Source: an uncultured Barnesiella sp. (GTDB lineage: Bacteria > Bacteroidota > Bacteroidia > Bacteroidales > Barnesiellaceae). From it: 64,000 nt of DNA. This document shows positions 1-64,000 of this stretch, piece by piece. The position numbers and the translations under genes are program-made. Every line of letters begins with the position of its first letter. Position 1 is the stretch's first letter. The notes beneath the pieces were generated by a model. The model searched no databases, had not been told where the DNA came from, and saw nothing but the letters and a program-made list of their open reading frames with translations. The stretch spans positions 1-64,000 of the forward strand of contig CALUFO010000012.1 of the NCBI GenBank assembly GCA_944320015.1. The letters are read 5' to 3'.

Positions 1-35
1 TCATTGTGACCATCTGGCGTAATCCAAACAAAAAA

Positions 36-72
36 GGATGACCCTTGAAAGTCTTTGACTTTTGGGTCACCC
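36..72. terminator. Imperfect hairpin at the window edge
   Basis: GGATGACCC at 36-44 pairs with GGGTCACCC at 64-72 with one mismatch, and the stem continues less well inward. It probably ends a transcript of a gene lying to the left of the window. No coding sequence could be supported in positions 1-200. Confidence 0.35.
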
Positions 73-125
73 TCTTTGTCGATATAAGAAAAGTTGGGAG
101 CGACATGAATGGCCTCTCCATAACA

Positions 126-167
126 ACAGAGCCCTAAAAGTTTTTATGTAAACTTTTAGGGCTCTGT
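126..167 (-). terminator. Perfect 18-bp hairpin terminator
   Basis: ACAGAGCCCTAAAAGTTT at 126-143 is the exact reverse complement of 150-167, with a 6-nt loop. It sits 33 nt past the stop of the minus-strand gene at 201-1016 and is the likely terminator of that gene. There is no long U-run on either side, so it may act in both directions. Confidence 0.7.
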
Positions 168-200
168 CCGTCCCTTTCCGGGCGGCGATTGTTCACCGCA

Positions 201-1016
201 TCATTCGATAACAAATCGACCCGATGCAATTACCCGGCTACCTCGAATCGCCGTATAGATATATACCCCGCTATTCAGTGCCGAAGTATTGATTTCTATC
301 TTTTCATTATCGCCCGTCGAGAACGATTGAGCCAAAGAACCATCGAGACGAACCACATTGATTACAGCATTCTTCATACTGCGTTTTCCACAATCAATGG
401 TATATATCTCGCCCCTCTTTACCGGATTGGGATACCCGTCTGACACTTTACGTTCCGATACCAAATTCAATACATTAGTACTCGACTGACGATTCACCTC
501 ATACAAATAGTTAACATAACTACATGACATCAATAAATACAATTTATCTTTCAATAAAATAAATCTTGGACCTTCGATATAATCCTCCTCTTCAAATGTA
601 ATATCAGCCAGACAATTCCCATTCGACTGCATAATTTTGAATCCTTTACTACCGTAATTATCTCCCTCTTTCTCTACCACGTATTCAAATTCTGCATCAT
701 CATTCAGCAACGTTTGGGAAAATCGGAATCCATCTTCTCCTTGATACGAATGAGTGGCACTACTAATGAGAGCCACATCCTCTACTTGATCTTCATAAAT
801 AGAACAAACCTTCTTCCACGAAGAGTTGTAAATATTATATGTCTCTGAATTTGTCATCACCGACTCCACTAAATAATCCTCACCCTCTTGACAATAAGCT
901 ACAGGCGATAAATCATATCCGTTAAATTCTATCGGTGTAAGAATGCCATTATCGGCCACTGCAAAAAACGGCAAAACAACCGTCATCACGGCAATTAAAA
1001 ATAATTTCTGTTTCAT
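201..1016 (-). CDS. Secreted protein with T9SS type A sorting domain
   Basis: This 271-residue protein of unknown function has a clear signal peptide at residues 1-21, with cleavage expected after AVA. The central 170 residues match nothing I recognise. The last 75 residues read like a type IX secretion system type A sorting domain: a YPNPV motif near residue 197, alternating hydrophobic strands, then GVYIYTA and GRFVIE at the C-terminus. By family knowledge such domains direct export through the T9SS and attachment to the cell surface. The presence of gldH in this window is compatible with that. The gene stands alone between a terminator and a tRNA. Function is unassigned, but the export call is fairly firm. 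Confidence 0.8.
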   Translation of the reverse strand: MKQKLFLIAVMTVVLPFFAVADNGILTPIEFNGYDLSPVAYCQEGEDYLVESVMTNSETYNIYNSSWKKVCSIYEDQVEDVALISSATHSYQGEDGFRFSQTLLNDDAEFEYVVEKEGDNYGSKGFKIMQSNGNCLADITFEEEDYIEGPRFILLKDKLYLLMSCSYVNYLYEVNRQSSTNVLNLVSERKVSDGYPNPVKRGEIYTIDCGKRSMKNAVINVVRLDGSLAQSFSTGDNEKIEINTSALNSGVYIYTAIRGSRVIASGRFVIE

Positions 1017-1143
1017 ATGAGATAAAATTTAGAATGCCCCTCTTTTCACAAATTAAAATACAAGACCAAATATTTCAAATCACCCAAGCGTGTATTCCGC
1101 GGGTATCCATATCTGCACTTTACTATTGCCCCCATGTTTTTAT

Positions 1144-1169
1144 AAAAAAAGGGCCTGCCAACGGCAAGC
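1144..1169 (-). terminator. Terminator of the tRNA-Lys gene
   Basis: On the minus strand GCTTGCC, loop GTT and GGCAGGC form a 7-bp stem (with one T-G pair) followed by CC and seven T (1150-1144). It lies directly downstream of the tRNA. Confidence 0.8.
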
Positions 1170-1176
1170 ACCATTG

Positions 1177-1249
1177 TGACCCCGGAGGGGCTCGAACCCT
1201 CGACCCAATGATTAAGAGTCATTTGCTCTACCAACTGAGCTACGGAGTC
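1177..1249 (-). tRNA. tRNA-Lys (anticodon CTT)
   Basis: The minus strand folds as a 73-nt tRNA. The acceptor arm GACTCCG pairs with CGGGGTC and the D-arm is AGCTCAGTTGGTAGAGC. The anticodon arm AATGA-CTCTTAA-TCATT gives anticodon CTT, so it reads AAG. The T-arm contains GGTTCGAGCCC and the discriminator base is A. The CCA tail is not encoded and must be added by the nucleotidyltransferase, whose gene is at 55633-57078. Confidence 0.95.
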
Positions 1250-1387
1250 GTTCTTCAAAAGGAACGGGTGCAAAGGTAACTCTTTTCGAGAAACCTGCAA
1301 AGCGATTTTTCAAAAAAATTTCTTGTCAAATGTGTTTTTCACAAGAAAGATTATTCGGTGCAACCGACAGCAAAGCGATTACGACCT

Positions 1388-2215
1388 TCAATCCCACGGT
1401 GCGGATTCCTGCTCCTCGAAGGTATAGAGCGCCGACGGGTGGTTGCGGGTGAGTGCCACCAGTTCTACATCTTTACCTACACGGATACCCTCTTCGTACA
1501 AACGGTTTTCGACCGTTTTGTAGGCCAACTCGGGGTGATTGTTGTCGCCACTCAGGTGACACAAAAAGATATTTCGCAACGTCGGGGTATAGATACGAGC
1601 CAGATATTCGGCGGTATGGGCGTTGTCCATGTGGCCGTTATCGGCCAAAATGCGCCGTTGCAGGTGAGGCGGATAGGTTCCGTGCAGCAACATGGCTTCG
1701 TCGTAATTCGACTCGATGACCAAGTAATTGGCCTGCCGCAGATATTTGTCGGCCGTGGGAGTAATGTGCCCCAAGTCGGTCGCAAAAGCGAAATACAACG
1801 ATCCGTAAGAAACCAGGAATCCCACATTGTCACTCCCGTCGTGAGGAACCTCAAAAGCGGTTATTGTAAAATCCTTAATCTTGAAGGGTATCTCTTTCAC
1901 AATGGGGCGATGCGCGCTGTAAATCTTGTCCACCATACAATAGTTGCGGTTCATGCCGTTCTTGATTGTTTCGGTGGTATAGATAGGGATGCCGTATTTT
2001 TCGCCCAATGTCCCGGCCGCCTTGATGTGGTCGGCATGGTCGTGAGTAATGCACAGAGCCACGATCTTCTCAAAAGGGATACCATACTCTCTCAAAACCT
2101 TCTTGATCGTGCGCACTCCTTTACCGGCATCGATCAGTATCCCATACTCTTCGGTGCCCAAATAATAACAGTTGCCACTGCTTCCGCTGGCAAGGCTTAG
2201 AAATTGTAAGCTCAT
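1388..2215 (-). CDS. MBL-fold metallo-hydrolase (YycJ/WalJ-like)
   Basis: A 275-residue metallo-beta-lactamase fold protein. It opens with LSLASGSSGNCYYLG and carries the zinc motif THDHADH near residues 55-61. Further likely ligands are His in VPHDGSDN, Asp in ATDLGH and His in CHLSGDNNHPE. The pattern fits the YycJ/WalJ branch, presumed nucleases or phosphodiesterases in the cytoplasm; the substrate cannot be told from sequence. I chose the ATG at 2215 because the Ser-Leu-Gln start matches the family and a purine-rich AAGGAT lies just upstream. An in-frame ATG 45 nt further upstream adds a non-conserved basic stretch. The gene is monocistronic by spacing. Confidence 0.85.
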   Translation of the reverse strand: MSLQFLSLASGSSGNCYYLGTEEYGILIDAGKGVRTIKKVLREYGIPFEKIVALCITHDHADHIKAAGTLGEKYGIPIYTTETIKNGMNRNYCMVDKIYSAHRPIVKEIPFKIKDFTITAFEVPHDGSDNVGFLVSYGSLYFAFATDLGHITPTADKYLRQANYLVIESNYDEAMLLHGTYPPHLQRRILADNGHMDNAHTAEYLARIYTPTLRNIFLCHLSGDNNHPELAYKTVENRLYEEGIRVGKDVELVALTRNHPSALYTFEEQESAPWD

Positions 2216-2334
2216 ATCCTTTTTTCTCCTCGGGGCACAAAGATAGTTTTTTGACGGCACAATAGAAAATTATCGGCCACAAGATATGGAGGGGAATATT
2301 TAAAATTTTCGAACCTGTTTGCCGGGCGAGAGCA

Positions 2335-3042
2335 TTACTTATAGAGCAAAAATATGGCGGGTGTTTTCTGGTAATTGTATTTCGCTTTGCTCCATTCGCT
2401 CATAGAGAGAGTGCGGATATTTTCGTCGGGACAAGTGATATTCGCCGCCACGCACAAACGTGTGTGAGGACGGCATGCCCGCACCAGATCTTCTATCATT
2501 TTGTGGTTGCGATAGGGAGTTTCGATGAAGATTTGGGTTTGGTCTTCGGCATATACCCGTTGTTCCAATTGCTTGATTCGTTTTGCCCGCTCGCCTCCCT
2601 CGATGGGCAAATAGCCTTGAAAGGCAAAACTCTGGCCGTTGAACCCCGAAGCCATGAGCGACATCACTATCGACGACGGGCCTACCAGCGGCACAACCGG
2701 CAAGTGTTCCCGCTGTGCGATAGCGACCACATCGGCTCCCGGGTCGGCTACCGCCGGACAGCCGGCCTCCGATATGACTCCCATCGCTTGTCCCTGCCGC
2801 AGAGGATCCAGAAATCGGCTCACTTCCACAGCCGCCGTGTGACGGTTCAATTCGTAAAAAGTCAAGTCGTCGATACAAATATCGGGATTGGACTTTTTCA
2901 AAAACCTACGGGCCGAACGCACATTCTCCACGATGAAATGCCGTATCCCGGCTATCACCGTTGCGTTATAGGCCGGCAATACTTGTGCTACGGGAGTATC
3001 GCCCAGCGGCACAGGAATCAAGTATAATGCGGTTTTGTGCAT
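2335..3042 (-). CDS. SAM-dependent methyltransferase, RsmI/YraL-like
   Basis: This 235-residue tetrapyrrole-methylase fold protein starts with the first strand LYLIPVPLGD, then has SEAGCPAVADPGADVVAIA and VPLVGPSSIVMSLMASGF. These are the glycine-rich and cofactor-binding segments of the RsmI family, which 2'-O-methylates a cytidine of 16S rRNA. It is shorter than classical RsmI of about 285 residues and its start is less typical, so it may be the Bacteroidota side-branch annotated only as a SAM-dependent methyltransferase. The ATG at 3042 was preferred to one 36 nt upstream because family similarity begins at MHKTALYLIPVPLGD and the likely promoter lies at 3076-3083. It is divergent from the RsmF-like gene. 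Confidence 0.75.
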   Translation of the reverse strand: MHKTALYLIPVPLGDTPVAQVLPAYNATVIAGIRHFIVENVRSARRFLKKSNPDICIDDLTFYELNRHTAAVEVSRFLDPLRQGQAMGVISEAGCPAVADPGADVVAIAQREHLPVVPLVGPSSIVMSLMASGFNGQSFAFQGYLPIEGGERAKRIKQLEQRVYAEDQTQIFIETPYRNHKMIEDLVRACRPHTRLCVAANITCPDENIRTLSMSEWSKAKYNYQKTPAIFLLYK

Positions 3043-3072
3043 AAAGACTTTTTTTGAGAGGCATGAAACTCT

Positions 3073-3096
3073 CGGCAAAATTAGCTATTTTTGCCG
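3073..3096. promoter_or_regulatory. Back-to-back -7 elements in one palindrome
   Basis: A 24-nt palindrome with a single mismatched pair has arms CGGCAAAA at 3073-3080 and TTTTGCCG at 3089-3096. It contains TAATTTTG on the minus strand (3083-3076), facing the RsmI-like gene, and TATTTTTG on the plus strand (3086-3093), facing the RsmF-like gene. Both fit the Bacteroidota -7 consensus TAnnTTTG. Expected leaders are about 25-30 nt on the minus side and about 20 nt on the plus side. Confidence 0.7.
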
Positions 3097-3120
3097 AATA
3101 GCGAAAAAACCGAACCCGTT

Positions 3121-4530
3121 ATGACCAACCTGCCACTCTCGTTTATCGAACGAACCCGCCGGCTACTCGGCGACGATTTTTCCCGTTTCGCCAGCGCGCT
3201 CGAATCCGAGCCTCCCGTGAGCATACGGCTCAATCCCGCCAAATGCCGGCTCGATGGCGAGCTCGGCAACCGGGTTCCGTGGTCGCAACAGGGCTACTAC
3301 CTATCCTCCCGGCCGGCTTTTACCTTCGACCCCCGGTTCCACGCCGGAGCCTACTATGTGCAAGAGGCCGCTTCGATGTTTCTCAACAGGGTCATCGCCC
3401 AATACATTCACACTCCCGTGCGGTATCTCGACCTTTGTGCCGCCCCCGGCGGCAAGTCGACTGACGCAATCGCCTCGCTGCCTGCCGGCAGCCTTGTGGT
3501 GAGCAACGAAGTTATCCCCAACCGGGCGAATATTTTGGCCGAAAACATCATCAAATGGGGGTCGCCCTTCTCCATAGTCACCCGCAACGAAGCGGCCGAT
3601 TTCGCCTCGCTCGAAGCCTATTTCGACGTCATTGCCACCGATGTACCCTGCTCGGGTGAAGGCATGTTTCGCAAGGATCCCGACGCCGTGGCCGAGTGGT
3701 CGCCCGCCAATGTCGCCCGTTGCGCCGAACGGCAACGGCAAATCCTCACCGATGTGTGGGACGCCCTGCGCCCCGGCGGCCTGCTCATTTACAGCACCTG
3801 CACCTACAATACCGAAGAGAACGAAGATATGGTCCGTTTCCTCATGAAACGATTCGGCGCTACTCCACTCGCTGTCGACACCACTCCCGACCAAGGCATA
3901 TCTTCCTCTCTCGATCCCGAGGTCACAGCCTACCGGTTCATGCCGCACCGCACCCGGGGCGAAGGTCTGTTCATGGCTGTATTGCAAAAGCCGGGCGATA
4001 GCGACGAGCGACGGCTCATTCGGCTGCTCGACAACAAACCGCATAAAAAAGCAAAAAACAAAGTTCCCGTTGTCCCCGACGATTGGCGAGGGCTTCTTAC
4101 TCCCGACACCGATTTCGCATATATCACACGAGACTCCTCTTTCGCTGCCATTCCCCAAAATTATTTGGCCGACTATAACCTGCTCGCCTGCCGGCTCAAC
4201 TTGCTACACGCCGGTGTCACACTGGCCTCGGTCAAAGGGAAAGACTATATTCCACATCCGGCGCTCGCTCATTCTACGGCTCTCGACACCCGTCAAGTCA
4301 ATTGCGTCGAAACCGACCTGCCCACGGCTCTGGCCTATTTGCGCCGCGAAAGCATAGCACTTCCGCCCGTGCAGCCACGCGGATACCTCCTTCTCACCTA
4401 TGAGCGATTTCCTATCGGCTGGGTCAAAAATCTTGGGAATCGAGCCAACAACCTTTATCCGCAGGAGTGGCGCATACGCAGCGGATACACCCCGGACAAC
4501 CTGCCGGATCTGCCCATCAAGCGTCTATAA
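3121..4530 (+). CDS. rRNA cytosine-C5 methyltransferase, RsmF/NOL1-NOP2-sun family
   Basis: A 469-residue RNA m5C methyltransferase. Visible are the N-terminal SIRLNPAKC segment, the SAM-binding LDLCAAPGGKSTDA near residue 105, and the two catalytic cysteines of the family in DVPCSGEGMF and YSTCTYNTEENE. A C-terminal domain of about 150 residues with a basic linker follows, as in RsmF, which modifies 16S rRNA in the decoding region. The ATG at 3121 lies about 20 nt behind a good promoter; the upstream in-frame ATG at 3091 lies inside the -7 element and was rejected. Its stop directly abuts the stop of the convergent lipoprotein gene. Confidence 0.88.
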   Translation: MTNLPLSFIERTRRLLGDDFSRFASALESEPPVSIRLNPAKCRLDGELGNRVPWSQQGYYLSSRPAFTFDPRFHAGAYYVQEAASMFLNRVIAQYIHTPVRYLDLCAAPGGKSTDAIASLPAGSLVVSNEVIPNRANILAENIIKWGSPFSIVTRNEAADFASLEAYFDVIATDVPCSGEGMFRKDPDAVAEWSPANVARCAERQRQILTDVWDALRPGGLLIYSTCTYNTEENEDMVRFLMKRFGATPLAVDTTPDQGISSSLDPEVTAYRFMPHRTRGEGLFMAVLQKPGDSDERRLIRLLDNKPHKKAKNKVPVVPDDWRGLLTPDTDFAYITRDSSFAAIPQNYLADYNLLACRLNLLHAGVTLASVKGKDYIPHPALAHSTALDTRQVNCVETDLPTALAYLRRESIALPPVQPRGYLLLTYERFPIGWVKNLGNRANNLYPQEWRIRSGYTPDNLPDLPIKRL

Positions 4531-5079
4531 CTACTGCATGGATTTCGAAGGCAACGACAACTTACGACAGCCGGGGAATCCGTTTTTTATCAACAGGTTC
4601 AATTCCTCGACCTCATTCCCCCCTCGAACACGTTTGCCACAATCATACATCTCGAGTAGCGGATAACGCTCCATAATCCTGCTTTCCAACAATTGTATAT
4701 CGGGGAGCTCGCCCAACCGGCTATACTCCTCGTAGGTATAGCTCAAAAACGCCACATGCTCGTTTATCCCCCGATTGTCCAGCCAATACCCATCGGCCAA
4801 AGCTGTCGGTTTGGCCAACTGCCCCTTATAATAAATGTCGGTAGGAGCCGGATAAGAAACTATACGCTCTTGGTTTTCGTCCATAATCACAGGTACATAA
4901 TCGCTGAAATCTCTCGTCGTTTTATAGACGACCGTCGACGGCCTGTCGGCCGATGGCGACGATTCACGAATCATCTCCTTCGAATCGTTTTCGGAGCGAT
5001 CGAGACTCGCCGGAGCTGAACTTTTACAACCTATGCCAGCAATCAACATGGCACTACAAAGAAATACGATCGGTTTCAT
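4531..5079 (-). CDS. Hypothetical lipoprotein
   Basis: A 182-residue protein beginning with a lipoprotein signal peptide whose lipobox is IAGIGC, giving acylated Cys18. A Ser/Glu/Asp-rich linker follows (to about residue 50), then a compact domain with several Tyr, including YTYEEYSRLGELP. I do not recognise the fold. It is monocistronic and convergent with the RsmF-like gene, the two stop codons touching without overlap. A -7-like TAAATTTG is present on the minus strand at 5170-5163, which would give a leader of about 80 nt. Confidence 0.75.
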   Translation of the reverse strand: MKPIVFLCSAMLIAGIGCKSSAPASLDRSENDSKEMIRESSPSADRPSTVVYKTTRDFSDYVPVIMDENQERIVSYPAPTDIYYKGQLAKPTALADGYWLDNRGINEHVAFLSYTYEEYSRLGELPDIQLLESRIMERYPLLEMYDCGKRVRGGNEVEELNLLIKNGFPGCRKLSLPSKSMQ

Positions 5080-5508
5080 ATACTATTTATTTTTTTCTGG
5101 AAGAATCGAATCGGCCTTCGCACCGGAAGCGCCACCGATTTGAACCCACGTCCTATCGGTATCAAATTTAATAATAAAAACCTACATTCCCACACTCTCC
5201 CGTAAAATATAAATGATTTTTCCCGAACAGCGCCCAAGCCGGAGCCGAAGAGCCGCCTTCGAAAGAGACTCGCCCGACACCCCGCGCTCCATAAAAAATA
5301 ACGCCATACTTTCCCTCCAATTTATTCGGATATTAGTTTTTTCTTATTATTTTTGCATTTAGGAAGGTTAGAGAAAACCACACGTCCACACATCAAAAAA
5401 ATCGATTCGTTGGCCGTGGCTCGGCTTTCCATGTAAAACGTAGCCGCCACGGGATTCCGGTTCCGATGCCGACACATAATCAAAGTCGTTTGTCCAAAAT
5501 ACAGTTCT
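5080..5508. other. Intergenic region between divergent genes
   Basis: No gene supported. It holds the lipoprotein leader with a minus-strand TAAATTTG (5170-5163), and the branching enzyme promoter candidate TATTTTTG at 5348-5355 followed by a leader of about 150 nt. A tRNA T-loop-like stretch near 5125-5150 has no pairing arms. Confidence 0.5.
5348..5355 (+). promoter_or_regulatory. -7 element upstream of the branching enzyme gene
   Basis: TATTTTTG matches TAnnTTTG. Transcription would start near 5362, leaving a leader of about 145 nt. No convincing -33 box was seen. Confidence 0.5.
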
Positions 5509-7638
5509 ATGAAAACCCTGAAATTGATCAAAAACGACCCTTGGCTATCCCCTTATACACAAGCAATCGAAGGACGCCACAACAGCGCCGTAAAAAAAAT
5601 CGAAGAGTTGACCGGAGGAACCGGCGACCTTTCGAGTTTTGCCAACGGCCATCTTTACTTCGGACTACACAAAGAGAAAAGGCAATGGGTATTCCGCGAA
5701 TGGGCTCCCAATGCCAATGCAATCTACTTAATAGGCTCTTTCTCGAATTGGGAAGAACGCCCCGAATATCGGTTACTGGCTATCGGGGGCGGAGTGTGGG
5801 AAATAAAGCTCCCGCTCAAGACCCTGCACCACCTCGACCTCTATAAACTGTCGGTTCACTGGGACGGCGGGCAAGGCGAACGCATTCCCGCATGGGCCAC
5901 CCGAGTAGTGCAAGACCCCGAGACCTATATCTTCTCGGCTCAGATATGGGATCCCAAGAAACCTTTCGAGTTTTCCCAAAAGGCATTTAGGCCGAAAACC
6001 ACACCGCTCCTTATCTACGAATGCCACATAGGTATGGCTCAACAAGAAGAGAAAGTGGGCAGCTATACCGAATTTAAAGAAAAAATACTCCCCCGTATCG
6101 CCGCCGACGGTTACAACGCCATACAAATTATGGCTATACAGGAACACCCCTACTACGGCTCTTTCGGTTATCATGTGTCGAGTTTCTTCGCCCCATCGTC
6201 ACGGTTCGGGACTCCCGACGACTTGAAAGCCCTCATCGACGAAGCTCACAAAATGGGACTCGCCGTCATCATGGACATCGTACACTCCCACGCCGTTAAA
6301 AACGAAGTGGAAGGGCTTGGACGGTTCGATGGCTCATATAACCAATATTTCTATGGTGACAACCGTCGGGAACACCCGGCTTGGGACTCGCTCTGTTTCG
6401 ACTACGGCAAAAACGAGGTGATTCACTTCCTCCTCTCCAACTGTAAATATTGGCTCGACGAATTTCGGTTCGATGGATTCCGGTTCGACGGAGTCACCTC
6501 CATGCTCTATTACAACCATGGGCTGGGACAAGCGTTCTGCTCCTACGACGACTATTATAACGGCGGGCAGGACGACAACGCCATCGTCTACCTCACCTTG
6601 GCCAACGAACTGATACACCAAGTAAATCCCCGCGCCATCACTATCGCCGAAGAGATGAGCGGCATGCCGGGACTGGCCGCCAAATTCAAAGATGGCGGCA
6701 TCGGGTTTGACTACCGCATGGCCATGGGGATACCCGACTTCTGGATAAAAACCATCAAAGAAAAGAAAGACGAGGATTGGAAACCTACCGCCATATTTTG
6801 GGAACTCACCAACCGGCGCGCCGACGAGAAAACCATCAACTACGCCGAAAGCCACGACCAAGCTCTGGTAGGCGACAAGACCATCATATTCCGCCTGATC
6901 GACGATGTGATGTATTGGCACATGAGCAAAGGCGACTCCAACATGACGGTAGACCGAGGCATGTCGCTCCACAAGATGATAAGGCTGGTCACCCTCTCGA
7001 CCATCAATGGCGGATACCTCAATTTCATGGGCAATGAATTTGGACACCCCGAGTGGATCGACTTCCCCCGGCAAGGCAACGGGTGGTCCTACAAATATGC
7101 CCGCCGGCAATGGGACCTCGTAGACCGCAACGACTTGAAATATCAATACCTCGGCGCATTTGACCAAGCCATGATTCACTTAGTGGGAAAACACAAGAAA
7201 TTTGAACAAACCCCCATCATAAAACTATGTGAAAACGACGGAGACCAAGTGCTCGCCTTCTTGCGAGACGACCTGCTCTTTGTCTTTAACTTCCACCCCG
7301 TCAAATCGTTCAACGGATATGGGATTCTGGCTCCTGCCGGCGAGTATGAAACCATACTCAACAGCGACGCCCCCGAATTTGGCGGATATGGGCTCATCGA
7401 CATGAATGTCAACCACTTCACCCAGCACGACACTCTTTTCGAAAAAGATAAAAAAGAATGGCTCATGCTCTACCTCCCCGCCCGAACGGCTCAGGTACTG
7501 AGGTGGAAAAAATCGACGGCAGAACGCTCGAAGTTCACCGCGAAAAAGCCTAAATCGCCGGCCAAGGTGAAAACCGAAAAACCGACCCCAAAGACTACCG
7601 GCGCCTCAAAGCGAACGGCAAAAAAGGAAATAGAGTAG
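5509..7638 (+). CDS. glgB: 1,4-alpha-glucan branching enzyme (GH13)
   Basis: This 709-residue enzyme makes alpha-1,6 branches in glycogen. An N-terminal CBM48-type domain (about residues 55-150) contains FREWAPNANAIYLIGSFSNW. The GH13 barrel carries DIVHSH (256-261), GFRFDG with the nucleophile Asp near 327, AEEM with the acid Glu near 381-382, and the last His-Asp pair in SHDQ near 449-450. Its size and motifs resemble the eukaryote-like branching enzymes (GH13 subfamily 8) common in Bacteroidales. Unusual is the last 45 residues: a Lys/Pro/Thr/Ala-rich tail with repeated AKK, PKS and KPT units, absent from standard branching enzymes. The gene appears monocistronic. Confidence 0.92.
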   Translation: MKTLKLIKNDPWLSPYTQAIEGRHNSAVKKIEELTGGTGDLSSFANGHLYFGLHKEKRQWVFREWAPNANAIYLIGSFSNWEERPEYRLLAIGGGVWEIKLPLKTLHHLDLYKLSVHWDGGQGERIPAWATRVVQDPETYIFSAQIWDPKKPFEFSQKAFRPKTTPLLIYECHIGMAQQEEKVGSYTEFKEKILPRIAADGYNAIQIMAIQEHPYYGSFGYHVSSFFAPSSRFGTPDDLKALIDEAHKMGLAVIMDIVHSHAVKNEVEGLGRFDGSYNQYFYGDNRREHPAWDSLCFDYGKNEVIHFLLSNCKYWLDEFRFDGFRFDGVTSMLYYNHGLGQAFCSYDDYYNGGQDDNAIVYLTLANELIHQVNPRAITIAEEMSGMPGLAAKFKDGGIGFDYRMAMGIPDFWIKTIKEKKDEDWKPTAIFWELTNRRADEKTINYAESHDQALVGDKTIIFRLIDDVMYWHMSKGDSNMTVDRGMSLHKMIRLVTLSTINGGYLNFMGNEFGHPEWIDFPRQGNGWSYKYARRQWDLVDRNDLKYQYLGAFDQAMIHLVGKHKKFEQTPIIKLCENDGDQVLAFLRDDLLFVFNFHPVKSFNGYGILAPAGEYETILNSDAPEFGGYGLIDMNVNHFTQHDTLFEKDKKEWLMLYLPARTAQVLRWKKSTAERSKFTAKKPKSPAKVKTEKPTPKTTGASKRTAKKEIE

Positions 7639-7651
7639 CCGCATGGCTATG

Positions 7652-7696
7652 ACGCACAGACCACCCTCCTTCTTATACCCCAACAGGACTGTGCGT
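7652..7696 (+). terminator. Hairpin after the branching enzyme gene
   Basis: ACGCACAG at 7652-7659 pairs exactly with CTGTGCGT at 7689-7696 around a 29-nt loop. No strong U-run follows, so terminator function is uncertain. Confidence 0.4.
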
Positions 7697-7724
7697 TTCG
7701 CCTGCGGCCGGGAGGAAAGAAGGA

Positions 7725-7756
7725 TTGCAAAAAGAAACACGATAGATATACGTTTG
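7725..7756 (+). promoter_or_regulatory. Promoter of the phosphate transporter gene
   Basis: TTG at 7725-7727 and TACGTTTG at 7749-7756 are separated by 21 nt, the usual Bacteroidota -33/-7 arrangement. The start codon lies about 55 nt downstream of the expected start site. Confidence 0.6.
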
Positions 7757-7818
7757 TAATGCTTTTGTAACATCGATATTATTCCTTTGCGGACGAAAAA
7801 CCATGCAAATTGGAGATT

Positions 7819-10068
7819 ATGGAAACATTTTATCTGGTTCTCGTTATCTTTATTTTCCTCATCGCTGTTTTCGACCTTTCGGTAGGTGTCAGTAACGATG
7901 CCGTCAACTTCCTCAACTCGGCTATCGGTTCCAAGGCTGCCTCGTTCAAAGTGATCATGGCCGTAGCGACAGTTGGTATTTTTGTAGGCGCCTCCATGTC
8001 GAACGGCATGATGGATATTGCCCGCCACGGCATATATCAGCCCCAATATTTCTACTTCAACGAAATCATGTGTATCGTGCTGGCTGTCATGCTCACCGAC
8101 GTGGTGCTACTCGATATTTTCAACACGATGGGACTACCCACATCGACGACGGTCTCGATGGTATTTGAATTGTTGGGCGGAACATTCGCTCTCGCTATCG
8201 TGAAAACGATACACAGCAACGGAGCCTTGCAAATGGGGGATTTAATCAATACCGATAAAGCGCTGCAAGTCATTGTGGCCATCTTTGTATCGGTAGCGAT
8301 CGCATTCTTCTTCGGAGTCGTCGTACAATATATCGCACGATTGATTTTCAAGTTCAACTACCAGAAACAACTGAAATATTTCGGGGCACTGTTCGGCGGG
8401 TTTGCCGCTACCACGATTATTTATTTTATCCTCATCAACGGGTTGAAAGAGTCGACCATGATGACTCCCGAAACCCGGCAATGGATTCAAGAAAACACCC
8501 AACTGCTCATAAGTTGTTGTTTCGTTGTCACCACGGTACTGATGCAGATTCTCATGTGGCTTCGTGTGAATGTGCTGAAAGTGGTCGTGCTGCTGGGCAC
8601 CTTTGCCTTAGCCTTGGCTTTCGCCGGAAACGACCTCGTGAATTTCATTGGTGTGCCTCTGGCTGGATTCTCGGGCTACACCGACTATCTCGCCAACGGC
8701 GGCGGCGCAAGTCCCGATCAATTTTTAATGACCTCGCTGCTCGAACCGGCTCAAACCCCCGCGATATTCCTCATCGGGTCGGGCATCATCATGGTAGTAG
8801 CCCTGCTCACCTCGAAAAAAGCCCAGAACGTGATCAAAACCTCGGTTGGGCTTTCACGCCAAGAAGCCGGTGAAGAGACTTTCGGCACCTCGCCTATCGC
8901 CCGCAAACTGGTGCGAATGACAACCAACGCCTCGTCGGTCATCGTCAACAATATCCCCCCCAAAGCCCGGGCTTGGCTCAACAGCCGTTTCGACAAAGAC
9001 GATGTGATTCTCGAACACGGCGCCGCCTTCGACTTGGTGCGAGCCGCGGTCAACTTGGTTATCGCCAGCCTGCTCATCGCTTTGGGAACATCGCTGAAAC
9101 TCCCCCTCTCGACCACCTATGTGACCTTCATGGTAGCTATGGGTTCGTCGCTCGCCGACCGGGCTTGGGGGCGCGACAGCGCCGTGTACCGCATCACCGG
9201 AGTAATCTCGGTTATCGGAGGGTGGTTCCTCACTGCCGGAGCGGCGTTTCTCATCTGCTTCACAGTCACAATGATTGTCTATTTCGGCGGAACCATAGCC
9301 ATTATCCTACTGAGCATTTTGGCAGCCTATATACTCATTCGCAGTCAAATATCCTATAACAAAAAACTCAAACAAGAGAAAGAAAGCACACTGGCTCAAC
9401 AACTGGTTTCCAACAAAGACAAACAAGAGGCTCTCGTGCTGCTGCGCAAATTCAGCCGTGAAGAGTTTTCCAAAGTCTTGGCTTGGAGCGCCGACCTATA
9501 CAACCGCGTGACCAGCGGATTCCTCCACGAAAGTTACAAAACCCTGCGCAAAGCCATGGGCGACATCGAGACCGAGCGCCGTTACTTCAAACAAGTGAAA
9601 CGATTGGGCACCATAGGCGTCTCGCACTTGAACGACCAAGTGGGATTGGAAAAAGGTCTCTACTACTTTCAAGGGAATGACTTCTCCTACGACATCGTGC
9701 ATGCGATAAAAAGAATCTGCGAACCTTGCTTGGAGCATACCGACAACAATTTCAACCCGTTGGATCGGTCTCAAAAAGAGAACTTCGGAGAGATTGCACA
9801 ATCGATCGTACAGTTCTTGGAAAAGAGCCAACAGTCAATCGAAGAGAACCGATTTGACAATATGGCCGCTCTCTATAATCAGGGGAACTTACTGATTAAC
9901 CAACTGGGCGTGCTCAAACGGGAAGAGATACGCCACATGCGGGAGCAAGTCTCTTACATCAAGGTGAGCATCGTGTACCTCACGGTCATTCAAGAGTCGC
10001 AAAACGTAGTGGCCTACACAATCAACCTATTGAAAATGAATCAGAAATTTCAAGAAGGGAATCAATAA
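7819..10068 (+). CDS. PiT-family inorganic phosphate transporter with C-terminal PhoU-like region
   Basis: A 749-residue inner-membrane phosphate permease. The N-terminal half shows the PHO4 signature GVSNDAVNFLNSAIGSKAA and the second half repeats the fold around GNDLVNFIGVPLAG, with about ten hydrophobic segments. A third conserved stretch is LGTSLKLPLSTTYVTFMVAMG. After the last membrane segment (around residue 515) some 230 soluble, charged, helical residues follow. They resemble a fused DUF47/PhoU-like domain, known in other bacteria as a separate partner of Pit proteins. I take the ATG at 7819, which has GGAG four bases before it, rather than the TTG nine bases upstream. Monocistronic by spacing. 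Confidence 0.88.
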   Translation: METFYLVLVIFIFLIAVFDLSVGVSNDAVNFLNSAIGSKAASFKVIMAVATVGIFVGASMSNGMMDIARHGIYQPQYFYFNEIMCIVLAVMLTDVVLLDIFNTMGLPTSTTVSMVFELLGGTFALAIVKTIHSNGALQMGDLINTDKALQVIVAIFVSVAIAFFFGVVVQYIARLIFKFNYQKQLKYFGALFGGFAATTIIYFILINGLKESTMMTPETRQWIQENTQLLISCCFVVTTVLMQILMWLRVNVLKVVVLLGTFALALAFAGNDLVNFIGVPLAGFSGYTDYLANGGGASPDQFLMTSLLEPAQTPAIFLIGSGIIMVVALLTSKKAQNVIKTSVGLSRQEAGEETFGTSPIARKLVRMTTNASSVIVNNIPPKARAWLNSRFDKDDVILEHGAAFDLVRAAVNLVIASLLIALGTSLKLPLSTTYVTFMVAMGSSLADRAWGRDSAVYRITGVISVIGGWFLTAGAAFLICFTVTMIVYFGGTIAIILLSILAAYILIRSQISYNKKLKQEKESTLAQQLVSNKDKQEALVLLRKFSREEFSKVLAWSADLYNRVTSGFLHESYKTLRKAMGDIETERRYFKQVKRLGTIGVSHLNDQVGLEKGLYYFQGNDFSYDIVHAIKRICEPCLEHTDNNFNPLDRSQKENFGEIAQSIVQFLEKSQQSIEENRFDNMAALYNQGNLLINQLGVLKREEIRHMREQVSYIKVSIVYLTVIQESQNVVAYTINLLKMNQKFQEGNQ

Positions 10069-10114
10069 TTATTGCATTAAGTCTCAATTTGCATCTTTTA
10101 ATTTTTGAGATCTC

Positions 10115-10151
10115 GGGTTGCTTTTTGCGTGAGTAAAGGGCAGCCTTTTTT
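10115..10151 (+). terminator. Probable terminator of the phosphate transporter gene
   Basis: GGTTGC (10116-10121) pairs with GCAGCC (10140-10145) and is followed by six or more T. The loop is long (18 nt), which lowers confidence. Confidence 0.5.
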
Positions 10152-10176
10152 ATTCCTCTACCGAGACTACACTAAG

Positions 10177-10308
10177 CCCTTGTACAGTATGTAGAACGGT
10201 ATCGAATTCGCCAAGAAAATCCTGCAAAAGAACAAACCCGACGCCATATTCTGCTCCTGTGACAATGCCGCATTCGGTGCCATCAAGTATCTAAAAAAAT
10301 ACTCCTAA
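10177..10308 (+). pseudogene. Remnant of a LacI-family regulator or sugar-binding protein
   Basis: Translation in one frame gives NGIEFAKKILQKNKPDAI and then FCSCDNAAFGAIKYLKKYS before a stop. This is recognisable as the late effector-binding part of LacI/PurR-type proteins, around the PDAIFCSNDNAAFGAIKYL region. An in-frame stop at 10192-10194 interrupts the reading, nothing of the DNA-binding or early sensor domain precedes it, and similarity ends at 10308. It is therefore a fragment of about 38 codons left by deletion. The rest of the 10069-10524 intergenic stretch holds the transporter terminator and a small hairpin at 10450-10467, with no gene I can support. Confidence 0.6.
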
Positions 10309-10524
10309 GAAGTAATACGAAAAATCCGCTTCCGTTCAAGCAAATCCACACCCGCTTAGGCTTTGCGGCATAAACCGGATAGTGACCGCACGGCGACAAC
10401 ACCATATATCCCTGCGCGATGTAACCAGCAGCCATACGGCACATAAGACGGGAATCGGGTTATTCCCTATATCGTTTCACGACACAGGAGAGGAGTATAG
10501 AACTATCTCTTCGTTCCTATTGGT

Positions 10525-11769
10525 TTATTGTTGAGAGGGCTCGATGCCGAAGAGGTCTTCCAAGATGAGGCGGGTGGCACCGGCATGAGAGGTGATGTAG
10601 TCGCCGGCGTTTTGGCTGGCTGCGGCGAGGCGGTCGGGGTTGTCGAGCAGTTGGTTGGCAACGGTGGCAAAATCGGCACCGTTGTCGATAGCGAATCCGC
10701 CTTCACAGGCTATCAGGTCGAGAGCTTCTTTGAACCGGGCGTGATTGGGTCCGAAGATGACTGGCAGATTATATACGGCAGCTTCGGCGATGTTGTGAAT
10801 GCCGGCGCCGAATCCACCGCCTACATAGGCCAATGTACCATAGCGATATATGGAGGAAAGCAGCCCGAAGCAGTCGATGATGAGGCAATCGCATGCGGCT
10901 ATCTCATGAGCTGAGGCTCTTGTGTAGCGTATGAAAGGGCGTTGTAGTTGTTTTTCGATTTGTTGCAGGTGCGATTCGTGAATTTCGTGCGGCGCCAAAA
11001 TCAGTTTTATATCTTTGCGACTGTTGAAGTACTCGATGATAAACTCTTCGTCTTTGGGCCAAGAACTGCCGGCGATGAGGGTTTTCCCTTCTTGGGCGAA
11101 GCGCTCGACGAGGGGCAAGTCTTTGGCGGCTTGCCTGATCTCTATCACGCGGTCGAACCGGGTATCGCCCACGACCGATACGTTGGTAATGCCGATATCG
11201 GCGAGAAGACGGCGAGAAGATTCGTTCTGGATATAGAGGTGTGTGAAATTGCGAAGTATCCGCCGGAAGTATGCGCCGTAGGGACGGAAGAATATTTGAC
11301 CGGGACGGAAAATCGCCGAAATGATATAGAGGGGTATGCGGCGGCGGTTGAGTTCGTTGAGGTAGTTGGCCCAGAACTCGTATTTGATAAATATGGCCTT
11401 GGTGGGTCGGGTGATGTCGAGGAAGCGGCGCACGTTGCCCGGCAGGTCGAAGGGAAGGTAGCACACGAGGTCGGCACCCGGATAGTCTTTGCGCACTTCG
11501 TAGCCCGATGGAGAAAAGAAGGTGAGCAGAATAGAGGTCTCGGGCTGTGCTTTTTTGATGGCTTCGATGAGGGGGCGCCCTTGCTCAAACTCACCGAGCG
11601 ACGAAGCGTGTATCCACAAGTAGCCTCCTTGCGGGCGGGCGTGGGCGGCGAGGTAACCGAAGATGCTTTTCTGCCCTTGCGTCAGTTTGCGGGCTTTGGC
11701 GTTGCGCAGTCCGGCCAGCGCGACCAGTTGTTTGTAGGTATATATTCCCAAATTATAAATCCACTTCAT
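10525..11769 (-). CDS. waaA: 3-deoxy-D-manno-octulosonic acid (Kdo) transferase
   Basis: This 414-residue inner-membrane-anchored glycosyltransferase adds Kdo to lipid A precursor. It has an N-terminal hydrophobic/amphipathic anchor, then WIHASSLGEFEQGRPLIEAI with the conserved catalytic-region Glu, and PFDLPGNVRRFLDITRP. Also present are KYEFWANYLNEL, AGSSWPKDEE and the late GGGFGAGIHNIAEAAVYNLPVIFGPNH, all typical of WaaA/KdtA. It is the last gene of a seven-gene minus-strand run and lies 12 nt behind the outer membrane protein gene, consistent with envelope-related co-transcription. The usual length is about 420 residues, so it is complete. Confidence 0.95.
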   Translation of the reverse strand: MKWIYNLGIYTYKQLVALAGLRNAKARKLTQGQKSIFGYLAAHARPQGGYLWIHASSLGEFEQGRPLIEAIKKAQPETSILLTFFSPSGYEVRKDYPGADLVCYLPFDLPGNVRRFLDITRPTKAIFIKYEFWANYLNELNRRRIPLYIISAIFRPGQIFFRPYGAYFRRILRNFTHLYIQNESSRRLLADIGITNVSVVGDTRFDRVIEIRQAAKDLPLVERFAQEGKTLIAGSSWPKDEEFIIEYFNSRKDIKLILAPHEIHESHLQQIEKQLQRPFIRYTRASAHEIAACDCLIIDCFGLLSSIYRYGTLAYVGGGFGAGIHNIAEAAVYNLPVIFGPNHARFKEALDLIACEGGFAIDNGADFATVANQLLDNPDRLAAASQNAGDYITSHAGATRLILEDLFGIEPSQQ

Positions 11770-11781
11770 AACTACAAGGGG

Positions 11782-12861
11782 TTACAAGATATTTTTCAGG
11801 CGACATTGTTTCGTCCGGTTCCCCCGGTTTTTCCATGCCCGGTCGTCGATATAGAACCGCAAGATGAGTTGCTGTTGTAAGTCGAGATTCCCCGGTGTAT
11901 AGTGCAGGTTGCACGAAGCCAAGCAATTGAGGTAACTATTGCGGAAAATATAGGCATAGATGTCGGTGCGGTTGTAGGTAGGGGACTGGTAAAACGGGTC
12001 TCCTTGATTGAGCTGGGCTCCCAGCTGGGGATAGAGCGGCATTTGAGCCCCGCCCGTGTAAAAGGTGTTGCGCAATCCCAAAAACCGCCATTCGGCCAGC
12101 AGGTCGATAAGCACGCCTTGCGGGTGATGCCAAGTACCCACGTTGCGCAAGCGGTCGAGGCTGATGTGGTATCCGATTTTGAGCGTGAGGGTGTCGAGCG
12201 GGGTGTATGACGAAAAATCCACGCCAAGGTAGGGACTGGCGATGAGATTGTCGGTCACGGTGTAGAGGTCGCTCGAATTGCGGGGGCGTGCCAAATGGTT
12301 CATAACCAGATGCCCACCGGCAAAGAGGTAAGGCAAGGGTTGCCACCGTCCGTTGAAGACGACCATGAAGGCTTCGCGCACTTGCTCGGTCTGCACCTGA
12401 CGCCAATCGACATAAAGCTCGGCAAAGCCTTTGGTGTGTACATATTGGAAAAGGGCTCCCGCTATGTTGGGACGGAAATAGGTGAGCGAGTCGTATTGCA
12501 AAATGGCCGGTGTATTCTCGAGCAGTCGAGTGCGGGGAAACATGCCCAGCGACATGCGGAACCGGGGCGACTCGTAGTTGTAGTAGACCGTGGGGTGGAC
12601 TTTCGCCCCGTGGGTGGAGCCGTCGATCGGTTGTACCCACGAGACGCCGGCCATGACGGCGCTACGCCCCATGCGAATTCCTATCTCGGGAGAGAGCCGG
12701 GTACCGAAGAAAGTTTGCGACTGAGCTTTGGAGTAGCCATACTCGCGGTTGTCGAAAAAGCCGGTCATGTCGACACTCCATGCCACTTGTTGCGCCTTTG
12801 CGGGAAAGAGAGCGATCCAACACAGTGTGAACAGGGCAATATGTGGGAGCCTGCGAATCAT
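11782..12861 (-). CDS. Putative outer membrane beta-barrel protein
   Basis: A 359-residue protein with a signal peptide (hydrophobic residues 4-20, cleavage after AKA near residue 23), then alternating Tyr/Phe/Trp-rich strands, as in outer membrane barrels, with frequent GxxxY and RxxLG turns. No named family is recognised. The start codon at 12861 shares its A with the stop of gltX (TAATG), so translation is probably coupled. A longer in-frame start inside gltX would place a basic 31-residue non-signal stretch before the signal peptide and was rejected. Lying between gltX and waaA, it could have an envelope or LPS role, but that is inference. Confidence 0.7.
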   Translation of the reverse strand: MIRRLPHIALFTLCWIALFPAKAQQVAWSVDMTGFFDNREYGYSKAQSQTFFGTRLSPEIGIRMGRSAVMAGVSWVQPIDGSTHGAKVHPTVYYNYESPRFRMSLGMFPRTRLLENTPAILQYDSLTYFRPNIAGALFQYVHTKGFAELYVDWRQVQTEQVREAFMVVFNGRWQPLPYLFAGGHLVMNHLARPRNSSDLYTVTDNLIASPYLGVDFSSYTPLDTLTLKIGYHISLDRLRNVGTWHHPQGVLIDLLAEWRFLGLRNTFYTGGAQMPLYPQLGAQLNQGDPFYQSPTYNRTDIYAYIFRNSYLNCLASCNLHYTPGNLDLQQQLILRFYIDDRAWKNRGNRTKQCRLKNIL

Positions 12862-14384
12862 TACCCTAAGATTTCGATAGCCCGCTCGATGCGTTTGATA
12901 GTTTCTTCTTTGCCCATGATTTCGGTAATGTCGAACATATGGGGGCCTTTGCATTCACCGACAACGGCCAGACGGAAGGCGTTCATCACGTTGCCCAAGT
13001 GATAGCCGTTCTGTTCGATCCAGCCCAGCACGATTTTTTCGGCCGGCGCCGAGGAGAAGTCGTCCATATTGCGCAGAATCTCGATGAGCTGGCGCATGAT
13101 AGCGGGGGTATCTTCTTTCCAGCGTTTTTTTACCGATTTCTCTTCGTAACTGGTGGGTGCCACGAAGAAAAAGGCGGCTTGATCCCAGAGCTCTTTGACG
13201 AAACTAACCCGGCCTTTGACCAGCCCGATGATGCGGGCGACGGTGGCGGGGTCGGCCTCGATACCTTTCTCTTGAAGAATGGGCATAAAAAGGGTAGTGA
13301 GTTCTTCGTTGCTTTTCTCCTGTATATATTTATGGTTGAACCATTTGCCTTTTTCGTAGTCGAATTTTGCACCGCTTTTGCTGCATTTTTCAAGCGAGAA
13401 GAGACGAATAAGTTCGTCCATCGACATGATCTCTTGGTCGTTCCCAGGGTTCCAGCCCAGCAGGGCGAGGAAGTTTACCACAGCTTCGGGGAGATAGCCC
13501 GACTCGCGGTATCCCGAAGAAATTTCGCCGGTTTTGGGGTCGTGCCATTCGAGGGGGAATACAGGGAATCCCAGCCTGTCGCCGTCGCGTTTGCTCAGTT
13601 TCCCTTTCCCGTCGGGTTTCAAGAGGAGAGGCAGGTGTGCAAACCGTGGCATGGAGTCTTCCCAGCCAAACGCCCGGTAGAGCAGGACATGCAAGGGAGC
13701 CGAAGGCAACCATTCCTCGCCCCGAATCACATGCGAAACGAGCATAAGGTGGTCGTCGACGATGTTGGCGAGGTGGTAAGTGGGAAGATTGTCGGCCGAT
13801 TTGTACAGCACTTTATCGTCGAGTATCGAGGAGTTTATGGTCACATCACCCCGAATCAAGTCGTTGACCACGACGTCCTCTCCCGGTTCTATCTTGAACC
13901 GCACGACGTATTGGGTGCCGTCGGCAATGAGCTTGTCGACCTCGTCTTTGGGAAGGGTCAACGAGTTGCGCATTTGCATGCGGGTAGAAGCGTCGTATTG
14001 GAAATTGGGTATTTCGCTCCGCTTGGCGTCGAGCTCGGCCGGAGTGTCGAATGCGATGTAGGCTTTGCCGGCGTCGAGCAACTGGTCGACATATTTGCGG
14101 TAAATCTCTTTGCGCTCCGATTGCCGGTAGGGGCCATATTCGCCGCCGTAGCTTACACCTTCGTCGAAATGAATCCCGAGCCATTCAAGCGCCTCGATGA
14201 TATAGTCTTCGGCTCCCGGGACGAAGCGTTGGGAGTCGGTATCCTCGATGCGGAAAATCATCTCTCCGTGATTTTGTTTGGCGAAGAGGTAGTTATAGAG
14301 AGCGGTGCGGACACCGCCTATGTGTAAAGGGCCTGTGGGGCTTGGTGCGAAACGCACACGGACTTTTCTTTCGGTCATAGTCAT
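12861..14384 (-). CDS. gltX: Glutamyl-tRNA synthetase
   Basis: This 507-residue class I aminoacyl-tRNA synthetase charges tRNA-Glu. It has the HIGH-type motif in [20 protein letters not shown] (residues 15-34), the [20 protein letters not shown] region, and the KMSKS-type motif [16 protein letters not shown] near residue 260. The C-terminal helical anticodon-binding part carries WFNHKYIQ. Length is normal for Bacteroidota GluRS. Two ATG codons are possible (14384 and 14378). A -7 element at 14408-14401 on the minus strand suggests the gene has its own promoter despite lying in the mnmA-to-waaA run. It overlaps the next gene by one base. Confidence 0.97.
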
Positions 14385-14400
14385 AGGGTTGAAAACTCGG

Positions 14401-14408
14401 CAAAATTA
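14401..14408 (-). promoter_or_regulatory. -7 element upstream of gltX
   Basis: TAATTTTG on the minus strand, inside the 102-nt gap between xseB and gltX; the predicted leader is only about 10-20 nt. Confidence 0.45.
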
Positions 14409-14486
14409 AACATTTTTTTTGATTTTAGACATATCCTCCCGTATATATTGTGGAGAATGCGGCAGGGCGTCCCGGGGCTGTCGCCG

Positions 14487-14690
14487 TCACTCGTTCAACT
14501 CGGCCAATATTTTTTGGAGGGCTTCGTCGGTCTCGAACAGTTTCGATTTGCAGAATTTGAGCAGTTCGAGAGAGCGTGCGGTGCATTTTTGGAGTTCGTC
14601 GATTTCGTACTCGTTGTTTTGCAACTTATGTACGATGGATTCCAACTCGGCGAGAGCCTCGGCGTAGGATAGATTTTGTTTTTTTGCCAT
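14487..14690 (-). CDS. xseB: Exodeoxyribonuclease VII small subunit
   Basis: A 67-residue protein with the XseB pattern: LSYAEALAELESIVHKLQNN, then ELQKCTARSLELLKFCKSKL. It is the small helical subunit that wraps the XseA coiled coil. It starts 8 nt after xseA, so the two are co-transcribed. Length is normal (60-80 residues). Confidence 0.93.
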   Translation of the reverse strand: MAKKQNLSYAEALAELESIVHKLQNNEYEIDELQKCTARSLELLKFCKSKLFETDEALQKILAELNE

Positions 14691-14698
14691 ATCGTTAT

Positions 14699-15967
14699 TT
14701 ATTTTTTTGGTTTCGAGGGTTGTATGTTTTCGACGCGGCTGGCCACAATCCCGTCGGCCAGCAAGGTTTCAATGGGTTCGCCGGGTGCGATGCCGGCCAC
14801 GCTCTTGACCACTCGACCACGGTGCAAAGTGAGGCTGTACCCCCGTTCCAACAAAGATTGTGGGGAGAGCAGTTGTATGGTTTTCGCCGTATTGTCGAGG
14901 CGGTTTTTCTCGGCATCGATTCGGGAACGCAACGCCTGCTTGATTTGTTCGCTCCACAGGTTGGTTTTATGGCGCTCGCCAAGGATACGCCTTTCGATAA
15001 GCAGGGGTAGCGAGGAGGCCGTGCGCTGCAATGTCTGGTTCTCCCGCAAGAGCCTGTTTTTAATCGCTTCGCCGATGGCGTGGGCGAGGTTGGCGGCATG
15101 TATGTCGGCCTCGTGTATGCGGGCGATGATCCATTCGGCTGCGGCGGTGGGGGTTTTCACCCGGGTGTTGGCCACCATGTCGATGACGGTGTCGTCACGT
15201 TCGTGCCCGATTCCGGTGATAATGGGGAGCGGGAATTGCGCCACGTTGGCGGCGAGCGGATAACTGTCGAAGCTGTTCAAATCGGAGGTGGCGCCTCCGC
15301 CCCGAATGATGACGACCCCGTCGAACAACCCGTCGTGCCGGTTGATTCGGTCGAGAGCGTCGATAATCGATTGAGCGGTTTGTTCGCCCTGCATGGCGGC
15401 AGGGAATAATGCGGTATAGATTTTATAGCCGTAGGCGTTGTGTTGGAGTTGGTTCATAAAATCGCCATATCCGGCGGCCGAGGGCGAGGAGATGACGGCA
15501 AAGCGTTGTGGCAGAGCCGGCCACGGCAGTTCTTTATTCATATCGGCCACGCCCTCGTCGTGCAATTGTTGCAGTATGGCGGCTCGTCGCCGGGCGGCAT
15601 CGCCCAGTGTATAGGAAGGATCTATGTCGTGTATGGTGAGGTTGTAGCCATACAGTTCGTGGAAAGTGGGGGTAACCAATACCAAGATTTTTATGCCCGA
15701 GGTGAATAGCTGCCCCGTAGACTGCTCGAAAAAGGGGCGAAGCAACCGGAATGTCGAAGCCCAAATAGTGGCTCGAGCTTTGGCGACGGTTCGACCGGTC
15801 GACTCCTCTTTCTCGATGAGTTCAAGGTAGCAATGTCCCGAAGCGTGTAGTTTCGCTTCGCTGATTTCGGCTCGCACCCAATACCTGCCGGGCAAGGCAT
15901 CTTGCAATGCTCCACGGACGCAGGCATTCAGTTCGAGGAGTGAAAATTCTTTTCTTCCGGGAGTCAT
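14699..15967 (-). CDS. xseA: Exodeoxyribonuclease VII large subunit
   Basis: A 422-residue nuclease subunit that degrades single-stranded DNA. An N-terminal OB-fold (residues about 8-105) contains WVRAEISEAKLHASGHCYLEL. The catalytic domain carries FAVISSPSAAGYGDFMNQL, VVIIRGGGATSDLNSFDSY, ITGIGHERDDTVIDMVANTR and KTPTAAAEW, followed by a long helical region and the C-terminal LLERGYSLTLHRGRVVKS. The start at 15967 overlaps the stop of the subtilase gene as ATGA, implying coupled translation. Open reading continues upstream in frame for 210 codons, but that part is antisense-like noise opposite real subtilase codons. Confidence 0.96.
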   Translation of the reverse strand: MTPGRKEFSLLELNACVRGALQDALPGRYWVRAEISEAKLHASGHCYLELIEKEESTGRTVAKARATIWASTFRLLRPFFEQSTGQLFTSGIKILVLVTPTFHELYGYNLTIHDIDPSYTLGDAARRRAAILQQLHDEGVADMNKELPWPALPQRFAVISSPSAAGYGDFMNQLQHNAYGYKIYTALFPAAMQGEQTAQSIIDALDRINRHDGLFDGVVIIRGGGATSDLNSFDSYPLAANVAQFPLPIITGIGHERDDTVIDMVANTRVKTPTAAAEWIIARIHEADIHAANLAHAIGEAIKNRLLRENQTLQRTASSLPLLIERRILGERHKTNLWSEQIKQALRSRIDAEKNRLDNTAKTIQLLSPQSLLERGYSLTLHRGRVVKSVAGIAPGEPIETLLADGIVASRVENIQPSKPKK

Positions 15968-17565
15968 GGCCGTTGTAGTTTGAGGGTCCAACAATGCGAT
16001 TTGCTTCGCGCCACCAACAGGTATATCCCTTTGGGCAATGCGCATAACGACTGCCGAATACCTTGCGGGAGGGTGTACCGGGCGATTATCTTTCCAGTCG
16101 TATCGTATATGTCGAGGTCGACAGTCGATTCGCCGACCGGCAGTCCCGCTATGGAAACGAAGGGAATACCTTCGTCCAAGGAGAGGCACAGGGGCGATTG
16201 CTCCTGCGGTATCGATTCCACCGCGGTACCTTGTCGATAAGCGGCATAGAAATCGGGGATTCCATAGCCCACGAGCGAGTCGGGGGAGAGATATTGCGAA
16301 CTGTTTTGCCGAATGAGCGCGATGATTTCCTGAGCCGACAGATGAGGTAAAGCCTGCCATAAACAGGCCGTGAGCCCGGCGATAATGGGAGTGGCAAACG
16401 ATGTGCCGACGCTCGACTGCAACGTTCCTTCGGGACCGATAGTGGCCGCCGGGTAACCCAATGCGGCAATGTCGGGTTTGATGCGGTTGTCGGCGGTATA
16501 TCCCCTCCCCGAGAAGTAGGCGGGTTTTGAGTCGGAAGAGACGGCACCTACGGTGAGAAGGCCGTCTACATCGCCCGGCACGGTTATTCTCTCCCAACTG
16601 CCGCCTCCTTCATTTCCTGCGCTCACGATAATGAGCAGGCCTTTCTGTACGCCCAAGGCGGCACCTTGCGAGATAAACGCCGATTTCCCGTCGAGTTGCT
16701 CCCACGAATGGTCGAAACGGGTGTCGTCAAATTGGGTATATCCGAGTGACGAAGTGATTACATCAACTCCCAGACTATCGGCATATTCGAGGGCGGCGAC
16801 CCAATAGTCTTCTTCTGTGGGATATTCGGCCGAGGTGTCTTCCGACCGCAACAGCCAGTATGTTGCATGAGGAGCTGTCCCGATGAACGAGGAAGAGTCG
16901 TTGACCAACATGGTCGATAATACCGACGAGCCGTGCGGGTCGCCGGCCTTGAAATCCATACTCGGGTCGATGAAGTCGTGATTCCCGACGATTCGACTTT
17001 GGTCGAAGGCAGAGTTGCAATCGGCATTCTGGAATCCTCCGTCGATGACAGCGATCATCATACCGTCTCCCGAGAATCCTGCCCGATGCAGCTTATCGCC
17101 GTTGTGCAGCGCTATCTGCAAAGAGGCTTCGCCGTAGAGCGATTCGGTATCGGGTTCTACTTGTTTTTGCCTCTTTTTGAGGGAATACCCGGGTTGTATG
17201 GGGGCACCCAACCAGTCGTACCTTTTGACGAACGGGAGGGAGGTGAGCAACGGCAGCCGGGTCGAGTCGGGCAATGCGACGGTGGCAGTATTGAGCCACT
17301 TCGATGTGGCGAGTATGCGCGCCCCCCGAGCCGAGATTTCGGCTAACCGGGAGGGAGCTATGGGCCAATCGGTAGAGTCGATGGGGATATTGTATTTGTG
17401 CCGATGGAATAACGCCCGTTCGGAGAGGTATTCTTCGGGGCGCTCTGTCAAATAGGGCGAATCACTCTTATCGGAGAACCAAAGCCGATAGTGCTGCTCC
17501 TGAGCCGAAAGCATGGTTGTCCAAGAGAGAAACAACGACAGGGCGATGTGTACAGGCAGTTTCAT
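15964..17565 (-). CDS. Secreted subtilisin-like serine protease (S8)
   Basis: A 533-residue exported protease. It has a signal peptide (residues 1-21, cleavage after LSA) and a prodomain-like region to about 160. The catalytic triad is Asp175 in AVIDGGF, His211 in GDPHGSS and Ser389 in GTSFATP, with the oxyanion-region motif VSAGNEGGGSW. The last 85 residues form a beta-rich tail resembling a T9SS sorting domain (VDLDIYDTTGKIIARYTLP, then KGIYLLVARS). Both ends overlap neighbours by ATGA (mnmA upstream, xseA downstream), an odd setting for an exported protease, and the order may reflect translation coupling rather than function. Confidence 0.92.
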   Translation of the reverse strand: MKLPVHIALSLFLSWTTMLSAQEQHYRLWFSDKSDSPYLTERPEEYLSERALFHRHKYNIPIDSTDWPIAPSRLAEISARGARILATSKWLNTATVALPDSTRLPLLTSLPFVKRYDWLGAPIQPGYSLKKRQKQVEPDTESLYGEASLQIALHNGDKLHRAGFSGDGMMIAVIDGGFQNADCNSAFDQSRIVGNHDFIDPSMDFKAGDPHGSSVLSTMLVNDSSSFIGTAPHATYWLLRSEDTSAEYPTEEDYWVAALEYADSLGVDVITSSLGYTQFDDTRFDHSWEQLDGKSAFISQGAALGVQKGLLIIVSAGNEGGGSWERITVPGDVDGLLTVGAVSSDSKPAYFSGRGYTADNRIKPDIAALGYPAATIGPEGTLQSSVGTSFATPIIAGLTACLWQALPHLSAQEIIALIRQNSSQYLSPDSLVGYGIPDFYAAYRQGTAVESIPQEQSPLCLSLDEGIPFVSIAGLPVGESTVDLDIYDTTGKIIARYTLPQGIRQSLCALPKGIYLLVARSKSHCWTLKLQRP

Positions 17566-18680
17566 GAACTATATTTTTTTAATAGCCGTTGGTCGGCGAT
17601 GATGCCTCCGCCGATGATGCGGTTGTCCCGGTAAATGACAGCCGATTGACCGGGAGTGACGGCCGATGCGTCGTGCTGGAACAGGACAAGCCATTCGCCG
17701 GGGTCCTCGCCCTTTTGGAGAGAGGCCGGTATGGCCGCGCTGCGGTAGCGGATTTGCACATCGACAGTACCAGCGTCTTCCAACGAGCCGGGGATAGCCT
17801 CGATAACCTCGGAGATAACCATTCGCCGGGTGAGCAACTCTTCGCGTTCGCCCAGCCGTATGGTATTTTTCACGGGGTTTATGCGGGTGACAAACATAGG
17901 TTTCCCGAGGGCGATTTCCAATCCTTTGCGTTGACCTATGGTGTAGAAGGGAAAACCCTTGTGCTGACCGAGTTTGCGCCCAAGGGCGTCGACAAAGTAC
18001 CCACCGGCCACCTGCCGGTCGAGGTCGGGCAGTTGTTCCCGCAAGAAATCGCGATAATCATTGGGAATAAAGCATACTTCCATGCTTTCCTTCTTCTCGA
18101 CTTTCTCGTGAAATCCTTTTCCCTCGACATATTTCTTTATCTCCTCTTTGGTGATGCCGCCCAACGGAAAGATAGTTCGGGATAGCTCTTGCTGTCCCAG
18201 CCGCCAGAGAAAATACGATTGGTCTTTCTTCGCATCGGCACCCCGCCCCAGCACGAAGTAGCCGTTTTCTTGCAGAATGCGGGCGTAGTGGCCTGTCGCC
18301 ACCCAGTGGCACCCCAACCGGTCGGCCTCTTGCAACAGGTAGTGCCATTTGAACTGACGGTTGCACATGACACAAGGATTGGGGGTTTTCCCTTTGAGAT
18401 ATTCATCGATGAAACTTTTAATGACACTTCCTCTAAACTCTTCCCGCACATCGAGGATGTGATGCTCGACACCTATCTTCTCGGCCAATTCCCGAGCTTC
18501 CAAGGCAAATTGCGGCGTAGTTTGCCCCTCATGGGGAAAGTGACGGGGCAAATCCCACATGCGCATGGTGAGCCCTACTACTTCGTAACCCTGTTCTTGC
18601 AGGATCATGCAGGCGGCCGAACTGTCGATGCCGCCACTCATGCCTATGAGTACTCTTTTGTTGGAATCTACATGTTTCAT
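17562..18680 (-). CDS. mnmA: tRNA-specific 2-thiouridylase
   Basis: This 372-residue enzyme thiolates U34 of tRNA-Lys, -Glu and -Gln. It has the PP-loop GMSGGIDSSAACMILQEQGY (residues 13-32), GLTMRMWD, and the two catalytic cysteines in TPNPCVMCNRQFKW and MEVCFIPND. ATGHYARI, GQRKGLEIALG and the C-terminal barrel with VQIRYRSAAIPA complete the family pattern. The ATG at 18680 gives normal family length; the reading frame is open further upstream without similarity. It heads the seven-gene minus-strand run. A -7 element lies so close that the transcript may be nearly leaderless. Confidence 0.95.
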   Translation of the reverse strand: MKHVDSNKRVLIGMSGGIDSSAACMILQEQGYEVVGLTMRMWDLPRHFPHEGQTTPQFALEARELAEKIGVEHHILDVREEFRGSVIKSFIDEYLKGKTPNPCVMCNRQFKWHYLLQEADRLGCHWVATGHYARILQENGYFVLGRGADAKKDQSYFLWRLGQQELSRTIFPLGGITKEEIKKYVEGKGFHEKVEKKESMEVCFIPNDYRDFLREQLPDLDRQVAGGYFVDALGRKLGQHKGFPFYTIGQRKGLEIALGKPMFVTRINPVKNTIRLGEREELLTRRMVISEVIEAIPGSLEDAGTVDVQIRYRSAAIPASLQKGEDPGEWLVLFQHDASAVTPGQSAVIYRDNRIIGGGIIADQRLLKKYSS

Positions 18681-18687
18681 ATGACCA

Positions 18688-18695
18688 CAAAAATA
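18688..18695 (-). promoter_or_regulatory. -7 element directly before mnmA
   Basis: TATTTTTG on the minus strand, ending 8 nt before the ATG at 18680. If used, transcription would start within a base or two of the start codon. Confidence 0.45.
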
Positions 18696-18767
18696 ACGAA
18701 CTTTTGCGAGGCACACGGCAATATAAGACGAAAACATATAGGGACAAAATGTTAAAAAACGGATAGC

Positions 18768-18801
18768 TTTTGGCTGTCTCGGATGAAAAAGAGTATCTTT
18801 G
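18768..18801 (+). promoter_or_regulatory. Promoter of the structured orphan RNA
   Basis: TTTTGG at 18768-18773 and TATCTTTG at 18794-18801 are 20 nt apart, a near-ideal Bacteroidota promoter. No protein gene follows on this strand for 5 kb; the structured region begins 23 nt downstream. Confidence 0.75.
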
Positions 18802-18806
18802 AAAAA

Positions 18807-18996
18807 ACATAATAAAGAATATAAGCGTTTAGAAATATTACCTCTATTCGAAATCAGCAAAATTCTTCAATGGTGGGGTAATAGACAGCTAAACGCCTAC
18901 GCTTGTTATAGGACAAGCGTGGGCTGGTTGTTTATTCACCAAAGGTATTGCTGAACCTCGAATAGGATAAACCATCGGGCTCACGCTTCTTTTTTT
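18807..18996 (+). ncRNA. Structured small RNA, about 190 nt, class unknown (6S-like candidate)
   Basis: A free-standing transcript runs from a good promoter to a hairpin with seven T. Domain I: GCGTTTAG (18825-18832) pairs with CTAAACGC (18889-18896), and inside it TATTACCTC (18836-18844) pairs with GGGGTAATA (18875-18883). Domain II: AAGCGTG (18915-18921) pairs with CACGCTT (18982-18988), enclosing GGTT..TTAT with GATAAACC and AGGT with ACCT; the T-run (18990-18996) follows. ACGCTTGT (18899-18906) can instead pair with ACAAGCGT (18913-18920), which excludes the domain II stem. Size, isolation and refolding potential fit 6S RNA (the Bacteroidales-1 class), but I cannot confirm the class. The remainder, 18997-19287, holds no gene I can support. 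Confidence 0.65.
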
Positions 18997-19287
18997 ATCT
19001 GTTGAATGGGGCGCCTTTCCCGAGGTTAAAGAGGGTAATCTGGATTTATTTTCTGCGAGATGAGCCACAAATCGAAGTGTGTGGACTACTTATTGGGTCA
19101 TAGTCTTGACCTTTGAGAATTGTTTGGTTGTAAAATCATCGCAGAAGGAGAAGGGAAAGCAGTTCGTTTTACGGCTTTCTCTTCGTTATTTTCCGGCACA
19201 GCATTTTAGGACAACCCATCCGGCTGCCCTCCTTTCCTATCTCAGGAGGAAGAATCCTTTCTCTCCTCGCCTACCTCTTGCTTGTGC

Positions 19288-19324
19288 AAAAAAAAACAGA
19301 GCCTATCGGTGAAACAGGCTCTGT
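19288..19324 (-). terminator. Terminator of the PSP1-gldH transcript
   Basis: On the minus strand ACAGAGCCT (19324-19316) pairs with AGGCTCTGT (19304-19296), followed by an unbroken T-run to about 19288. Strong intrinsic terminator. Its stem begins like the hairpin at 126-167. Confidence 0.9.
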
Positions 19325-19359
19325 CTATATCGAGATTGGGGAAAATCGTGAAACCCGCC

Positions 19360-19842
19360 TTACTCGTCGCTATGAGGCGCGATGCGGATACCCACATCGG
19401 TAATGCCCCTGATGCGGTCGTCGCGCATAGCTTGCTGTATGGTGAATACCTGTCCTTCCCGTGAAAAGCGGAAATTATCGTCGAGCAAGAGTTCTTGCTG
19501 GTAATAGGAACCCCAACCCCCACCCGACCATCGGCCGAACTCGTCGGCCAATTCGCAATTTACCGTGTCGGTTTTCATTTGTCCATCTGCTCCGTGGTAC
19601 GAAACAAACAGCCACAGGTTCCGATAAGTATATTCGCCATTATGGCGAAGCGTGAGATAGAGGTCGTATCGGGAGAGTGTATCGGGAACCTCGGGTGTGA
19701 AGCGTTGTACATCGCGTTTGAACCAGCCGTTTTTGGGCAGTGTGTTGAACGAGTTGTACACATCGGTTTGCCCGCAGGAGAACAGGGTCCCCAGCGAGAG
19801 GGCTATCGCCGCCATATTTATCAAACTTTTCGACACACGCAT
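19360..19842 (-). CDS. gldH: Gliding motility lipoprotein GldH
   Basis: A 160-residue lipoprotein with signal peptide and lipobox TLFSC. The GldH pattern is clear: YNSFNTLPKNGWFKRDVQRF, YDLYLTLRHNGEYTYRNLWLFV, GRWSGGGWGSYYQQELLL, and the C-terminal VFTIQQAMRDDRIRGITDVGIRI. In gliding Bacteroidota GldH is required for gliding and T9SS-linked functions; in non-gliding Bacteroidales it persists with an unclear role. The start at 19842 lies 13 nt after the PSP1-domain gene, so the two form an operon ending at the terminator 19288-19324. Confidence 0.9.
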   Translation of the reverse strand: MRVSKSLINMAAIALSLGTLFSCGQTDVYNSFNTLPKNGWFKRDVQRFTPEVPDTLSRYDLYLTLRHNGEYTYRNLWLFVSYHGADGQMKTDTVNCELADEFGRWSGGGWGSYYQQELLLDDNFRFSREGQVFTIQQAMRDDRIRGITDVGIRIAPHSDE

Positions 19843-19855
19843 CGTCCCGAGTTTT

Positions 19856-21163
19856 TTACTCTTGCTTATTGGGTTTCTCCTGTTTGGGCGCTTTCTCTCC
19901 GCCATTGGAAGCCGGTTTGTCTCCTTTGCCATTCTTGTCGTTACCCGACTTGCCCTGACGGGATTGTTTATTCGAGCCTTGATTGTTGCCCGACTTGTTG
20001 TTGCCGCCACCCGATTGCTGCCGGCGGTTGTTATTGTTGTTTCCTCCGCCGTTGTTGCTTTTTTTCTTCTTGTTTTTCTTCGCCTTGTCAAATCGAGTGA
20101 GGCTGTCTTGCCCTACCACGTCTTCAAATTCACGGCGCTCGGGAGCGCGGGTTCCATTTTCCGATTCGAGTGTGTCGGGTTTGACACCCCGTTTATTCAA
20201 CGCGATTACCTCAAACACCCTATCGGCATCTACTGTGACCAAATTGGCCGCGATAGATTTATCGGTCGAATAGGTCATCTCCCGCTTGAAAATATCGGTT
20301 TTGAAATGATAGTAGGTGTTCAACTTCGTCTCGAGCGGAATTTCCCGGGACGGCAATCGTTTTTGAGCCTCGACATAAGCGTCGGCTTCGTAATTGAGAC
20401 AGCATTTCAGTTTGGCGCACTGCCCGGCCAGTTTTTGGGGATTGAGCGCAATATCTTGGAAGCGGGCCGCGCTGGTCGCCACCGAGACAAAGCTGGTCAT
20501 CCACCCCGAGCAACACAGTTGCCGTCCACACGGGCCCAAGCCGCCTATTCGTCCGGCTTCTTGCCGGGCGCCTATCTGTTTCATCTCGATACGCACCCTG
20601 AATACCTCGGCCAGCACTTTGATCAATTGGCGGAAATCGACCCGCTCGTCGGCTATGTAATAGAAGATGGCTTTATTGCCGTCGCCTTGATACTCGACAT
20701 CGCCGATCTTCATATCCAAGTGCAGTTCCTCGGCAATCTTGCGAGCCCTAATCATCGTATCGTGTTCTTTCGCTTTGGCCTCCTCGAATTTTTCGAGGTC
20801 ATTGGGTTTGGCTTTGCGATAGATGCGTTTCAACTCGACATCGGGCTTCACATTGTTTTTCTTCATTTGCAAGGGAACCAACCGCCCGGTAAGAGTCACC
20901 TCGCCTATGTCGTGCCCGGGCGACGCCTCCACGGCAACCAAGTCGCCGGGCTCCAACTTGATATGGGTGGTATTACGGTAATATCCCTTGCGGGTATTTT
21001 TAAACCGCACCTCGACCAAATCGGTCTCGTTGTGCGACTCGGGAATATCGGCGAGCCAGTCGTAGACCTCGAGTTTCGCCCCTTTGCGCCGGCAAGCCTC
21101 GGGGGTGAACGACGCCTTTTCCGAGGGATTATTTATCGTATTGTTATCGTTGGTATTGTTCAT
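19856..21163 (-). CDS. PSP1-domain (RicT/YaaT-like) protein
   Basis: A 435-residue cytoplasmic protein. The PSP1 C-terminal domain is evident in GDLVAVEASPGHDIGEVTLTG, FYYIADERVDFRQLIKVLA, and the Cys-rich signature RIGGLGPCGRQLCCSGW followed by LAGQCAKLKCCLNYE. Bacillus RicT of this family is part of an RNA-processing and Fe-S complex partnering RNase Y, and here rny is the next gene upstream on the same strand, which supports a similar role. The last 100 residues are a low-complexity Asn/Gly/Lys/Gln tail with runs of N and K, probably disordered and possibly RNA-binding. Operon with gldH. Confidence 0.85.
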   Translation of the reverse strand: MNNTNDNNTINNPSEKASFTPEACRRKGAKLEVYDWLADIPESHNETDLVEVRFKNTRKGYYRNTTHIKLEPGDLVAVEASPGHDIGEVTLTGRLVPLQMKKNNVKPDVELKRIYRKAKPNDLEKFEEAKAKEHDTMIRARKIAEELHLDMKIGDVEYQGDGNKAIFYYIADERVDFRQLIKVLAEVFRVRIEMKQIGARQEAGRIGGLGPCGRQLCCSGWMTSFVSVATSAARFQDIALNPQKLAGQCAKLKCCLNYEADAYVEAQKRLPSREIPLETKLNTYYHFKTDIFKREMTYSTDKSIAANLVTVDADRVFEVIALNKRGVKPDTLESENGTRAPERREFEDVVGQDSLTRFDKAKKNKKKKSNNGGGNNNNNRRQQSGGGNNKSGNNQGSNKQSRQGKSGNDKNGKGDKPASNGGEKAPKQEKPNKQE

Positions 21164-21280
21164 TGTAATCTATCATTAATACGGGACAAGGCCTCAGTTC
21201 GTACACGAAATCACATTCGGGTAACGCCCTACGGCCTCGTCGTTCGTTTTTTACAGTGGGAGCGGTATGGCGTCTCCTGA

Positions 21281-22822
21281 TTATTTGGCAAAACTTACGG
21301 CACGAGTTTCGCGGATAACGGTAATTTTCACCTGTCCGGGATAGGTCATCTCGTCTTGGATACGTTTTGCGATTTCGGTCGAAAGGTTTTCGGTTTCAGC
21401 GTCGTCGATCTTATCGGCGCCTACGATCACACGCAACTCACGGCCGGCCTGAATGGCATAGGTTTTCAATACGCCCGGATAAGAGAGGGCGAGTTGCTCG
21501 AGGTCGTTCAAGCGCTTGATATAAGCCTCTACAATTTCGCGGCGGGCTCCGGGACGGGCTCCCGAAATGGCGTCGCACACCTGCACGATAGGAGCCAGCA
21601 GGCTGGTCATCTCGGTCTCGTCGTGGTGGGCGCCTATGGCGTTGCAAATATCGGGTTTCTCCTTGTATTTCTCGGCCAGTTTCATACCCAGCAGGGCGTG
21701 CGGCAATTCGGGTTCTTCGTCGGGCACTTTGCCTATATCGTGCAACAATCCGGCACGACGGGCTTTCTTCGGGTTCAGCCCCAACTCCGACGCCATTACG
21801 GCGCAGAGGTTGGCTGTCTCGCGGGAGTGTTGCAGCAGGTTCTGGCCGTAGGACGAACGGTATTTCATCTTTCCTACCAACCGAATCAATTCGGGGTGCA
21901 ACCCGTGTACACCGAGGTCGATAGCCGTGCGTTTACCGGTTTCGATAATCTCTTCTTCAATTTGCTTGCGCACTTTGGCGACCACCTCTTCGATACGGGC
22001 GGGATGGATACGGCCATCGGTAACCAGCTGGTGCAAAGCCAAGCGAGCGATTTCGCGGCGTACCGGGTCGAAAGCCGACAGCACAATGGCCTCGGGGGTA
22101 TCGTCGACAATGATTTCCACCCCGGTAGCGGCTTCGAGAGCCCGTATGTTACGGCCTTCACGCCCGATGATACGTCCCTTGATTTCGTCCGATTCGATAT
22201 GGAACACCGTTACCGAGTTCTCGATAGCGGTCTCGGTAGCCACCCGTTGAATGCTTTGTATCACGATGCGCTTGGCTTCTTTGTTGGCCGTCATCTTGGC
22301 ATCGTCCATGATGTCGTTGATATACGAGGCGGCTTGCGACTTGGCCTCTTCTTTCAACGATTCGACCAACCGTTCCTTAGCCTCTTCGGCCGAGATTCCC
22401 GAAAGGTGTTCGAGGCGTTCCACTTCCGATTTATGAAGTTTTTCCAACTCTTGTTTTTTCTTCTCTACCACTTCGAGCTGGTTATCGAGGTTGACACGAA
22501 TGGCGTCGGCCTCGCTCTTTTTACGTTGCAACTCTTGTTGTTGTTGAGCCAGCTGCATTTCGCGTTGTTTCAGTTTAGCCTCGGCCGATTGCAATTTGGC
22601 ATTGCGTGCATTGGCCTGCTTCTCCATCTCGGCTTTCATGTGGATAAACTTCTCTTTGACTTCGAGCAACTTGTTTTTCTTTATCACTTCGGCTTCTTTT
22701 TCGGCCTCTTCCAAAATAGTCTTCGACCGAGCCGCGAGCAGATAGCGGTTCACGAGAAAAACCACGAGGCCTCCTACCACCAAGCTACCTACAATTACAG
22801 AAATCATTAGTATGTAATTCAT
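21281..22822 (-). CDS. rny: Ribonuclease Y
   Basis: A 513-residue membrane-anchored endoribonuclease. Residues 4-26 form one transmembrane helix, followed by a long coiled coil (about 30-190) rich in Glu/Lys/Gln. The KH domain contains [21 protein letters not shown], and the HD domain has [13 protein letters not shown] with GAHHDETE. Length and order are those of RNase Y, which initiates mRNA decay at the inner membrane. It starts downstream of a strong hairpin terminator that separates it from zapA. The PSP1/gldH pair follows 117 nt after it. Confidence 0.96.
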
Positions 22823-22842
22823 CTTTTCTAAATTATAATTAT

Positions 22843-22890
22843 AAAAAAAGCACTACCGACCGGCCCTTCTCCCAGAGCCTGTCGCAGTGC
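22843..22890 (-). terminator. Terminator/attenuator between zapA and rny
   Basis: On the minus strand an imperfect stem of GCACTGCGACAGGC with GGTCGGTAGTGC (22890-22850) is followed by seven T. It either ends the zapA transcript or attenuates read-through into rny. Confidence 0.75.
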
Positions 22891-22928
22891 AGGAACTATC
22901 TCTTTTTTTCTTCCAGACAGTCGCTGTG

Positions 22929-23237
22929 TTACGGCTGCTGTCTTTCCAATATTTTTGCCGCCTCGGCGTCCAGCCGCTCCAAATCGAGCAACAGGGCTTT
23001 GCGGTCTTGTGCCATCTCACAATACAAACGAGCCATTTCCATCGCCACCATCGCCATCATAGATTCCGAATCCATCAATCCGTCTTTGTACTTGTCCTTA
23101 TAAAAAGCCCAACGCTTGTTGAACAAGTCGGCGGCGTCTCTCCAATATTTCTCGTCGGCCCCATAGTCGACCCGTAACGCTAACGGTTTTTTGAGGTCGG
23201 CAATCCTCAGAGTTATCTTTAATTTATCATCGTTCAT
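22929..23237 (-). CDS. zapA: Cell division protein ZapA
   Basis: A 102-residue small protein with the ZapA pattern: a short beta segment KITLRIADLKKPLALRVDYGADEKY is followed by two helices including MMAMVAMEMARLYCEM, then a coiled-coil end. ZapA tetramers crosslink FtsZ filaments at the division site. It starts 5 nt after the coiled-coil gene and ends before a terminator. Confidence 0.82.
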   Translation of the reverse strand: MNDDKLKITLRIADLKKPLALRVDYGADEKYWRDAADLFNKRWAFYKDKYKDGLMDSESMMAMVAMEMARLYCEMAQDRKALLLDLERLDAEAAKILERQQP

Positions 23238-23242
23238 AGCAT

Positions 23243-23539
23243 CTATTCATTCAAGAGGGCGATGCATTTATCGATTTCCCGCACCAATCTGGCAAACTTG
23301 GCTTTTGTTTCTTCGGTGCCTGCGACATCTTGCCCGGCCACAGTTTTCGAGAGTTTCAGGTTTTTATATTTTTTCTCCAACTCCTCGTATCGCTGCCGCA
23401 AGGCTTGTATCTCTTGCTCCCGTTGCGTCAACTGCGCTTTAAGGGCTCCGTTTTCGTTCTCGAAAGTTTTACATAAATCGCTCATAGCATGAAACTTAGC
23501 AATCAGCGAGTCTATTATATCTTTCGAACTTCCGGCCAT
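23243..23539 (-). CDS. Small coiled-coil protein, probable ZapA partner
   Basis: A 98-residue protein, almost entirely helical, with a heptad-like Leu/Glu/Lys region at about residues 22-60 (ENGALKAQLTQREQEIQAL). No enzymatic motif. Such a gene directly upstream of zapA is common in Bacteroidota, so a divisome role like that of ZapB is plausible but inferred. Five-nt spacing to zapA indicates co-translation. Confidence 0.65.
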   Translation of the reverse strand: MAGSSKDIIDSLIAKFHAMSDLCKTFENENGALKAQLTQREQEIQALRQRYEELEKKYKNLKLSKTVAGQDVAGTEETKAKFARLVREIDKCIALLNE

Positions 23540-23800
23540 TACTTCACCAAATTTCTATACAAATATAGGTATTTCCTACCAAAAGCGGCAATATCGGCGG
23601 GAATATTTCTTTTTTTCTCGTATTTATTACAAATTTTAAATTTATTCATATTCTCGTTTTGGCTCTTGTTCCCTGCGGGAAGAACTGCACTTCGGGCGCA
23701 TTTCTACGGCACCGTAAAAATCGTTTGGAGGGAATTGTCTTTGGATAAGATAAGATATGATGCGGCTCGGCATAGGACAAAACGAAAACTTTGTTCCTCA
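23540..23800. other. AT-rich intergenic stretch
   Basis: No gene seen between the coiled-coil gene and the dinB promoter. It contains the upstream region of the zapA operon (minus strand) but no -7 box I would defend. Confidence 0.4.
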
Positions 23801-23832
23801 TTTGCCTTTGCGCTCACCTTTCATTACCTTTG
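23801..23832 (+). promoter_or_regulatory. Promoter of dinB
   Basis: TTTG at 23801-23804 and TACCTTTG at 23825-23832 are separated by exactly 20 nt. The leader would be about 60 nt. No LexA-like operator was recognised. Confidence 0.7.
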
Positions 23833-23899
23833 TACAGAGGTCATCGGGAAGAGTGGCGGCAGATTGCTCTTTGCACCTTGGCCTCGCACCGCCACAGAT

Positions 23900-24967
23900 A
23901 TGCCGCAACGGAAAATCATACATATCGACATGGACGCTTTCTATGCCTCGGTAGAACAGCGCGACAATCCCGACTATCGGGGAAAGCCTATCGCCGTAGG
24001 GCACAGCGGGCCTCGGGGTGTCGTAGCTACGGCCAGCTACGAAGCGCGCCCCTATGGCGTACACTCGGCCATTTCATCGGCACAAGCCCGAAGGCTCTGC
24101 CCCCGGCTCATTTTCGTGGCTCCCCGGCACGAAGTGTACAAAGCGGTATCGATGCAGATACGTCGCATCTTCCTCGATTACACCGACCTCGTCGAACCGC
24201 TCTCGCTCGACGAGGCGTTTCTCGACGTGTCGCACGAGCGGTCGGCCACACTCGTGGCCCGAGAAATTAAGAAACGCATTTGGGACGAGACCCGCCTGAC
24301 GGCATCGGCCGGGATCTCGATCAACAAGATGCTGGCCAAGATAGCCTCGGACTACCGCAAGCCCAACGGACTGTTCACCATCGCCCCGGCTCAGGTCGAA
24401 GCATTTGTCGCCGCCCTGCCCGTCGAGCGGTTTTTCGGAATCGGCGAGGTGACCGCCCAAAAGATGCACGCCTTGGGCATTCTCACCGGAGCCGACTTGC
24501 GACAGTGGGACAGAGCCTCGCTCGTCCGGCAGTTCGGCAAAGCCGGAATCCTCTACTACGGCTACGCCCGTGGGATAGACGACCGAGAAGTGATACCCAA
24601 CCGCATACGCAAATCGATCAGCGCCGAAACCACTTTTGCCGAGGATACCGACGACCGCTCCCGCCTGACCAACGTATTGACCGAGGTGTGCGACGAGGTG
24701 TGGAGCCGGCTTCAACGCCACCGTTTCAAAGGGAAAACAGTGGTGTTGAAACTCAAATTCGACAATTTCAAACAGATTACCCGCTCGAAAACCCAGCCCT
24801 CTCCCATCGACTCGATGCCCCTGTTGCTTCGGCTGGCGCAAGAATTGCTGGCAAGCTGTGACTTCGAGGGGCACAAAATCCGACTCATCGGTGTCGGGGT
24901 GGGCAACTCGCCCGAAATCGCCCCCGACGGCATCCAATTACGGCTTCCGTTCGACGACCTGATTTAA
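23900..24967 (+). CDS. dinB: DNA polymerase IV (Y-family)
   Basis: A 355-residue translesion polymerase. Catalytic acids are in HIDMDAFYASVEQRDNP (residues 8-24) and in LSLDEAFLDV (Asp104/Glu105); SAGISINKMLAKIASDYRKP, a helix-hairpin-helix around FFGIGEVTAQKMHALGI and the little-finger domain follow. The C-terminus ends in QLRLPFDDLI, a clear beta-clamp binding peptide. I use the ATG at 23900; the frame is open far upstream but that part contains the promoter. Monocistronic. Confidence 0.96.
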   Translation: MPQRKIIHIDMDAFYASVEQRDNPDYRGKPIAVGHSGPRGVVATASYEARPYGVHSAISSAQARRLCPRLIFVAPRHEVYKAVSMQIRRIFLDYTDLVEPLSLDEAFLDVSHERSATLVAREIKKRIWDETRLTASAGISINKMLAKIASDYRKPNGLFTIAPAQVEAFVAALPVERFFGIGEVTAQKMHALGILTGADLRQWDRASLVRQFGKAGILYYGYARGIDDREVIPNRIRKSISAETTFAEDTDDRSRLTNVLTEVCDEVWSRLQRHRFKGKTVVLKLKFDNFKQITRSKTQPSPIDSMPLLLRLAQELLASCDFEGHKIRLIGVGVGNSPEIAPDGIQLRLPFDDLI

Positions 24968-25034
24968 TGGGGTCAGTAGAGAATCAGCGAGAAGAAGGGT
25001 TGAGACCCATAGAACCAAAAACTGTATATGAGAA

Positions 25035-25097
25035 TTTAACTCCCTCCGGCTGCACCACCTCCTTATATTGCTGGGGCAATACAGGGAAAGAGTTTAA
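25035..25097 (-). repeat. Dispersed palindromic repeat, copy A (minus orientation)
   Basis: Read on the minus strand this is TAAACTC, a hairpin around GCAATATA, GGAGG, a short second hairpin GGTGCAGCC, then GGAGGGAGTTAAA. It shares this layout with copies at 45681, 58804, 58866, 58916, 60473 and 60576. It lies between dinB and the MBOAT operon; the rest of 24968-25145 holds nothing recognisable. Confidence 0.75.
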
Positions 25098-25145
25098 TGT
25101 ATCCGTTTGCAGGAAGAAATTGAAAGCCTAAGGGCACCCTGTGAT

Positions 25146-26663
25146 TTAGAATTGAGAATAGATAAAGGGTACCAGTTCGCTGGAACGCACCTGCAATACA
25201 AAGAACAAGACCAACGCCAAGACGGCGGCCTTGACAACCAGCGGCGCCCACGAGAGTTCCCGTTGCAGCCACTGCGACCAGCGATGAGGCGCAAAATGGA
25301 GCAGATACCCGGCCACGAGCGCGACAAAAATAACGGCGTATCCCGAGACGAACGCGGGAATAGCCTCGGGGTGGAAGTTGGTGAATATCTGGGTAAATAT
25401 CTGCCCGGCTATATCGAGCGAGGGAGCCCTGAAAAATATCCACCCGGCGGCGACCACATGGAAAGTGAGCAACACATTGAAGAGGTGGCGGAAGAATCCC
25501 GCCTTATAATTCTTGGCCACAGGGTAAACTCGCCGATAAGCCTTGTGTATAATGAGCATAAGCCCATGCCACGCCCCCCATATCACAAAGAGCCACGAAG
25601 CCCCGTGCCACAGCCCGCCCAACACCATAGTGATGAAGAGGTTGAAATAGGTACGCACGGTGCCCCGGCGGTTACCTCCCAGCGAAATATACAGATAGTC
25701 GCGCAACCAAGTCGACAGGGAGATGTGCCACCGCCGCCAGAACTCGGTGATAGAACCCGACTTGTAGGGGGAGTCGAAGTTGATTTTGAATCGATAGCCC
25801 ATGAGCAGGGCAATACCAATCGCCATATCGGAGTATCCCGAGAAGTCGCAATAAATCTGCAACGTGTAGCCATAGACTCCCATGAGGTTTTCGAAGCCGG
25901 TGTAGAGCATGGGATTGTCGAAAATACGGTCCACGAAATTGACGCTGATATAGTCCGAGATGACCACTTTTTTAATCAACCCACACATTACCAAGAAGAT
26001 CCCTTCGCCCAACAAAGCGGGAGTGACAGGCAATGGCTTGTGTATCTGCGGCACGAAATCGCAGGCTCGCACCACAGGACCCGCCGCCAACGGCGGAAAG
26101 AACGAAAGATAGAACAAATAGTCGCGGAAGCTGGTGACCGGAGCCATTTGCCTGCGGTAAAGGTCGATGATATAGCTCAGGGAGCGGAATGTAAAAAACG
26201 AGATGCCAATGGGCAACACAATGTCGAGCGGTTCGAAAGGCTCGTGCGACAGGTCGGCCAGCGTTCCCAACAGCAAATTGGTGTACTTGAAATAACATAG
26301 CATGCCCAAGTTGACCACCATACTCGCCAACACGCACAGCCGGCGCAACCATTTCCACGACAGCCAGCCCAACAATCGTCCCAACGAATAGTCCGAGAGC
26401 GCCACCAATACCAGCAACAGGAAACAAAGTCCGCTCGACTTGTAATAGAAATAGAGCGAAAAGAGTATGACAAACCCGATGCGCAACGCCTCACGGTGAG
26501 CCAGCAACCTATATATCCACATAAACCCGATGAAGAGGAAGAGGAAAAGTCCGGTATTGAACATAAGGGGGTTCTGCTCATCGTAGACAAACAACGAAGC
26601 CACCTTCGACCAGTCGATACTCTCGAATCCTTCTTTTATCCTATTGAGGCACTCTATCCACAT
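25146..26663 (-). CDS. MBOAT-family membrane O-acyltransferase (AlgI/DltB-like)
   Basis: This 505-residue polytopic membrane protein (about ten to twelve hydrophobic segments) transfers acyl, probably acetyl, groups to extracytoplasmic sugars. Family marks are LPIGISFFTFRSLSYIIDLYR, the SGYSDMAIGIALLMGY segment, EFWRRWHISLSTWLRDYLYI, and the catalytic His in LGGLWHGASW. It is the last gene of a three-gene operon with two SGNH hydrolase-like proteins, and its first 23 nt overlap the end of the preceding gene. The substrate is unknown; by analogy with alginate-type systems the three proteins could O-acetylate a surface polysaccharide. Confidence 0.92.
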   Translation of the reverse strand: MWIECLNRIKEGFESIDWSKVASLFVYDEQNPLMFNTGLFLFLFIGFMWIYRLLAHREALRIGFVILFSLYFYYKSSGLCFLLLVLVALSDYSLGRLLGWLSWKWLRRLCVLASMVVNLGMLCYFKYTNLLLGTLADLSHEPFEPLDIVLPIGISFFTFRSLSYIIDLYRRQMAPVTSFRDYLFYLSFFPPLAAGPVVRACDFVPQIHKPLPVTPALLGEGIFLVMCGLIKKVVISDYISVNFVDRIFDNPMLYTGFENLMGVYGYTLQIYCDFSGYSDMAIGIALLMGYRFKINFDSPYKSGSITEFWRRWHISLSTWLRDYLYISLGGNRRGTVRTYFNLFITMVLGGLWHGASWLFVIWGAWHGLMLIIHKAYRRVYPVAKNYKAGFFRHLFNVLLTFHVVAAGWIFFRAPSLDIAGQIFTQIFTNFHPEAIPAFVSGYAVIFVALVAGYLLHFAPHRWSQWLQRELSWAPLVVKAAVLALVLFFVLQVRSSELVPFIYSQF

Positions 26664-27918
26664 AATCCCGATAAGATTTCATAAGTGTACGATACAACAT
26701 TTCGCCCTGCACCCGATAGCCAGCCTCGGTACAATGCGTGCGATCACGAGCCATAAGGCCGGCTTCGCGCCACGCCTTCGACGAGCCTTTTCCGCCGGCA
26801 ACCTCGTACCAATCCCAGCATGCCAGCCGATGCTCGGCGGCATAGGTGCGTATCGTCGTCCGCACCAAGTCGACCCGGGCATTGGGCGTATAATAGACCC
26901 GACGGCGCTTTTTCACCCAACGGGTGCGCCTACGGGCACACTCGGCCGGAGTGGTGAGCAAGATACACGCCTGCGGACAATTTTTTTGCAACGAAACCAC
27001 CACGGTATCGATTTGCCGGTACAACTCGTTGCGGGTCAAAGCGGTGGAAAACGATTCGTTGGTCCCGAGCGAAAGAATAATGAGCCGGGGCGCAAGAGCC
27101 GCCACCTGCTCCGAGAAGTGCGGGATAGCGGCATAACTGCTATAAAAAGCCCCGTTATTACCGATGGAATGGTAAATCACGCCACTCTCGCCCGTCTCGA
27201 GGCTCGCTCCATAAATGGCCAACGGTCCTTTCGCGTCACAACCCGCCACTTTCCCGGTAAGGTGGATACTGCATACAGGCTCCTCCCACGAGAAAGTGGT
27301 CAAAAAAGGCAAACGGGTATCACCCTCGACCCGGAAAGGCTCGGAGATTATCCCCGGAAAGGAGTCGACAGGCGCGTGAAAAAGCCTCGCCTTTTTGAAC
27401 CCCGCACAATCGTCGGTTTTGCTGAGAGTCGAAACCGTGAGCTCGATGCGTCCGTTGCGAGGAACTATGGCTATTCCCCCTATTCCCGGGGTATAGCTGC
27501 GATATTTGCGACCCACACAACGAGCGAAATTCCAACTTCCGTCGGCTATGACCGAATAGTCTCTCGGCTCGTTGGTCTTGGCCAGTTTCAAAGGGACCAC
27601 CAATCCCCGCCCTCCGTCGCCAAACTGCCGTTGCAACGGCTGGCGCACCGCCTCGGTCAAGAATCCCGCCTGCACATGAGAATCGCCTATATGTACTATC
27701 GGGACAATCCGCTCCAGCGAATCGGGCTCCTGCCGCAAGCTATCCAGTTGCTCGAAAAGCGACGTCCAGTCGGCGCCGTTCCATTCGATTACATTTTTCT
27801 CCTCATTCAAAAAGGACGGTATCGAAACCGTAGTATCGCCCACACATTGCGCGGCCGCTCGCCCTGCCGTCAAAACGACAAGCCCAAGAAGGAAGGGTAT
27901 GATTGCTCGCCGTTTCAT
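26641..27918 (-). CDS. SGNH/GDSL hydrolase-like exported protein 1
   Basis: A 425-residue exported protein with a signal peptide (cleavage after AAA near residue 23). The SGNH block I motif is VHIGDSHVQAG (nucleophile Ser near 78), LSLGTNESF supplies the block III Asn, and ARDRTHCTEAGY the C-terminal Asp-x-x-His pair, so all catalytic positions are present. About 150 residues between blocks form a beta-rich insertion. In AlgX/PatB-like systems such enzymes complete acetyl transfer from the MBOAT protein in the periplasm. It overlaps the MBOAT gene by 23 nt and the preceding gene by ATGA. Confidence 0.85.
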   Translation of the reverse strand: MKRRAIIPFLLGLVVLTAGRAAAQCVGDTTVSIPSFLNEEKNVIEWNGADWTSLFEQLDSLRQEPDSLERIVPIVHIGDSHVQAGFLTEAVRQPLQRQFGDGGRGLVVPLKLAKTNEPRDYSVIADGSWNFARCVGRKYRSYTPGIGGIAIVPRNGRIELTVSTLSKTDDCAGFKKARLFHAPVDSFPGIISEPFRVEGDTRLPFLTTFSWEEPVCSIHLTGKVAGCDAKGPLAIYGASLETGESGVIYHSIGNNGAFYSSYAAIPHFSEQVAALAPRLIILSLGTNESFSTALTRNELYRQIDTVVVSLQKNCPQACILLTTPAECARRRTRWVKKRRRVYYTPNARVDLVRTTIRTYAAEHRLACWDWYEVAGGKGSSKAWREAGLMARDRTHCTEAGYRVQGEMLYRTLMKSYRDYVDRVPQ

Positions 27919-29432
27919 CGATCGCCTTGATTAACGAGGTATTCCAACGACTTGACAAACTCCTCGGCCAGCCGTTTTCCACCTTTATGGTTAATGTGTG
28001 TATAATCTTTATTAGCCTGTTTTTTAGCCACATAATCGAGCATACCGTTTTGCCCGCCCATAGCTTCGAAGGTATCCCAAAAGACTATTCCCGCCGAACG
28101 AGCCGCGATACGTTGCGCCCGGGAAAGCGCCACCGCCGCCTGCATCGTCGTAAAAGAGCCATTCACCTTGCGGCTACGGTCGCCCACGCCCATGAGGATA
28201 ATATCGGTCTGCGGATAGCAAGCCTGCAAATGCTTGATAACAGCCACCATTCGGCGGGCATAAGAGTCGTATCTCAGGATCTCGGGAGTCATCACATTCA
28301 GTCCATATTGCAGCACTATGGCGTCGTAGGGAACTGCATGGTTCATCTGCCCGCTGCGGCTTTGCGACAACGAGGTGAGAGAAAGCCCCGAGTAACCGCG
28401 GATAGAAATATTGTCTACCGCCACGCCAGCCGTATCGTCGAGCCACACCCCTATGGCGGCAAAGCCCGGGACAGCCCCCATGCGCACTTGGAACAGATTG
28501 GTATTGCCCGGCATCTCGAGTGTTTGTATTTCGGGGGAACCCTCTATGGGAAACGTCTGCCAATCGCTGTCGGCGATTTTCAATTGCACCGAGCAGTCGT
28601 TATGAGCCACAAAGACAAATCGGGAGAGGTTCCAACTATCGGCCCGCTCGATTCTCGTCGTGCCCCGATAGAGTCCTTTCGCACCCTCCAACGGCACAAA
28701 ATATTGCTGGTGCAACGTCATTATCCCCCAATCGACATCTGCGGGTTTGAGCACACTATGCACCTCCCACCCCGCATCGGATTGCACGACCGAGCGGCGA
28801 AATCCGGGGAAATCGGAGTGCATGGCCAGATAGCCCACTCCGCAACCGCCATAACGGCTCTGCAACAAACTGCGCACGTCTTGTGTAAAAATATCGGCTT
28901 CGATAAACGAGTCGCCCAAAAAGGCAATGCGCACGGGGCGACCCAACGTATCCCTGCCACACAGAGCCGAGAGCAAATGCGACAAGCCGGTTTGCCCCAC
29001 AGAATAGTCTTCAAAAAGTATGACATCGCCGGCACGGCGAGGCGGCCAGTCGCCCGTCGCCGTATCGAGAGGAAGGGCGGCCACCGGGTGGGCACGCGTC
29101 GAATCGGGCGTTTCCGCCGTTTTGACCGGGAGCGAATCCCGGGCGAAAAGGGTATCGGATTCCACTGTAAGGAGAATCGAGTCGAGGCCGGGCTCAGTGT
29201 CGTCCTGCCACCCGGTATCGTCCTGCCACTCGGCATCGCCCGGCAAATCGAGAGTCGGCTCGTCTATGCGAATATCCGAAAAAAGGTCGATCGGTTTCGT
29301 TGCCACCCCACCCCATTCCAATACCGGCATTTGGGTAAGGAGATACAAAAAAACGACCGCCAGCACCAACAGGGCCACCACATGTCCGCCCTGATATTTC
29401 GAAGAGTTTCCCTCCTGTCTTTTCTGCTTCAC
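27915..29432 (-). CDS. SGNH/GDSL hydrolase-like membrane-anchored protein 2
   Basis: A 505-residue protein with one N-terminal transmembrane segment (about residues 18-34) and a 100-residue Asp/Thr/Pro-rich linker including a duplicated WQDDT. The SGNH-like domain carries block I IAFLGDSFIEADIF, then a beta-rich insertion and a late DYTHINHKGG supplying the Asp-x-x-His pair. The start codon is GTG at 29432; a downstream ATG would remove half of the membrane anchor. It heads the three-gene operon. The Gly/Asn blocks are less clear (QYGLNVMT), so activity is less certain than for its neighbour. Confidence 0.78.
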   Translation of the reverse strand: MKQKRQEGNSSKYQGGHVVALLVLAVVFLYLLTQMPVLEWGGVATKPIDLFSDIRIDEPTLDLPGDAEWQDDTGWQDDTEPGLDSILLTVESDTLFARDSLPVKTAETPDSTRAHPVAALPLDTATGDWPPRRAGDVILFEDYSVGQTGLSHLLSALCGRDTLGRPVRIAFLGDSFIEADIFTQDVRSLLQSRYGGCGVGYLAMHSDFPGFRRSVVQSDAGWEVHSVLKPADVDWGIMTLHQQYFVPLEGAKGLYRGTTRIERADSWNLSRFVFVAHNDCSVQLKIADSDWQTFPIEGSPEIQTLEMPGNTNLFQVRMGAVPGFAAIGVWLDDTAGVAVDNISIRGYSGLSLTSLSQSRSGQMNHAVPYDAIVLQYGLNVMTPEILRYDSYARRMVAVIKHLQACYPQTDIILMGVGDRSRKVNGSFTTMQAAVALSRAQRIAARSAGIVFWDTFEAMGGQNGMLDYVAKKQANKDYTHINHKGGKRLAEEFVKSLEYLVNQGDR

Positions 29433-29612
29433 TTCAACAATTCAAATGAGATTGCAAAAATAGAAAAAGTTTTACATTATAGGCAATCGGCACCCCGAGA
29501 AGATATCGCATATCACAAGATACCGCTCGCCCAACAGCCAACGCCCAAGATGAAAGAAAGAGGAGGGCGGCATTTGTTTTTTCCAGATTATTTCTTTAAT
29601 TTAGCATTAAAT

Positions 29613-31055
29613 ATGCAACTACTTACCATCATACCGGTCGATAGCTGGGTATATATTGTCATTTATACCGTATATGCCATTACCATACTGGGAACGATTA
29701 CCATTATCATCACGGAGAATCGCAACCCGGTAAAAAGTTTGGCGTGGGTACTTGTATTAACATTCCTCCCTATCGTAGGGCTTGTTTTTTATATCTTTTT
29801 CGGGCAAAGTTTCAAAGCGAAGAAAATGGTGTCGCGCCGGATAAAACGGAAGTTGCGCAAACGCGACTATCACTCGATCGTGAACATCGACACCCTTCCG
29901 TTGAGCGAAGAGAGTAAACAGGAGATAAAGCTATGCCACAGTCTGTGCAGCCTGCCCTATTATTCGGGTAATCGAATAAAAATATACACCACGGGAGCCG
30001 ACAAGTTCGAACAATATTTGAAAGACTTGGAGTCGGCACAGAATTATATTCATATCCAATACTATATTTTCGAGGACGACAAACTGGGCACCCGGGTAAA
30101 AGAGACCCTGCTGAAATGCGCCGGCCGAGGAGTGCAAATACGCATCTTGTATGACGACGTGGGCTGCTGGTCGGTCAAGAAATCGTTTTTCCAAGAGATG
30201 CGCGACGCAGGTATCATGATTCGCCCGTTCTTAGAAATCTCGTTCCCGCAGCTCGCCAGCCGCATCAACTACCGCAACCACCGCAAAATCACCGTTATCG
30301 ACGGGAACATCGGGTATATCGGAGGCATGAATATCGCCGACCGCTATGTCGAAGGTCTGAAATGGGGGACATGGCGAGACACGCACCTACGCATCGAAGG
30401 TCCTGCGGTTCAAGGTCTGCAAATATTGTTTGCCGTCGATTGGAGTTTCGAATGTAAGGAAGTCCTCTCGGACTCCCGTTTCTTCCCTCTGACAGGCTAC
30501 AAAGGAACCAGCGGTGTGCAATTTGCCGCCGGCGGACCTATCGGTGAATGGCCCAATATCGGCATGCTTTTCTTGAAAGCCATTACTAACGCCAAAAAAT
30601 CGGTCTATATACAGACCCCCTATTTCCTGCCCACCGACAGTTTGAGCAAAGCCTTGCAAACAGCTGCCCTCGCCAAAGTCGACGTGAGGCTGATGATTCC
30701 GAAACGGTCGGACTCGACAATACTGCGTCTCGCCTCGTTTTCCTACATCGCCGAGATGTTACAGGCAGGAGTAAAAGTTTATTTTTACCAACCGGGACTA
30801 CTCCATGCCAAAACCCTCATCATCGACGATGAATTGTGCTCGGTAGGCTCCACCAATTTCGATTTCCGCAGCTTCGAGCACAACTTCGAAGCCAACGCAT
30901 TTATCTATGACCAAGCCGTGAACAGCGAAATGAAGCGGATATTTCTGGAAGACCAGCAACAATGCCGCCGCATCATTCTACATTATTGGCGACACCGGCC
31001 ACTCATACAAAAAGGATTGGAATCTATCATGCGGCTATTGAGCCCTGTTTTATAG
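29613..31055 (+). CDS. cls: Cardiolipin synthase
   Basis: A 480-residue phospholipase D superfamily enzyme that joins two phosphatidylglycerol molecules. Two N-terminal transmembrane helices (residues about 10-65) precede two HKD motifs: INYRNHRKITVIDGNIGYIGGMN and LLHAKTLIIDDELCSVGSTNFD. I chose the ATG at 29613, which gives the usual length and starts right before the first membrane helix; another in-frame ATG lies at 29550. The frame stays open for 1.7 kb upstream, opposite the SGNH gene, but that is not coding. It is convergent with the helicase gene, overlapping by 6 nt. Confidence 0.94.
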   Translation: MQLLTIIPVDSWVYIVIYTVYAITILGTITIIITENRNPVKSLAWVLVLTFLPIVGLVFYIFFGQSFKAKKMVSRRIKRKLRKRDYHSIVNIDTLPLSEESKQEIKLCHSLCSLPYYSGNRIKIYTTGADKFEQYLKDLESAQNYIHIQYYIFEDDKLGTRVKETLLKCAGRGVQIRILYDDVGCWSVKKSFFQEMRDAGIMIRPFLEISFPQLASRINYRNHRKITVIDGNIGYIGGMNIADRYVEGLKWGTWRDTHLRIEGPAVQGLQILFAVDWSFECKEVLSDSRFFPLTGYKGTSGVQFAAGGPIGEWPNIGMLFLKAITNAKKSVYIQTPYFLPTDSLSKALQTAALAKVDVRLMIPKRSDSTILRLASFSYIAEMLQAGVKVYFYQPGLLHAKTLIIDDELCSVGSTNFDFRSFEHNFEANAFIYDQAVNSEMKRIFLEDQQQCRRIILHYWRHRPLIQKGLESIMRLLSPVL

Positions 31056-32471
31056 CAGCCGCTCTTGAAACTCCTCGGCGATATTGACCAGCCATATCTT
31101 TTCGGTGGCACGGGTAAACGCCGTATAGAGCCAACGATAAAAATCGAGCGACACGACATTTTGCCGTATATATCCCATATCGACATAGACGTGTTTCCAT
31201 TGTCCACCCTGCGCCTTATGGCAAGTGACACCATAGGCATATTTTACCTGCAACGCATTGAACCACGGGTCGGCTTTCAGGCGCTTCATCTTCTCCCGCT
31301 TTGTCGTCACATCGTCATAATCGGCCATGACCTGCGAGAATAGCGATTCTTGTTGCTCTCGAGTCAACGAAGGTGAATCGCTGGAAAGCGTGTCCAATAG
31401 GATTTTAGCTTCTATCTCCACTTCCAAATCGGGGAAATAAAGTTGCACATCGGCAAAACGGAATCCATATAGCTCGGTTTGTCTCGACACCCGCACTACC
31501 CGTGCCACATCGCCATTGGCGATGAAGTCGATTTCCTTGTATTCCTTCCCCCAAAAATAATTGTTCTTGGCTACCAGCAACAGGTCGCCGGCGGTGAGTT
31601 CCTCCTCACGGTAGAGAATCTGGTTGCGGATTCCCTGATTGAAAATATTGGCCCGTTTGTTGGAACGGGTAATCACGATTGTTTCGTCAAGCCCCACCCG
31701 ATCATAAGAATCGGCAATCCGCTCGACCAAATACTCCCCACTGAGCGCCTCCACATCGGGGAATCGGTTCACCGAAAGGCATGGGCAAGGCAGCGGCAAC
31801 ACCTCCATATTTTCCCTCAGCCGTGTCGCATTGTAAAGGATTCCCGACTCAGTCGCCTGCCGAGCCACCTCCCGCAACTCATACTCCAAAATTTGCAATC
31901 CATACCCCTTCAAAAAGGCGGCGTCGAGCGCCGGGCTCTGTTCCTGCCCTACCGGAGGCAACTGTGCCGTATCGCCCAGCAAAATCAGCCGGCAATCTTC
32001 TCCCGAATAGACATACTCGACCAAATCGTCGAGCAAGCGCCCCGAGCCATACACCGCCCCGTCGCCGGCAGCATTGGCTATCATCGAAGCCTCATCGACA
32101 ATAAACAACGTGTGTTTCGACAAATTATCACCGATGAGAAAGCCCTCCATATCGGGAGAATAGCTCTTTTGACGATAAATCTTGCGGTGTATCGTATAAG
32201 CCGGGTGAGCCGCATAACGGGCAAAGACTTTTGCCGCCCGTCCCGTAGGGGCCAACAGTACCACCTTGCGCTGTAACTGTGTCATTGTTTTAACCAAAGC
32301 CCCTACCAAAGAGGTTTTACCGGTGCCGGCATACCCCCGCAGCAAAAACAACGAATCGCTCCGCCCGTTGAGAACAAACTCGGCAAGCATGCCCAATAGC
32401 TGCCGCTGCTCCCGATTGGGGGTGTAGGGCAAGCAGCTCTCTATCTGTCGCACGAGCAGGTCGGTTATCAT
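31050..32471 (-). CDS. RecD-like ATP-dependent DNA helicase
   Basis: A 473-residue superfamily 1 helicase. Walker A is in LLRGYAGTGKTSLVGALVK, followed by VLLAPTGRAAKVFARY (motif Ia), LFIVDEASMIAN (Walker B) and LILLGDTAQLPPVGQEQSPAL (motif III). The C-terminal UvrD_C_2-type block is YGVTCHKAQGGQWKHVYVD and WLYTAFTRATEKIWLV. This compact RecD-like type without RecB/RecC partners is widespread in Bacteroidota. The ATG at 32471 was chosen; another lies 24 nt upstream. Confidence 0.9.
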   Translation of the reverse strand: MITDLLVRQIESCLPYTPNREQRQLLGMLAEFVLNGRSDSLFLLRGYAGTGKTSLVGALVKTMTQLQRKVVLLAPTGRAAKVFARYAAHPAYTIHRKIYRQKSYSPDMEGFLIGDNLSKHTLFIVDEASMIANAAGDGAVYGSGRLLDDLVEYVYSGEDCRLILLGDTAQLPPVGQEQSPALDAAFLKGYGLQILEYELREVARQATESGILYNATRLRENMEVLPLPCPCLSVNRFPDVEALSGEYLVERIADSYDRVGLDETIVITRSNKRANIFNQGIRNQILYREEELTAGDLLLVAKNNYFWGKEYKEIDFIANGDVARVVRVSRQTELYGFRFADVQLYFPDLEVEIEAKILLDTLSSDSPSLTREQQESLFSQVMADYDDVTTKREKMKRLKADPWFNALQVKYAYGVTCHKAQGGQWKHVYVDMGYIRQNVVSLDFYRWLYTAFTRATEKIWLVNIAEEFQERLL

Positions 32472-32523
32472 TCGTAATTGTATAAAGTGTCTCACAAAAA
32501 TAGTGTTTCCCGTTTTCTTTTCT

Positions 32524-32531
32524 TACATTTG
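32524..32531 (+). promoter_or_regulatory. -7 element of the DUF3822 gene
   Basis: TACATTTG, about 40 nt before the start codon; the -33 region is weak. Confidence 0.5.
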
Positions 32532-32572
32532 TATGTCGAAAAAAATAAAAATAGACGTCATACCGAGAAATT

Positions 32573-33385
32573 ATGGAACCGATACCGGCACTGAACCGAT
32601 TGTTACAAGAAAGTCGCAAGTACATACTGGCTATGTATGCCGACGGTTCATACCTGCACACACTGTTGCTGCACACCGAGAACCGGGAGACGACGTGGTG
32701 CGAGAGCCTCCCTATACAATCGACCGGCTCATCTCTCGAAGAGGTCGTATTTTCTCAACCTATATTGACCCGCGAATTCGAGAAAGTATTCTTCATCGTC
32801 GATTCGCCCCGTTACCTATTTATCCCCGACGCCTTTGCCTCGCCCGAAGACAATCCCCGCTACTTCGATTTTTGCTTCCCCGACAGCGACGGCACATCGG
32901 TCGCCGCCGTCTTGCCGCAAACCGGGGTGCAAATGCTTTTCGACTTGGACACCGAGTTGCACTCTTTTGTCCGCCGCACCTTCGACCGCCCTGTATTGCT
33001 GCACCGGCTGGCGCCTATTTGCGAATATTTTTTCAAAAAAAGCCGTTTGGGATATAACTCCAAAATGTATGCCCATTGGCGAGAAAACGCCATAGATCTA
33101 TTTTGTTTCAACCAACAAGGGTTCTTGCTGGCCAACAGTTTTCCCGTTCATCATGTCAACGACGGCATTTATCACATTCTCAATGCTTGGGAACGGCTGG
33201 GATTCAATCGTCAAGAAGACGAACTCTCTCTCTCGGGCGATCATAAAATGTTGAGAGAAAATGTTATACCCTCGATTCGGAAACAACTGTCTTTCATCAC
33301 TTTGACAAAATTCCCCTCTTCCGCTCCGGCCGGCAACGAAAATCTGCCATTGCCGTTGCGGCTCATCGCCTCCTACTTACGATAA
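32573..33385 (+). CDS. DUF3822 family protein
   Basis: A 270-residue cytoplasmic protein of the Bacteroidota-specific DUF3822 family, an actin/ASKHA-like fold of unknown function. Recognisable features are the HTLLLHTENRETTWCESLP start, the ILTREFEKVFFIVDSPRYLFIPDAF region and the central AIDLFCFNQQGFLLANSFPV followed by DGIYHILNAWERLGF. In many Bacteroidota the gene directly precedes rsmD, suggesting a role in ribosome maturation. Here an AraC-type gene in opposite orientation lies between the two. Confidence 0.8.
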   Translation: MEPIPALNRLLQESRKYILAMYADGSYLHTLLLHTENRETTWCESLPIQSTGSSLEEVVFSQPILTREFEKVFFIVDSPRYLFIPDAFASPEDNPRYFDFCFPDSDGTSVAAVLPQTGVQMLFDLDTELHSFVRRTFDRPVLLHRLAPICEYFFKKSRLGYNSKMYAHWRENAIDLFCFNQQGFLLANSFPVHHVNDGIYHILNAWERLGFNRQEDELSLSGDHKMLRENVIPSIRKQLSFITLTKFPSSAPAGNENLPLPLRLIASYLR

Positions 33386-33396
33386 CGGCGAAGGCT

Positions 33397-34461
33397 TTAT
33401 TTTTTCCCTACCATATCCTTGCGATAGCACGAGGGTGTGCAATTATATTTTTTCTGGAACGAGCGGCGAAAAGTGGATACCGAATTGAATCCGCATTGCT
33501 CAGCGACCGACTCGATACTACCCTCGAAGTCGGGTCCTTCGAGTATCTCTTTGGCCTTTTCGAGACGGAATGAGTTGATGTAATCATAGAAAGTAAGCCC
33601 CAGTTCGCTATTCAGGCAATTGGACAGATAGCTGCGATTGGTCCCCAATTCAATGGCCAAATCGGTCAAAGAGAGTTTCGGATTCAAATAAACCTCTTCC
33701 CGACGGATATATTCGTCGAGTTTGACCGCCATAGAAGAATAGCCGTTATACAAGGGCTCTTCCTCTTTCCCGACGGGCTCGGCTCCCTGCTTATCGGCAA
33801 TCCACTCTTGGCGCAGGCTGTAATAGAGGACAACAGCCCACAAAAGTGTCGAGAATATATAATAAAACAAATCGTCCCAATAGCTCACATGGGTACAAGT
33901 GTACAACCAAAACAACAGGCACATAGCCAAAACGGCCATGCTCTTCATCAGCCAACGCACGTTGATGTCCTCGATGTAGGAATAGTTGTCCCGCACATAC
34001 CGGTTGTATCGCCTCACCTTCAAAACAATCACAATCACAACCGCCAAACTGAACAACGCCGTATAAACAAGGCTCGCCAGATAGACCTCGGACAACCCGG
34101 TTATCGCATAGGCCACCGAGAACAAAATCGACGGAACTTCAAACAACAAGACCTGTTTCAAGGTCACAAACCCAGGACTCAAAATCTCCAATAAAAAAAG
34201 TGCACAAAAGGGAACCGCCCATATATCGATCGACAAAAGCAGGGTCGAATAATAGGACGAATCGGCTATGGCATCGACATACAACAACAGATCTTTAATA
34301 TCCTGCAAAGCCCATAAACAAAATAGAAATCCCAATATGCGAAGCGGTCGGTTGGTCTCCCGGAAGAAAACCAAATTGACCCCGAAATAGATAAAAAAAG
34401 CGGTCGAAAGCCCATGTGCGAAATTTGTAAGGCTTTCAATAAATAACGTATCTAATATCAT
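33397..34461 (-). CDS. AraC-type regulator with N-terminal membrane domain
   Basis: A 354-residue protein. Residues 1-225 contain about seven hydrophobic segments, and residues 245-350 form an AraC DNA-binding domain with two helix-turn-helix units: LSLTDLAIELGTNRSYLSNCL and SIESVAEQCGFNSVSTFRRSF, ending KKYNCTPSCYRKDMV. It may sense an envelope or small-molecule signal directly at the membrane. It is transcribed alone between DUF3822 and rsmD, which are often adjacent elsewhere. No target operon can be assigned. Confidence 0.85.
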   Translation of the reverse strand: MILDTLFIESLTNFAHGLSTAFFIYFGVNLVFFRETNRPLRILGFLFCLWALQDIKDLLLYVDAIADSSYYSTLLLSIDIWAVPFCALFLLEILSPGFVTLKQVLLFEVPSILFSVAYAITGLSEVYLASLVYTALFSLAVVIVIVLKVRRYNRYVRDNYSYIEDINVRWLMKSMAVLAMCLLFWLYTCTHVSYWDDLFYYIFSTLLWAVVLYYSLRQEWIADKQGAEPVGKEEEPLYNGYSSMAVKLDEYIRREEVYLNPKLSLTDLAIELGTNRSYLSNCLNSELGLTFYDYINSFRLEKAKEILEGPDFEGSIESVAEQCGFNSVSTFRRSFQKKYNCTPSCYRKDMVGKK

Positions 34462-34687
34462 TTAATTTTGATTTGCACAAAAACTGAACTTTTTATCCCT
34501 CTCCTCCCCCAAAAACTATTTTTCACCTTTTCTCGCAAAGATATAAAAAAAGATTTATTCCCCATATATGCCCGGGATATAAATAAAAAATGCTGTACTC
34601 TCCCTATTTGGCGGACTGAGCCCCCACTAATCCCCTGCTGTGGCAAAAAAACTCAAATGGGCTTGTTTTTTTGTATCCGGCTTTGCG

Positions 34688-34695
34688 TATCTTTG
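34688..34695 (+). promoter_or_regulatory. -7 element of rsmD
   Basis: TATCTTTG, 34 nt before the rsmD start codon. Confidence 0.6.
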
Positions 34696-34729
34696 CGGCA
34701 AAAAGAATAACCATAAAGGGAAAGACAAT

Positions 34730-35311
34730 ATGCGCATCATCAGCGGGAAATACGGGCGTCGCCGGTTTGATGTTCCCACCAACATCAAGGCTCGACCCAC
34801 TACCGATTTCGCACGGGAAAACATTTTCAACGTACTGGAAAACCTTATCGACTTCGAGGGCATCGACGCGCTCGACTTGTTTGCCGGTACAGGAGCCATC
34901 AGTTTCGAGTTGCTATCGCGCGAATGCGCCCGGGTGGTATGTGTCGAGATTTACCCCACACAATACAACTTTATCCGCAAAGTGCAACAACAACTCGGCG
35001 ACCCGAATCTGACCCCAGTCAAAGGCGATGTATTCAAATTCCTGCAAAGTTGCCGGCAACAATTCGACCTCATCTTTGCCGACCCCCCTTATGACCTGCC
35101 TCAATTAGAGAGTATCCCGCACGAGGTATTATCGAGGAACCTGCTCAAACCGGGCGGAATATTTGTCCTCGAACATTCGAAAAAAAACGATTTCTCGTCT
35201 CACCCACTGTTTGACCAGCACCGTAGCTACGGTAGTGTGAATTTCTCGATTTTCCGCACAGCCGAATCGAGCGAACCCGACACGCCTATACACTCCCCCG
35301 TGATAGAATAA
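34730..35311 (+). CDS. rsmD: 16S rRNA (guanine966-N2)-methyltransferase
   Basis: A 193-residue methyltransferase. It starts MRIISGKYGRRRFDVP and shows ARPTTDFARENIFNVL, the SAM-binding ALDLFAGTGAISFELLSR and the catalytic motif FADPPYDLP near residue 125, all diagnostic of RsmD, which methylates G966 of 16S rRNA. The ATG at 34730 follows a good -7 element; a longer in-frame start at 34640 lies upstream of that promoter and was rejected. The last 15 residues are a variable acidic tail. Confidence 0.94.
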   Translation: MRIISGKYGRRRFDVPTNIKARPTTDFARENIFNVLENLIDFEGIDALDLFAGTGAISFELLSRECARVVCVEIYPTQYNFIRKVQQQLGDPNLTPVKGDVFKFLQSCRQQFDLIFADPPYDLPQLESIPHEVLSRNLLKPGGIFVLEHSKKNDFSSHPLFDQHRSYGSVNFSIFRTAESSEPDTPIHSPVIE

Positions 35312-35350
35312 AAAGGGGCTTTTACCTACCGCCCGGTCGATAAAAGCCCC
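35311..35350 (-). terminator. Terminator of the phosphatase gene, shared with rsmD
   Basis: GGGGCTTTTA (35315-35324) pairs with TAAAAGCCCC (35341-35350). On the minus strand TTTT follows, serving the phosphatase gene at 35377; the rsmD stop lies at its other edge, so it may act in both directions. Confidence 0.75.
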
Positions 35351-35376
35351 CTCAAAGAAAGAACACCTGTTTTTTT

Positions 35377-36342
35377 TTATTTCACTCGTGTGACGGTATA
35401 AAGCACCCGACCGTTCTTATCGATCATATAGAGACTCAAATCTTTATCCGAGACCGACACTACCGAATAACCGGGTTCGGAACTACAAAACTGTGTCCCG
35501 TCGATCTCACTGACCTCCCGGCTTAATGAGGCCGATGAGTTGACCACATAATCGACATGACTATCGGGTTTTCTGATGTGCTGGAAATTGTGGATATGAC
35601 CGGCAATATACATGTCGACTCCATATTTCTTCAACAAAGGGTCGAGCCTTTCTTGCAAATCCTCACGCTCTTCTTCATCTTTCGGAGTCTGCGCATAGAC
35701 CGGGTGATGGCCTATCACTATTTTCCATGTCTCGTCCGAAGCGTTCAACACCGAATCGATCCAGTGAAGTTGCGCCTCCATATCCTGCGCGGCCACATCG
35801 CGATACGACTCTTCCGATTCTTTGTGATACTTGTCGATCAACGGCGTGGTGTCGATAAACACCACTTTGAGCGAAGAGCTGTCGCCCACCTCGAAAGATT
35901 TGGCATAGTACCTATCGGGCATGCACCACCGGCGACTTATCCCCGAATAATCCAACACGGCTTGGGTGTTGCCCCGGTACTCGTGATTTCCCATAATCGG
36001 GTACCAATCGAGCATCAGTTCGGGGTGTGAATAGATGTGCTCGTAATTGGTCGTCCACAGCGGGTCATTCACACTGGCAACCCCCTCGAAATGGTGCACA
36101 TCACCAGCCGCCGCCACAAACTCGATATCGATATCCTCGGCCATTGAACCCATTTGCTCGGCAATGAGTTTTTGGTCATAATACCCGTTACGCCCCAAAT
36201 CGTTGGCCACGATAAAATTGAAATTATCATCGGGCAGCCATGTGAGTTTCTGGAGGTTTGCGCCCTCTTGATGACATGAGGAAAAGAGTAACACCAACTT
36301 TATGGCCAATAAGGCCGAAAAAACTTTTACAGATTTCATCAT
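35377..36342 (-). CDS. Purple acid phosphatase-like metallophosphoesterase lipoprotein
   Basis: A 321-residue exported lipoprotein (lipobox LLFSSC, Cys23). The five dinuclear-metal blocks of the calcineurin fold are visible: NDLGRNGYYDQ in block 1, AAGDVHHFEG, IMGNHEYRG, IGHHPVYAQ and AGHIHNFQH. The spacing and the Tyr following block 1 recall tartrate-resistant (ACP5-like) acid phosphatases. The enzyme should sit on the outer membrane or in the periplasm and release phosphate from organic esters. It begins 21 nt after the TonB-dependent receptor gene, so cleavage and uptake of one phosphorylated substrate is the likely shared job. Confidence 0.88.
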   Translation of the reverse strand: MMKSVKVFSALLAIKLVLLFSSCHQEGANLQKLTWLPDDNFNFIVANDLGRNGYYDQKLIAEQMGSMAEDIDIEFVAAAGDVHHFEGVASVNDPLWTTNYEHIYSHPELMLDWYPIMGNHEYRGNTQAVLDYSGISRRWCMPDRYYAKSFEVGDSSSLKVVFIDTTPLIDKYHKESEESYRDVAAQDMEAQLHWIDSVLNASDETWKIVIGHHPVYAQTPKDEEEREDLQERLDPLLKKYGVDMYIAGHIHNFQHIRKPDSHVDYVVNSSASLSREVSEIDGTQFCSSEPGYSVVSVSDKDLSLYMIDKNGRVLYTVTRVK

Positions 36343-36363
36343 TTTCTCTATTTAATCGATTTG

Positions 36364-39174
36364 TTAAAATTCCCACTTGACACCTATGTCGAACGTAGGT
36401 TTATAATATTCGAGTTGCGCCATATATTGTTTGAAACCTTGATAATAACGCAACGGTTGGTTCAAAAGATTGTTCGCTTCGGCAAAAATTCTCAACCCAC
36501 GGGTTATACGGTAGGAAGCATTGGCGTCGAGGAACATCTGCCCGTCGTAATAGCGGTCTTCAAAAGGCTCGTTAGCCACTTCGTCGATGTAACCGCCCGT
36601 GTAATTGAACGAGACCCGAGCCGAAAACCGGCTGTTCTCCCAAGCGAGCGAAGCGTTGAACATGTGCGGAGCCGCACCCGGGAAACTCACATCGGTGCGT
36701 TCCTCGCCGTCTTCGTTGTAAATACCCTTTGTAATCGAGTGTGTATAGGTGTAATTGAGCATTACGCTGAAATTGCGCATGAAGCTCGATGAGAAGAAGT
36801 CGAGTTTCCGCTGCAAAGCAATCTCGGCACCAAACAGGTGTACTTCATCGCCATTCAAAGGACGAAGGAACTCCCATTGCTCCCCGGCCGGAATGGGATT
36901 GGGCAAACCGGGGAAGTCGGCAGCAAATTTGTCGGCCGTATAATTGACATCGAGATAATTATAAATGAAGTTGTCGAGATTCTTATAGAACAGCCCGGCC
37001 GAAACGATGCCCACCGATTGGAAGTAATACTCACCGATGAGGTCGAAATTGTAGGAGTAGGTCGCTTTCAAATCGGAATTACCGGCCGAGATTTCACGGT
37101 CCTCCGATTTCACATCGGCAAAAGGAATCAACGCATAATAGTTGGGACGGGCAAGCGCTGTCGAGAACACCCCTCGAAGGACCATATTTTTCATAGGAGT
37201 GTAGCAAACGGTCACATTGGGCAGCACGTTGGTATAACTGTTCTTCACATTGCGCAAATCGGCGTTTTCATAATCCTCGTTGAGCACATAATTCCCCTCG
37301 TAATCGACCCGGGTATGCTCCACACGGGCTCCTATGATAAAGGTCAAATCGGGGGTAATATCCTGATCCCAGCGCAAATATCCGGCATATATCTGCTCCT
37401 TGGCCTTATAGTTGTTGACCAGATATTCCGAGGGGTCGGCCTCCTTCTCAAAAGCGGCGGCATCGTTGAGATTGACACTTCCCAACCATTTTTTCGATAC
37501 GAAAGAACCCGGAATATAGCGACCGCCCTGTGTCAAAGGCTTGTCATACACGGCCCTCTCCATATCGAGCAACGAAGGGAGCCCGTCGACAGGAGTATAT
37601 TCGAAAAACTCGTTATCGCGCTCTTTGCTCTTGATTCTCGCTTTCAACCCGAAGTGCAAGCGTCCTTTCTGCGAAGCAATGACCGAGAGCGGCACCCGAG
37701 CGTTGATTTTGGCCGAGTATTCGTCCTCATCGGTGTAATCGTGCTGCTCGGTGAGTTTATCCAGCGCAAAGAGGCTCAAATCCTGCCCGGGAGCCGATAT
37801 AAACGGTTTGCGGGGATTGGCGAGGTCTTGCGAGAGCGAAAGCCCCTCTTGCACATACTCGATATAACGCTCGTGAGGACGGTCTTCCTGCGCTTTGGCA
37901 TAACTAAGATTCCAATCGAGGTCAAATTTAGGCGAGAGCAAGTGAGTACCCGTGAGCGCATAGGATTGCACCCGCTGGTCTTCGAGACGCGCATTTTTAT
38001 TGCGGCAGTCGTCGATACCGCCTTTGGTTTCCCTCGATATGTTTCCGGTATATCCGGCAATCGCTTGATTGGCATCATACACCGGCTCGACATCCTTGAA
38101 CTGGGTGCGGAAGCGGTTCTCCCGATCGTCACGCCAGTTATACATCAAATCGGCGGCAATGGTATTGTTGGCATCGATTTTCCAATCGGCATTCAGGGAA
38201 ATGCTCCGGCGTATGCGTTGCACGTCGTACTTGCGTATATCCATCTCTTCGAGGAAAATGTTGTCGGCGTCGTCGGCAGCCCACACCCCTTCGATATTGT
38301 CCGAGCCATAGGTCTTGTTCATATACGAGGCGCTGAGCACGACGCCCACTTTACCGTCGGCAAAACGATTGGAATAGACAAACGCCCCCGAACCGGTAGC
38401 CCCGTTGCGAATGGGATTGAACCCACCCAAAGCCGTGAACGAGATGCGCTGCCCGCCCGATGCTGCCCGGGTAACCAAGTCGACCGAGCCGCCAATGGCA
38501 TCGCCGTCCATATCGGGAGTCAAGGTTTTGTTCACCCGAATGGTCTGTATCATGTCCGACGGGATTAAGTCCATTTGCACCTTACGGTTGTCGCCCTCGG
38601 CCGAGGGTATGCGGTTCCCATTGAGCGTCACCGAGTTCAACTCCGAGGCCAAGCCCCTCACAATGATATTGCGCGCCTCGCCTTGGTCGTTCTGCATGGT
38701 AATACCCGGAACCCGTTTCAACGCATCGCCGATATTCGAATCGGGGAAACGTCCCACTTGGTCGGCCGAAATGACATTCGTTACATTGCGGTTGGTCTTC
38801 TGCTGGTTGAACGCCTTGGCCTGTCCGCGAGCCTGATCTCCCATGACAACCACTTCGTTCAAGACTTTCGAATCTTCTTGCAAAAGGAACTCCATAACCG
38901 AGTTTACCCCTTCTTTCACCGACACCTCTTGATATGCCGTAATATATCCCAAATATGAAACTTCTACCCGGTAATCCCCATCGGGCACATTCAAAAACTC
39001 GAAATTCCCGTTCTTGTCCGATACCGTATATCGGTTGAATTTATCCAGCCTCAACACGGCTCCCGGCAACGTGCGCAGCTCGGTTTTTTCTTTTACCGTA
39101 CCCGATATGAGGCCTGCCGCTTGCAGTGCAATGACTTGCCCCAAAAGTAAAATAAGTAGTACTGTTTTTTTCAT
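36364..39174 (-). CDS. TonB-dependent receptor with N-terminal carboxypeptidase-like domain
   Basis: A 936-residue outer membrane receptor. Order: signal peptide (1-19), carboxypeptidase-regulatory-like domain (about 22-105, with GNFEFLNVPDGDYRVEVSYL), and a plug with VGRFPDSNIGDALKRVPGIT and DMDGDAIGGSVDLVTRAA. A 22-stranded barrel follows, ending in an aromatic strand, IGVKWEF. The plug motifs match the Caulobacter-type TonB receptor family more than SusC. No SusD homologue is next to it. Together with the phosphatase gene 21 nt downstream it forms a two-gene uptake operon. Confidence 0.93.
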   Translation of the reverse strand: MKKTVLLILLLGQVIALQAAGLISGTVKEKTELRTLPGAVLRLDKFNRYTVSDKNGNFEFLNVPDGDYRVEVSYLGYITAYQEVSVKEGVNSVMEFLLQEDSKVLNEVVVMGDQARGQAKAFNQQKTNRNVTNVISADQVGRFPDSNIGDALKRVPGITMQNDQGEARNIIVRGLASELNSVTLNGNRIPSAEGDNRKVQMDLIPSDMIQTIRVNKTLTPDMDGDAIGGSVDLVTRAASGGQRISFTALGGFNPIRNGATGSGAFVYSNRFADGKVGVVLSASYMNKTYGSDNIEGVWAADDADNIFLEEMDIRKYDVQRIRRSISLNADWKIDANNTIAADLMYNWRDDRENRFRTQFKDVEPVYDANQAIAGYTGNISRETKGGIDDCRNKNARLEDQRVQSYALTGTHLLSPKFDLDWNLSYAKAQEDRPHERYIEYVQEGLSLSQDLANPRKPFISAPGQDLSLFALDKLTEQHDYTDEDEYSAKINARVPLSVIASQKGRLHFGLKARIKSKERDNEFFEYTPVDGLPSLLDMERAVYDKPLTQGGRYIPGSFVSKKWLGSVNLNDAAAFEKEADPSEYLVNNYKAKEQIYAGYLRWDQDITPDLTFIIGARVEHTRVDYEGNYVLNEDYENADLRNVKNSYTNVLPNVTVCYTPMKNMVLRGVFSTALARPNYYALIPFADVKSEDREISAGNSDLKATYSYNFDLIGEYYFQSVGIVSAGLFYKNLDNFIYNYLDVNYTADKFAADFPGLPNPIPAGEQWEFLRPLNGDEVHLFGAEIALQRKLDFFSSSFMRNFSVMLNYTYTHSITKGIYNEDGEERTDVSFPGAAPHMFNASLAWENSRFSARVSFNYTGGYIDEVANEPFEDRYYDGQMFLDANASYRITRGLRIFAEANNLLNQPLRYYQGFKQYMAQLEYYKPTFDIGVKWEF

Positions 39175-39201
39175 AGATCTTGTTTATGTAAATTGACGGA
39201 G

Positions 39202-39209
39202 CAAAATTA
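39202..39209 (-). promoter_or_regulatory. -7 element of the receptor-phosphatase operon
   Basis: TAATTTTG on the minus strand, 27 nt before the receptor start codon. No convincing -33 box and no recognised phosphate operator. Confidence 0.5.
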
Positions 39210-39286
39210 TCGGAGGCTTGCAACATCTATGTTACAGGGATTTTAAAACCGAGTAACACTTATTAAGCGATTCTCGGGCAGGGATA

Positions 39287-39334
39287 ATACAAAGGAGGGA
39301 TTTGGCCGAGTGTCGCCAAATCCCTCCTTTGTAT
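39287..39334 (-). terminator. 20-bp perfect hairpin after the 1513-residue protein gene
   Basis: The arm TACAAAGGAGGGATTTGGC (39288-39306) is repeated inverted at 39315-39333 around an 8-nt loop, and the stem extends one further pair. It lies about 42 nt past the stop at 39376. No long U-run. Confidence 0.7.
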
Positions 39335-39375
39335 CACTCCGGTTAATCTCGAACCGAAGTTTTCCGGGGGCTCAT

Positions 39376-42300
39376 TTAATCGACTATTACCTTTATAGCC
39401 TTATTCAAAACCCGAACGATATACACGCCCTTGTTCACCGAAATCGTTGTCACTCCGGAGCAAACGTCGTCGTGCAGCAAGATACCCGACAAATTGGAAA
39501 CCGAAACCCGGCTTCCCTCGGCTCCGCGAATTACAATGGCACCGTTCTCGGCATACACCTTGACGCTCTCTATCGAACCTGCGTCTACACCCGACGTTTC
39601 CACCGTACAGGGAGCCGACAATATAGATTCGCCCATATTATAAACTACCGACACGGCATATACATTACTACCCAAGTCAGGAGTTTCATCGGTAAACTCG
39701 GTCGAGGTCACATTGCCCAGCAACTCACCGTTGCGATATACGTTGTAGCTCTCCACGGTCAGGCCTTCGGGCAGAACCGGTTGCGGTTTATACACAACAT
39801 TGTCGATACCCAGCAAGAATGAATTTTTCGACACACAACGTATGGCAAAATAGGTAGCGGAGGCCGGCAAATCATAGGTATAGGTAGCCCATGCGTCGGC
39901 GGGAAGAGAAGCGACTTTCTCCAATTGGTTCGTAAAGTCTTCAACCGCATTTCCTGTGGTCGAATAGTAAACCTCTATCGACTCGGTATAATCAGCAACG
40001 TAGGCCTTCGCTTGGAACGAGATAGTTTGTCCGCCGGCTGCCAGACGCGGCGAGATGAGCCAGTCGTCGTTTTGTCCGAGCGTAGTCGTTTCAGGATCGG
40101 AAGCCCAGCATACAGCCAGTTTGGAGCCATGCGAATCGTCCATCATAAACCGCTCGTCTACACCCAGCCCGGCAATGTGCTCCGAGTTCATATCGAAAAT
40201 CATGAAGGCTTGCGGTTTCCCGGCATTGGGCCATGACTTTGATTCTTCGAAAACATAGGTTTCGCCCCCATCGACATCGGCCACCGTCCATGCTCCAAAG
40301 CCGTCGATTGTAAACGGCTCGTAATCTTCAAAGCCATCGGTTACCTCCTCGATCACCGGCTCGTCGAGCGAAGGAGCCTCCCATGCAAGTTTTACCGTCG
40401 CACCGTCTTGATGCCCGGTCAATCCGGTCACCACGGGATAAGACGACCCGTTTACATGTGTCGTCACGGCTGTCTCGGTGCGGTCGTCGCTTCGGTTCTC
40501 ATCGAGGTCATAGGCTACCGTTCCATAGAACTTCAAATCGGTACCGGCCATATCGATAGAAGGTGTATAGGATAACTCTACATTCATAGAAGTTTGAGCG
40601 GCCAACCCCTCAACCGATTCCGAGGCAAACACATTGGACTCCTCGTCAATCAAATAAACCGTGAACGGGGAAGCATCGTTCACCCCTTCGTTCAAAATCG
40701 ACACAACATACTTGGCCTCTTCCTTAAAGTCGACCGCTTCGGGGCCTGTGATAGCCGTCGACCGAAGGTTATGACTCGGGAAGCTACGAATTTCGATATT
40801 ATCGACATAGGCAAAGTTGAAATCTTCGATACACTCTCCTACCAACGAGATGCGCACATTCTCAGATTTATACTTGGTGAGGTCTATGTTCACCCGAGTC
40901 CATTCTTCGGCCGATTCGACTACTTGCACATCTTGCCAATCGGCATAATCGGCCGAGACTTGGAAGCGCACTTTCACGCCTCCGGTAGGCATCAGTATCC
41001 AAGCGTTGAGCCGGGGGTTATCGATATTCGAAATATCGATCTTAGGACTGTATATCCGTGTGGATGCCCCCACCGCATAGCCTTGGAAATCGGCGCTTCC
41101 ACCGTCATTATCTTGGGACTGGTCGGGGCGGGGCGTCCAATCCGAATCATAGCTTTTCCCCGACAGGAGCTCGGTTGTCCATGGGCCACGGGTTACTTCC
41201 GCACCGGCAAACGACTCGGCATAAGGCGCCGGATAGGAGGGGCCTACCAACTGCGTGTTGGATTGCACCGGTTCCGATTCTCCCTTTTGGTTTTTGGCCA
41301 CTACCGAGAAATAGGTCAACACCTGCGGCAACTCGTTATTCAAAGAAGTAAGTTCGTATTGAAGCCCCTGTACATCTTCGGCAACAGGTTCTGAATCGGC
41401 GTCGTAGATGGTATAAACGACCTGCTCGGGATCTACATATCCTCCATATTTCCCGGTCTCGGGAACCGCGCTCCAAGAAAGCAAGCCCGAGCCTTCGCCT
41501 TCATCTACAAACGTTACCGACTGAGGCGCCAGCGGTTCGTCGATACCCACCAATACGGTATCGGTAACCGCCTTGCCTTGGCCAAACGAGTTGCGGGCGA
41601 CCACGCTGTAAACATTCAACCCCTCGGCCGCATTGTTGTCTACAAATTGCAGGGCGGCTCCCTTCCCGGGATTCTCGAATGTCTTAACCGATGTTTCACC
41701 CCGTTTCACCTCGATAGCCGTCAACTCGGTCAACTCTTCTCCTATAAGATTTTGAGTCGGCGTCGTAAACTCGACGGTTACAGACAATGCCCCTTTCTCT
41801 CCCGAAGTAAGGGTAAAATCGCTTACCTCGCCCGGAACATTGGTCGACACCGGTTCACCCAGTTTGATATTGTCGACTGTCAAGTTTCCTTTGTCCGCAT
41901 CGCTCACCGCATGGAAACCAATATAATACACGCCGTCGGCGTCGGGTCTGATCGAGAAAGTTTCGGTCTTGGGCGAGGTCCTCGTGTTGGTATAGGTGCG
42001 TTCTTCCATAATGACGATATTCATCGCGTCGACCGTTGCGGCGGTGCCCATCTTCACCTCCATTTTCTCCTCGGAGCGCGAGTTCAACACATAGGTGTCG
42101 AACGAGAACACATATTCATATCCTCTTTTGAGTCTCAACGGAGGCGTTATCAACCAGTCATCGGCCGCATTTTGCATATGGTAGGAATATCGCACCGTAC
42201 CACTGGAATATGTCCATTTCTTATTGTCATTGTTCACATCGACAACCGTAAACAGCCCCAACGCATTTTTATCTGTAAAATCCTGCTCATATGGGGGATT

Positions 42301-43917
42301 CAACGCATCGCCCACACTCACCGAATTGGAGGTGGCCGCCTCGCCCTCGATGCCATCGTTGTAGGGTGTCACCACATAATAATAAAGAGCCAGTTCCTCG
42401 GTCGTGAAAGTCTCGGTAAACACGCTGTCGGCATAGTTCGTTGCCACTTCTTGATTGTCGGGCATACGCACTATCTTATACCGCAAATCGGCTTTATTCA
42501 TGTAACCTCCGTTTTTCGTGCCGCTCGGCGTATTCCACGAAACCGTATTTACATCGCCCTCCCGAACGACAGTGAGGTTATTCACAGCCAGCGGGCTATC
42601 TTTCCCGATATAAACCGTAATATCACTCACCGGACTATCGCCAACCGAGTTGGTCAAAGTCACTTCCAATATATACATAGCCGAAGCCGGAACTTCTACC
42701 GGGCACGACACATGCGTCCCGGCGGTCGCCGCACCGGTCGCCAACACCGCGCCATTGCCCGAAATCTTATAGGTCACCTCGCCGGCCAACGGATTTCCAT
42801 CGTATGTTTCGGCCGGCATATCGAATGACACAGAGCCCGACAGCGAACCATTCTCAAACGTGGCTGACAAATTCTCGGGAGCGGAAGGCGCCCCATCGGC
42901 CGCCTCGGGATCGGGAATATAGGCGCCGACTACTTGATCGCCATAAGGCAACGCCCCTACCAGCACAGCCTCACCTGTGCTCAAATCGACCGTATAAAGA
43001 TTGGCCGCCTCGTCTTCTTCATTGGCAAACCAATAGAATGTATCGTCCGACGGATTAATCACGGCCGACTGGGTGTATTTGGGCGACACCTGTGTATCGT
43101 CTATCTCACGGAGCGAGCCCGTTGTTTTATTTATTTCGTAGAGGATTCCTCCATTGTTCTCTTCGTCCGACGTACTGGCCGAAATTCCATAGAGCTTCCC
43201 GTCAGAAGCGCAAGCCATCACTTGCATAGGCTTCTCCAAAAGAGCTATACTGTCTTTCTCCATGCCGTCGAGGTCCCAAGTCGAAAGAACATAGCACAAC
43301 TCTTTGGTTTCGTCGTTATAGCCATAGGAACAACAATATACGGTCCCCGAGAGCGGATCTTTCGCACAGCTCACCGCCGCATTCCTATAAACAGGGCCTA
43401 ACGAATATCCCATGCTCTTATAGTCGATTTCCTCTCCTGTAACAGCGTCATAAACCAAATAGCTGCCTGACGCATACCCATAGTCTACGGTATAGTCATA
43501 AACATATAGTTTCCCATCGGAATACATGGCACCCCCGCTCGCCGACAAACGAGGAATGAGGGTCACTGCCTCGCGAACGACCGGCGCCTTTGCCGAAAAA
43601 GAATAGATGCCAAAGGTATTGACATCGCGGTTCTCGTCGTACACGACCACACCGTTCAACTTCAAATTGGAAAGCGAAGGGGCTGCTTCGATAAAGTTTT
43701 TTTTCTGTGCCAAAGGCCGTACCTGTTGAAACCCATTCTCAGAGGAGAGCGACCTTGTCCGAAAATTCTTCGACTTTTCTAAGAACTGCCGCATCAGTAC
43801 CGGATCGTTTTTTACCTGCTGTGCCATATCTCTATGAGCTCTCGACGAGTTTTGAGCAAAGGCACCAAACAACAAGCTACCCAAAAGGGCAGCGAGAATA
43901 ATTAAACTTTTTTTCAT
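39376..43917 (-). CDS. Large secreted multidomain protein with FN3 and MAM-like (choice-of-anchor J) domains
   Basis: A 1513-residue exported protein: signal peptide (1-21), then a beta-propeller-like N-terminal half with Tyr-rich repeats (about 80-345). FN3-type domains follow (around 350-430, 455-545, 700-800, 810-900), interleaved with three MAM-like or choice-of-anchor J domains marked by DDWLITPPLRL, YSPKIDISNIDNPRL and NDDWLISPRL. The tail has a short T9SS-type C-terminal domain (VKVYAENGAIVIRG, GVYIVRVLNK). No catalytic motif is visible; adhesion or binding of extracellular polymers is the likely role. The 215-nt upstream gap has no promoter I would defend. Confidence 0.85.
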   Translation of the reverse strand: MKKSLIILAALLGSLLFGAFAQNSSRAHRDMAQQVKNDPVLMRQFLEKSKNFRTRSLSSENGFQQVRPLAQKKNFIEAAPSLSNLKLNGVVVYDENRDVNTFGIYSFSAKAPVVREAVTLIPRLSASGGAMYSDGKLYVYDYTVDYGYASGSYLVYDAVTGEEIDYKSMGYSLGPVYRNAAVSCAKDPLSGTVYCCSYGYNDETKELCYVLSTWDLDGMEKDSIALLEKPMQVMACASDGKLYGISASTSDEENNGGILYEINKTTGSLREIDDTQVSPKYTQSAVINPSDDTFYWFANEEDEAANLYTVDLSTGEAVLVGALPYGDQVVGAYIPDPEAADGAPSAPENLSATFENGSLSGSVSFDMPAETYDGNPLAGEVTYKISGNGAVLATGAATAGTHVSCPVEVPASAMYILEVTLTNSVGDSPVSDITVYIGKDSPLAVNNLTVVREGDVNTVSWNTPSGTKNGGYMNKADLRYKIVRMPDNQEVATNYADSVFTETFTTEELALYYYVVTPYNDGIEGEAATSNSVSVGDALNPPYEQDFTDKNALGLFTVVDVNNDNKKWTYSSGTVRYSYHMQNAADDWLITPPLRLKRGYEYVFSFDTYVLNSRSEEKMEVKMGTAATVDAMNIVIMEERTYTNTRTSPKTETFSIRPDADGVYYIGFHAVSDADKGNLTVDNIKLGEPVSTNVPGEVSDFTLTSGEKGALSVTVEFTTPTQNLIGEELTELTAIEVKRGETSVKTFENPGKGAALQFVDNNAAEGLNVYSVVARNSFGQGKAVTDTVLVGIDEPLAPQSVTFVDEGEGSGLLSWSAVPETGKYGGYVDPEQVVYTIYDADSEPVAEDVQGLQYELTSLNNELPQVLTYFSVVAKNQKGESEPVQSNTQLVGPSYPAPYAESFAGAEVTRGPWTTELLSGKSYDSDWTPRPDQSQDNDGGSADFQGYAVGASTRIYSPKIDISNIDNPRLNAWILMPTGGVKVRFQVSADYADWQDVQVVESAEEWTRVNIDLTKYKSENVRISLVGECIEDFNFAYVDNIEIRSFPSHNLRSTAITGPEAVDFKEEAKYVVSILNEGVNDASPFTVYLIDEESNVFASESVEGLAAQTSMNVELSYTPSIDMAGTDLKFYGTVAYDLDENRSDDRTETAVTTHVNGSSYPVVTGLTGHQDGATVKLAWEAPSLDEPVIEEVTDGFEDYEPFTIDGFGAWTVADVDGGETYVFEESKSWPNAGKPQAFMIFDMNSEHIAGLGVDERFMMDDSHGSKLAVCWASDPETTTLGQNDDWLISPRLAAGGQTISFQAKAYVADYTESIEVYYSTTGNAVEDFTNQLEKVASLPADAWATYTYDLPASATYFAIRCVSKNSFLLGIDNVVYKPQPVLPEGLTVESYNVYRNGELLGNVTSTEFTDETPDLGSNVYAVSVVYNMGESILSAPCTVETSGVDAGSIESVKVYAENGAIVIRGAEGSRVSVSNLSGILLHDDVCSGVTTISVNKGVYIVRVLNKAIKVIVD

Positions 43918-44132
43918 AGCACTTTGTCTGTTTTTACATGTGTGTTATAATATTATATTGTGCAAATAGCCAATGTGACCGTATTTTCCCACGCAATTTA
44001 GTTCATTTCAATCATTTATCAAAACAAAATATGCACATTATCTTTTATAATATACCAAAAAGCCTTTCTCCTAAATAAAATCATTTAGAAGAAAGGTAAT
44101 CCCTTGCTCAATCTATCGGGCGGCGGCCACGG

Positions 44133-44480
44133 TTATACCAGCTTTTTCAAGACCTCGGGTATTTCAACCTCGCAGCATTGAAGTTGTTCGAGACAACGCT
44201 CACCCTCCTTGGTCAGAGAGAAATACATTTGACGCTTATCGTCGGCGCCCAAAATTCGTTGCACAAGGCCTTTCTTCTCGACCGACCGTATCACTTTCGA
44301 GGCATTGGACTGGGTAAGTCCCAATTGCTTGGCAATATCTCCCGACGAGAGACGAGGCATATTATGAAGGGCGCACAAAAGAGAACCTTCGTTCAAACAC
44401 AGTCCGTATCGTTTTTCAAACTGTGTCTCAAACTCGGCAATCGCCCGATAAACGACTCGTATTTTGCAAAACGGTTCCAT
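44133..44480 (-). CDS. MarR-family transcriptional regulator
   Basis: A 115-residue winged-helix protein: an N-terminal dimerisation helix, then LSSGDIAKQLGLTQSNASKVIRSVEKKGLVQR (helix-turn-helix, residues 43-74), the wing DDKRQMYFSLTKEG and a C-terminal helix. Shorter than typical MarR (about 140), but domain-complete. It begins 4 nt after the ferredoxin gene, so the two are co-transcribed. Candidate targets are this operon and the adjacent thioredoxin operon, whose promoter carries repeated TTTCCA half-sites. Three Cys (one near the N-terminus, a CC pair near the C-terminus) might allow redox sensing, which is inference. Confidence 0.85.
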   Translation of the reverse strand: MEPFCKIRVVYRAIAEFETQFEKRYGLCLNEGSLLCALHNMPRLSSGDIAKQLGLTQSNASKVIRSVEKKGLVQRILGADDKRQMYFSLTKEGERCLEQLQCCEVEIPEVLKKLV

Positions 44481-44484
44481 CTCG

Positions 44485-44670
44485 TCAATTCTCCTGATAT
44501 ATGGCTTTCATTCCGCAGTGGCGCTCACACTTGCCGCACTCGATACATTTTTCCGCATCGATCCTCGGCAGCCCGAAACCTTCTTGGCTAATGGCCTGCC
44601 GGGGACAAAGGGCTATAAGCGGGCAGCGATGGTTCTGCGGACAACGGTTCTTATCTACTACAAGAGGCAT
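44485..44670 (-). CDS. Small 4Fe-4S ferredoxin-like protein
   Basis: A 61-residue protein with Cys at 10, 16, 22 and a complete CxxCxxCxxxC at 42-52 (CIECGKCERHC). This gives one standard 4Fe-4S cluster; Cys10, 16 and 22 have irregular 5-residue spacing and may hold a second cluster with the remaining residues. The start at 44670 is used because the upstream open frame overlaps a -7 promoter element. Operon with the MarR gene. Confidence 0.8.
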   Translation of the reverse strand: MPLVVDKNRCPQNHRCPLIALCPRQAISQEGFGLPRIDAEKCIECGKCERHCGMKAIYQEN

Positions 44671-44689
44671 AGCGGTGATTTTTACTTTA

Positions 44690-44697
44690 CAAAAGTA
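44690..44697 (-). promoter_or_regulatory. -7 element of the ferredoxin-marR operon
   Basis: TACTTTTG on the minus strand, 20 nt before the ferredoxin start codon. Confidence 0.55.
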
Positions 44698-44780
44698 ACG
44701 GTTTCTCTTCAAAAAAAAGAGTGTGTTACCCAACTGTTTTATCGAATTTCTATTTTACCCGACCCATCGTCGCGCTACAC

Positions 44781-45242
44781 TTATTTTTTCAGCAAAACCC
44801 TGTTGATCGCTTCCTTAAACGCATGCTTGGGCATCGCTCCCGTAGCCATCTGGGGCTTGTCGTTCATGGGAATAAACAATATAGAGGGAATGCTGCGAAT
44901 ACCAAACAAGGCGGCCAACTCCTGCTCGTTCTCGGTATTGACTTTGTAGATATAAATCTGCCCGTCATACTCCTCGGCCAGTTCTTCCAAGATGGGCGCC
45001 ACCATTTTGCAGGGGCCGCACCACGAAGCGTAAAAATCGATAATCGCAGGCTTGTCGCCCAAGTATTGCCACTCATTGGGATTCTTTTCATAATCCACCA
45101 CTTTTTTCAAAAAATCGGCTTTTGTCAATTCGATTGTCTTCATTTTATTTTCGTTTTTATTGTTATTCATCGCTTTTGTCTCACATCCGGCAAATAGTAG
45201 CGAAAAGATACTTGCCGCCAGCAACATCGTTCGTCTAATCAT
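44781..45242 (-). CDS. Thioredoxin-fold lipoprotein
   Basis: A 153-residue protein with lipobox LFAGC (Cys20), an Asn/Lys-rich linker, and a complete thioredoxin domain: IIDFYASWCGPCKMVAPIL with active-site Cys75 and Cys78, and the cis-Pro in IRSIPSILFIP. Attached to a membrane, it would reduce or isomerise disulfides in the periplasm; alternatively ATG at codon 34 would yield a cytoplasmic form, which is possible but less likely given the clear lipobox. Its first 8 nt overlap the DUF6132 gene. Confidence 0.9.
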   Translation of the reverse strand: MIRRTMLLAASIFSLLFAGCETKAMNNNKNENKMKTIELTKADFLKKVVDYEKNPNEWQYLGDKPAIIDFYASWCGPCKMVAPILEELAEEYDGQIYIYKVNTENEQELAALFGIRSIPSILFIPMNDKPQMATGAMPKHAFKEAINRVLLKK

Positions 45243-45438
45243 ATTTCTTCTCTTTTTTAAATGAACTCAGCAACAGGCCTCCTATCGCCGCTCCCCAAAC
45301 CGTACTACCCCACGGCGAAGCAGCAATCGGGCAACTCCCTGTGGAACAACCCACATATCGCCAATAGAGATATCCCCCGGCAGCGCCCGCCAAGAGCCCC
45401 AATGCCAGCAATCCATATTGTTTCAACCATATTTTCAT
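45235..45438 (-). CDS. DUF6132 family small membrane protein
   Basis: A 67-residue protein with two hydrophobic glycine-rich segments (residues 9-25 and 47-60). Between them is the motif YVGCSTGSCPIAASPWGSTV, with two Cys spaced CSTGSC, characteristic of the DUF6132 family that often accompanies thioredoxin genes in Bacteroidota. The start at 45438 follows AGGGAA; one in-frame ATG lies 15 nt upstream. It overlaps the thioredoxin gene by 8 nt; a membrane redox partnership is inferred. Confidence 0.75.
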   Translation of the reverse strand: MKIWLKQYGLLALGLLAGAAGGYLYWRYVGCSTGSCPIAASPWGSTVWGAAIGGLLLSSFKKEKKYD

Positions 45439-45485
45439 ATTTTCCCTAAGCATTTCTATTATACTATTATTTCTATAAGAAATAT

Positions 45486-45551
45486 ATTCCATAAGAAATT
45501 TACATGCAAATGTATCTACTATTTTCCATAAAAACAAATTTCCACTGGAAA
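45486..45551 (-). promoter_or_regulatory. Promoter with TTTCCA/TGGAAA operator cluster
   Basis: On the minus strand TTTG (45538-45535) and TACATTTG (45514-45507) are 20 nt apart, driving DUF6132-thioredoxin. Directly upstream is a 6-1-6 palindrome TTTCCACTGGAAA (45539-45551). Further TTTCCA or TTCCAT half-sites fall in the spacer near 45523-45528 and in the leader near 45487-45492. This looks like a regulator binding region, perhaps for the adjacent MarR protein. Confidence 0.6.
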
Positions 45552-45680
45552 ATATTTAAACAATAACTATCATTAACAATTTTGAGAATGGCGGAGTTGA
45601 AAACTCCAACCAGTCCTTCCGCCCGAGGAGAAGAATTGAAGACCAAGAGGATTTAGCAATCTGTGTATGAAGGCATTTTT

Positions 45681-45727
45681 AACTTCTCCCCTGTGTTGCG
45701 CCAGCAATATAGGGGAGGAGTTTAAAT
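45681..45727 (+). repeat. Dispersed palindromic repeat, copy B
   Basis: AACTTCTCCCCTGTGTTGC, a 4-nt loop, GCAATATAGGGGAG, then GAGTTTAAAT. The hairpin arms pair fully, with G-U wobbles only in this orientation. This copy lacks the second hairpin. It lies in the 294-nt gap between DUF6132 and the IbrB-like gene, beside a second conserved segment at 45730-45777. Confidence 0.75.
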
Positions 45728-45729
45728 GT

Positions 45730-45777
45730 ATCCCCTACCACGAGCAGAGAGGGAACTTAAAAAAGAAAAGTTTAAAG
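45730..45777 (-). repeat. Second repeat type, copy 1
   Basis: Read on the minus strand, about 46 nt (TTAAACTT..TCTTTTTTA..GTT..CTGCTCGTGGTAGGGGAT) match 58750-58797 on the plus strand with roughly 8 differences. Both copies lie beside a dispersed palindromic repeat. Confidence 0.6.
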
Positions 45778-45832
45778 TATCTCCTTGCCGATTGCAGAAA
45801 ACAAAGGGGAGGGGTGTGAAAAAAATCGGGTA

Positions 45833-46345
45833 CTACAATTCTTTGGTGAGGCTGAAATCTTTATCGGCAAACAGGTCGGCAAGCCCCGATATTTGCTTAT
45901 AGCGCAACAACTCGTCTTTATCCATACCGATATTTTTCAGAATCCAGCTGTCCGACATGCCCGCTTTGGTCAATTCCGACACAATCTCGCACATCAATTC
46001 GACACAATGCGTGCCTCTTGCCCTATTGTGCCGTATGGTCGAGGCCATGCGGTTCGATATATCTTTGTCGATAACCACGACCGGCAACAAGCCTTTTTCC
46101 CGCTCGTATATGCGCCGGGAGGTTTTCAGCACTTTATATCGGTGAAATCCGTCGACCAGTTCGTATTGGTCGGTCTCGGGCAGATAATAGCACACACAAG
46201 GCATCGTATATCCGTCCTCCCAAATAGAGAGTTCGAGCAGTTTCATTTCGGGGGGAGCGACCACATTGGGATTATAGGTATTGGCGACCACTTTCTCAAC
46301 AGGGACAGCCTGTACTTTATAGACGGGACTTTTATATTCTTCCAT
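45833..46345 (-). CDS. IbrB-like ParB/sulfiredoxin-fold protein
   Basis: A 170-residue protein with a ParB N-terminal/sulfiredoxin-type fold. VEKVVANTYNPNVVAPPEMKLLELSI is followed by the nucleotide-binding motif YELVDGFHRYKVLK, then SNRMASTIRHNRARGTH and a helical C-terminus that could bind DNA (MSDSWILKNIGMDKDELLRYK). Homologous IbrB proteins occur beside IbrA in Enterobacteria, where the pair activates eib immunoglobulin-binding genes. Here it starts 2 nt after the IbrA-like gene, so the two are translationally linked. The biochemical activity is unknown. Confidence 0.85.
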   Translation of the reverse strand: MEEYKSPVYKVQAVPVEKVVANTYNPNVVAPPEMKLLELSIWEDGYTMPCVCYYLPETDQYELVDGFHRYKVLKTSRRIYEREKGLLPVVVIDKDISNRMASTIRHNRARGTHCVELMCEIVSELTKAGMSDSWILKNIGMDKDELLRYKQISGLADLFADKDFSLTKEL

Positions 46346-46347
46346 TT

Positions 46348-47637
46348 CTAAATCAACGCTTTATATTTTTCCATCACTTGTTCTTTCAATTCTTTCTCTA
46401 CCTTATTCAAGGAAAAGCCCATGTATTTGCAGGTGTGGTCGTTTTTAAGGATACATATACACATGCGCTTGAAGGTGGGCAACTCTTTAAACTCGGCAAT
46501 GTCTATATCGTCGAGGTATTCCATTCTCACCGGCTTTTTGTTGGTTTTATAATTGGTGTGCTTTTCCACGATAATGGGTATTCCCATCGCTTCCAACTTC
46601 TTTATGGTTTCATCGGAAAGGCAGCCCCCCTTGTTCCGCCAAAAATTGATGCTCACCGCCAGTTTCCGCTGGTAATTCTGGCGGATGTCTTCGGGCAAAG
46701 TCTTCAACAGGAAATCGAGATACTTTTCCCAAGTCATTCCGGGGGGCAGCTTGATTGTCTGCCACCCCATCATGGAAGAGCGTCCATACAGTCCGGCAAA
46801 ATTCACCCCGTTGACACGCCCCACCATCTTGCCCCACATATCGGGGTCTATCGCCTTATATAAGCTCAGACTCGATATGGCTTGCGAAATAAACGGGCTG
46901 GCAACCCGCTGCTTGTCGAGCGACACACCGGCTCGATAATAGAGGTCATACAACCGGTTGTAATCCCAATGAAAGCGGCCATTGGCCACCCATACATCGG
47001 TCGTGAGCCAGTCGTGTATGGGGTAGGCGTTGCAAATGCCATACCGCATCTCGCGAATCCATTTCAGCCCTTTGTATTTTTTATAGTTCCTGTCGCTGTG
47101 TATCGTGCGCCACCGATTGAAACTTTCCTGCGAGCGAATGCCTATCAGGCAGCATGTACGCTGGGCATTGTTCCGTTTATGAAGCCACTCGGCAAACTTA
47201 ATCTGGAACTCATAGTCCCACAAGGTTTCGTCAAAGAAATCGAAATCTTCTTTTTTATAGGCACCCTCGGGCATTTCTCTCACCCACAATGAGCGCAAGT
47301 CCTCGTCCCACGGCCGCCAATAATTTTGAAACATCGATGTGCAAGTCGTGACCTTGAACGGAACGCAAATCCTGTACACGTCCAAAATATCGGCGTTCGA
47401 GGACAATGCCCTGTCGACATAACGGAGCGTCTCGGCATACTGCACTTCATAGTCGATATGAAACACGCCCAACCTGCGGTTCAAATTATTCTTCCGGATA
47501 TAGTCTATGCACAAGTTCAACAAGATGCCACTATCTTTTCCTCCCGAAAAAGAGACATATACGTTGTCGAAATCGGCAAATATTCGCTCCAATCGCTTCA
47601 ACGCGACATCATACACACTACTTCTTAGACTTTCCAT
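46348..47637 (-). CDS. IbrA-like PAPS-reductase family protein (DUF3440)
   Basis: This 429-residue protein has an N-terminal PP-loop ATP-pyrophosphatase domain with SFSGGKDSG at residues 29-37. HIDYEVQY and CCLIGIRSQESFNRWRT (near 175-190) are the remaining phosphoadenosine-phosphosulfate reductase-type motifs. A C-terminal DUF3440 region of about 180 residues includes FWRNKGGCLSDE and a Cys-containing end (MCICILKNDHTCKYMGF). True PAPS reductases carry a C-terminal ECGLH-type motif, which I do not see, so a nucleotide-alpha-hydrolase or modification activity is more likely than sulfate reduction. It overlaps the GNAT gene by 20 nt. Confidence 0.88.
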   Translation of the reverse strand: MESLRSSVYDVALKRLERIFADFDNVYVSFSGGKDSGILLNLCIDYIRKNNLNRRLGVFHIDYEVQYAETLRYVDRALSSNADILDVYRICVPFKVTTCTSMFQNYWRPWDEDLRSLWVREMPEGAYKKEDFDFFDETLWDYEFQIKFAEWLHKRNNAQRTCCLIGIRSQESFNRWRTIHSDRNYKKYKGLKWIREMRYGICNAYPIHDWLTTDVWVANGRFHWDYNRLYDLYYRAGVSLDKQRVASPFISQAISSLSLYKAIDPDMWGKMVGRVNGVNFAGLYGRSSMMGWQTIKLPPGMTWEKYLDFLLKTLPEDIRQNYQRKLAVSINFWRNKGGCLSDETIKKLEAMGIPIIVEKHTNYKTNKKPVRMEYLDDIDIAEFKELPTFKRMCICILKNDHTCKYMGFSLNKVEKELKEQVMEKYKALI

Positions 47638-48028
47638 CTACCTCATACTCCATCTTTACATACAATTTCCACACCTTCTTTTCGACGAATCCGCAAGCGC
47701 GGAAAACATCGACATGCCTGATATGAGCCATTGCTGAAATAGGATATTCATGAGCAAACTCTTCTATCGCTTTTTCGATAAAAGCGGTCAGCAGCTTCTC
47801 AGAATCCTCCTCGACATAGTAATTGTCGATGTACATCTTGTTCAGCCTATTCTCCACGGGCATGAACCCTATCACTTTGCCCTCATCTAAGGCGACAAAC
47901 CAAAGATGATTGTCCGATGTCTTAAACGGATAATTGTTGTTTTTGCGAATGACTGCAACATCCATCACCAACGGAGCGACAAGCGCATACAGCTGCGCAT
48001 CGGTTCCCTGAAACTTTTTTATTATCAT
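47618..48028 (-). CDS. GNAT-family acetyltransferase
   Basis: A 136-residue acetyltransferase fold: HLWFVALDEGKVIGFMPVENR (beta4 region), then LNKMYIDNYYVEEDSEKLLTAFIEKAIEEFA, in place of the usual acetyl-CoA P-loop Q/RxxGxG/A, which is degenerate here. ISAMAHIRHVDVFRACGFVEKKVWKLYVKMEY forms the C-terminal strand set. The start at 48028 (MIIKKFQG) is preferred over an ATG 27 nt upstream. It heads the GNAT - IbrA-like - IbrB-like operon; the acetyl acceptor is unknown. Confidence 0.8.
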   Translation of the reverse strand: MIIKKFQGTDAQLYALVAPLVMDVAVIRKNNNYPFKTSDNHLWFVALDEGKVIGFMPVENRLNKMYIDNYYVEEDSEKLLTAFIEKAIEEFAHEYPISAMAHIRHVDVFRACGFVEKKVWKLYVKMEYEVDGKSKK

Positions 48029-48094
48029 GGTACAGCGTTTTTTCAATATACTCAAAACACAAGCCCCTCACACACGAGCAGCCCAATTCCATTA

Positions 48095-48102
48095 CAAAAG
48101 TA
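48095..48102 (-). promoter_or_regulatory. -7 element of the GNAT-ibrA-ibrB operon
   Basis: TACTTTTG on the minus strand, about 67 nt upstream of the GNAT start codon; -33 box not clear. Confidence 0.5.
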
Positions 48103-48386
48103 AAAAAAAGAATAGATAAAATGATAATCATATTGTTCTATTTCATATACCATAACGATTTATTCACATTTATTCTTCGCCCTTTTCCCGAACAAATCGC
48201 CCTCTTGCCGTGTTTAAAGCTCAACACACGCATAGCGACTAAATATCAGCGTTGTACCCCATTTATGAACTATTCTCCATGACATTGCCATTTTATCCCG
48301 CAAGAATTTTTTTTACTCATAAAAATACCTTATCTTTACCTATATTTATAAAAATTCTTAAACTCCCGAATTATTATTTGTAATAA
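48103..48386. other. AT-rich intergenic region upstream of rubrerythrin
   Basis: No gene supported. A second palindrome, TTATTA-TTTG-TAATAA at 48371-48386, lies immediately upstream of the rubrerythrin promoter. Confidence 0.4.
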
Positions 48387-48418
48387 TTTTATTTTTAGAA
48401 TTATTCTAATTATATTTG
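48387..48418 (+). promoter_or_regulatory. Rubrerythrin promoter with an internal PerR-type box
   Basis: TTTT at 48387-48390 and TATATTTG at 48411-48418 are 20 nt apart. The spacer holds a 7-1-7 palindrome TTAGAATTATTCTAA (48395-48409), differing from the PerR box TTATAATNATTATAA at one symmetrical pair. A repressor bound there would block RNA polymerase, and peroxide would relieve it. Confidence 0.7.
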
Positions 48419-48456
48419 TACCAGAAATTAATTCCAACATTAAAAAAACAAACATC

Positions 48457-49032
48457 ATGAAGAGTATCAAAGGAACAAAAACAGAGCAAAACTTATTGAA
48501 ATCTTTTGCCGGTGAATCGCAAGCACGCACTCGTTACACTTTCTTTGCCAGCGTAGCCAAGAAAGAAGGATTCGAACAAATCAGCGCCATCTTCATGGAG
48601 ACGGCCGAGCAAGAAAAAGAACACGCCAAGAAATTCTTCAAATACCTCGAAGGTGGCATGGTCGAGATCACTGCCGCATTCCCCGCTGGGGTAATCGGGA
48701 CTACCGCCGAGAACTTGAAAGCCGCAGCCGAAGGCGAGAACGAAGAATGGGTAGACCTCTATCCCTACTTTGCCGATGTCGCCGACGAAGAAGGATTCCC
48801 CGCTATCGCCCACACCTTCCGCAATGTGGCCAAAGTAGAAGCCGAGCACGAGAAGCGTTACCGCAAATTGCTGGCAAATATCGAGAATGGAACCGTATTT
48901 GCCGACAGCGAAGAAATCGAGTGGCAATGCCGCAACTGTGGCTATGTACACCGGGGTAAAACAGCTCCCGAGGTATGCCCCGCCTGCGCTCACCCGCAAG
49001 CATTCTTCGAACGTAAAAAGAACAATTACTAA
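48457..49032 (+). CDS. rbr: Rubrerythrin
   Basis: This 191-residue peroxide-scavenging protein has an N-terminal ferritin-like di-iron domain with [19 protein letters not shown] and the second-half [12 protein letters not shown] supplying Glu/His ligands. The C-terminal rubredoxin-type domain has [10 protein letters not shown] and [12 protein letters not shown]. It reduces hydrogen peroxide to water using electrons from rubredoxin or ferredoxin partners; the flavin reductase-rubredoxin fusion 210 nt downstream could be such a donor. Preceded by a PerR-type box and followed by a hairpin terminator. Confidence 0.97.
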
Positions 49033-49061
49033 GTCTGTATTCAGGCTTTCGTCAAACACAT

Positions 49062-49098
49062 GGGGCTGTGCCAAAATGATAAATTTGGCGCAGTCCCC
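49062..49098 (+). terminator. Terminator of rubrerythrin, copy 1 of a repeated hairpin
   Basis: GGGGCTGTGCCAAA pairs with TTTGGCGCAGTCCCC (one bulged base) around ATGATAAA. The hairpin at 58706-58740 after gdhA has nearly the same loop and the same trailing GTGTGTTAG. Confidence 0.75.
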
Positions 49099-49111
49099 TT
49101 AGGTGTGTTAG

Positions 49112-49210
49112 AATTGATAAAATGCAAGGCATTGAGGGTGAGGGTGACCGAAGTTTACTTCCGTAAACGACTTAGCCCGAAGCCCGATAATAATGCGGCA
49201 GTTTGCAATT
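49112..49210. repeat. About 100-nt imperfect inverted structure
   Basis: Ends AATTG (49112-49116) and CAATT (49206-49210) enclose partly pairing arms (GAGGGTGAGGGTGACC against AGCCCGAAGCCCGAT) and a central perfect hairpin GTTTAC-TTCC-GTAAAC (49153-49168). It fills most of the gap between rubrerythrin and the flavin reductase gene. No coding potential. Confidence 0.45.
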
Positions 49211-49241
49211 AGGATACATCGCCATATTATTCTTTATCGCT

Positions 49242-49883
49242 ATGGATATTAAGACATTACAAAATATCACCTATGGGCTGTACGTTGTAGGGACAAGCGA
49301 CAACGGACGACCCACCGGTTGTATCATCAACACTTGTTTCCAAGTGACCAGCGAAAATCCCATTGTCGCCATTTCGATGAACAAAAACAATTATACCCAC
49401 GACGTCATCGCTCGTCACCGAAAATTCAGCTTGGCCATTCTTGCCGAAGAGAGCGACACGAGCCTCATCACCGCATTTGGGTTCCAGAGCGGCCGGGATA
49501 GAAACAAATACGACGGATATGACTATTCGTGGGAAAACGGGGTGCCCATATTGAAAGGGAAGTTCTCGGGTCATATCGTTTGCGAAGTGCTGCATATCGC
49601 CGACAACGAGACGCACGACGTGATTTTCGCAAGAGTCATCGACACCATTGCCGACAACGGTACCCCTATGACCTATGCCTATTACCACCATGTCGTCAAG
49701 GGAAAGGCGCCGAAAAACGCACCCACCTACGTCAAAGAAGAGACCGTTACCGAAACGGCAGGGAAATCGTCGGGGAAAAGATATGTGTGCGAAGTATGCG
49801 GATACATTCACGAAGGCGAACTGCCCGACGATTTCAAGTGCCCGATTTGCCAAGCCCCGAGAAATTGTTTCAAAGAAATTTGA
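49242..49883 (+). CDS. Flavin reductase-rubredoxin fusion (high-molecular-weight rubredoxin type)
   Basis: A 213-residue redox protein. Residues 1-150 are a flavin reductase-like FMN-binding domain (LQNITYGLYVVGTSDNGRPTG, NPIVAISMNKNNYTHDVI), and residues 165-212 a rubredoxin with YVCEVCGYIHEGE and FKCPICQAPRNCF supplying the four Cys. Such fusions pass electrons from NAD(P)H-reduced flavin to oxygen- or peroxide-reducing proteins such as flavodiiron proteins and rubrerythrin. The start at 49242 fits family length; an earlier in-frame ATG adds a hydrophobic stretch. Confidence 0.9.
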   Translation: MDIKTLQNITYGLYVVGTSDNGRPTGCIINTCFQVTSENPIVAISMNKNNYTHDVIARHRKFSLAILAEESDTSLITAFGFQSGRDRNKYDGYDYSWENGVPILKGKFSGHIVCEVLHIADNETHDVIFARVIDTIADNGTPMTYAYYHHVVKGKAPKNAPTYVKEETVTETAGKSSGKRYVCEVCGYIHEGELPDDFKCPICQAPRNCFKEI

Positions 49884-49936
49884 TTTCACAACGAACCAAA
49901 TTCCCGACAGAGAGTTTTACTTTCATCGGGAATTTC

Positions 49937-49944
49937 TATTTTTG
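49937..49944 (+). promoter_or_regulatory. -7 element of the DUF4491 gene
   Basis: TATTTTTG; the leader would be about 95 nt. Confidence 0.5.
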
Positions 49945-50045
49945 CACGGGTTTTCACAAAAGAAGCAACACGTCTTAAACAATCGAGCCGCAATGGCGCT
50001 CTTCCCGGGGCGCCACTCGGACGACAAACATAAAACAACAACACT

Positions 50046-50357
50046 ATGGATTTTATCGTCGACAACCACTTGCAAGGACTCACCATCGGAATCTGCACAT
50101 TCCTCATCATCGGGATCTTCCACCCTATCGTCATCAAAGCCGAATATTATTGGGGGACACGATGCTGGTGGCTATTCCTCTTGCTCGGCATTGCCGGTAT
50201 CGTATCATCGATTTGTATCGACCGCATTTTTATTTCATCTCTGCTGGGTGTATTTGCCTTCTCCTCTTTTTGGGCAATCAAAGAGATTTTTGAACAAGAA
50301 GAACGGGTAAAAAAAGGCTGGTTCCCCAAAAATCCCAAACGAACCTATAAATTTTAG
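50046..50357 (+). CDS. DUF4491 family membrane protein
   Basis: A 103-residue protein with three hydrophobic helices (about residues 10-30, 42-60 and 62-80). The DUF4491 signature is IIGIFHPIVIKAEYYWGTRCWWLFLLLG, and the basic tail KKGWFPKNPKR lies in the cytoplasm by the positive-inside rule. Function unknown. Apparently monocistronic. Confidence 0.82.
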   Translation: MDFIVDNHLQGLTIGICTFLIIGIFHPIVIKAEYYWGTRCWWLFLLLGIAGIVSSICIDRIFISSLLGVFAFSSFWAIKEIFEQEERVKKGWFPKNPKRTYKF

Positions 50358-50412
50358 ACTCGCTATCCACTATATTTAACGCCTTATCCTGTGTAAACCA
50401 CCAAAAAAGAAC

Positions 50413-50420
50413 TATCTTTG
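50413..50420 (+). promoter_or_regulatory. -7 element of the small secreted protein gene
   Basis: TATCTTTG, 21 nt before the start codon at 50441. Confidence 0.6.
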
Positions 50421-50440
50421 CGAAAGATAATCTCGTTGTC

Positions 50441-50776
50441 ATGAAACATCTGTACGCGGCACTTATCGCTTTAATACTCAGCGTCTCCGGATTCTCGGAA
50501 GCCGTAGCCCAGTCGGCTGCGTCCAAAGAGGTGTGGCCTGCGCGTGACAACGACCGTCAAACCGAGGCCCCCAAAGGAGAGGCTATCGAAATTTCGAGCG
50601 ACGAGGGGGTAATCTATATCCGCACCCCCCGCAAGGTGGAAGTGACTGTCTACACGATTTTGGGACAAATCGTAACTTCCCGCACCATCACCCCCGGCAC
50701 TTCGGAACTGAAAATAGGTGCCCGAGGCATTTATCTGGTCAAGATAGAAGGCAAGACCCAAAAAGTGGCCTTGTAG
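50441..50776 (+). CDS. Small exported protein with T9SS-like C-terminal domain
   Basis: A 111-residue protein: signal peptide (cleavage after AVA, residue 23), about 20 polar residues, then a domain that resembles a T9SS type A sorting domain on its own (IRTPRKVEVTVYTILGQIV, SELKIGARGIYLVKIEG and a final KVAL). There is virtually no passenger domain between signal and sorting domain, so it is either a stand-alone surface-anchored peptide or a relic of a longer protein. No operon partner. Confidence 0.75.
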   Translation: MKHLYAALIALILSVSGFSEAVAQSAASKEVWPARDNDRQTEAPKGEAIEISSDEGVIYIRTPRKVEVTVYTILGQIVTSRTITPGTSELKIGARGIYLVKIEGKTQKVAL

Positions 50777-50960
50777 CAGCAGAGACCTCTTCCCCAAAGG
50801 ATTCCCGCAAAAGAATCACCCCGACCCAAACGCTCCCGCACCCGGGGTGGTTACGCCCTGTCGCACATTCCTTAAAGTCCCGATTTCTTTACAAAAAGGC
50901 ATACTGCATTCTTCTTGCAAACTAATCTGTTCCAAATTTCTAATTTTCGCCTTTTATCGT

Positions 50961-50968
50961 TATCTTTG
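50961..50968 (+). promoter_or_regulatory. -7 element of ilvE
   Basis: TATCTTTG with a TTT-containing -33 region near 50937; 36 nt before the start codon. Confidence 0.6.
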
Positions 50969-51003
50969 TCCCTAACAAGTCAAACACTTAAAACAAACGA
51001 AAT

Positions 51004-52023
51004 ATGGAAAGTATCGATTGGTCAAATTTGTCATTCGGCTATATGCCCACCGACTACAATGTACGATGCACCTATAAAGACGGGAAATGGGGCGACATCA
51101 CGATTTCCGATTCCCAAACGTTCGAAATGCACATGGCAGCCACCTGTCTCCACTACGGGCAAGAGGCTTTTGAAGGCATGAAAGCCTTCCGAGGGAAAGA
51201 CGGGAAAATACGCATCTTCCGTATGGACGAAAATGCCGCCCGGTTGCAAAGCTCGTGCCGCGGCATCATGATGCCCGAACTCCCCACCGAGAAATTCAAC
51301 GAAGCGATCTTGACTGTTGTCAAGAAAAACGAGCGCTTTGTCCCTCCCTATGAGAGCGGGGCTTCGTTATACATTCGCCCGCTATTGATAGGCACATCGG
51401 CACAAGTAGGCGTAAAACCGGCCAAAGAATATCTGTTCATCGTTTTTGTTACCCCGGTAGGCCCCTACTTCAAAGAAGGATTCAAACCCACCCCGATGGT
51501 TATTTTGCGCCAATACGATCGCGCCGCTCCGCTCGGTACCGGCCGCTATAAAGTAGGCGGGAACTATGCCGCCAGTCTGGTAGCCGGCGAAAAGGCTCAC
51601 GACATGGGATACTCGGCTGTACTCTACCTCGACGCCAAGGAGAAAAAATATATCGACGAATGCGGCCCGGCTAATTTCTTCGGGATTCGGGGCAATAGCT
51701 ATATCACCCCGAAATCGTCATCTATCCTCCCTTCTATCACCAACAAGAGCCTCATGCAACTGGCCGAAGACTTAGGCATGACGGTAGAGGTGCGGCAAGT
51801 TCCCGAAGAGGAGCTTTCCACATTCGACGAAGCGGGAGCCTGCGGGACTGCTGCGGTAATCAGCCCGATCGCCCGCATCGACGACCTCGACGAGAACAAA
51901 TCGTACATCTTCTCCAAAGACGGCAAACCCGGTCCTATTTGCGAGAAACTGTACCACAAATTGCGCGCCATACAATATGGCGACGAACCCGACACCCACA
52001 ACTGGGTCACCATCGTAGAGTAA
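51004..52023 (+). CDS. ilvE: Branched-chain amino acid aminotransferase
   Basis: A 339-residue PLP enzyme of fold type IV, catalysing the last step of Ile, Leu and Val synthesis. It has CLHYGQEAFEGMKAFRG, RMDENAARLQSSC, YIRPLLIGTSAQVGV, GRYKVGGNYAASL with the PLP lysine at about residue 183, and ECGPANFFGI. Length fits the longer (type II) bacterial BCATs. Monocistronic between a -7 promoter and a strong terminator. Confidence 0.96.
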   Translation: MESIDWSNLSFGYMPTDYNVRCTYKDGKWGDITISDSQTFEMHMAATCLHYGQEAFEGMKAFRGKDGKIRIFRMDENAARLQSSCRGIMMPELPTEKFNEAILTVVKKNERFVPPYESGASLYIRPLLIGTSAQVGVKPAKEYLFIVFVTPVGPYFKEGFKPTPMVILRQYDRAAPLGTGRYKVGGNYAASLVAGEKAHDMGYSAVLYLDAKEKKYIDECGPANFFGIRGNSYITPKSSSILPSITNKSLMQLAEDLGMTVEVRQVPEEELSTFDEAGACGTAAVISPIARIDDLDENKSYIFSKDGKPGPICEKLYHKLRAIQYGDEPDTHNWVTIVE

Positions 52024-52041
52024 ATCTCTATACGCATAACC

Positions 52042-52080
52042 CGGCAGCCCGAAAGAAAAACCCTTCGGGCTGCCGCTTTT
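52042..52080 (+). terminator. Terminator of ilvE
   Basis: CGGCAGCCCGAA (52042-52053) pairs perfectly with TTCGGGCTGCCG (52064-52075), followed by CTTTT. Confidence 0.92.
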
Positions 52081-52105
52081 ATAAAGTCCTCATAAATCTG
52101 CAATC

Positions 52106-52642
52106 ATGGACATTCTATCTCTTTTTGAAAAATACTATTCCCCCGGGACTCCCCTCTACGACAGTGTGTGGTCGCACAGCAGGCTGGTCGCCCAAAAAGC
52201 CATGCAACTGGCACAAAAGCACCCCGAACTGAGTCTCGATACAGACTTCGTCTATGAAGCCGCCATGCTTCACGACATAGGCGTGTTCCTCACCCATGCT
52301 CCCGAAATCTATTGTACCGGAGACCAGCCGTACATTTGCCACGGCATTTTGGGTGCCGACTTGCTCCGCACCGAAGGATATCCCCGGCACGCCCTCGTAT
52401 GCGAACGGCATACCGGCGCCGGATTGACCGTCGACAATATCATCGCCCAAAACCTCCCGCTCCCTCACCGCGACATGTGCCCCGTGAGTCTCGAAGAAAA
52501 GCTGGTTTGCTTTGCCGACAAATTCTATTCAAAGTCAAACCCCGACCGGGAAAAACCGATGGACAAAATACGCAAGGGTATCGCCCGATACGGGCAAGAC
52601 TCGTTGCAACGATTCGACGAAATGGCCGCTCTGTTTCTCTAA
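52106..52642 (+). CDS. HD-domain phosphohydrolase
   Basis: A 178-residue HD-superfamily protein. Metal ligands are His in SVWSHSRLV, the His-Asp pair in AAMLHDIGVFLT, His in YICHGILGADLL and Asp in KLVCFADKFYSKS. These single-domain proteins probably hydrolyse a nucleotide or phosphomonoester; the substrate is unknown. It lies between the ilvE terminator and the lptD promoter and is monocistronic. Confidence 0.85.
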   Translation: MDILSLFEKYYSPGTPLYDSVWSHSRLVAQKAMQLAQKHPELSLDTDFVYEAAMLHDIGVFLTHAPEIYCTGDQPYICHGILGADLLRTEGYPRHALVCERHTGAGLTVDNIIAQNLPLPHRDMCPVSLEEKLVCFADKFYSKSNPDREKPMDKIRKGIARYGQDSLQRFDEMAALFL

Positions 52643-52736
52643 CCGGTTGTCGTCCGGCCTATCGGTTTGATTTAACCGAACTTTGAATAAAATATATTAA
52701 ATAAAGTCCAAAAACCGATAAGTCACAGAAAATATG

Positions 52737-52744
52737 TATTTTTG
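52737..52744 (+). promoter_or_regulatory. -7 element of the lptD-like gene
   Basis: TATTTTTG, 27 nt before the start codon. Confidence 0.55.
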
Positions 52745-52770
52745 TGGGTTGATTACAGATTGACAGCCTG

Positions 52771-55566
52771 ATGCCAAAAGAGAGCAAGAAATACGCTATA
52801 CTTTTATCGCTTTTATTCGCCTCACTGTTCGTGTCGCTTGTCGCACAAGACAGGCATCCGTCATCGTATCGTAATCTATCCTCCCCCGATACAGTCGACT
52901 CCGGCGACAGCACCGCTTTGCCGCAGACCACTCCGACTTTATCGCCCGACAGCGTCACCCTCGACACTCTGCTTGTCGACTCGCTTGGAACCGATTCACT
53001 CGCCACAGACACAGTCCCGGCCAAAAAGAAAAAAGCCGGGCTCACCTCGGTTGTTGATTACAAGGCCAACGACTCGATCGTCTTCACGCACGGTAACGAG
53101 GTGTACATGTATGGGAAAGGTGTCGTACAATTCGACGGCATGGAGTTGAACGCCGACCAAATAGAGATGAACATGGACAGCAGTCTGGTTTATGCCGTAG
53201 GACGTCCCGACTCGGTGGGCGACATCGTCGGCCGCCCTGTGTTCAAGGACAAGAGCGGCGAGTATGAGTCGGAAACCATGAACTACAATTTCAAAACCAA
53301 AAAAGGATATATTACCAACATCGTCACCCAGCAGGGCGAAGGATACCTTACCGGCGGGCAGACCAAGAAAATGGAGAACGACGAGTTCTACATGAAAGAC
53401 GGTAAATATACCACCTGCGACAATCACGAACATCCTCACTTCTACTTGCAGTTGACACAAGCCAAAGTGCGGCCTAAAAAGAATATCGTCACAGGTCCCG
53501 CCTATATGGTGCTGGCCGATGTGCCGCTTCCGCTCGCCATACCGTTTGGATTCTTCCCCTTCACCGAGAAATACTCTTCGGGTATCATCATGCCCACCTT
53601 TGGCGATGAGTTGAACCGAGGCTATTACCTGCGTGACGGAGGGTACTATTTTGCCATCAACGACTATTTCGATCTGGCCCTCACGGGCGAGATTTACACC
53701 AAAGGCTCGTGGGGCATCAATGCCCGCTCGGCCTATATCAAGCGGTACAAGTACTCGGGCAACGTCGATTTGAGTTTCATCACCACCATCACGGGCGACA
53801 AGGGATTGCCCGACTACTCGAAGATGAAAAACTTCAAAATCGCATGGACACACACACAAGACGCTAAGAACAATCCCAACATGTCGCTCTCGGCCAGCGT
53901 GAACTTCACCACCAGCGGATACACCCGAAACGACTTGAACAGCTACTACAACGCCAACGACTTTACCGAAAACACCAAAAGTTCGTCGATAAACATGACT
54001 TACCGGGTGCCCAATTCGTCGTGGAGCTTCTCGGCTACCGCCAATATCACGCAACGCACACAAGACTCGACCCTAAACGTGTCGTTCCCCAACCTCACGA
54101 TTTCGATGGGGCAAGTCTACCCGTTCAAACGGAAATCGGTGGTCGGCAACGAACGTTGGTACGAAAAGATACAACTGTCGTATAGCGGGCGTTTCCAAAA
54201 CTCGATTCTCACCAAACAAGACCAAATACTCAAATCGAGTTTAATCAAAGACTGGCGCAACGGCATGTACCACAACATTCCCATATCGGCGACATTCAAT
54301 GTATTGAAATACTTAAACTTGACCGCCAGTTTCAACTTTACCGACCGCATGTACACCAACAAAATCATGCAATCGTGGGATACGCAGCAGTCTAAAATCG
54401 TGCAAGATACTACCTATGGGTTTTACAACGTGTTCAACTACTACGGTTCGTTGAGCGCCGACACCAAGCTATACGGTTTCTACACTCCGTGGAAAAAGCT
54501 TTTCGGCGATAAAGTCCAAGCCATACGCCACATATTTACCCCGTCGGTATCGTTTAGCGCGGCTCCCGATTTCAGCGCCCCCCGGTATGGATTTTGGGAG
54601 ACGCTCACCTATGTCAATTCACAGGGAGAAACCGTCACTCAAAAATATTCGCCTTTCTCAAACGGGGTCTTCGGCACCGTGTCGCAAGGCAAGCAAGGAA
54701 CCGTATCGTTCTCGGTATCGAACAATTTGGAAATGAAAGTCAAGTCGGACCGCGACTCTACCGGTGTCCGCAAAATATCGCTCATCGAAAACCTCTCGGC
54801 CAACATGAGCTACAACATGGCGGCCGACTCTATGAAGTGGAGCAACCTGAACACTTCGATATTGATAAAACTAACCAAGAACTTCAACCTGCAAATGAGC
54901 GCCACATGGGATACCTATACCTACGAACTGGACAAGTATGGGAACCCGGTGCGTGTGAACAAACCGCGCTGGACGGTGGGCAAGGGCATAGGACGACTGT
55001 CGAGTACGGGAACCTCATTCTCTTATACGTTCAATAACGACACTTTTAAGAAGAAAGATAAAAACGACGACAACAATAAAAACACACCCCTGTCGAATAG
55101 ACCCAACAATGGATTACCCCCCGACCCGAACGAGCCCGGCGATGCGGAAGACGAATCGTCGAGCGACACCGAGACCCAGTTTGGAGCCGACGGATACGCC
55201 ATCTGGGAAATCCCGTGGAGCCTGTCGGTTAATTATTCGGTCAACTATGGATACGGGACTTTCAACAAAAAGAAAATGGAATACAACGGCAAGTTTACCC
55301 ATAACCTCAGCTTCTCGGGGAATGTAAACCTGACGAAAAACTGGTCGTTCAACTTCTCGGCGAGCTACGATTTCGAAGCCAAGAAGATTGCCTATATGAA
55401 CTGCAACATCACCCGCGACATGCACTGCTGGTCGATGAGCGCCAGCTTCGTCCCTGTGGGGCCTTACAAGTCGTACAATTTCCACATCAGCGTGAAATCG
55501 TCGCTGCTGCAAGACCTCAAATACGATAAACGAGGAAACTCCTACGACCGTCTCGACTGGTATTAG
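52771..55566 (+). CDS. lptD: LPS-assembly protein LptD-like outer membrane protein
   Basis: A 931-residue protein with a signal peptide (residues 1-26) and a Ser/Thr/Asp-rich linker to about 85. An OstA/LptA-like periplasmic domain (about 88-230, with NEVYMYGKGVVQFDGMELNADQIEMN) precedes a large beta-barrel whose first strands contain LPLAIPFGFFPFTEKYSSGIIMP. It should insert LPS into the outer leaflet together with LptE, which is not seen here. Two low-complexity stretches are odd: the N-terminal linker and an Asp/Asn/Lys/Pro-rich insertion at about residues 765-810. It is followed by cca with 66 nt spacing. Confidence 0.88.
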   Translation: MPKESKKYAILLSLLFASLFVSLVAQDRHPSSYRNLSSPDTVDSGDSTALPQTTPTLSPDSVTLDTLLVDSLGTDSLATDTVPAKKKKAGLTSVVDYKANDSIVFTHGNEVYMYGKGVVQFDGMELNADQIEMNMDSSLVYAVGRPDSVGDIVGRPVFKDKSGEYESETMNYNFKTKKGYITNIVTQQGEGYLTGGQTKKMENDEFYMKDGKYTTCDNHEHPHFYLQLTQAKVRPKKNIVTGPAYMVLADVPLPLAIPFGFFPFTEKYSSGIIMPTFGDELNRGYYLRDGGYYFAINDYFDLALTGEIYTKGSWGINARSAYIKRYKYSGNVDLSFITTITGDKGLPDYSKMKNFKIAWTHTQDAKNNPNMSLSASVNFTTSGYTRNDLNSYYNANDFTENTKSSSINMTYRVPNSSWSFSATANITQRTQDSTLNVSFPNLTISMGQVYPFKRKSVVGNERWYEKIQLSYSGRFQNSILTKQDQILKSSLIKDWRNGMYHNIPISATFNVLKYLNLTASFNFTDRMYTNKIMQSWDTQQSKIVQDTTYGFYNVFNYYGSLSADTKLYGFYTPWKKLFGDKVQAIRHIFTPSVSFSAAPDFSAPRYGFWETLTYVNSQGETVTQKYSPFSNGVFGTVSQGKQGTVSFSVSNNLEMKVKSDRDSTGVRKISLIENLSANMSYNMAADSMKWSNLNTSILIKLTKNFNLQMSATWDTYTYELDKYGNPVRVNKPRWTVGKGIGRLSSTGTSFSYTFNNDTFKKKDKNDDNNKNTPLSNRPNNGLPPDPNEPGDAEDESSSDTETQFGADGYAIWEIPWSLSVNYSVNYGYGTFNKKKMEYNGKFTHNLSFSGNVNLTKNWSFNFSASYDFEAKKIAYMNCNITRDMHCWSMSASFVPVGPYKSYNFHISVKSSLLQDLKYDKRGNSYDRLDWY

Positions 55567-55632
55567 TCCCGGCCACGCTTGCCGCAACGGGGAAAAAATC
55601 GTAATTTTACCGGCGATTCAATCCCCACGATT

Positions 55633-57078
55633 ATGCAAGCCGACAACCAGCTTATACTCGACCACTTGGACACGCCCATGTTCCGGCTCATCGGCGAAGT
55701 CGCCGACGAGATGAACCGCCCTTGCTTCGTCATCGGCGGGTATGTGCGTGACATTTTTCTGAACCGTCCCTCCAAGGATATAGACATCGTGACATTGGGC
55801 AGCGGCATAGAACTTGCCGAAGCCCTCACTGCCCGGCTGGGAAAACGGGCACATCTCTCTACATTCCGCAACTTCGGCACGGCACAAGTGAAATATCATC
55901 ACCGGGGAGAGTGTATCGAAATAGAATTTGTAGGCGCCCGCAAAGAGTCGTATAGCCACGACTCCCGCAAACCTATTGTCGAGAACGGCACGTTGCAAGA
56001 CGATCAAAACCGCCGCGACTTTACAATCAACGCGCTGGCCATTTGCCTGAACCGGGAACACTGGGGGGAACTGGTAGACCCCTTCGACGGCATGAACGAC
56101 CTGCAAAAAGGAATTATACGCACTCCGCTCGACCCCGATATTACATTCAGTGACGACCCTTTGCGCATGATGCGCGCCATACGATTTGCCACCCAACTGA
56201 ATTTCCGCATCGAGCCCGAAACGTTCGCCGCCATAGAGCGCAACCGCAAGCGCATCGAAATCATCTCGAAAGAGCGTATCATCGACGAACTCGGGAAAAT
56301 CATTCGCTCCGACATCCCGTCGAGAGGATTTGTCCTGCTCGATGATTGCAAACTGCTACCCCTCATTTTCCCCGAAGTCGCCGCCCTCAAAGGTGTAGAG
56401 ACCGTCGAAGGCCGAGGCCACAAAGACAACTTCTACCACTCGCTCGCCGTCCTCGACAACGTAGCATTGCGCAGTCGCAACGAATGGCTGCGGTGGGCAG
56501 CTCTGCTCCACGACATCGGGAAACCCCGCACCAAGCGTTACGACGCCCGTTTGGGGTGGACATTCCACAACCACAATTTCATCGGGGAAAAGATGATTCC
56601 CGGCATCTTCCGCCGCATGAAACTCCCGCTCAACGAAAAGATGAAATATGTGCAGAAACTCGTGGGGCTGCACATGCGTCCTATCGTGCTGGCCGAAGAA
56701 GTCGTTACCGACTCGGCCGTCAGGCGGCTCCTGTTCGATGCCGGCGACGACATCGACGACCTGATGATTCTCTGCGAATCGGATATCACCTCGAAAAACC
56801 GGGAGAAGGTAAAACGGTTTCTCGATAATTTTGAACTGGTGCGAACCAAGTTGCGTGAAATCGAAGAAAAAGACAGCATCCGCAACATGAAACTCCCCAT
56901 TCGGGGCGAAGAGATTATGGAGACCTTCGGGATACCTCCGTCGCGTCCTGTCGGCCAAATCCTGTCGGCAATCAAAGAAGCGATTCTCGACGGCAAAATT
57001 CCCAACGAATATGAGCCGGCGCGACAATTCATGCTCGAGACAGCCGCCTCGATGAATTTATTTCCCGTCGGCAAATAA
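55633..57078 (+). CDS. cca: CCA tRNA nucleotidyltransferase
   Basis: This 481-residue class II nucleotidyltransferase adds CCA to tRNA 3' ends. The palm has VIGGYVRDIFLNRPSKDIDIV with catalytic Asp pairs, then QDDQNRRDFTINALAICL and LRMMRAIRFATQLNF. A C-terminal HD domain (LRWAALLHDIGKPRTKRY) suggests added phosphohydrolase activity. The function matches the tRNA-Lys gene in this window lacking an encoded CCA. The ATG at 55633 was chosen over an in-frame start 54 nt upstream. A small hairpin AATTCTT-AAGAATT overlaps the stop codon region (57078-57097). Confidence 0.95.
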   Translation: MQADNQLILDHLDTPMFRLIGEVADEMNRPCFVIGGYVRDIFLNRPSKDIDIVTLGSGIELAEALTARLGKRAHLSTFRNFGTAQVKYHHRGECIEIEFVGARKESYSHDSRKPIVENGTLQDDQNRRDFTINALAICLNREHWGELVDPFDGMNDLQKGIIRTPLDPDITFSDDPLRMMRAIRFATQLNFRIEPETFAAIERNRKRIEIISKERIIDELGKIIRSDIPSRGFVLLDDCKLLPLIFPEVAALKGVETVEGRGHKDNFYHSLAVLDNVALRSRNEWLRWAALLHDIGKPRTKRYDARLGWTFHNHNFIGEKMIPGIFRRMKLPLNEKMKYVQKLVGLHMRPIVLAEEVVTDSAVRRLLFDAGDDIDDLMILCESDITSKNREKVKRFLDNFELVRTKLREIEEKDSIRNMKLPIRGEEIMETFGIPPSRPVGQILSAIKEAILDGKIPNEYEPARQFMLETAASMNLFPVGK

Positions 57079-57185
57079 ATTCTTTCCGGGAAGAATTAAA
57101 TCGCACAAAAAGATACAAGAAGCGTAATTTTTATTGTAAAGTGAAAGTTTTTCTACAAAATTGCTTTCACTTTATATATTTTTAT

Positions 57186-57193
57186 TATCTTTG
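57186..57193 (+). promoter_or_regulatory. -7 element of gdhA
   Basis: TATCTTTG preceded by TTG at 57161-57163 (22-nt spacing). The leader would be about 145 nt, long enough for regulation, but no riboswitch was recognised in it. Confidence 0.6.
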
Positions 57194-57345
57194 TCGGCAA
57201 ATACGACAGTTTGCCATGCGGAGCGTTCTGCGATTGTGGCGCTTCCGGGGCGGCGGCAAAAGTATTTTACGACACGGGAAAATATAATGGTAAGTGTATC
57301 GACCCATTGGACAAAGATTTACGAACCCAAAAAACATATTGATCA

Positions 57346-58680
57346 ATGAAAACAACAGAAGTATTGAACGAATTGAAACGTCGGTTCCCCAATGAACCGG
57401 AGTACCACCAAGCTGTGGAAGAGGTATTATCGACTATCGAAGAGGTGTATAACGAACACCCCGAATTTGATCGCTACAACCTCATCGAACGGCTGTGTAT
57501 CCCCGATCGAATGTTCTCGTTCCGGGTTACTTGGGTCGACGACAAAGGACAAGTGCAAACCAACATGGGCTACCGTATCCAACACAACAATGCCATAGGC
57601 CCGTACAAGGGCGGTATCCGTTTCCACTCATCAGTCAATCCTTCTATCTTGAAATTCCTCGCCTTCGAGCAGACGTTCAAAAACGCCCTCACCACCCTGC
57701 CAATGGGCGGCGGTAAAGGAGGCTCGGACTTCAACCCCAAAGGGAAATCCGATATGGAAATCATGCGCTTCTGCCAAGCCTTCGTCACCGAGTTGTGGCG
57801 TCACATCGGTCCCGATACCGACGTTCCGGCCGGCGATATAGGCGTGGGCGGTCGCGAAGTGAGCTACATGTATGGTATGTACAAAAAATTGGCTCGCGAG
57901 AACACGGGAACCTTCACCGGTAAAGGCCTCGAATTTGGAGGCTCCCTCATTCGCCCCGAAGCTACCGGCTATGGCAACGTATATTTCCTGCTCGAAATGC
58001 TTAAAACCCGTGGTATCGACCTCAAAGGGAAAGTTGTTACGGTATCGGGCTCGGGTAATGTGGCTCAATATACGGTACAAAAACTCATCTCGCTGGGAGC
58101 CAAGGTTGTAACCATGTCCGACAGCGACGGCTACATCTACGACCCCGACGGTATCGACGAGAAAAAATTGGCCTACATCTTCGAATTAAAGAACCTTTAC
58201 CGCGGCCGTATTCGTGAATACGCCGAAGAATATGGTTGCAAATATGTTGAGGGCGGACGCCCGTGGGGCGAAAAATGCGACATAGCCATGCCCAGCGCCA
58301 CCCAAAACGAACTCGACGGCGACGATGCCCGCACCCTGCTGGCTAACGGCTGTTTCGCCGTATCGGAAGGCGCCAATATGCCTTCGACCCCCGAGGCTAT
58401 CGAACAGTTCCTCGCCGCCAAAATACTTTACGCTCCGGGTAAAGCCGCCAATGCCGGCGGTGTGTCGGTAAGCGGATTGGAGATGACCCAAAACTCCATG
58501 AAGATAAGTTGGACGGCCGAAGAAGTAGACCAAAAACTGAAACAAATCATGCACGATATTCACGAGCAGTGTACCCGCTACGGAAAAGAGAGCGACACCT
58601 ACACCAACTATGTGAAGGGCGCCAATATCGCCGGCTTCATGAAAGTGGCCAAAGCGATGATGGCTCAGGGCATCTTGTAA
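57346..58680 (+). CDS. gdhA: NADP-type glutamate dehydrogenase
   Basis: A 444-residue hexameric-type glutamate dehydrogenase assimilating ammonia. The catalytic lysines are in GPYKGGIRFH and PMGGGKGGSDFNPKGKS, and DVPAGDIGVGGREV and GLEFGGSLIRPEATGYG follow. The Rossmann motif VVTVSGSGNVAQYTVQKL and late AANAGGVSVSGLEMTQN are also typical. Length and motifs match the small-subunit (about 450-residue) NADP-dependent class. Monocistronic with a terminator of the repeated type downstream. Confidence 0.96.
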   Translation: MKTTEVLNELKRRFPNEPEYHQAVEEVLSTIEEVYNEHPEFDRYNLIERLCIPDRMFSFRVTWVDDKGQVQTNMGYRIQHNNAIGPYKGGIRFHSSVNPSILKFLAFEQTFKNALTTLPMGGGKGGSDFNPKGKSDMEIMRFCQAFVTELWRHIGPDTDVPAGDIGVGGREVSYMYGMYKKLARENTGTFTGKGLEFGGSLIRPEATGYGNVYFLLEMLKTRGIDLKGKVVTVSGSGNVAQYTVQKLISLGAKVVTMSDSDGYIYDPDGIDEKKLAYIFELKNLYRGRIREYAEEYGCKYVEGGRPWGEKCDIAMPSATQNELDGDDARTLLANGCFAVSEGANMPSTPEAIEQFLAAKILYAPGKAANAGGVSVSGLEMTQNSMKISWTAEEVDQKLKQIMHDIHEQCTRYGKESDTYTNYVKGANIAGFMKVAKAMMAQGIL

Positions 58681-58705
58681 AAATCATCAAGATATAATCT
58701 ACCAC

Positions 58706-58740
58706 GGGCTGTGTCGAAATGATAAATTTTGGCACAGCTC
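58706..58740 (+). terminator. Terminator of gdhA, copy 2 of a repeated hairpin
   Basis: GGGCTGTGTCGAAA pairs with TTTTGGCACAGCTC around TGATAAA. All non-Watson-Crick pairs are G-U in the plus-strand RNA. Loop and trailing GTGTGTTAG match the hairpin at 49062-49098. Confidence 0.75.
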
Positions 58741-58749
58741 GTAGTGTGT

Positions 58750-58797
58750 TAGTAAACTTCTCTTTTTTAGGTTATCTTTCTGCTCGTGGCAGGGGAT
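58750..58797 (+). repeat. Second repeat type, copy 2
   Basis: TTAGTAAACTT, TCTTTTTTAGGTT and CTGCTCGTGGCAGGGGAT match the reverse complement of 45730-45777 closely. It lies immediately before dispersed repeat copy C. Confidence 0.6.
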
Positions 58798-58803
58798 AGA
58801 TTT

Positions 58804-58870
58804 AAACTCTCCCTCTGTGTTCCCCGTGAGGGGAATATAGGGGGAGTGCCGTAGGCGAGGGGGTTTTAAA
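58804..58870 (+). repeat. Dispersed palindromic repeat, copy C
   Basis: AAACTCTCCCTCTGTGTTCCCC, loop GTGA, GGGGAATATAGGGGGAG, a short second hairpin TGCC-GTA-GGCG, then AGGGGGTTTTAAA. Here the loop-proximal pairs are CCCC/GGGG where other copies have GC or TTGC pairs, i.e. compensatory change. Confidence 0.8.
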
Positions 58871-58915
58871 CTCCTTTACCCCTGTGTTCCCTAAAATCGG
58901 CAAGGCGGTAGATTT
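58866..58915 (+). repeat. Dispersed palindromic repeat, partial copy D1
   Basis: Begins TTTAAACTCC and CCCTGTGTTCC like the other copies, then diverges through AATCGGCAAGGCGG. The 11-mer AATCGGCAAGG recurs inverted at 45783-45793. Confidence 0.5.
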
Positions 58916-58983
58916 AAACTCCTCCTCTGTGTTTTGCGGAGCAAAATATAGGGGAGGTGGCGCAAGCCGGAGGGGTTTAAATG
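58916..58983 (+). repeat. Dispersed palindromic repeat, copy D2
   Basis: A full copy with hairpin 1 (CTCCTCTGTGTTTTGC / GCAAAATATAGGGGAG), hairpin 2 (GGC-GCAA-GCC) and closing AAACTCC / GGAGGGGTTT. Positions 58918-58961 are identical over 44 nt to 60475-60518. Confidence 0.85.
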
Positions 58984-59066
58984 CTTTTATACAGGTTGTT
59001 CATTTCATAGAAACAGCGGCAATTTGCATAAGAAACGCAGATTGCCGCTGAAATTCTAACTAATCA

Positions 59067-60387
59067 TTATTGAGGAATTTCGTTGCCTTCACCATCATAA
59101 TACACACTGCCTTCATTCGACGAAGTGTAATTTGAATGATTATATCCCCACTTATATACCGTAGTGTTGGTGATGGAACCGGTGCCGCATTGAATGTCTC
59201 CGCCATGGTAACCGAATGAATTCCCTCCCTGCCCGATGTAATCGGCATAGCTGGTGCCGTATGAACCGCGATAGGCATGGATTTCCGAACCGGTGATGAC
59301 AATTTCCGGCACAGTTTCGTATGCGCCGATGGCAGGGGCACTCTTAGTGTCATCTCCAAAGCTACGGGCATGAACAATGGCATTGGTAATGGTTATCGTG
59401 CCGCAGGCATAGCTTCCGCATAAACAGTTACATTGCTTATCGTAATATTTCCACAATTTGTATGTTGACCATCGACTGTGCTATATCCGCCGATGGCGGC
59501 TCCGTCGGTTGCGCCCGTAACGCGCAATACATCTTCTTCCCTGTTGTTTCCAGATATGGTAAGACTGCTGCCGGTAGCCACATAAATACCTGATGCTCTG
59601 TTGTTGGTAAAATTCGAGACTATACTGTTATTGCCTAACACATAGATGGTCGGATTACCGCTGGGATAGTAACGCCGGGCACTACGTTGGCTTCCCAGCA
59701 CTCGGTGCCGTCGGCATAGGTGGTGCGCATCATCTGTATCCAACCTTTATCGCCGTCGTCGGTGCCCACCGAGCCTCGGTTGTTGGCGCATCGGGTGTAG
59801 CTGTTCACTTCCACTTGGGTGGCTTGTCCGGCCTGCGTGCCGCTGAGCAACACCCGCACTTTGGCCAGAGCGTGGGTGAAGGCGAGGGTGACGGGTTGGT
59901 CGTAGGTGGCGCCCGGCGCTTCGGCTCGCAGCACATAGGCCAGACCGCCCGTCTGGTCGCTGAGGTCTACCGTCTCATCGGTGGGATACCATGCGGTGAC
60001 GGTGGCCGGGGCTTTGCTTGTCCAGTAGAGTTGTTGATCAGGAAGCAAAGTCTTGTCGGCATTCAGCGTATAATTGGCGGTTTCATTGCCTAATTGCACG
60101 CCTATCATTTCCGAGCCGTCCCATTGCCACACGCTGCTCATACCGTCGCTGTTATCTTCCGTCACACGGCTCTGCGGAGCGTTCCACGGCTGCGCGGTGC
60201 TCTCTACATCGAGGGTGACGCCGCTGATTTGTAGCGGGTATTGTCCTTCGGGCAGACGGTTGTCGTCTACGATTTCGTCTTTCGTACAGGCGGTTACAAC
60301 TAAAATAGCAAGGGATAAAAGGAGTAGTTTGTTAAATTTGCTTAACAAACGGGGGGGGGTAAATTGAGCGCCTCTATTTTTCATCAT
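59067..60387 (-). pseudogene. Frameshifted fimbrillin-family lipoprotein gene
   Basis: Three successive frames on the minus strand make one gene. Codons from 60387 give a lipoprotein signal (lipobox VVTAC) and a fimbrillin-like domain (QWDGSEMIGVQLGN, VTAWYPTD, VTLAFTHALAKVRVLL) that ends VVPGVTIPAV before going out of frame near 59650. The next frame continues GNPTIYVLGNNSIVSNF and GNITISNVTVYAEA to about 59410. The third gives GTITITNAIVHARSFGDDT to the stop at 59067. The repeat-like second part resembles the nested beta-helix tails of such proteins. Two deletions or frameshifts have broken it. A C9 tract (60359-60351) lies between the start codon and the signal peptide. Confidence 0.75.
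60351..60359 (-). repeat. Homopolymer C9 tract near the fimbrillin start codon
   Basis: Nine consecutive C on the coding strand within codons 10-13. Slippage by one base would shift the signal peptide out of frame, as in phase-variable surface genes. Confidence 0.7.
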
Positions 60388-60472
60388 GATTCAGGAATGA
60401 GGGTGTTACTGCCGTGAAGATATATTTTTTGTGCGAGACCGCCAAATTTTAATTTTATTATCTCTCTTTTTT

Positions 60473-60548
60473 GCACTCCTCCTCTGTGTTTTGCGGAGCA
60501 AAATATAGGGGAGGTGGCACGCAAGTGACGGATGGGTTTAAAACTCTG
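60473..60548 (+). repeat. Dispersed palindromic repeat, copy E
   Basis: Same hairpin 1 as D2 (44 nt identical); hairpin 2 is GGCAC-GCAA-GTGAC and the tail GGATGGGTTTAAAAC. It lies in the 378-nt gap upstream of the fimbrillin pseudogene, which is thus bracketed by direct copies D2 and E. Confidence 0.85.
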
Positions 60549-60575
60549 GCTATAAATTTCTTGGGTGTCAAAAAT

Positions 60576-60652
60576 CAACCCCTCTCCTCGGGACTACTGT
60601 CCCTCGGTGTCTCCCCTATATCACTGCGTAACACAGAGGAGAAGTGTAAATA
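60576..60652 (-). repeat. Dispersed palindromic repeat, copy F (minus orientation)
   Basis: On the minus strand: CTCCTCTGTGTTAC, loop GCA, GTGATATAGGGGAG, second hairpin GGGAC-AGTA-GTCCC, then GAGGAGAGGGGTTG. Copies E and F are inverted relative to each other, 27 nt apart. Confidence 0.8.
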
Positions 60653-60715
60653 GTTCTCGCCTTACCCTCCAACTTACCAGCAACAGGAATTGGTTTGATT
60701 TGCTACTCTGCCCCG

Positions 60716-60762
60716 AAAAAAAACGGAATCCCAAAAGTTCTTTTACCAGACTTTTGGGATTC
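60716..60762 (-). terminator. Intrinsic terminator after the truncated MBL gene
   Basis: GAATCCCAAAAGT (60726-60738) pairs with ACTTTTGGGATTC (60750-60762); on the minus strand CCG and eight T follow. It begins 4 nt after the truncated gene's stop. Confidence 0.88.
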
Positions 60763-60765
60763 TGT

Positions 60766-61086
60766 TTATCGTTTGCCGATGTGGTCGCCGTGAAAGTGAG
60801 TCAGATAAATGTAGTCGATGTCGGCAGGAGACACGCCGGCCGCAGCCAAACCCGATACTAACCGGCTATCGGGAGAACCCATACCAGTGTCGAACAAGAT
60901 GCGTTTGCCACCGGTCTCCAACAGGAAAGCGCTCATCGACGACGGTATTCCATCGGCTATGCCCAAACTATCGATAAGCGGCTGAGGCAGTTCGCCGAAA
61001 AGTTTCAGCGGCATTTTGTGTTCTTGGGCGTTGTCTTGTATCCACGTCAGTTTCATGCTGTCGCATATCATGGTGACGCTATCCAT
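60766..61086 (-). pseudogene. Truncated MBL-fold hydrolase
   Basis: A frame of 106 codons carries the start of a metallo-beta-lactamase domain: SSMSAFLLETGGKRILFDTGM, VSPADIDYIYLTHFHGDHIG, then Lys-Arg-stop. Everything after the first zinc motif (at least 120 residues including the remaining ligands) is missing, and a terminator follows at once. The N-terminus also lacks the signal peptide usual for close relatives, so both ends appear lost. It lies 39 nt after galE and may still be transcribed from it, but cannot make an active enzyme. Confidence 0.75.
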
Positions 61087-61125
61087 ACAAGCGAAAACCG
61101 GTTATTCGAAAGGTGCGCCAATCGA

Positions 61126-62160
61126 TCACATGATTCCTCTTTCCCGCAGTTTCAACTGCCATTTCCAAGCCGAAGCCAAAGTGTCTTCGAGGCTCTCTTG
61201 GGCGGTCCAGCCCAATACATGGTTGGCCCGGCTGGGGTTTGCCCACACTTGTTCGATGTCGCCCTCCCTGCGGCCTACGATTTTGTGCGGCACTTTCACT
61301 CCTGTGGCTTTTTCAAAGGCATTGATGAGTTCCAACACAGAAACACCGCGGCCGGTACCGAGGTTGAAAATCTCGATCGCCTCGGGCGATTTATTTTCGA
61401 GCATGCGGTTCATAGCGGTGACATGGGCTTTTGCGAGGTCTACTACATTAATATAATCGCGAATGCACGAGCCGTCGGGCGTGTTGTAGTCGTCGCCAAA
61501 TACGCTCAACTCTTTTCTGATTCCTATGGCGGTTTGAGTGAGATAGGGAATCAAGTTTTGGGGAACTCCGTTGGGCAGTTCTCCGATTTCGGCGCTCGGG
61601 TGAGCTCCTATGGGATTGAAATAGCGAAGGATAATCGATTTGAAAGGCGCGTTGGCGTGAATCGTATCTTTGATAATCTCTTCACATATTTGTTTGGTGT
61701 TTCCGTAGGGCGACAACGCCGGTTTGATGGGCGCCGACTCGTCGACGGGCAGCACGTCGGGCTGGCCATATACGGTGCAGGACGACGAGAATACGATACC
61801 CTCGACTCCATATTCAGGCATGAGTGTGAGTAGGTTGACGAGCGACAATAGGTTGTTGCGATAGTAGAGCAACGGCTTTTGTACCGATTCGCCTACGGCT
61901 TTGCTCGCGGCGAAATGTATGATACCTCTGATGCCTTTGTTCTCTTCGAATAGTTTGCGCAAAGCCTCCATGTCGGTACAGTCGGCTTGTACGAATGTCG
62001 GACGAATGCCGGTAATGCGTTCGATGCCGTCGAGAACCTCGATGTTGGAGTTGGACAAATTGTCGATAATGACTACTTCATAACCTGCGTTTTGCAGTTC
62101 CACGGTAGAGTGAGAGCCTATATATCCGGTTCCCCCCGTAACCAAAATTTTTCCTTTCAT
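61126..62160 (-). CDS. galE: UDP-glucose 4-epimerase
   Basis: A 344-residue extended short-chain dehydrogenase interconverting UDP-glucose and UDP-galactose. It has the NAD-binding GGTGYIGSHSTVELQNAGYE, the active-site Ser in FSSSCTVYG, Tyr/Lys in SPYGNTKQICEEI, RYFNPIGAHPS and DGSCIRDYINVVDLA. Length and motifs are typical for GalE. The ATG at 62160 is preferred because it starts MKGKILVTGG and is 31 nt from a -7 element; an in-frame ATG at 62193 lies too near that promoter. Confidence 0.95.
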   Translation of the reverse strand: MKGKILVTGGTGYIGSHSTVELQNAGYEVVIIDNLSNSNIEVLDGIERITGIRPTFVQADCTDMEALRKLFEENKGIRGIIHFAASKAVGESVQKPLLYYRNNLLSLVNLLTLMPEYGVEGIVFSSSCTVYGQPDVLPVDESAPIKPALSPYGNTKQICEEIIKDTIHANAPFKSIILRYFNPIGAHPSAEIGELPNGVPQNLIPYLTQTAIGIRKELSVFGDDYNTPDGSCIRDYINVVDLAKAHVTAMNRMLENKSPEAIEIFNLGTGRGVSVLELINAFEKATGVKVPHKIVGRREGDIEQVWANPSRANHVLGWTAQESLEDTLASAWKWQLKLRERGIM

Positions 62161-62190
62161 GGTGATAGGTGTGTTTACGTTATTTGCAGT

Positions 62191-62198
62191 CAAAGATA
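62191..62198 (-). promoter_or_regulatory. -7 element of galE
   Basis: TATCTTTG on the minus strand, 31 nt before the start codon. Confidence 0.6.
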
Positions 62199-62311
62199 AC
62201 GAAAAGAAAAAAGAATGTCAAAACGAACTTGTTTAATTTCCCTAATAATGTAATTATCTTCGATGTTTCGGGTAATATAGAACGAGTCTCAGCAAAAAAT
62301 CTACGAGCAAA

Positions 62312-62344
62312 TTTGTTTTTTGTATCCAACATTCACTATTTTTG
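62312..62344 (+). promoter_or_regulatory. Promoter of the lipocalin-like lipoprotein gene
   Basis: TTTG at 62312-62315, 21 nt, then TATTTTTG at 62337-62344; the start codon follows 26 nt later. Confidence 0.65.
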
Positions 62345-62369
62345 CACATGTAATAAAACCAAAAAATAG

Positions 62370-63230
62370 ATGAAAAAATTAAACTTTTTATGCTTACTGG
62401 GATTGCTGGTTATGGGGCTGGGCTTTGTTTCATGTTCCGATAATGAAGGTGATAGTGAAGTGGGAGATGCTTCTCTGCTGATAGGCCTGTGGGAACCCGT
62501 TCATGTCGAAGGTTATGAAGTGGTCGACGGAGTGAAAAGACCATGGAGCGAGCCGATTGCCGTTAATGAGTATTCTCGTATAGAGTTTCTTCCCGATGGA
62601 ACGGCTAAACGTTATGACTATCAGGACGATGATTGGGAGTTTAGCGCCTTGGGTAATTATCAGATGAAAGAGAATGTATTGATTTTGGTCGATGTGAACG
62701 AGGGTACGAGAGAAGAGGCTACGATTCTTTCGCTGACTTCTACTCAGTTGGTTATGGCAACCACAGAGAGCGATGTCGACGGGGAATATTATCAGGAAAT
62801 CACATATCGAAAAATCGATTCGGGCTCCGATGACGGAGGCGGAGAAATAACAGGCGGTGATGATCAAGTGGATGCCTCTCTGTTGTTGGGCCTGTGGGAG
62901 CCTGTTTATTCCGAAGGTTATGAAGTGATCGACGGAGAAAAAAAGTCATGGAGCAAAGCAGTTACCGATGAAGACTATGTCCGTGTGGAGTTCTTTGCCG
63001 ATGGAACAGTCAAGAGTTATAAATACCAAGGAAATAATTGGGTACTCGGTTCTTTGGTAAATTATCAAGTAAAAGGTAATTCGATGATTTTCTTTGATGA
63101 AAATGGGAACATAATTGAAATAGAGAGCATAATTCATACACTCACATCTACACAGTTTGTCCTGTCGACAAAAAACGTCGATGGCAACTGGGAGTATTAT
63201 GAGAAAGTAACTTATAGAAAAATGGAGTGA
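62370..63230 (+). CDS. Lipoprotein with two tandem lipocalin-like domains
   Basis: A 286-residue lipoprotein (lipobox GFVSC, Cys22). It consists of two copies of about 120 residues: copy 1 has LLIGLWEPVHVEGYEVVDGVK and TSTQLVMATTESDVDGEYYQ; copy 2 has LLLGLWEPVYSEGYEVIDGEK and TSTQFVLSTKNVDGNWEYYE. Each ends in EITYRKI or KVTYRKM, and a Gly/Asp-rich linker separates them. The pattern is that of small Bacteroidales lipocalin-like domains of unknown ligand. The duplication is recent enough to be obvious. Confidence 0.8.
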   Translation: MKKLNFLCLLGLLVMGLGFVSCSDNEGDSEVGDASLLIGLWEPVHVEGYEVVDGVKRPWSEPIAVNEYSRIEFLPDGTAKRYDYQDDDWEFSALGNYQMKENVLILVDVNEGTREEATILSLTSTQLVMATTESDVDGEYYQEITYRKIDSGSDDGGGEITGGDDQVDASLLLGLWEPVYSEGYEVIDGEKKSWSKAVTDEDYVRVEFFADGTVKSYKYQGNNWVLGSLVNYQVKGNSMIFFDENGNIIEIESIIHTLTSTQFVLSTKNVDGNWEYYEKVTYRKME

Positions 63231-63304
63231 CCATCGCCGAGGCGTCCGAGTCGTCTCTTCAAAAAATAATCGAGGAATAGAAGCCGGCGCCTATCCCGGT
63301 TTTA

Positions 63305-63343
63305 CAAACAAGGTCTGCGAGGTTGCTCCGTGGACCTTGTTTG
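63305..63343. terminator. Hairpin after the lipocalin-like gene
   Basis: CAAACAAGGTC (63305-63315) pairs exactly with GACCTTGTTTG (63333-63343) around a 17-nt loop; no U-run. The rest of the 315-nt gap 63231-63545 holds only the L25 promoter. Confidence 0.5.
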
Positions 63344-63432
63344 GCAATTTACAGCCGAGTATGGGGGCTTTGCCTATAATCCTCGATCGGTCGAAAGGGC
63401 AAGACCCGGCGATGAATAATTCCCGTAAAGAC

Positions 63433-63463
63433 TTGTGGGTAAGAAAATAAAATATTAACTTTG
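63433..63463 (+). promoter_or_regulatory. Promoter of the L25 gene
   Basis: TTG at 63433-63435, 20 nt, then TAACTTTG at 63456-63463. The leader is about 75 nt. Confidence 0.7.
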
Positions 63464-63545
63464 CCCCGCTTTTTGAAAATTCCGTGTGATGGGAAATTAA
63501 GGAGCAGAAATAACTTAATTTTGAGTAACACAAAACAACAACACA

Positions 63546-64000
63546 ATGAAAACATTTCAATTGAATGGTACGGCCCGTACCGATTTGGGCAAAAAAGCCG
63601 TAAAAGAGTTGCGTAAACAAGGCCTTATCCCGGCTGTATTGAATGGCGGGGAATTGGTAGAGTTGCCTTACAACGGGACTCTCAAAGCCGGCGAAAAACT
63701 GGTGGAACTCACTGGCGGCAAAAAAGGAATTATTGTCACAGATTTCACAGTAACCAAAGAAGATGTTCGCAAATTGGTTTATACACCCGATATTTTTGCA
63801 GTTGAATTGACGATCAACGGGGAGAAGAAAATGGCCGTATTGAAAGACCTGCAATTCCACCCGGTAACCGACGCCATTCTCCACATGGATTTCTTGGAAG
63901 TAAGCGATAAGAAGCCCGTGGTAATGGAAGTGCCTGTTCAACTCGAAGGTCACTCCGAAGGTGTGCGTGCCGGTGGTAAATTGAGCTTGTCGATGAGAAA
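63546..64000 (+). CDS. rplY: 50S ribosomal protein L25/general stress protein Ctc (partial)
   Basis: The first 151 codons of the gene; it runs off the window. It starts MKTFQLNGTARTDLGKKAVK and continues LRKQGLIPAVLNGG, then VYTPDIFAVELTINGEKKMA and VLKDLQFHPVTDAILHMDFLEV, the classic L25 and TL5/Ctc pattern with the start of the C-terminal Ctc domain (VMEVPVQLEGHSEGVRAGGKL). It binds 5S rRNA in the large ribosomal subunit. Confidence 0.95.
   Translation, partial: MKTFQLNGTARTDLGKKAVKELRKQGLIPAVLNGGELVELPYNGTLKAGEKLVELTGGKKGIIVTDFTVTKEDVRKLVYTPDIFAVELTINGEKKMAVLKDLQFHPVTDAILHMDFLEVSDKKPVVMEVPVQLEGHSEGVRAGGKLSLSMR

Follow-up and report, generated by a model that had tools for sequence, protein, structure and literature searches.

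A family of dispersed repeats in a Bacteroidales genome probably consists of triplex-capable DNA elements that make up the non-coding half of a repeat-nuclease partnership, the other half being stand-alone DUF559 proteins (YcjD-like, with a Vsr fold); we put the probability of this reading at roughly 0.6. Triplex-forming repeats have been known for decades in E. coli and many other bacteria without a cause, and the link to DUF559, a "domain of unknown function," is a candidate explanation for both.

The source genome (2.62 Mb, 95% complete) contains, on its contig 12, the window, by which we mean the whole 64,000-nucleotide stretch of DNA that was analysed. The original prediction placed seven related elements in the window, and all seven were found there. 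A covariance model (R1), built from 21 seed elements from several genomes and searched against the window and related genomes, recovers six of them, 58866-58915 being a partial unit, and also finds one further, decayed copy (Table 1). The order of type C, partial unit and type A recurs at other loci, e.g., L043. The type A element at 60466-60542 has a single G-to-T change in its mirror block (GGATGGG), and it is faced by the type B element on the minus strand, so that the two form an inverted A+/B- pair. The region between the two element clusters (59060-60387, minus strand) is fimbrillin-like (Mfa_like_1), broken up across several frames, and contains a run of nine Gs at 60351-60359; it is possibly a broken or phase-variable gene.

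Table 1. Repeat elements in the window (window coordinates) and locations of a companion repeat elsewhere (locus coordinates). E-values are from the covariance model; those of the four full elements at 58797-60654 are flattered because these four are among the 21 seeds of the model, and the copies at 45673-45762, 25034-25102 and 10419-10505 are non-seeds.
Feature	Position	Strand	Details
Type C element	58797-58870	+	E 2.5e-22; mirror relation
Type C, hairpin 1	~58807-58846	+	purine arm GGGGGAG at 58840-58846, then mini-hairpin
Type C, mirror block GAGGGGG	58857-58863	+	
Partial unit (AAACTCCTTTACCCCTGTGTTCCC...) bridging type C and type A	58866-58915	+	between two full units
Type A element	58909-58981	+	E 7.5e-25; mirror relation
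Type A, hairpin 1	~58921-58957	+	purine arm GGGGAGG at 58951-58957
Type A, mini-hairpin	58959-58968	+	
Type A, mirror block GGAGGGG	58969-58975	+	
Type A element	60466-60542	+	E 2.7e-21
Type B element	60573-60654	-	E 6.1e-17; purine arm GGGGAGA, mirror block AGAGGGG
Truncated copy	45673-45727	+	hairpin 1 intact, mirror block lost; E 5e-8 over 45673-45762
Decayed type A copy	25034-25102	-	E 4e-4
Decayed copy, absent from the original prediction	10419-10505	-	E 0.005
GC-rich companion repeat	L031 128-310		
GC-rich companion repeat	L032 ~1410-1610 and 2130-2330		

The source genome carries about 65 or more copies (67 blastn matches with 58911-58983 as the query, 65 with a slightly longer query). 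Some stand alone, others form inverted pairs or arrays, and several contigs terminate in elements. Three types recur: A (AAACTCCTCCTCTGTGTT..AATATAGGGGAGG..GGAGGGGTTT), B (CACTTCTCCTCTGTGT..ATATAGGGGAGA..AGAGGGGTTGAA) and C (AAACTCTCCCTCTGTGTTCCCC..GGGGAATATAGGGGGAG..GAGGGGGTT). At many loci type A on one strand opposes type B on the other, and a GC-rich companion repeat of ~170-190 bp (GTTCATTCTTCTC...GATAAAGGCGG) often takes the place of the A+/B- spacer. An AAA_14/DUF4143 ATPase gene of the same genome (L032 2586-3770) has element arrays on either side. More widely, 35 of 393 Bacteroidales genomes contain matches to the model at a threshold of E 0.001. Within the genus, elements are common in three genomes (G000, G003 and G006), few in G002 and absent from five others. 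A pattern scan found relatives in ruminant "Bacteroidaceae" MAGs (RGIG2076, 4690, 6227 and 6483) and in CASFYQ01, which has contigs that match G003; it gave two matches in viral contigs, and the one inspected lacks the element layout.

Each element consists of hairpin 1, with a pyrimidine arm and a purine arm, followed by a linker mini-hairpin and GAGGGGTT. The layout common across families is CTCCCC..GGGGAG for hairpin 1, a small hairpin 2 (e.g., TGTCC-GCA-GGACA) and then GAGGGGT. Hairpin 1, scored over 17 pairs, has 88.4% of cells paired vs 49-66% for slid versions, and its covariation is 0.317 compared to a shuffle mean of 0.144, with 0 of 500 shuffles as high, which bears out the proposal that its pairs covary. 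In the layout first described for the elements, the outer stem, AAACTCC/GGGGTTT, is convincing in type A only. What is kept family-wide is a 3' block that is the mirror of the hairpin 1 purine arm and covaries with that arm. Among 908 distinct elements, the commonest arm/mirror pairs are GGGGAGG/GGAGGGG (367), GGGGAGA/AGAGGGG (215) and GGGGGAG/GAGGGGG (120), so the three main types are perfect mirrors, and the relation is kept within each of them and in rarer ones, such as GGGAAGA/AGAAGGG in L210. At the variable mirror positions, 2.70 of 3 match in these elements, vs 1.80 on average and at most 1.89 in 2000 shuffles that carry no phylogenetic control, because the 908 elements are related to each other; this stricter extraction supersedes an earlier, looser test (4.86 vs 4.56 of 8).

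The third strand of a purine-motif triplex is antiparallel to its purine strand. A 3' block that mirrors the purine arm is the hallmark of an intrastrand DNA triplex of this kind, a structure reported not to form in RNA (PMC4666352). The elements therefore look like DNA triplex repeats of the PIT/TM class, and their sequences predict that they can fold as triplexes. Because the linker is a mini-hairpin longer than the published second loop, they would be a variant of the class, with a hairpin in that loop, and not strict TM repeats.

What might spread such elements? The original prediction proposed a search for an enzyme gene with the same element on its flanks, and a DUF559 nuclease gene turned out to fit this description. 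The sole DUF559 gene of the source genome (L039 3109-3507) has elements on both sides, type A ~80 bp before it and type C directly after it on the opposite strand. A near-perfect tandem array of 213-bp units, with one type A element each, adjoins the gene (L039 3580-4170). In a survey of 99 genomes and a second set of 24, stand-alone DUF559 genes are flanked by elements in the source genome and about twelve other Bacteroidales: elements lie on both flanks in G062, G153, G242, G300 and G143, and at least one copy adjoins the gene in G322, G075, G291, G369, G370, G017 and G060, the last few of which score weakly. Within the DUF559 loci (~3.3 kb), 25 of 31 model matches fall within 300 bp of the domain (binomial p 8e-13, for matches that are not independent). 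A test independent of the covariance model found repeats common to both flanks in 20 of 32 stand-alone DUF559 genes, vs 0 of 11 DUF559 domains that form part of large proteins and 3 of 186 controls, which were genes drawn from element-rich loci (Fisher p 3e-17); the repeats beside many DUF559 genes are of other sequence, and the mirror block was assessed for only some. We found no paper tying DUF559 or ycjD to repeats, in a partial coverage of the literature, so the link appears to be new, though it may be noted elsewhere.

One site shows presence and absence of the whole arrangement. In the genus of G153, argC and argD lie 12-110 bp apart with nothing inserted in G036, G247, G386 and G323, whereas in G153, G401, G402 and G403 a block made up of a DUF559 gene end, an element pair, a DUF559 gene and a second element pair sits at the start of argD; the covariance model finds elements at this junction only in the latter genomes. 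This is an insertion polymorphism of a DUF559-element block, four with vs four without. The first ~42 bp of argD stand on both sides of the block in G153 and G401 (one locus in one lineage), and this repeat could be a target-site duplication or a later tandem duplication. In G402 the start of argD recurs in additional copies that are accompanied by an element pair but not by the gene. The source genome's own ferredoxin locus was considered as an empty site; it is rearranged and gives no clean comparison.

The proteins themselves are likely DNA nucleases. Three DUF559 proteins score 88-96 bits against PF04480, where a match of 93.4 bits compares with a curated cut-off of 20.6, and the conserved D-F-Y...E-x-D-G core is present. 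Among solved structures, a profile of ten DUF559 proteins matches an endonuclease-like protein (3hrl, 1e-32) and a "Mobile intron protein" (3r3p, 3e-6). In published profile work YcjD picks up Vsr (PMC1189080), and the DUF559 domain is also present in VsrA of Caulobacter (PMC12907096). Taken together, these matches make a Vsr-type nuclease of the PD-(D/E)XK group the likely assignment. A Vsr-like T.G signal was considered because the genus keeps a G.T pair beside TAGG, as do the ruminant relatives; it was rejected as a general rule, since the pair is missing from most other element families. In the partnership that we propose, an element would be extruded or exposed as single-stranded DNA, DUF559 would recognise the folded hairpin or triplex and nick or cut at or beside it, and repair or strand transfer would copy the element, or an element-gene-element block, to a new intergenic site.

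The alternative that survives best, though we consider it unlikely, is that the elements spread passively by slippage, template switching or gene conversion, and that DUF559 is a passenger at unstable sites, perhaps repairing them. Tandem arrays such as the 213-bp units fit this explanation, as do the triplex motifs tied to rearrangement in E. coli (PMC4666352) and the existence of element-rich genomes with no detectable DUF559 (G003, G006 and G146, each 99% complete), which indicate that DUF559 is not needed for element persistence and may not be the mobiliser. A search for another flanked gene in the DUF559-less genomes gave unrelated genes only. Co-occurrence of DUF559 and elements at the genome level is modest (16/25 vs 30/91, p 0.01), and in 1 of the 16 genomes the DUF559 match lies inside a large protein. 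However, passive spread does not account well for the specific flanking of stand-alone DUF559 genes, when compared with control genes and fused DUF559, or for the symmetric inverted copies that lie close against the gene in several phyla.

Improbable, too, is that the elements are REPs moved by a RAYT, an HUH/Y1 transposase acting in trans or since lost. The inverted pairs and arrays resemble those of REPINs and BIMEs, and elements of the genus show single-strand polarity, as the original prediction held. Nearly all departures from Watson-Crick pairing in hairpin 1 are G.U/G.T on the strand it named, and in the source genome that strand gives the better fold (DNA parameters) for 145 of 152 distinct copies, while no copy clearly prefers the opposite one. 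For the majority of other element families both strands fold about equally, so that the polarity given by G.T pairs, though real, is confined to the genus and a few relatives. Of the suggestion that single-stranded DNA of defined polarity may transpose, the DNA part fits; the polarity holds in the source genome and is absent from most related families. Nor do the elements favor one replication strand: 17 blocks agree with the GC skew and 15 oppose it. The source genome yielded no HUH/Y1 transposase, and no Y1_Tnp was found in G000, G003, G002 or G099; no element was found around the single Y1 gene of G006, and elements of ~75 nt with a triplex layout are not what this explanation would lead us to expect. 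One Y1 gene of RGIG6483 does lie near elements, but the Y1 genes of RGIG6483 (L171 1399-1851) and RGIG4690 (L172 1459-1926) adjoin short palindromes of their own (GTCTGAAAGACG; ACGTCGAAGACGT) and probably represent separate REP systems.

The loops of the elements also bear on whether DNA or RNA is the functional form. GNA triloops are especially stable loops of DNA mini-hairpins, and GNRA is the loop rule for RNA. In hairpin 2 (n=462), we counted 283 GNA, 45 GNYA and 3 GNRA loops, and in hairpin 1, 168 GNA, 66 GNYA and 10 GNRA; these counts are not independent because most distinct elements come from three genomes. Genome by genome, GNA leads the loop classes in 15 of 29. GCGAAGC hairpins are termed extraordinarily stable in the title of one paper (PMC10527192). 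The RNA three-way junction of the original prediction, e.g., a regulatory RNA or 3'-UTR under selection on one strand, could draw on the stable one-strand fold with G.U pairs, the covariation of hairpin 1 and an RNA folding z of about -5.5 (type A), but it is very unlikely given that the third block covaries as a mirror instead of a complement, the loops are not GNRA, copies between co-directional genes lie in either sense (28 sense, 37 antisense), the outer stem is lost outside type A, and an Rfam search matched only a tRNA and no family for the elements. We favor the DNA triplex reading because of the mirror covariation, the DNA-type loops and the absence of sense bias.

How far does the association with DUF559 extend? 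We examined 15 DUF559 genes from a plasmid collection that includes chromosome-sized records, and in eight the flank repeats clearly exceed those of shuffles: four from Deinococcus (inverted), and one each from Pseudanabaena, Picosynechococcus, Azospirillum lipoferum and N. gonorrhoeae. The other seven have no flank repeat within ~220 bp. Several genes of this collection lie inside operons or clusters (paaD-DUF559-paaZ, an hpa cluster, NAD(P) transhydrogenase genes). A search of phage records for DUF559 gave two weak matches. The DUF559 gene of E. coli is ycjD, which lies between sapF and fabI, is present in many strains and is followed by an inverted motif pair, one motif of which fits the published TM pattern (PMC4666352). 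The sapF-fabI interval holds either ycjD (L291 1692-2045) or an efflux (eef) operon (L288 4172-7614), and the TM motif persists there in most genomes with either. A simple insertion of ycjD with a matching empty site was rejected, since ycjD alternates with the eef operon.

It is tempting to generalize the partnership and propose that triplex repeats across phyla are both substrates and progeny of DUF559 (YcjD), which would recognise the DNA in its folded single-stranded or triplex state and propagate it. We advance this tentatively, at somewhat short of even odds. If it is true, PIT/TM/BoxC and DUF559 form one repeat-nuclease family reaching from Bacteroidales to E. coli, and a second REP-like system exists that is transposase-free, with repeat populations run by a nuclease without transposase chemistry.

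Several known systems share parts of this arrangement. The Vsr-like homing endonucleases (3r3p) are related nucleases by profile and are carried by a mobile block, but here there is no intron or intein, and DUF559 is a stand-alone gene of intergenic regions and operons, flanked by triplex repeats. Caulobacter VsrA is likewise a DUF559 domain protein; it differs in being a proposed mismatch-repair nuclease, with a functional link to a cytosine methyltransferase, in a study that leaves repeats unconsidered (PMC12907096). Like REP/REPIN sequences with RAYT (TnpA-REP), the elements are short palindromic repeats that occur as inverted pairs and as arrays and flank a low-copy nuclease gene. Unlike them, they are ~75 nt long with a third strand, and the flanked gene is DUF559 (PD-(D/E)XK, Vsr-like), with no associated HUH/Y1 transposase gene. 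The closest relatives are the purine-motif intrastrand triplex repeats known as PIT, TM or BoxC in E. coli and cyanobacteria (Hoyne & Maher; Holder et al. 2015, PMC4666352). The E. coli TM repeats (formerly BoxC or PIT) are intergenic, show no strand bias and occur as inverted pairs of two types, and a physical triplex has been shown for the E. coli motif (PMC4666352). The elements described here share the pyrimidine arm, the purine arm and a third strand mirroring the latter, as well as the dispersed, intergenic distribution without sense bias and the inverted pairs of two types. They differ in sequence and in their second loop, which is a mini-hairpin where the published TM loop has 3 nt and the published search a limit of 6 nt; in the genus, a G.T-rich GTGTT/AATAT or bulged-A segment further lengthens the stem. 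Holder et al. report that mobility functions were never found around TM sites, and they mention neither ycjD nor any DUF (PMC4666352). No partner gene has been reported for PIT/TM/BoxC, whereas DUF559 is a candidate partner for the elements described here.
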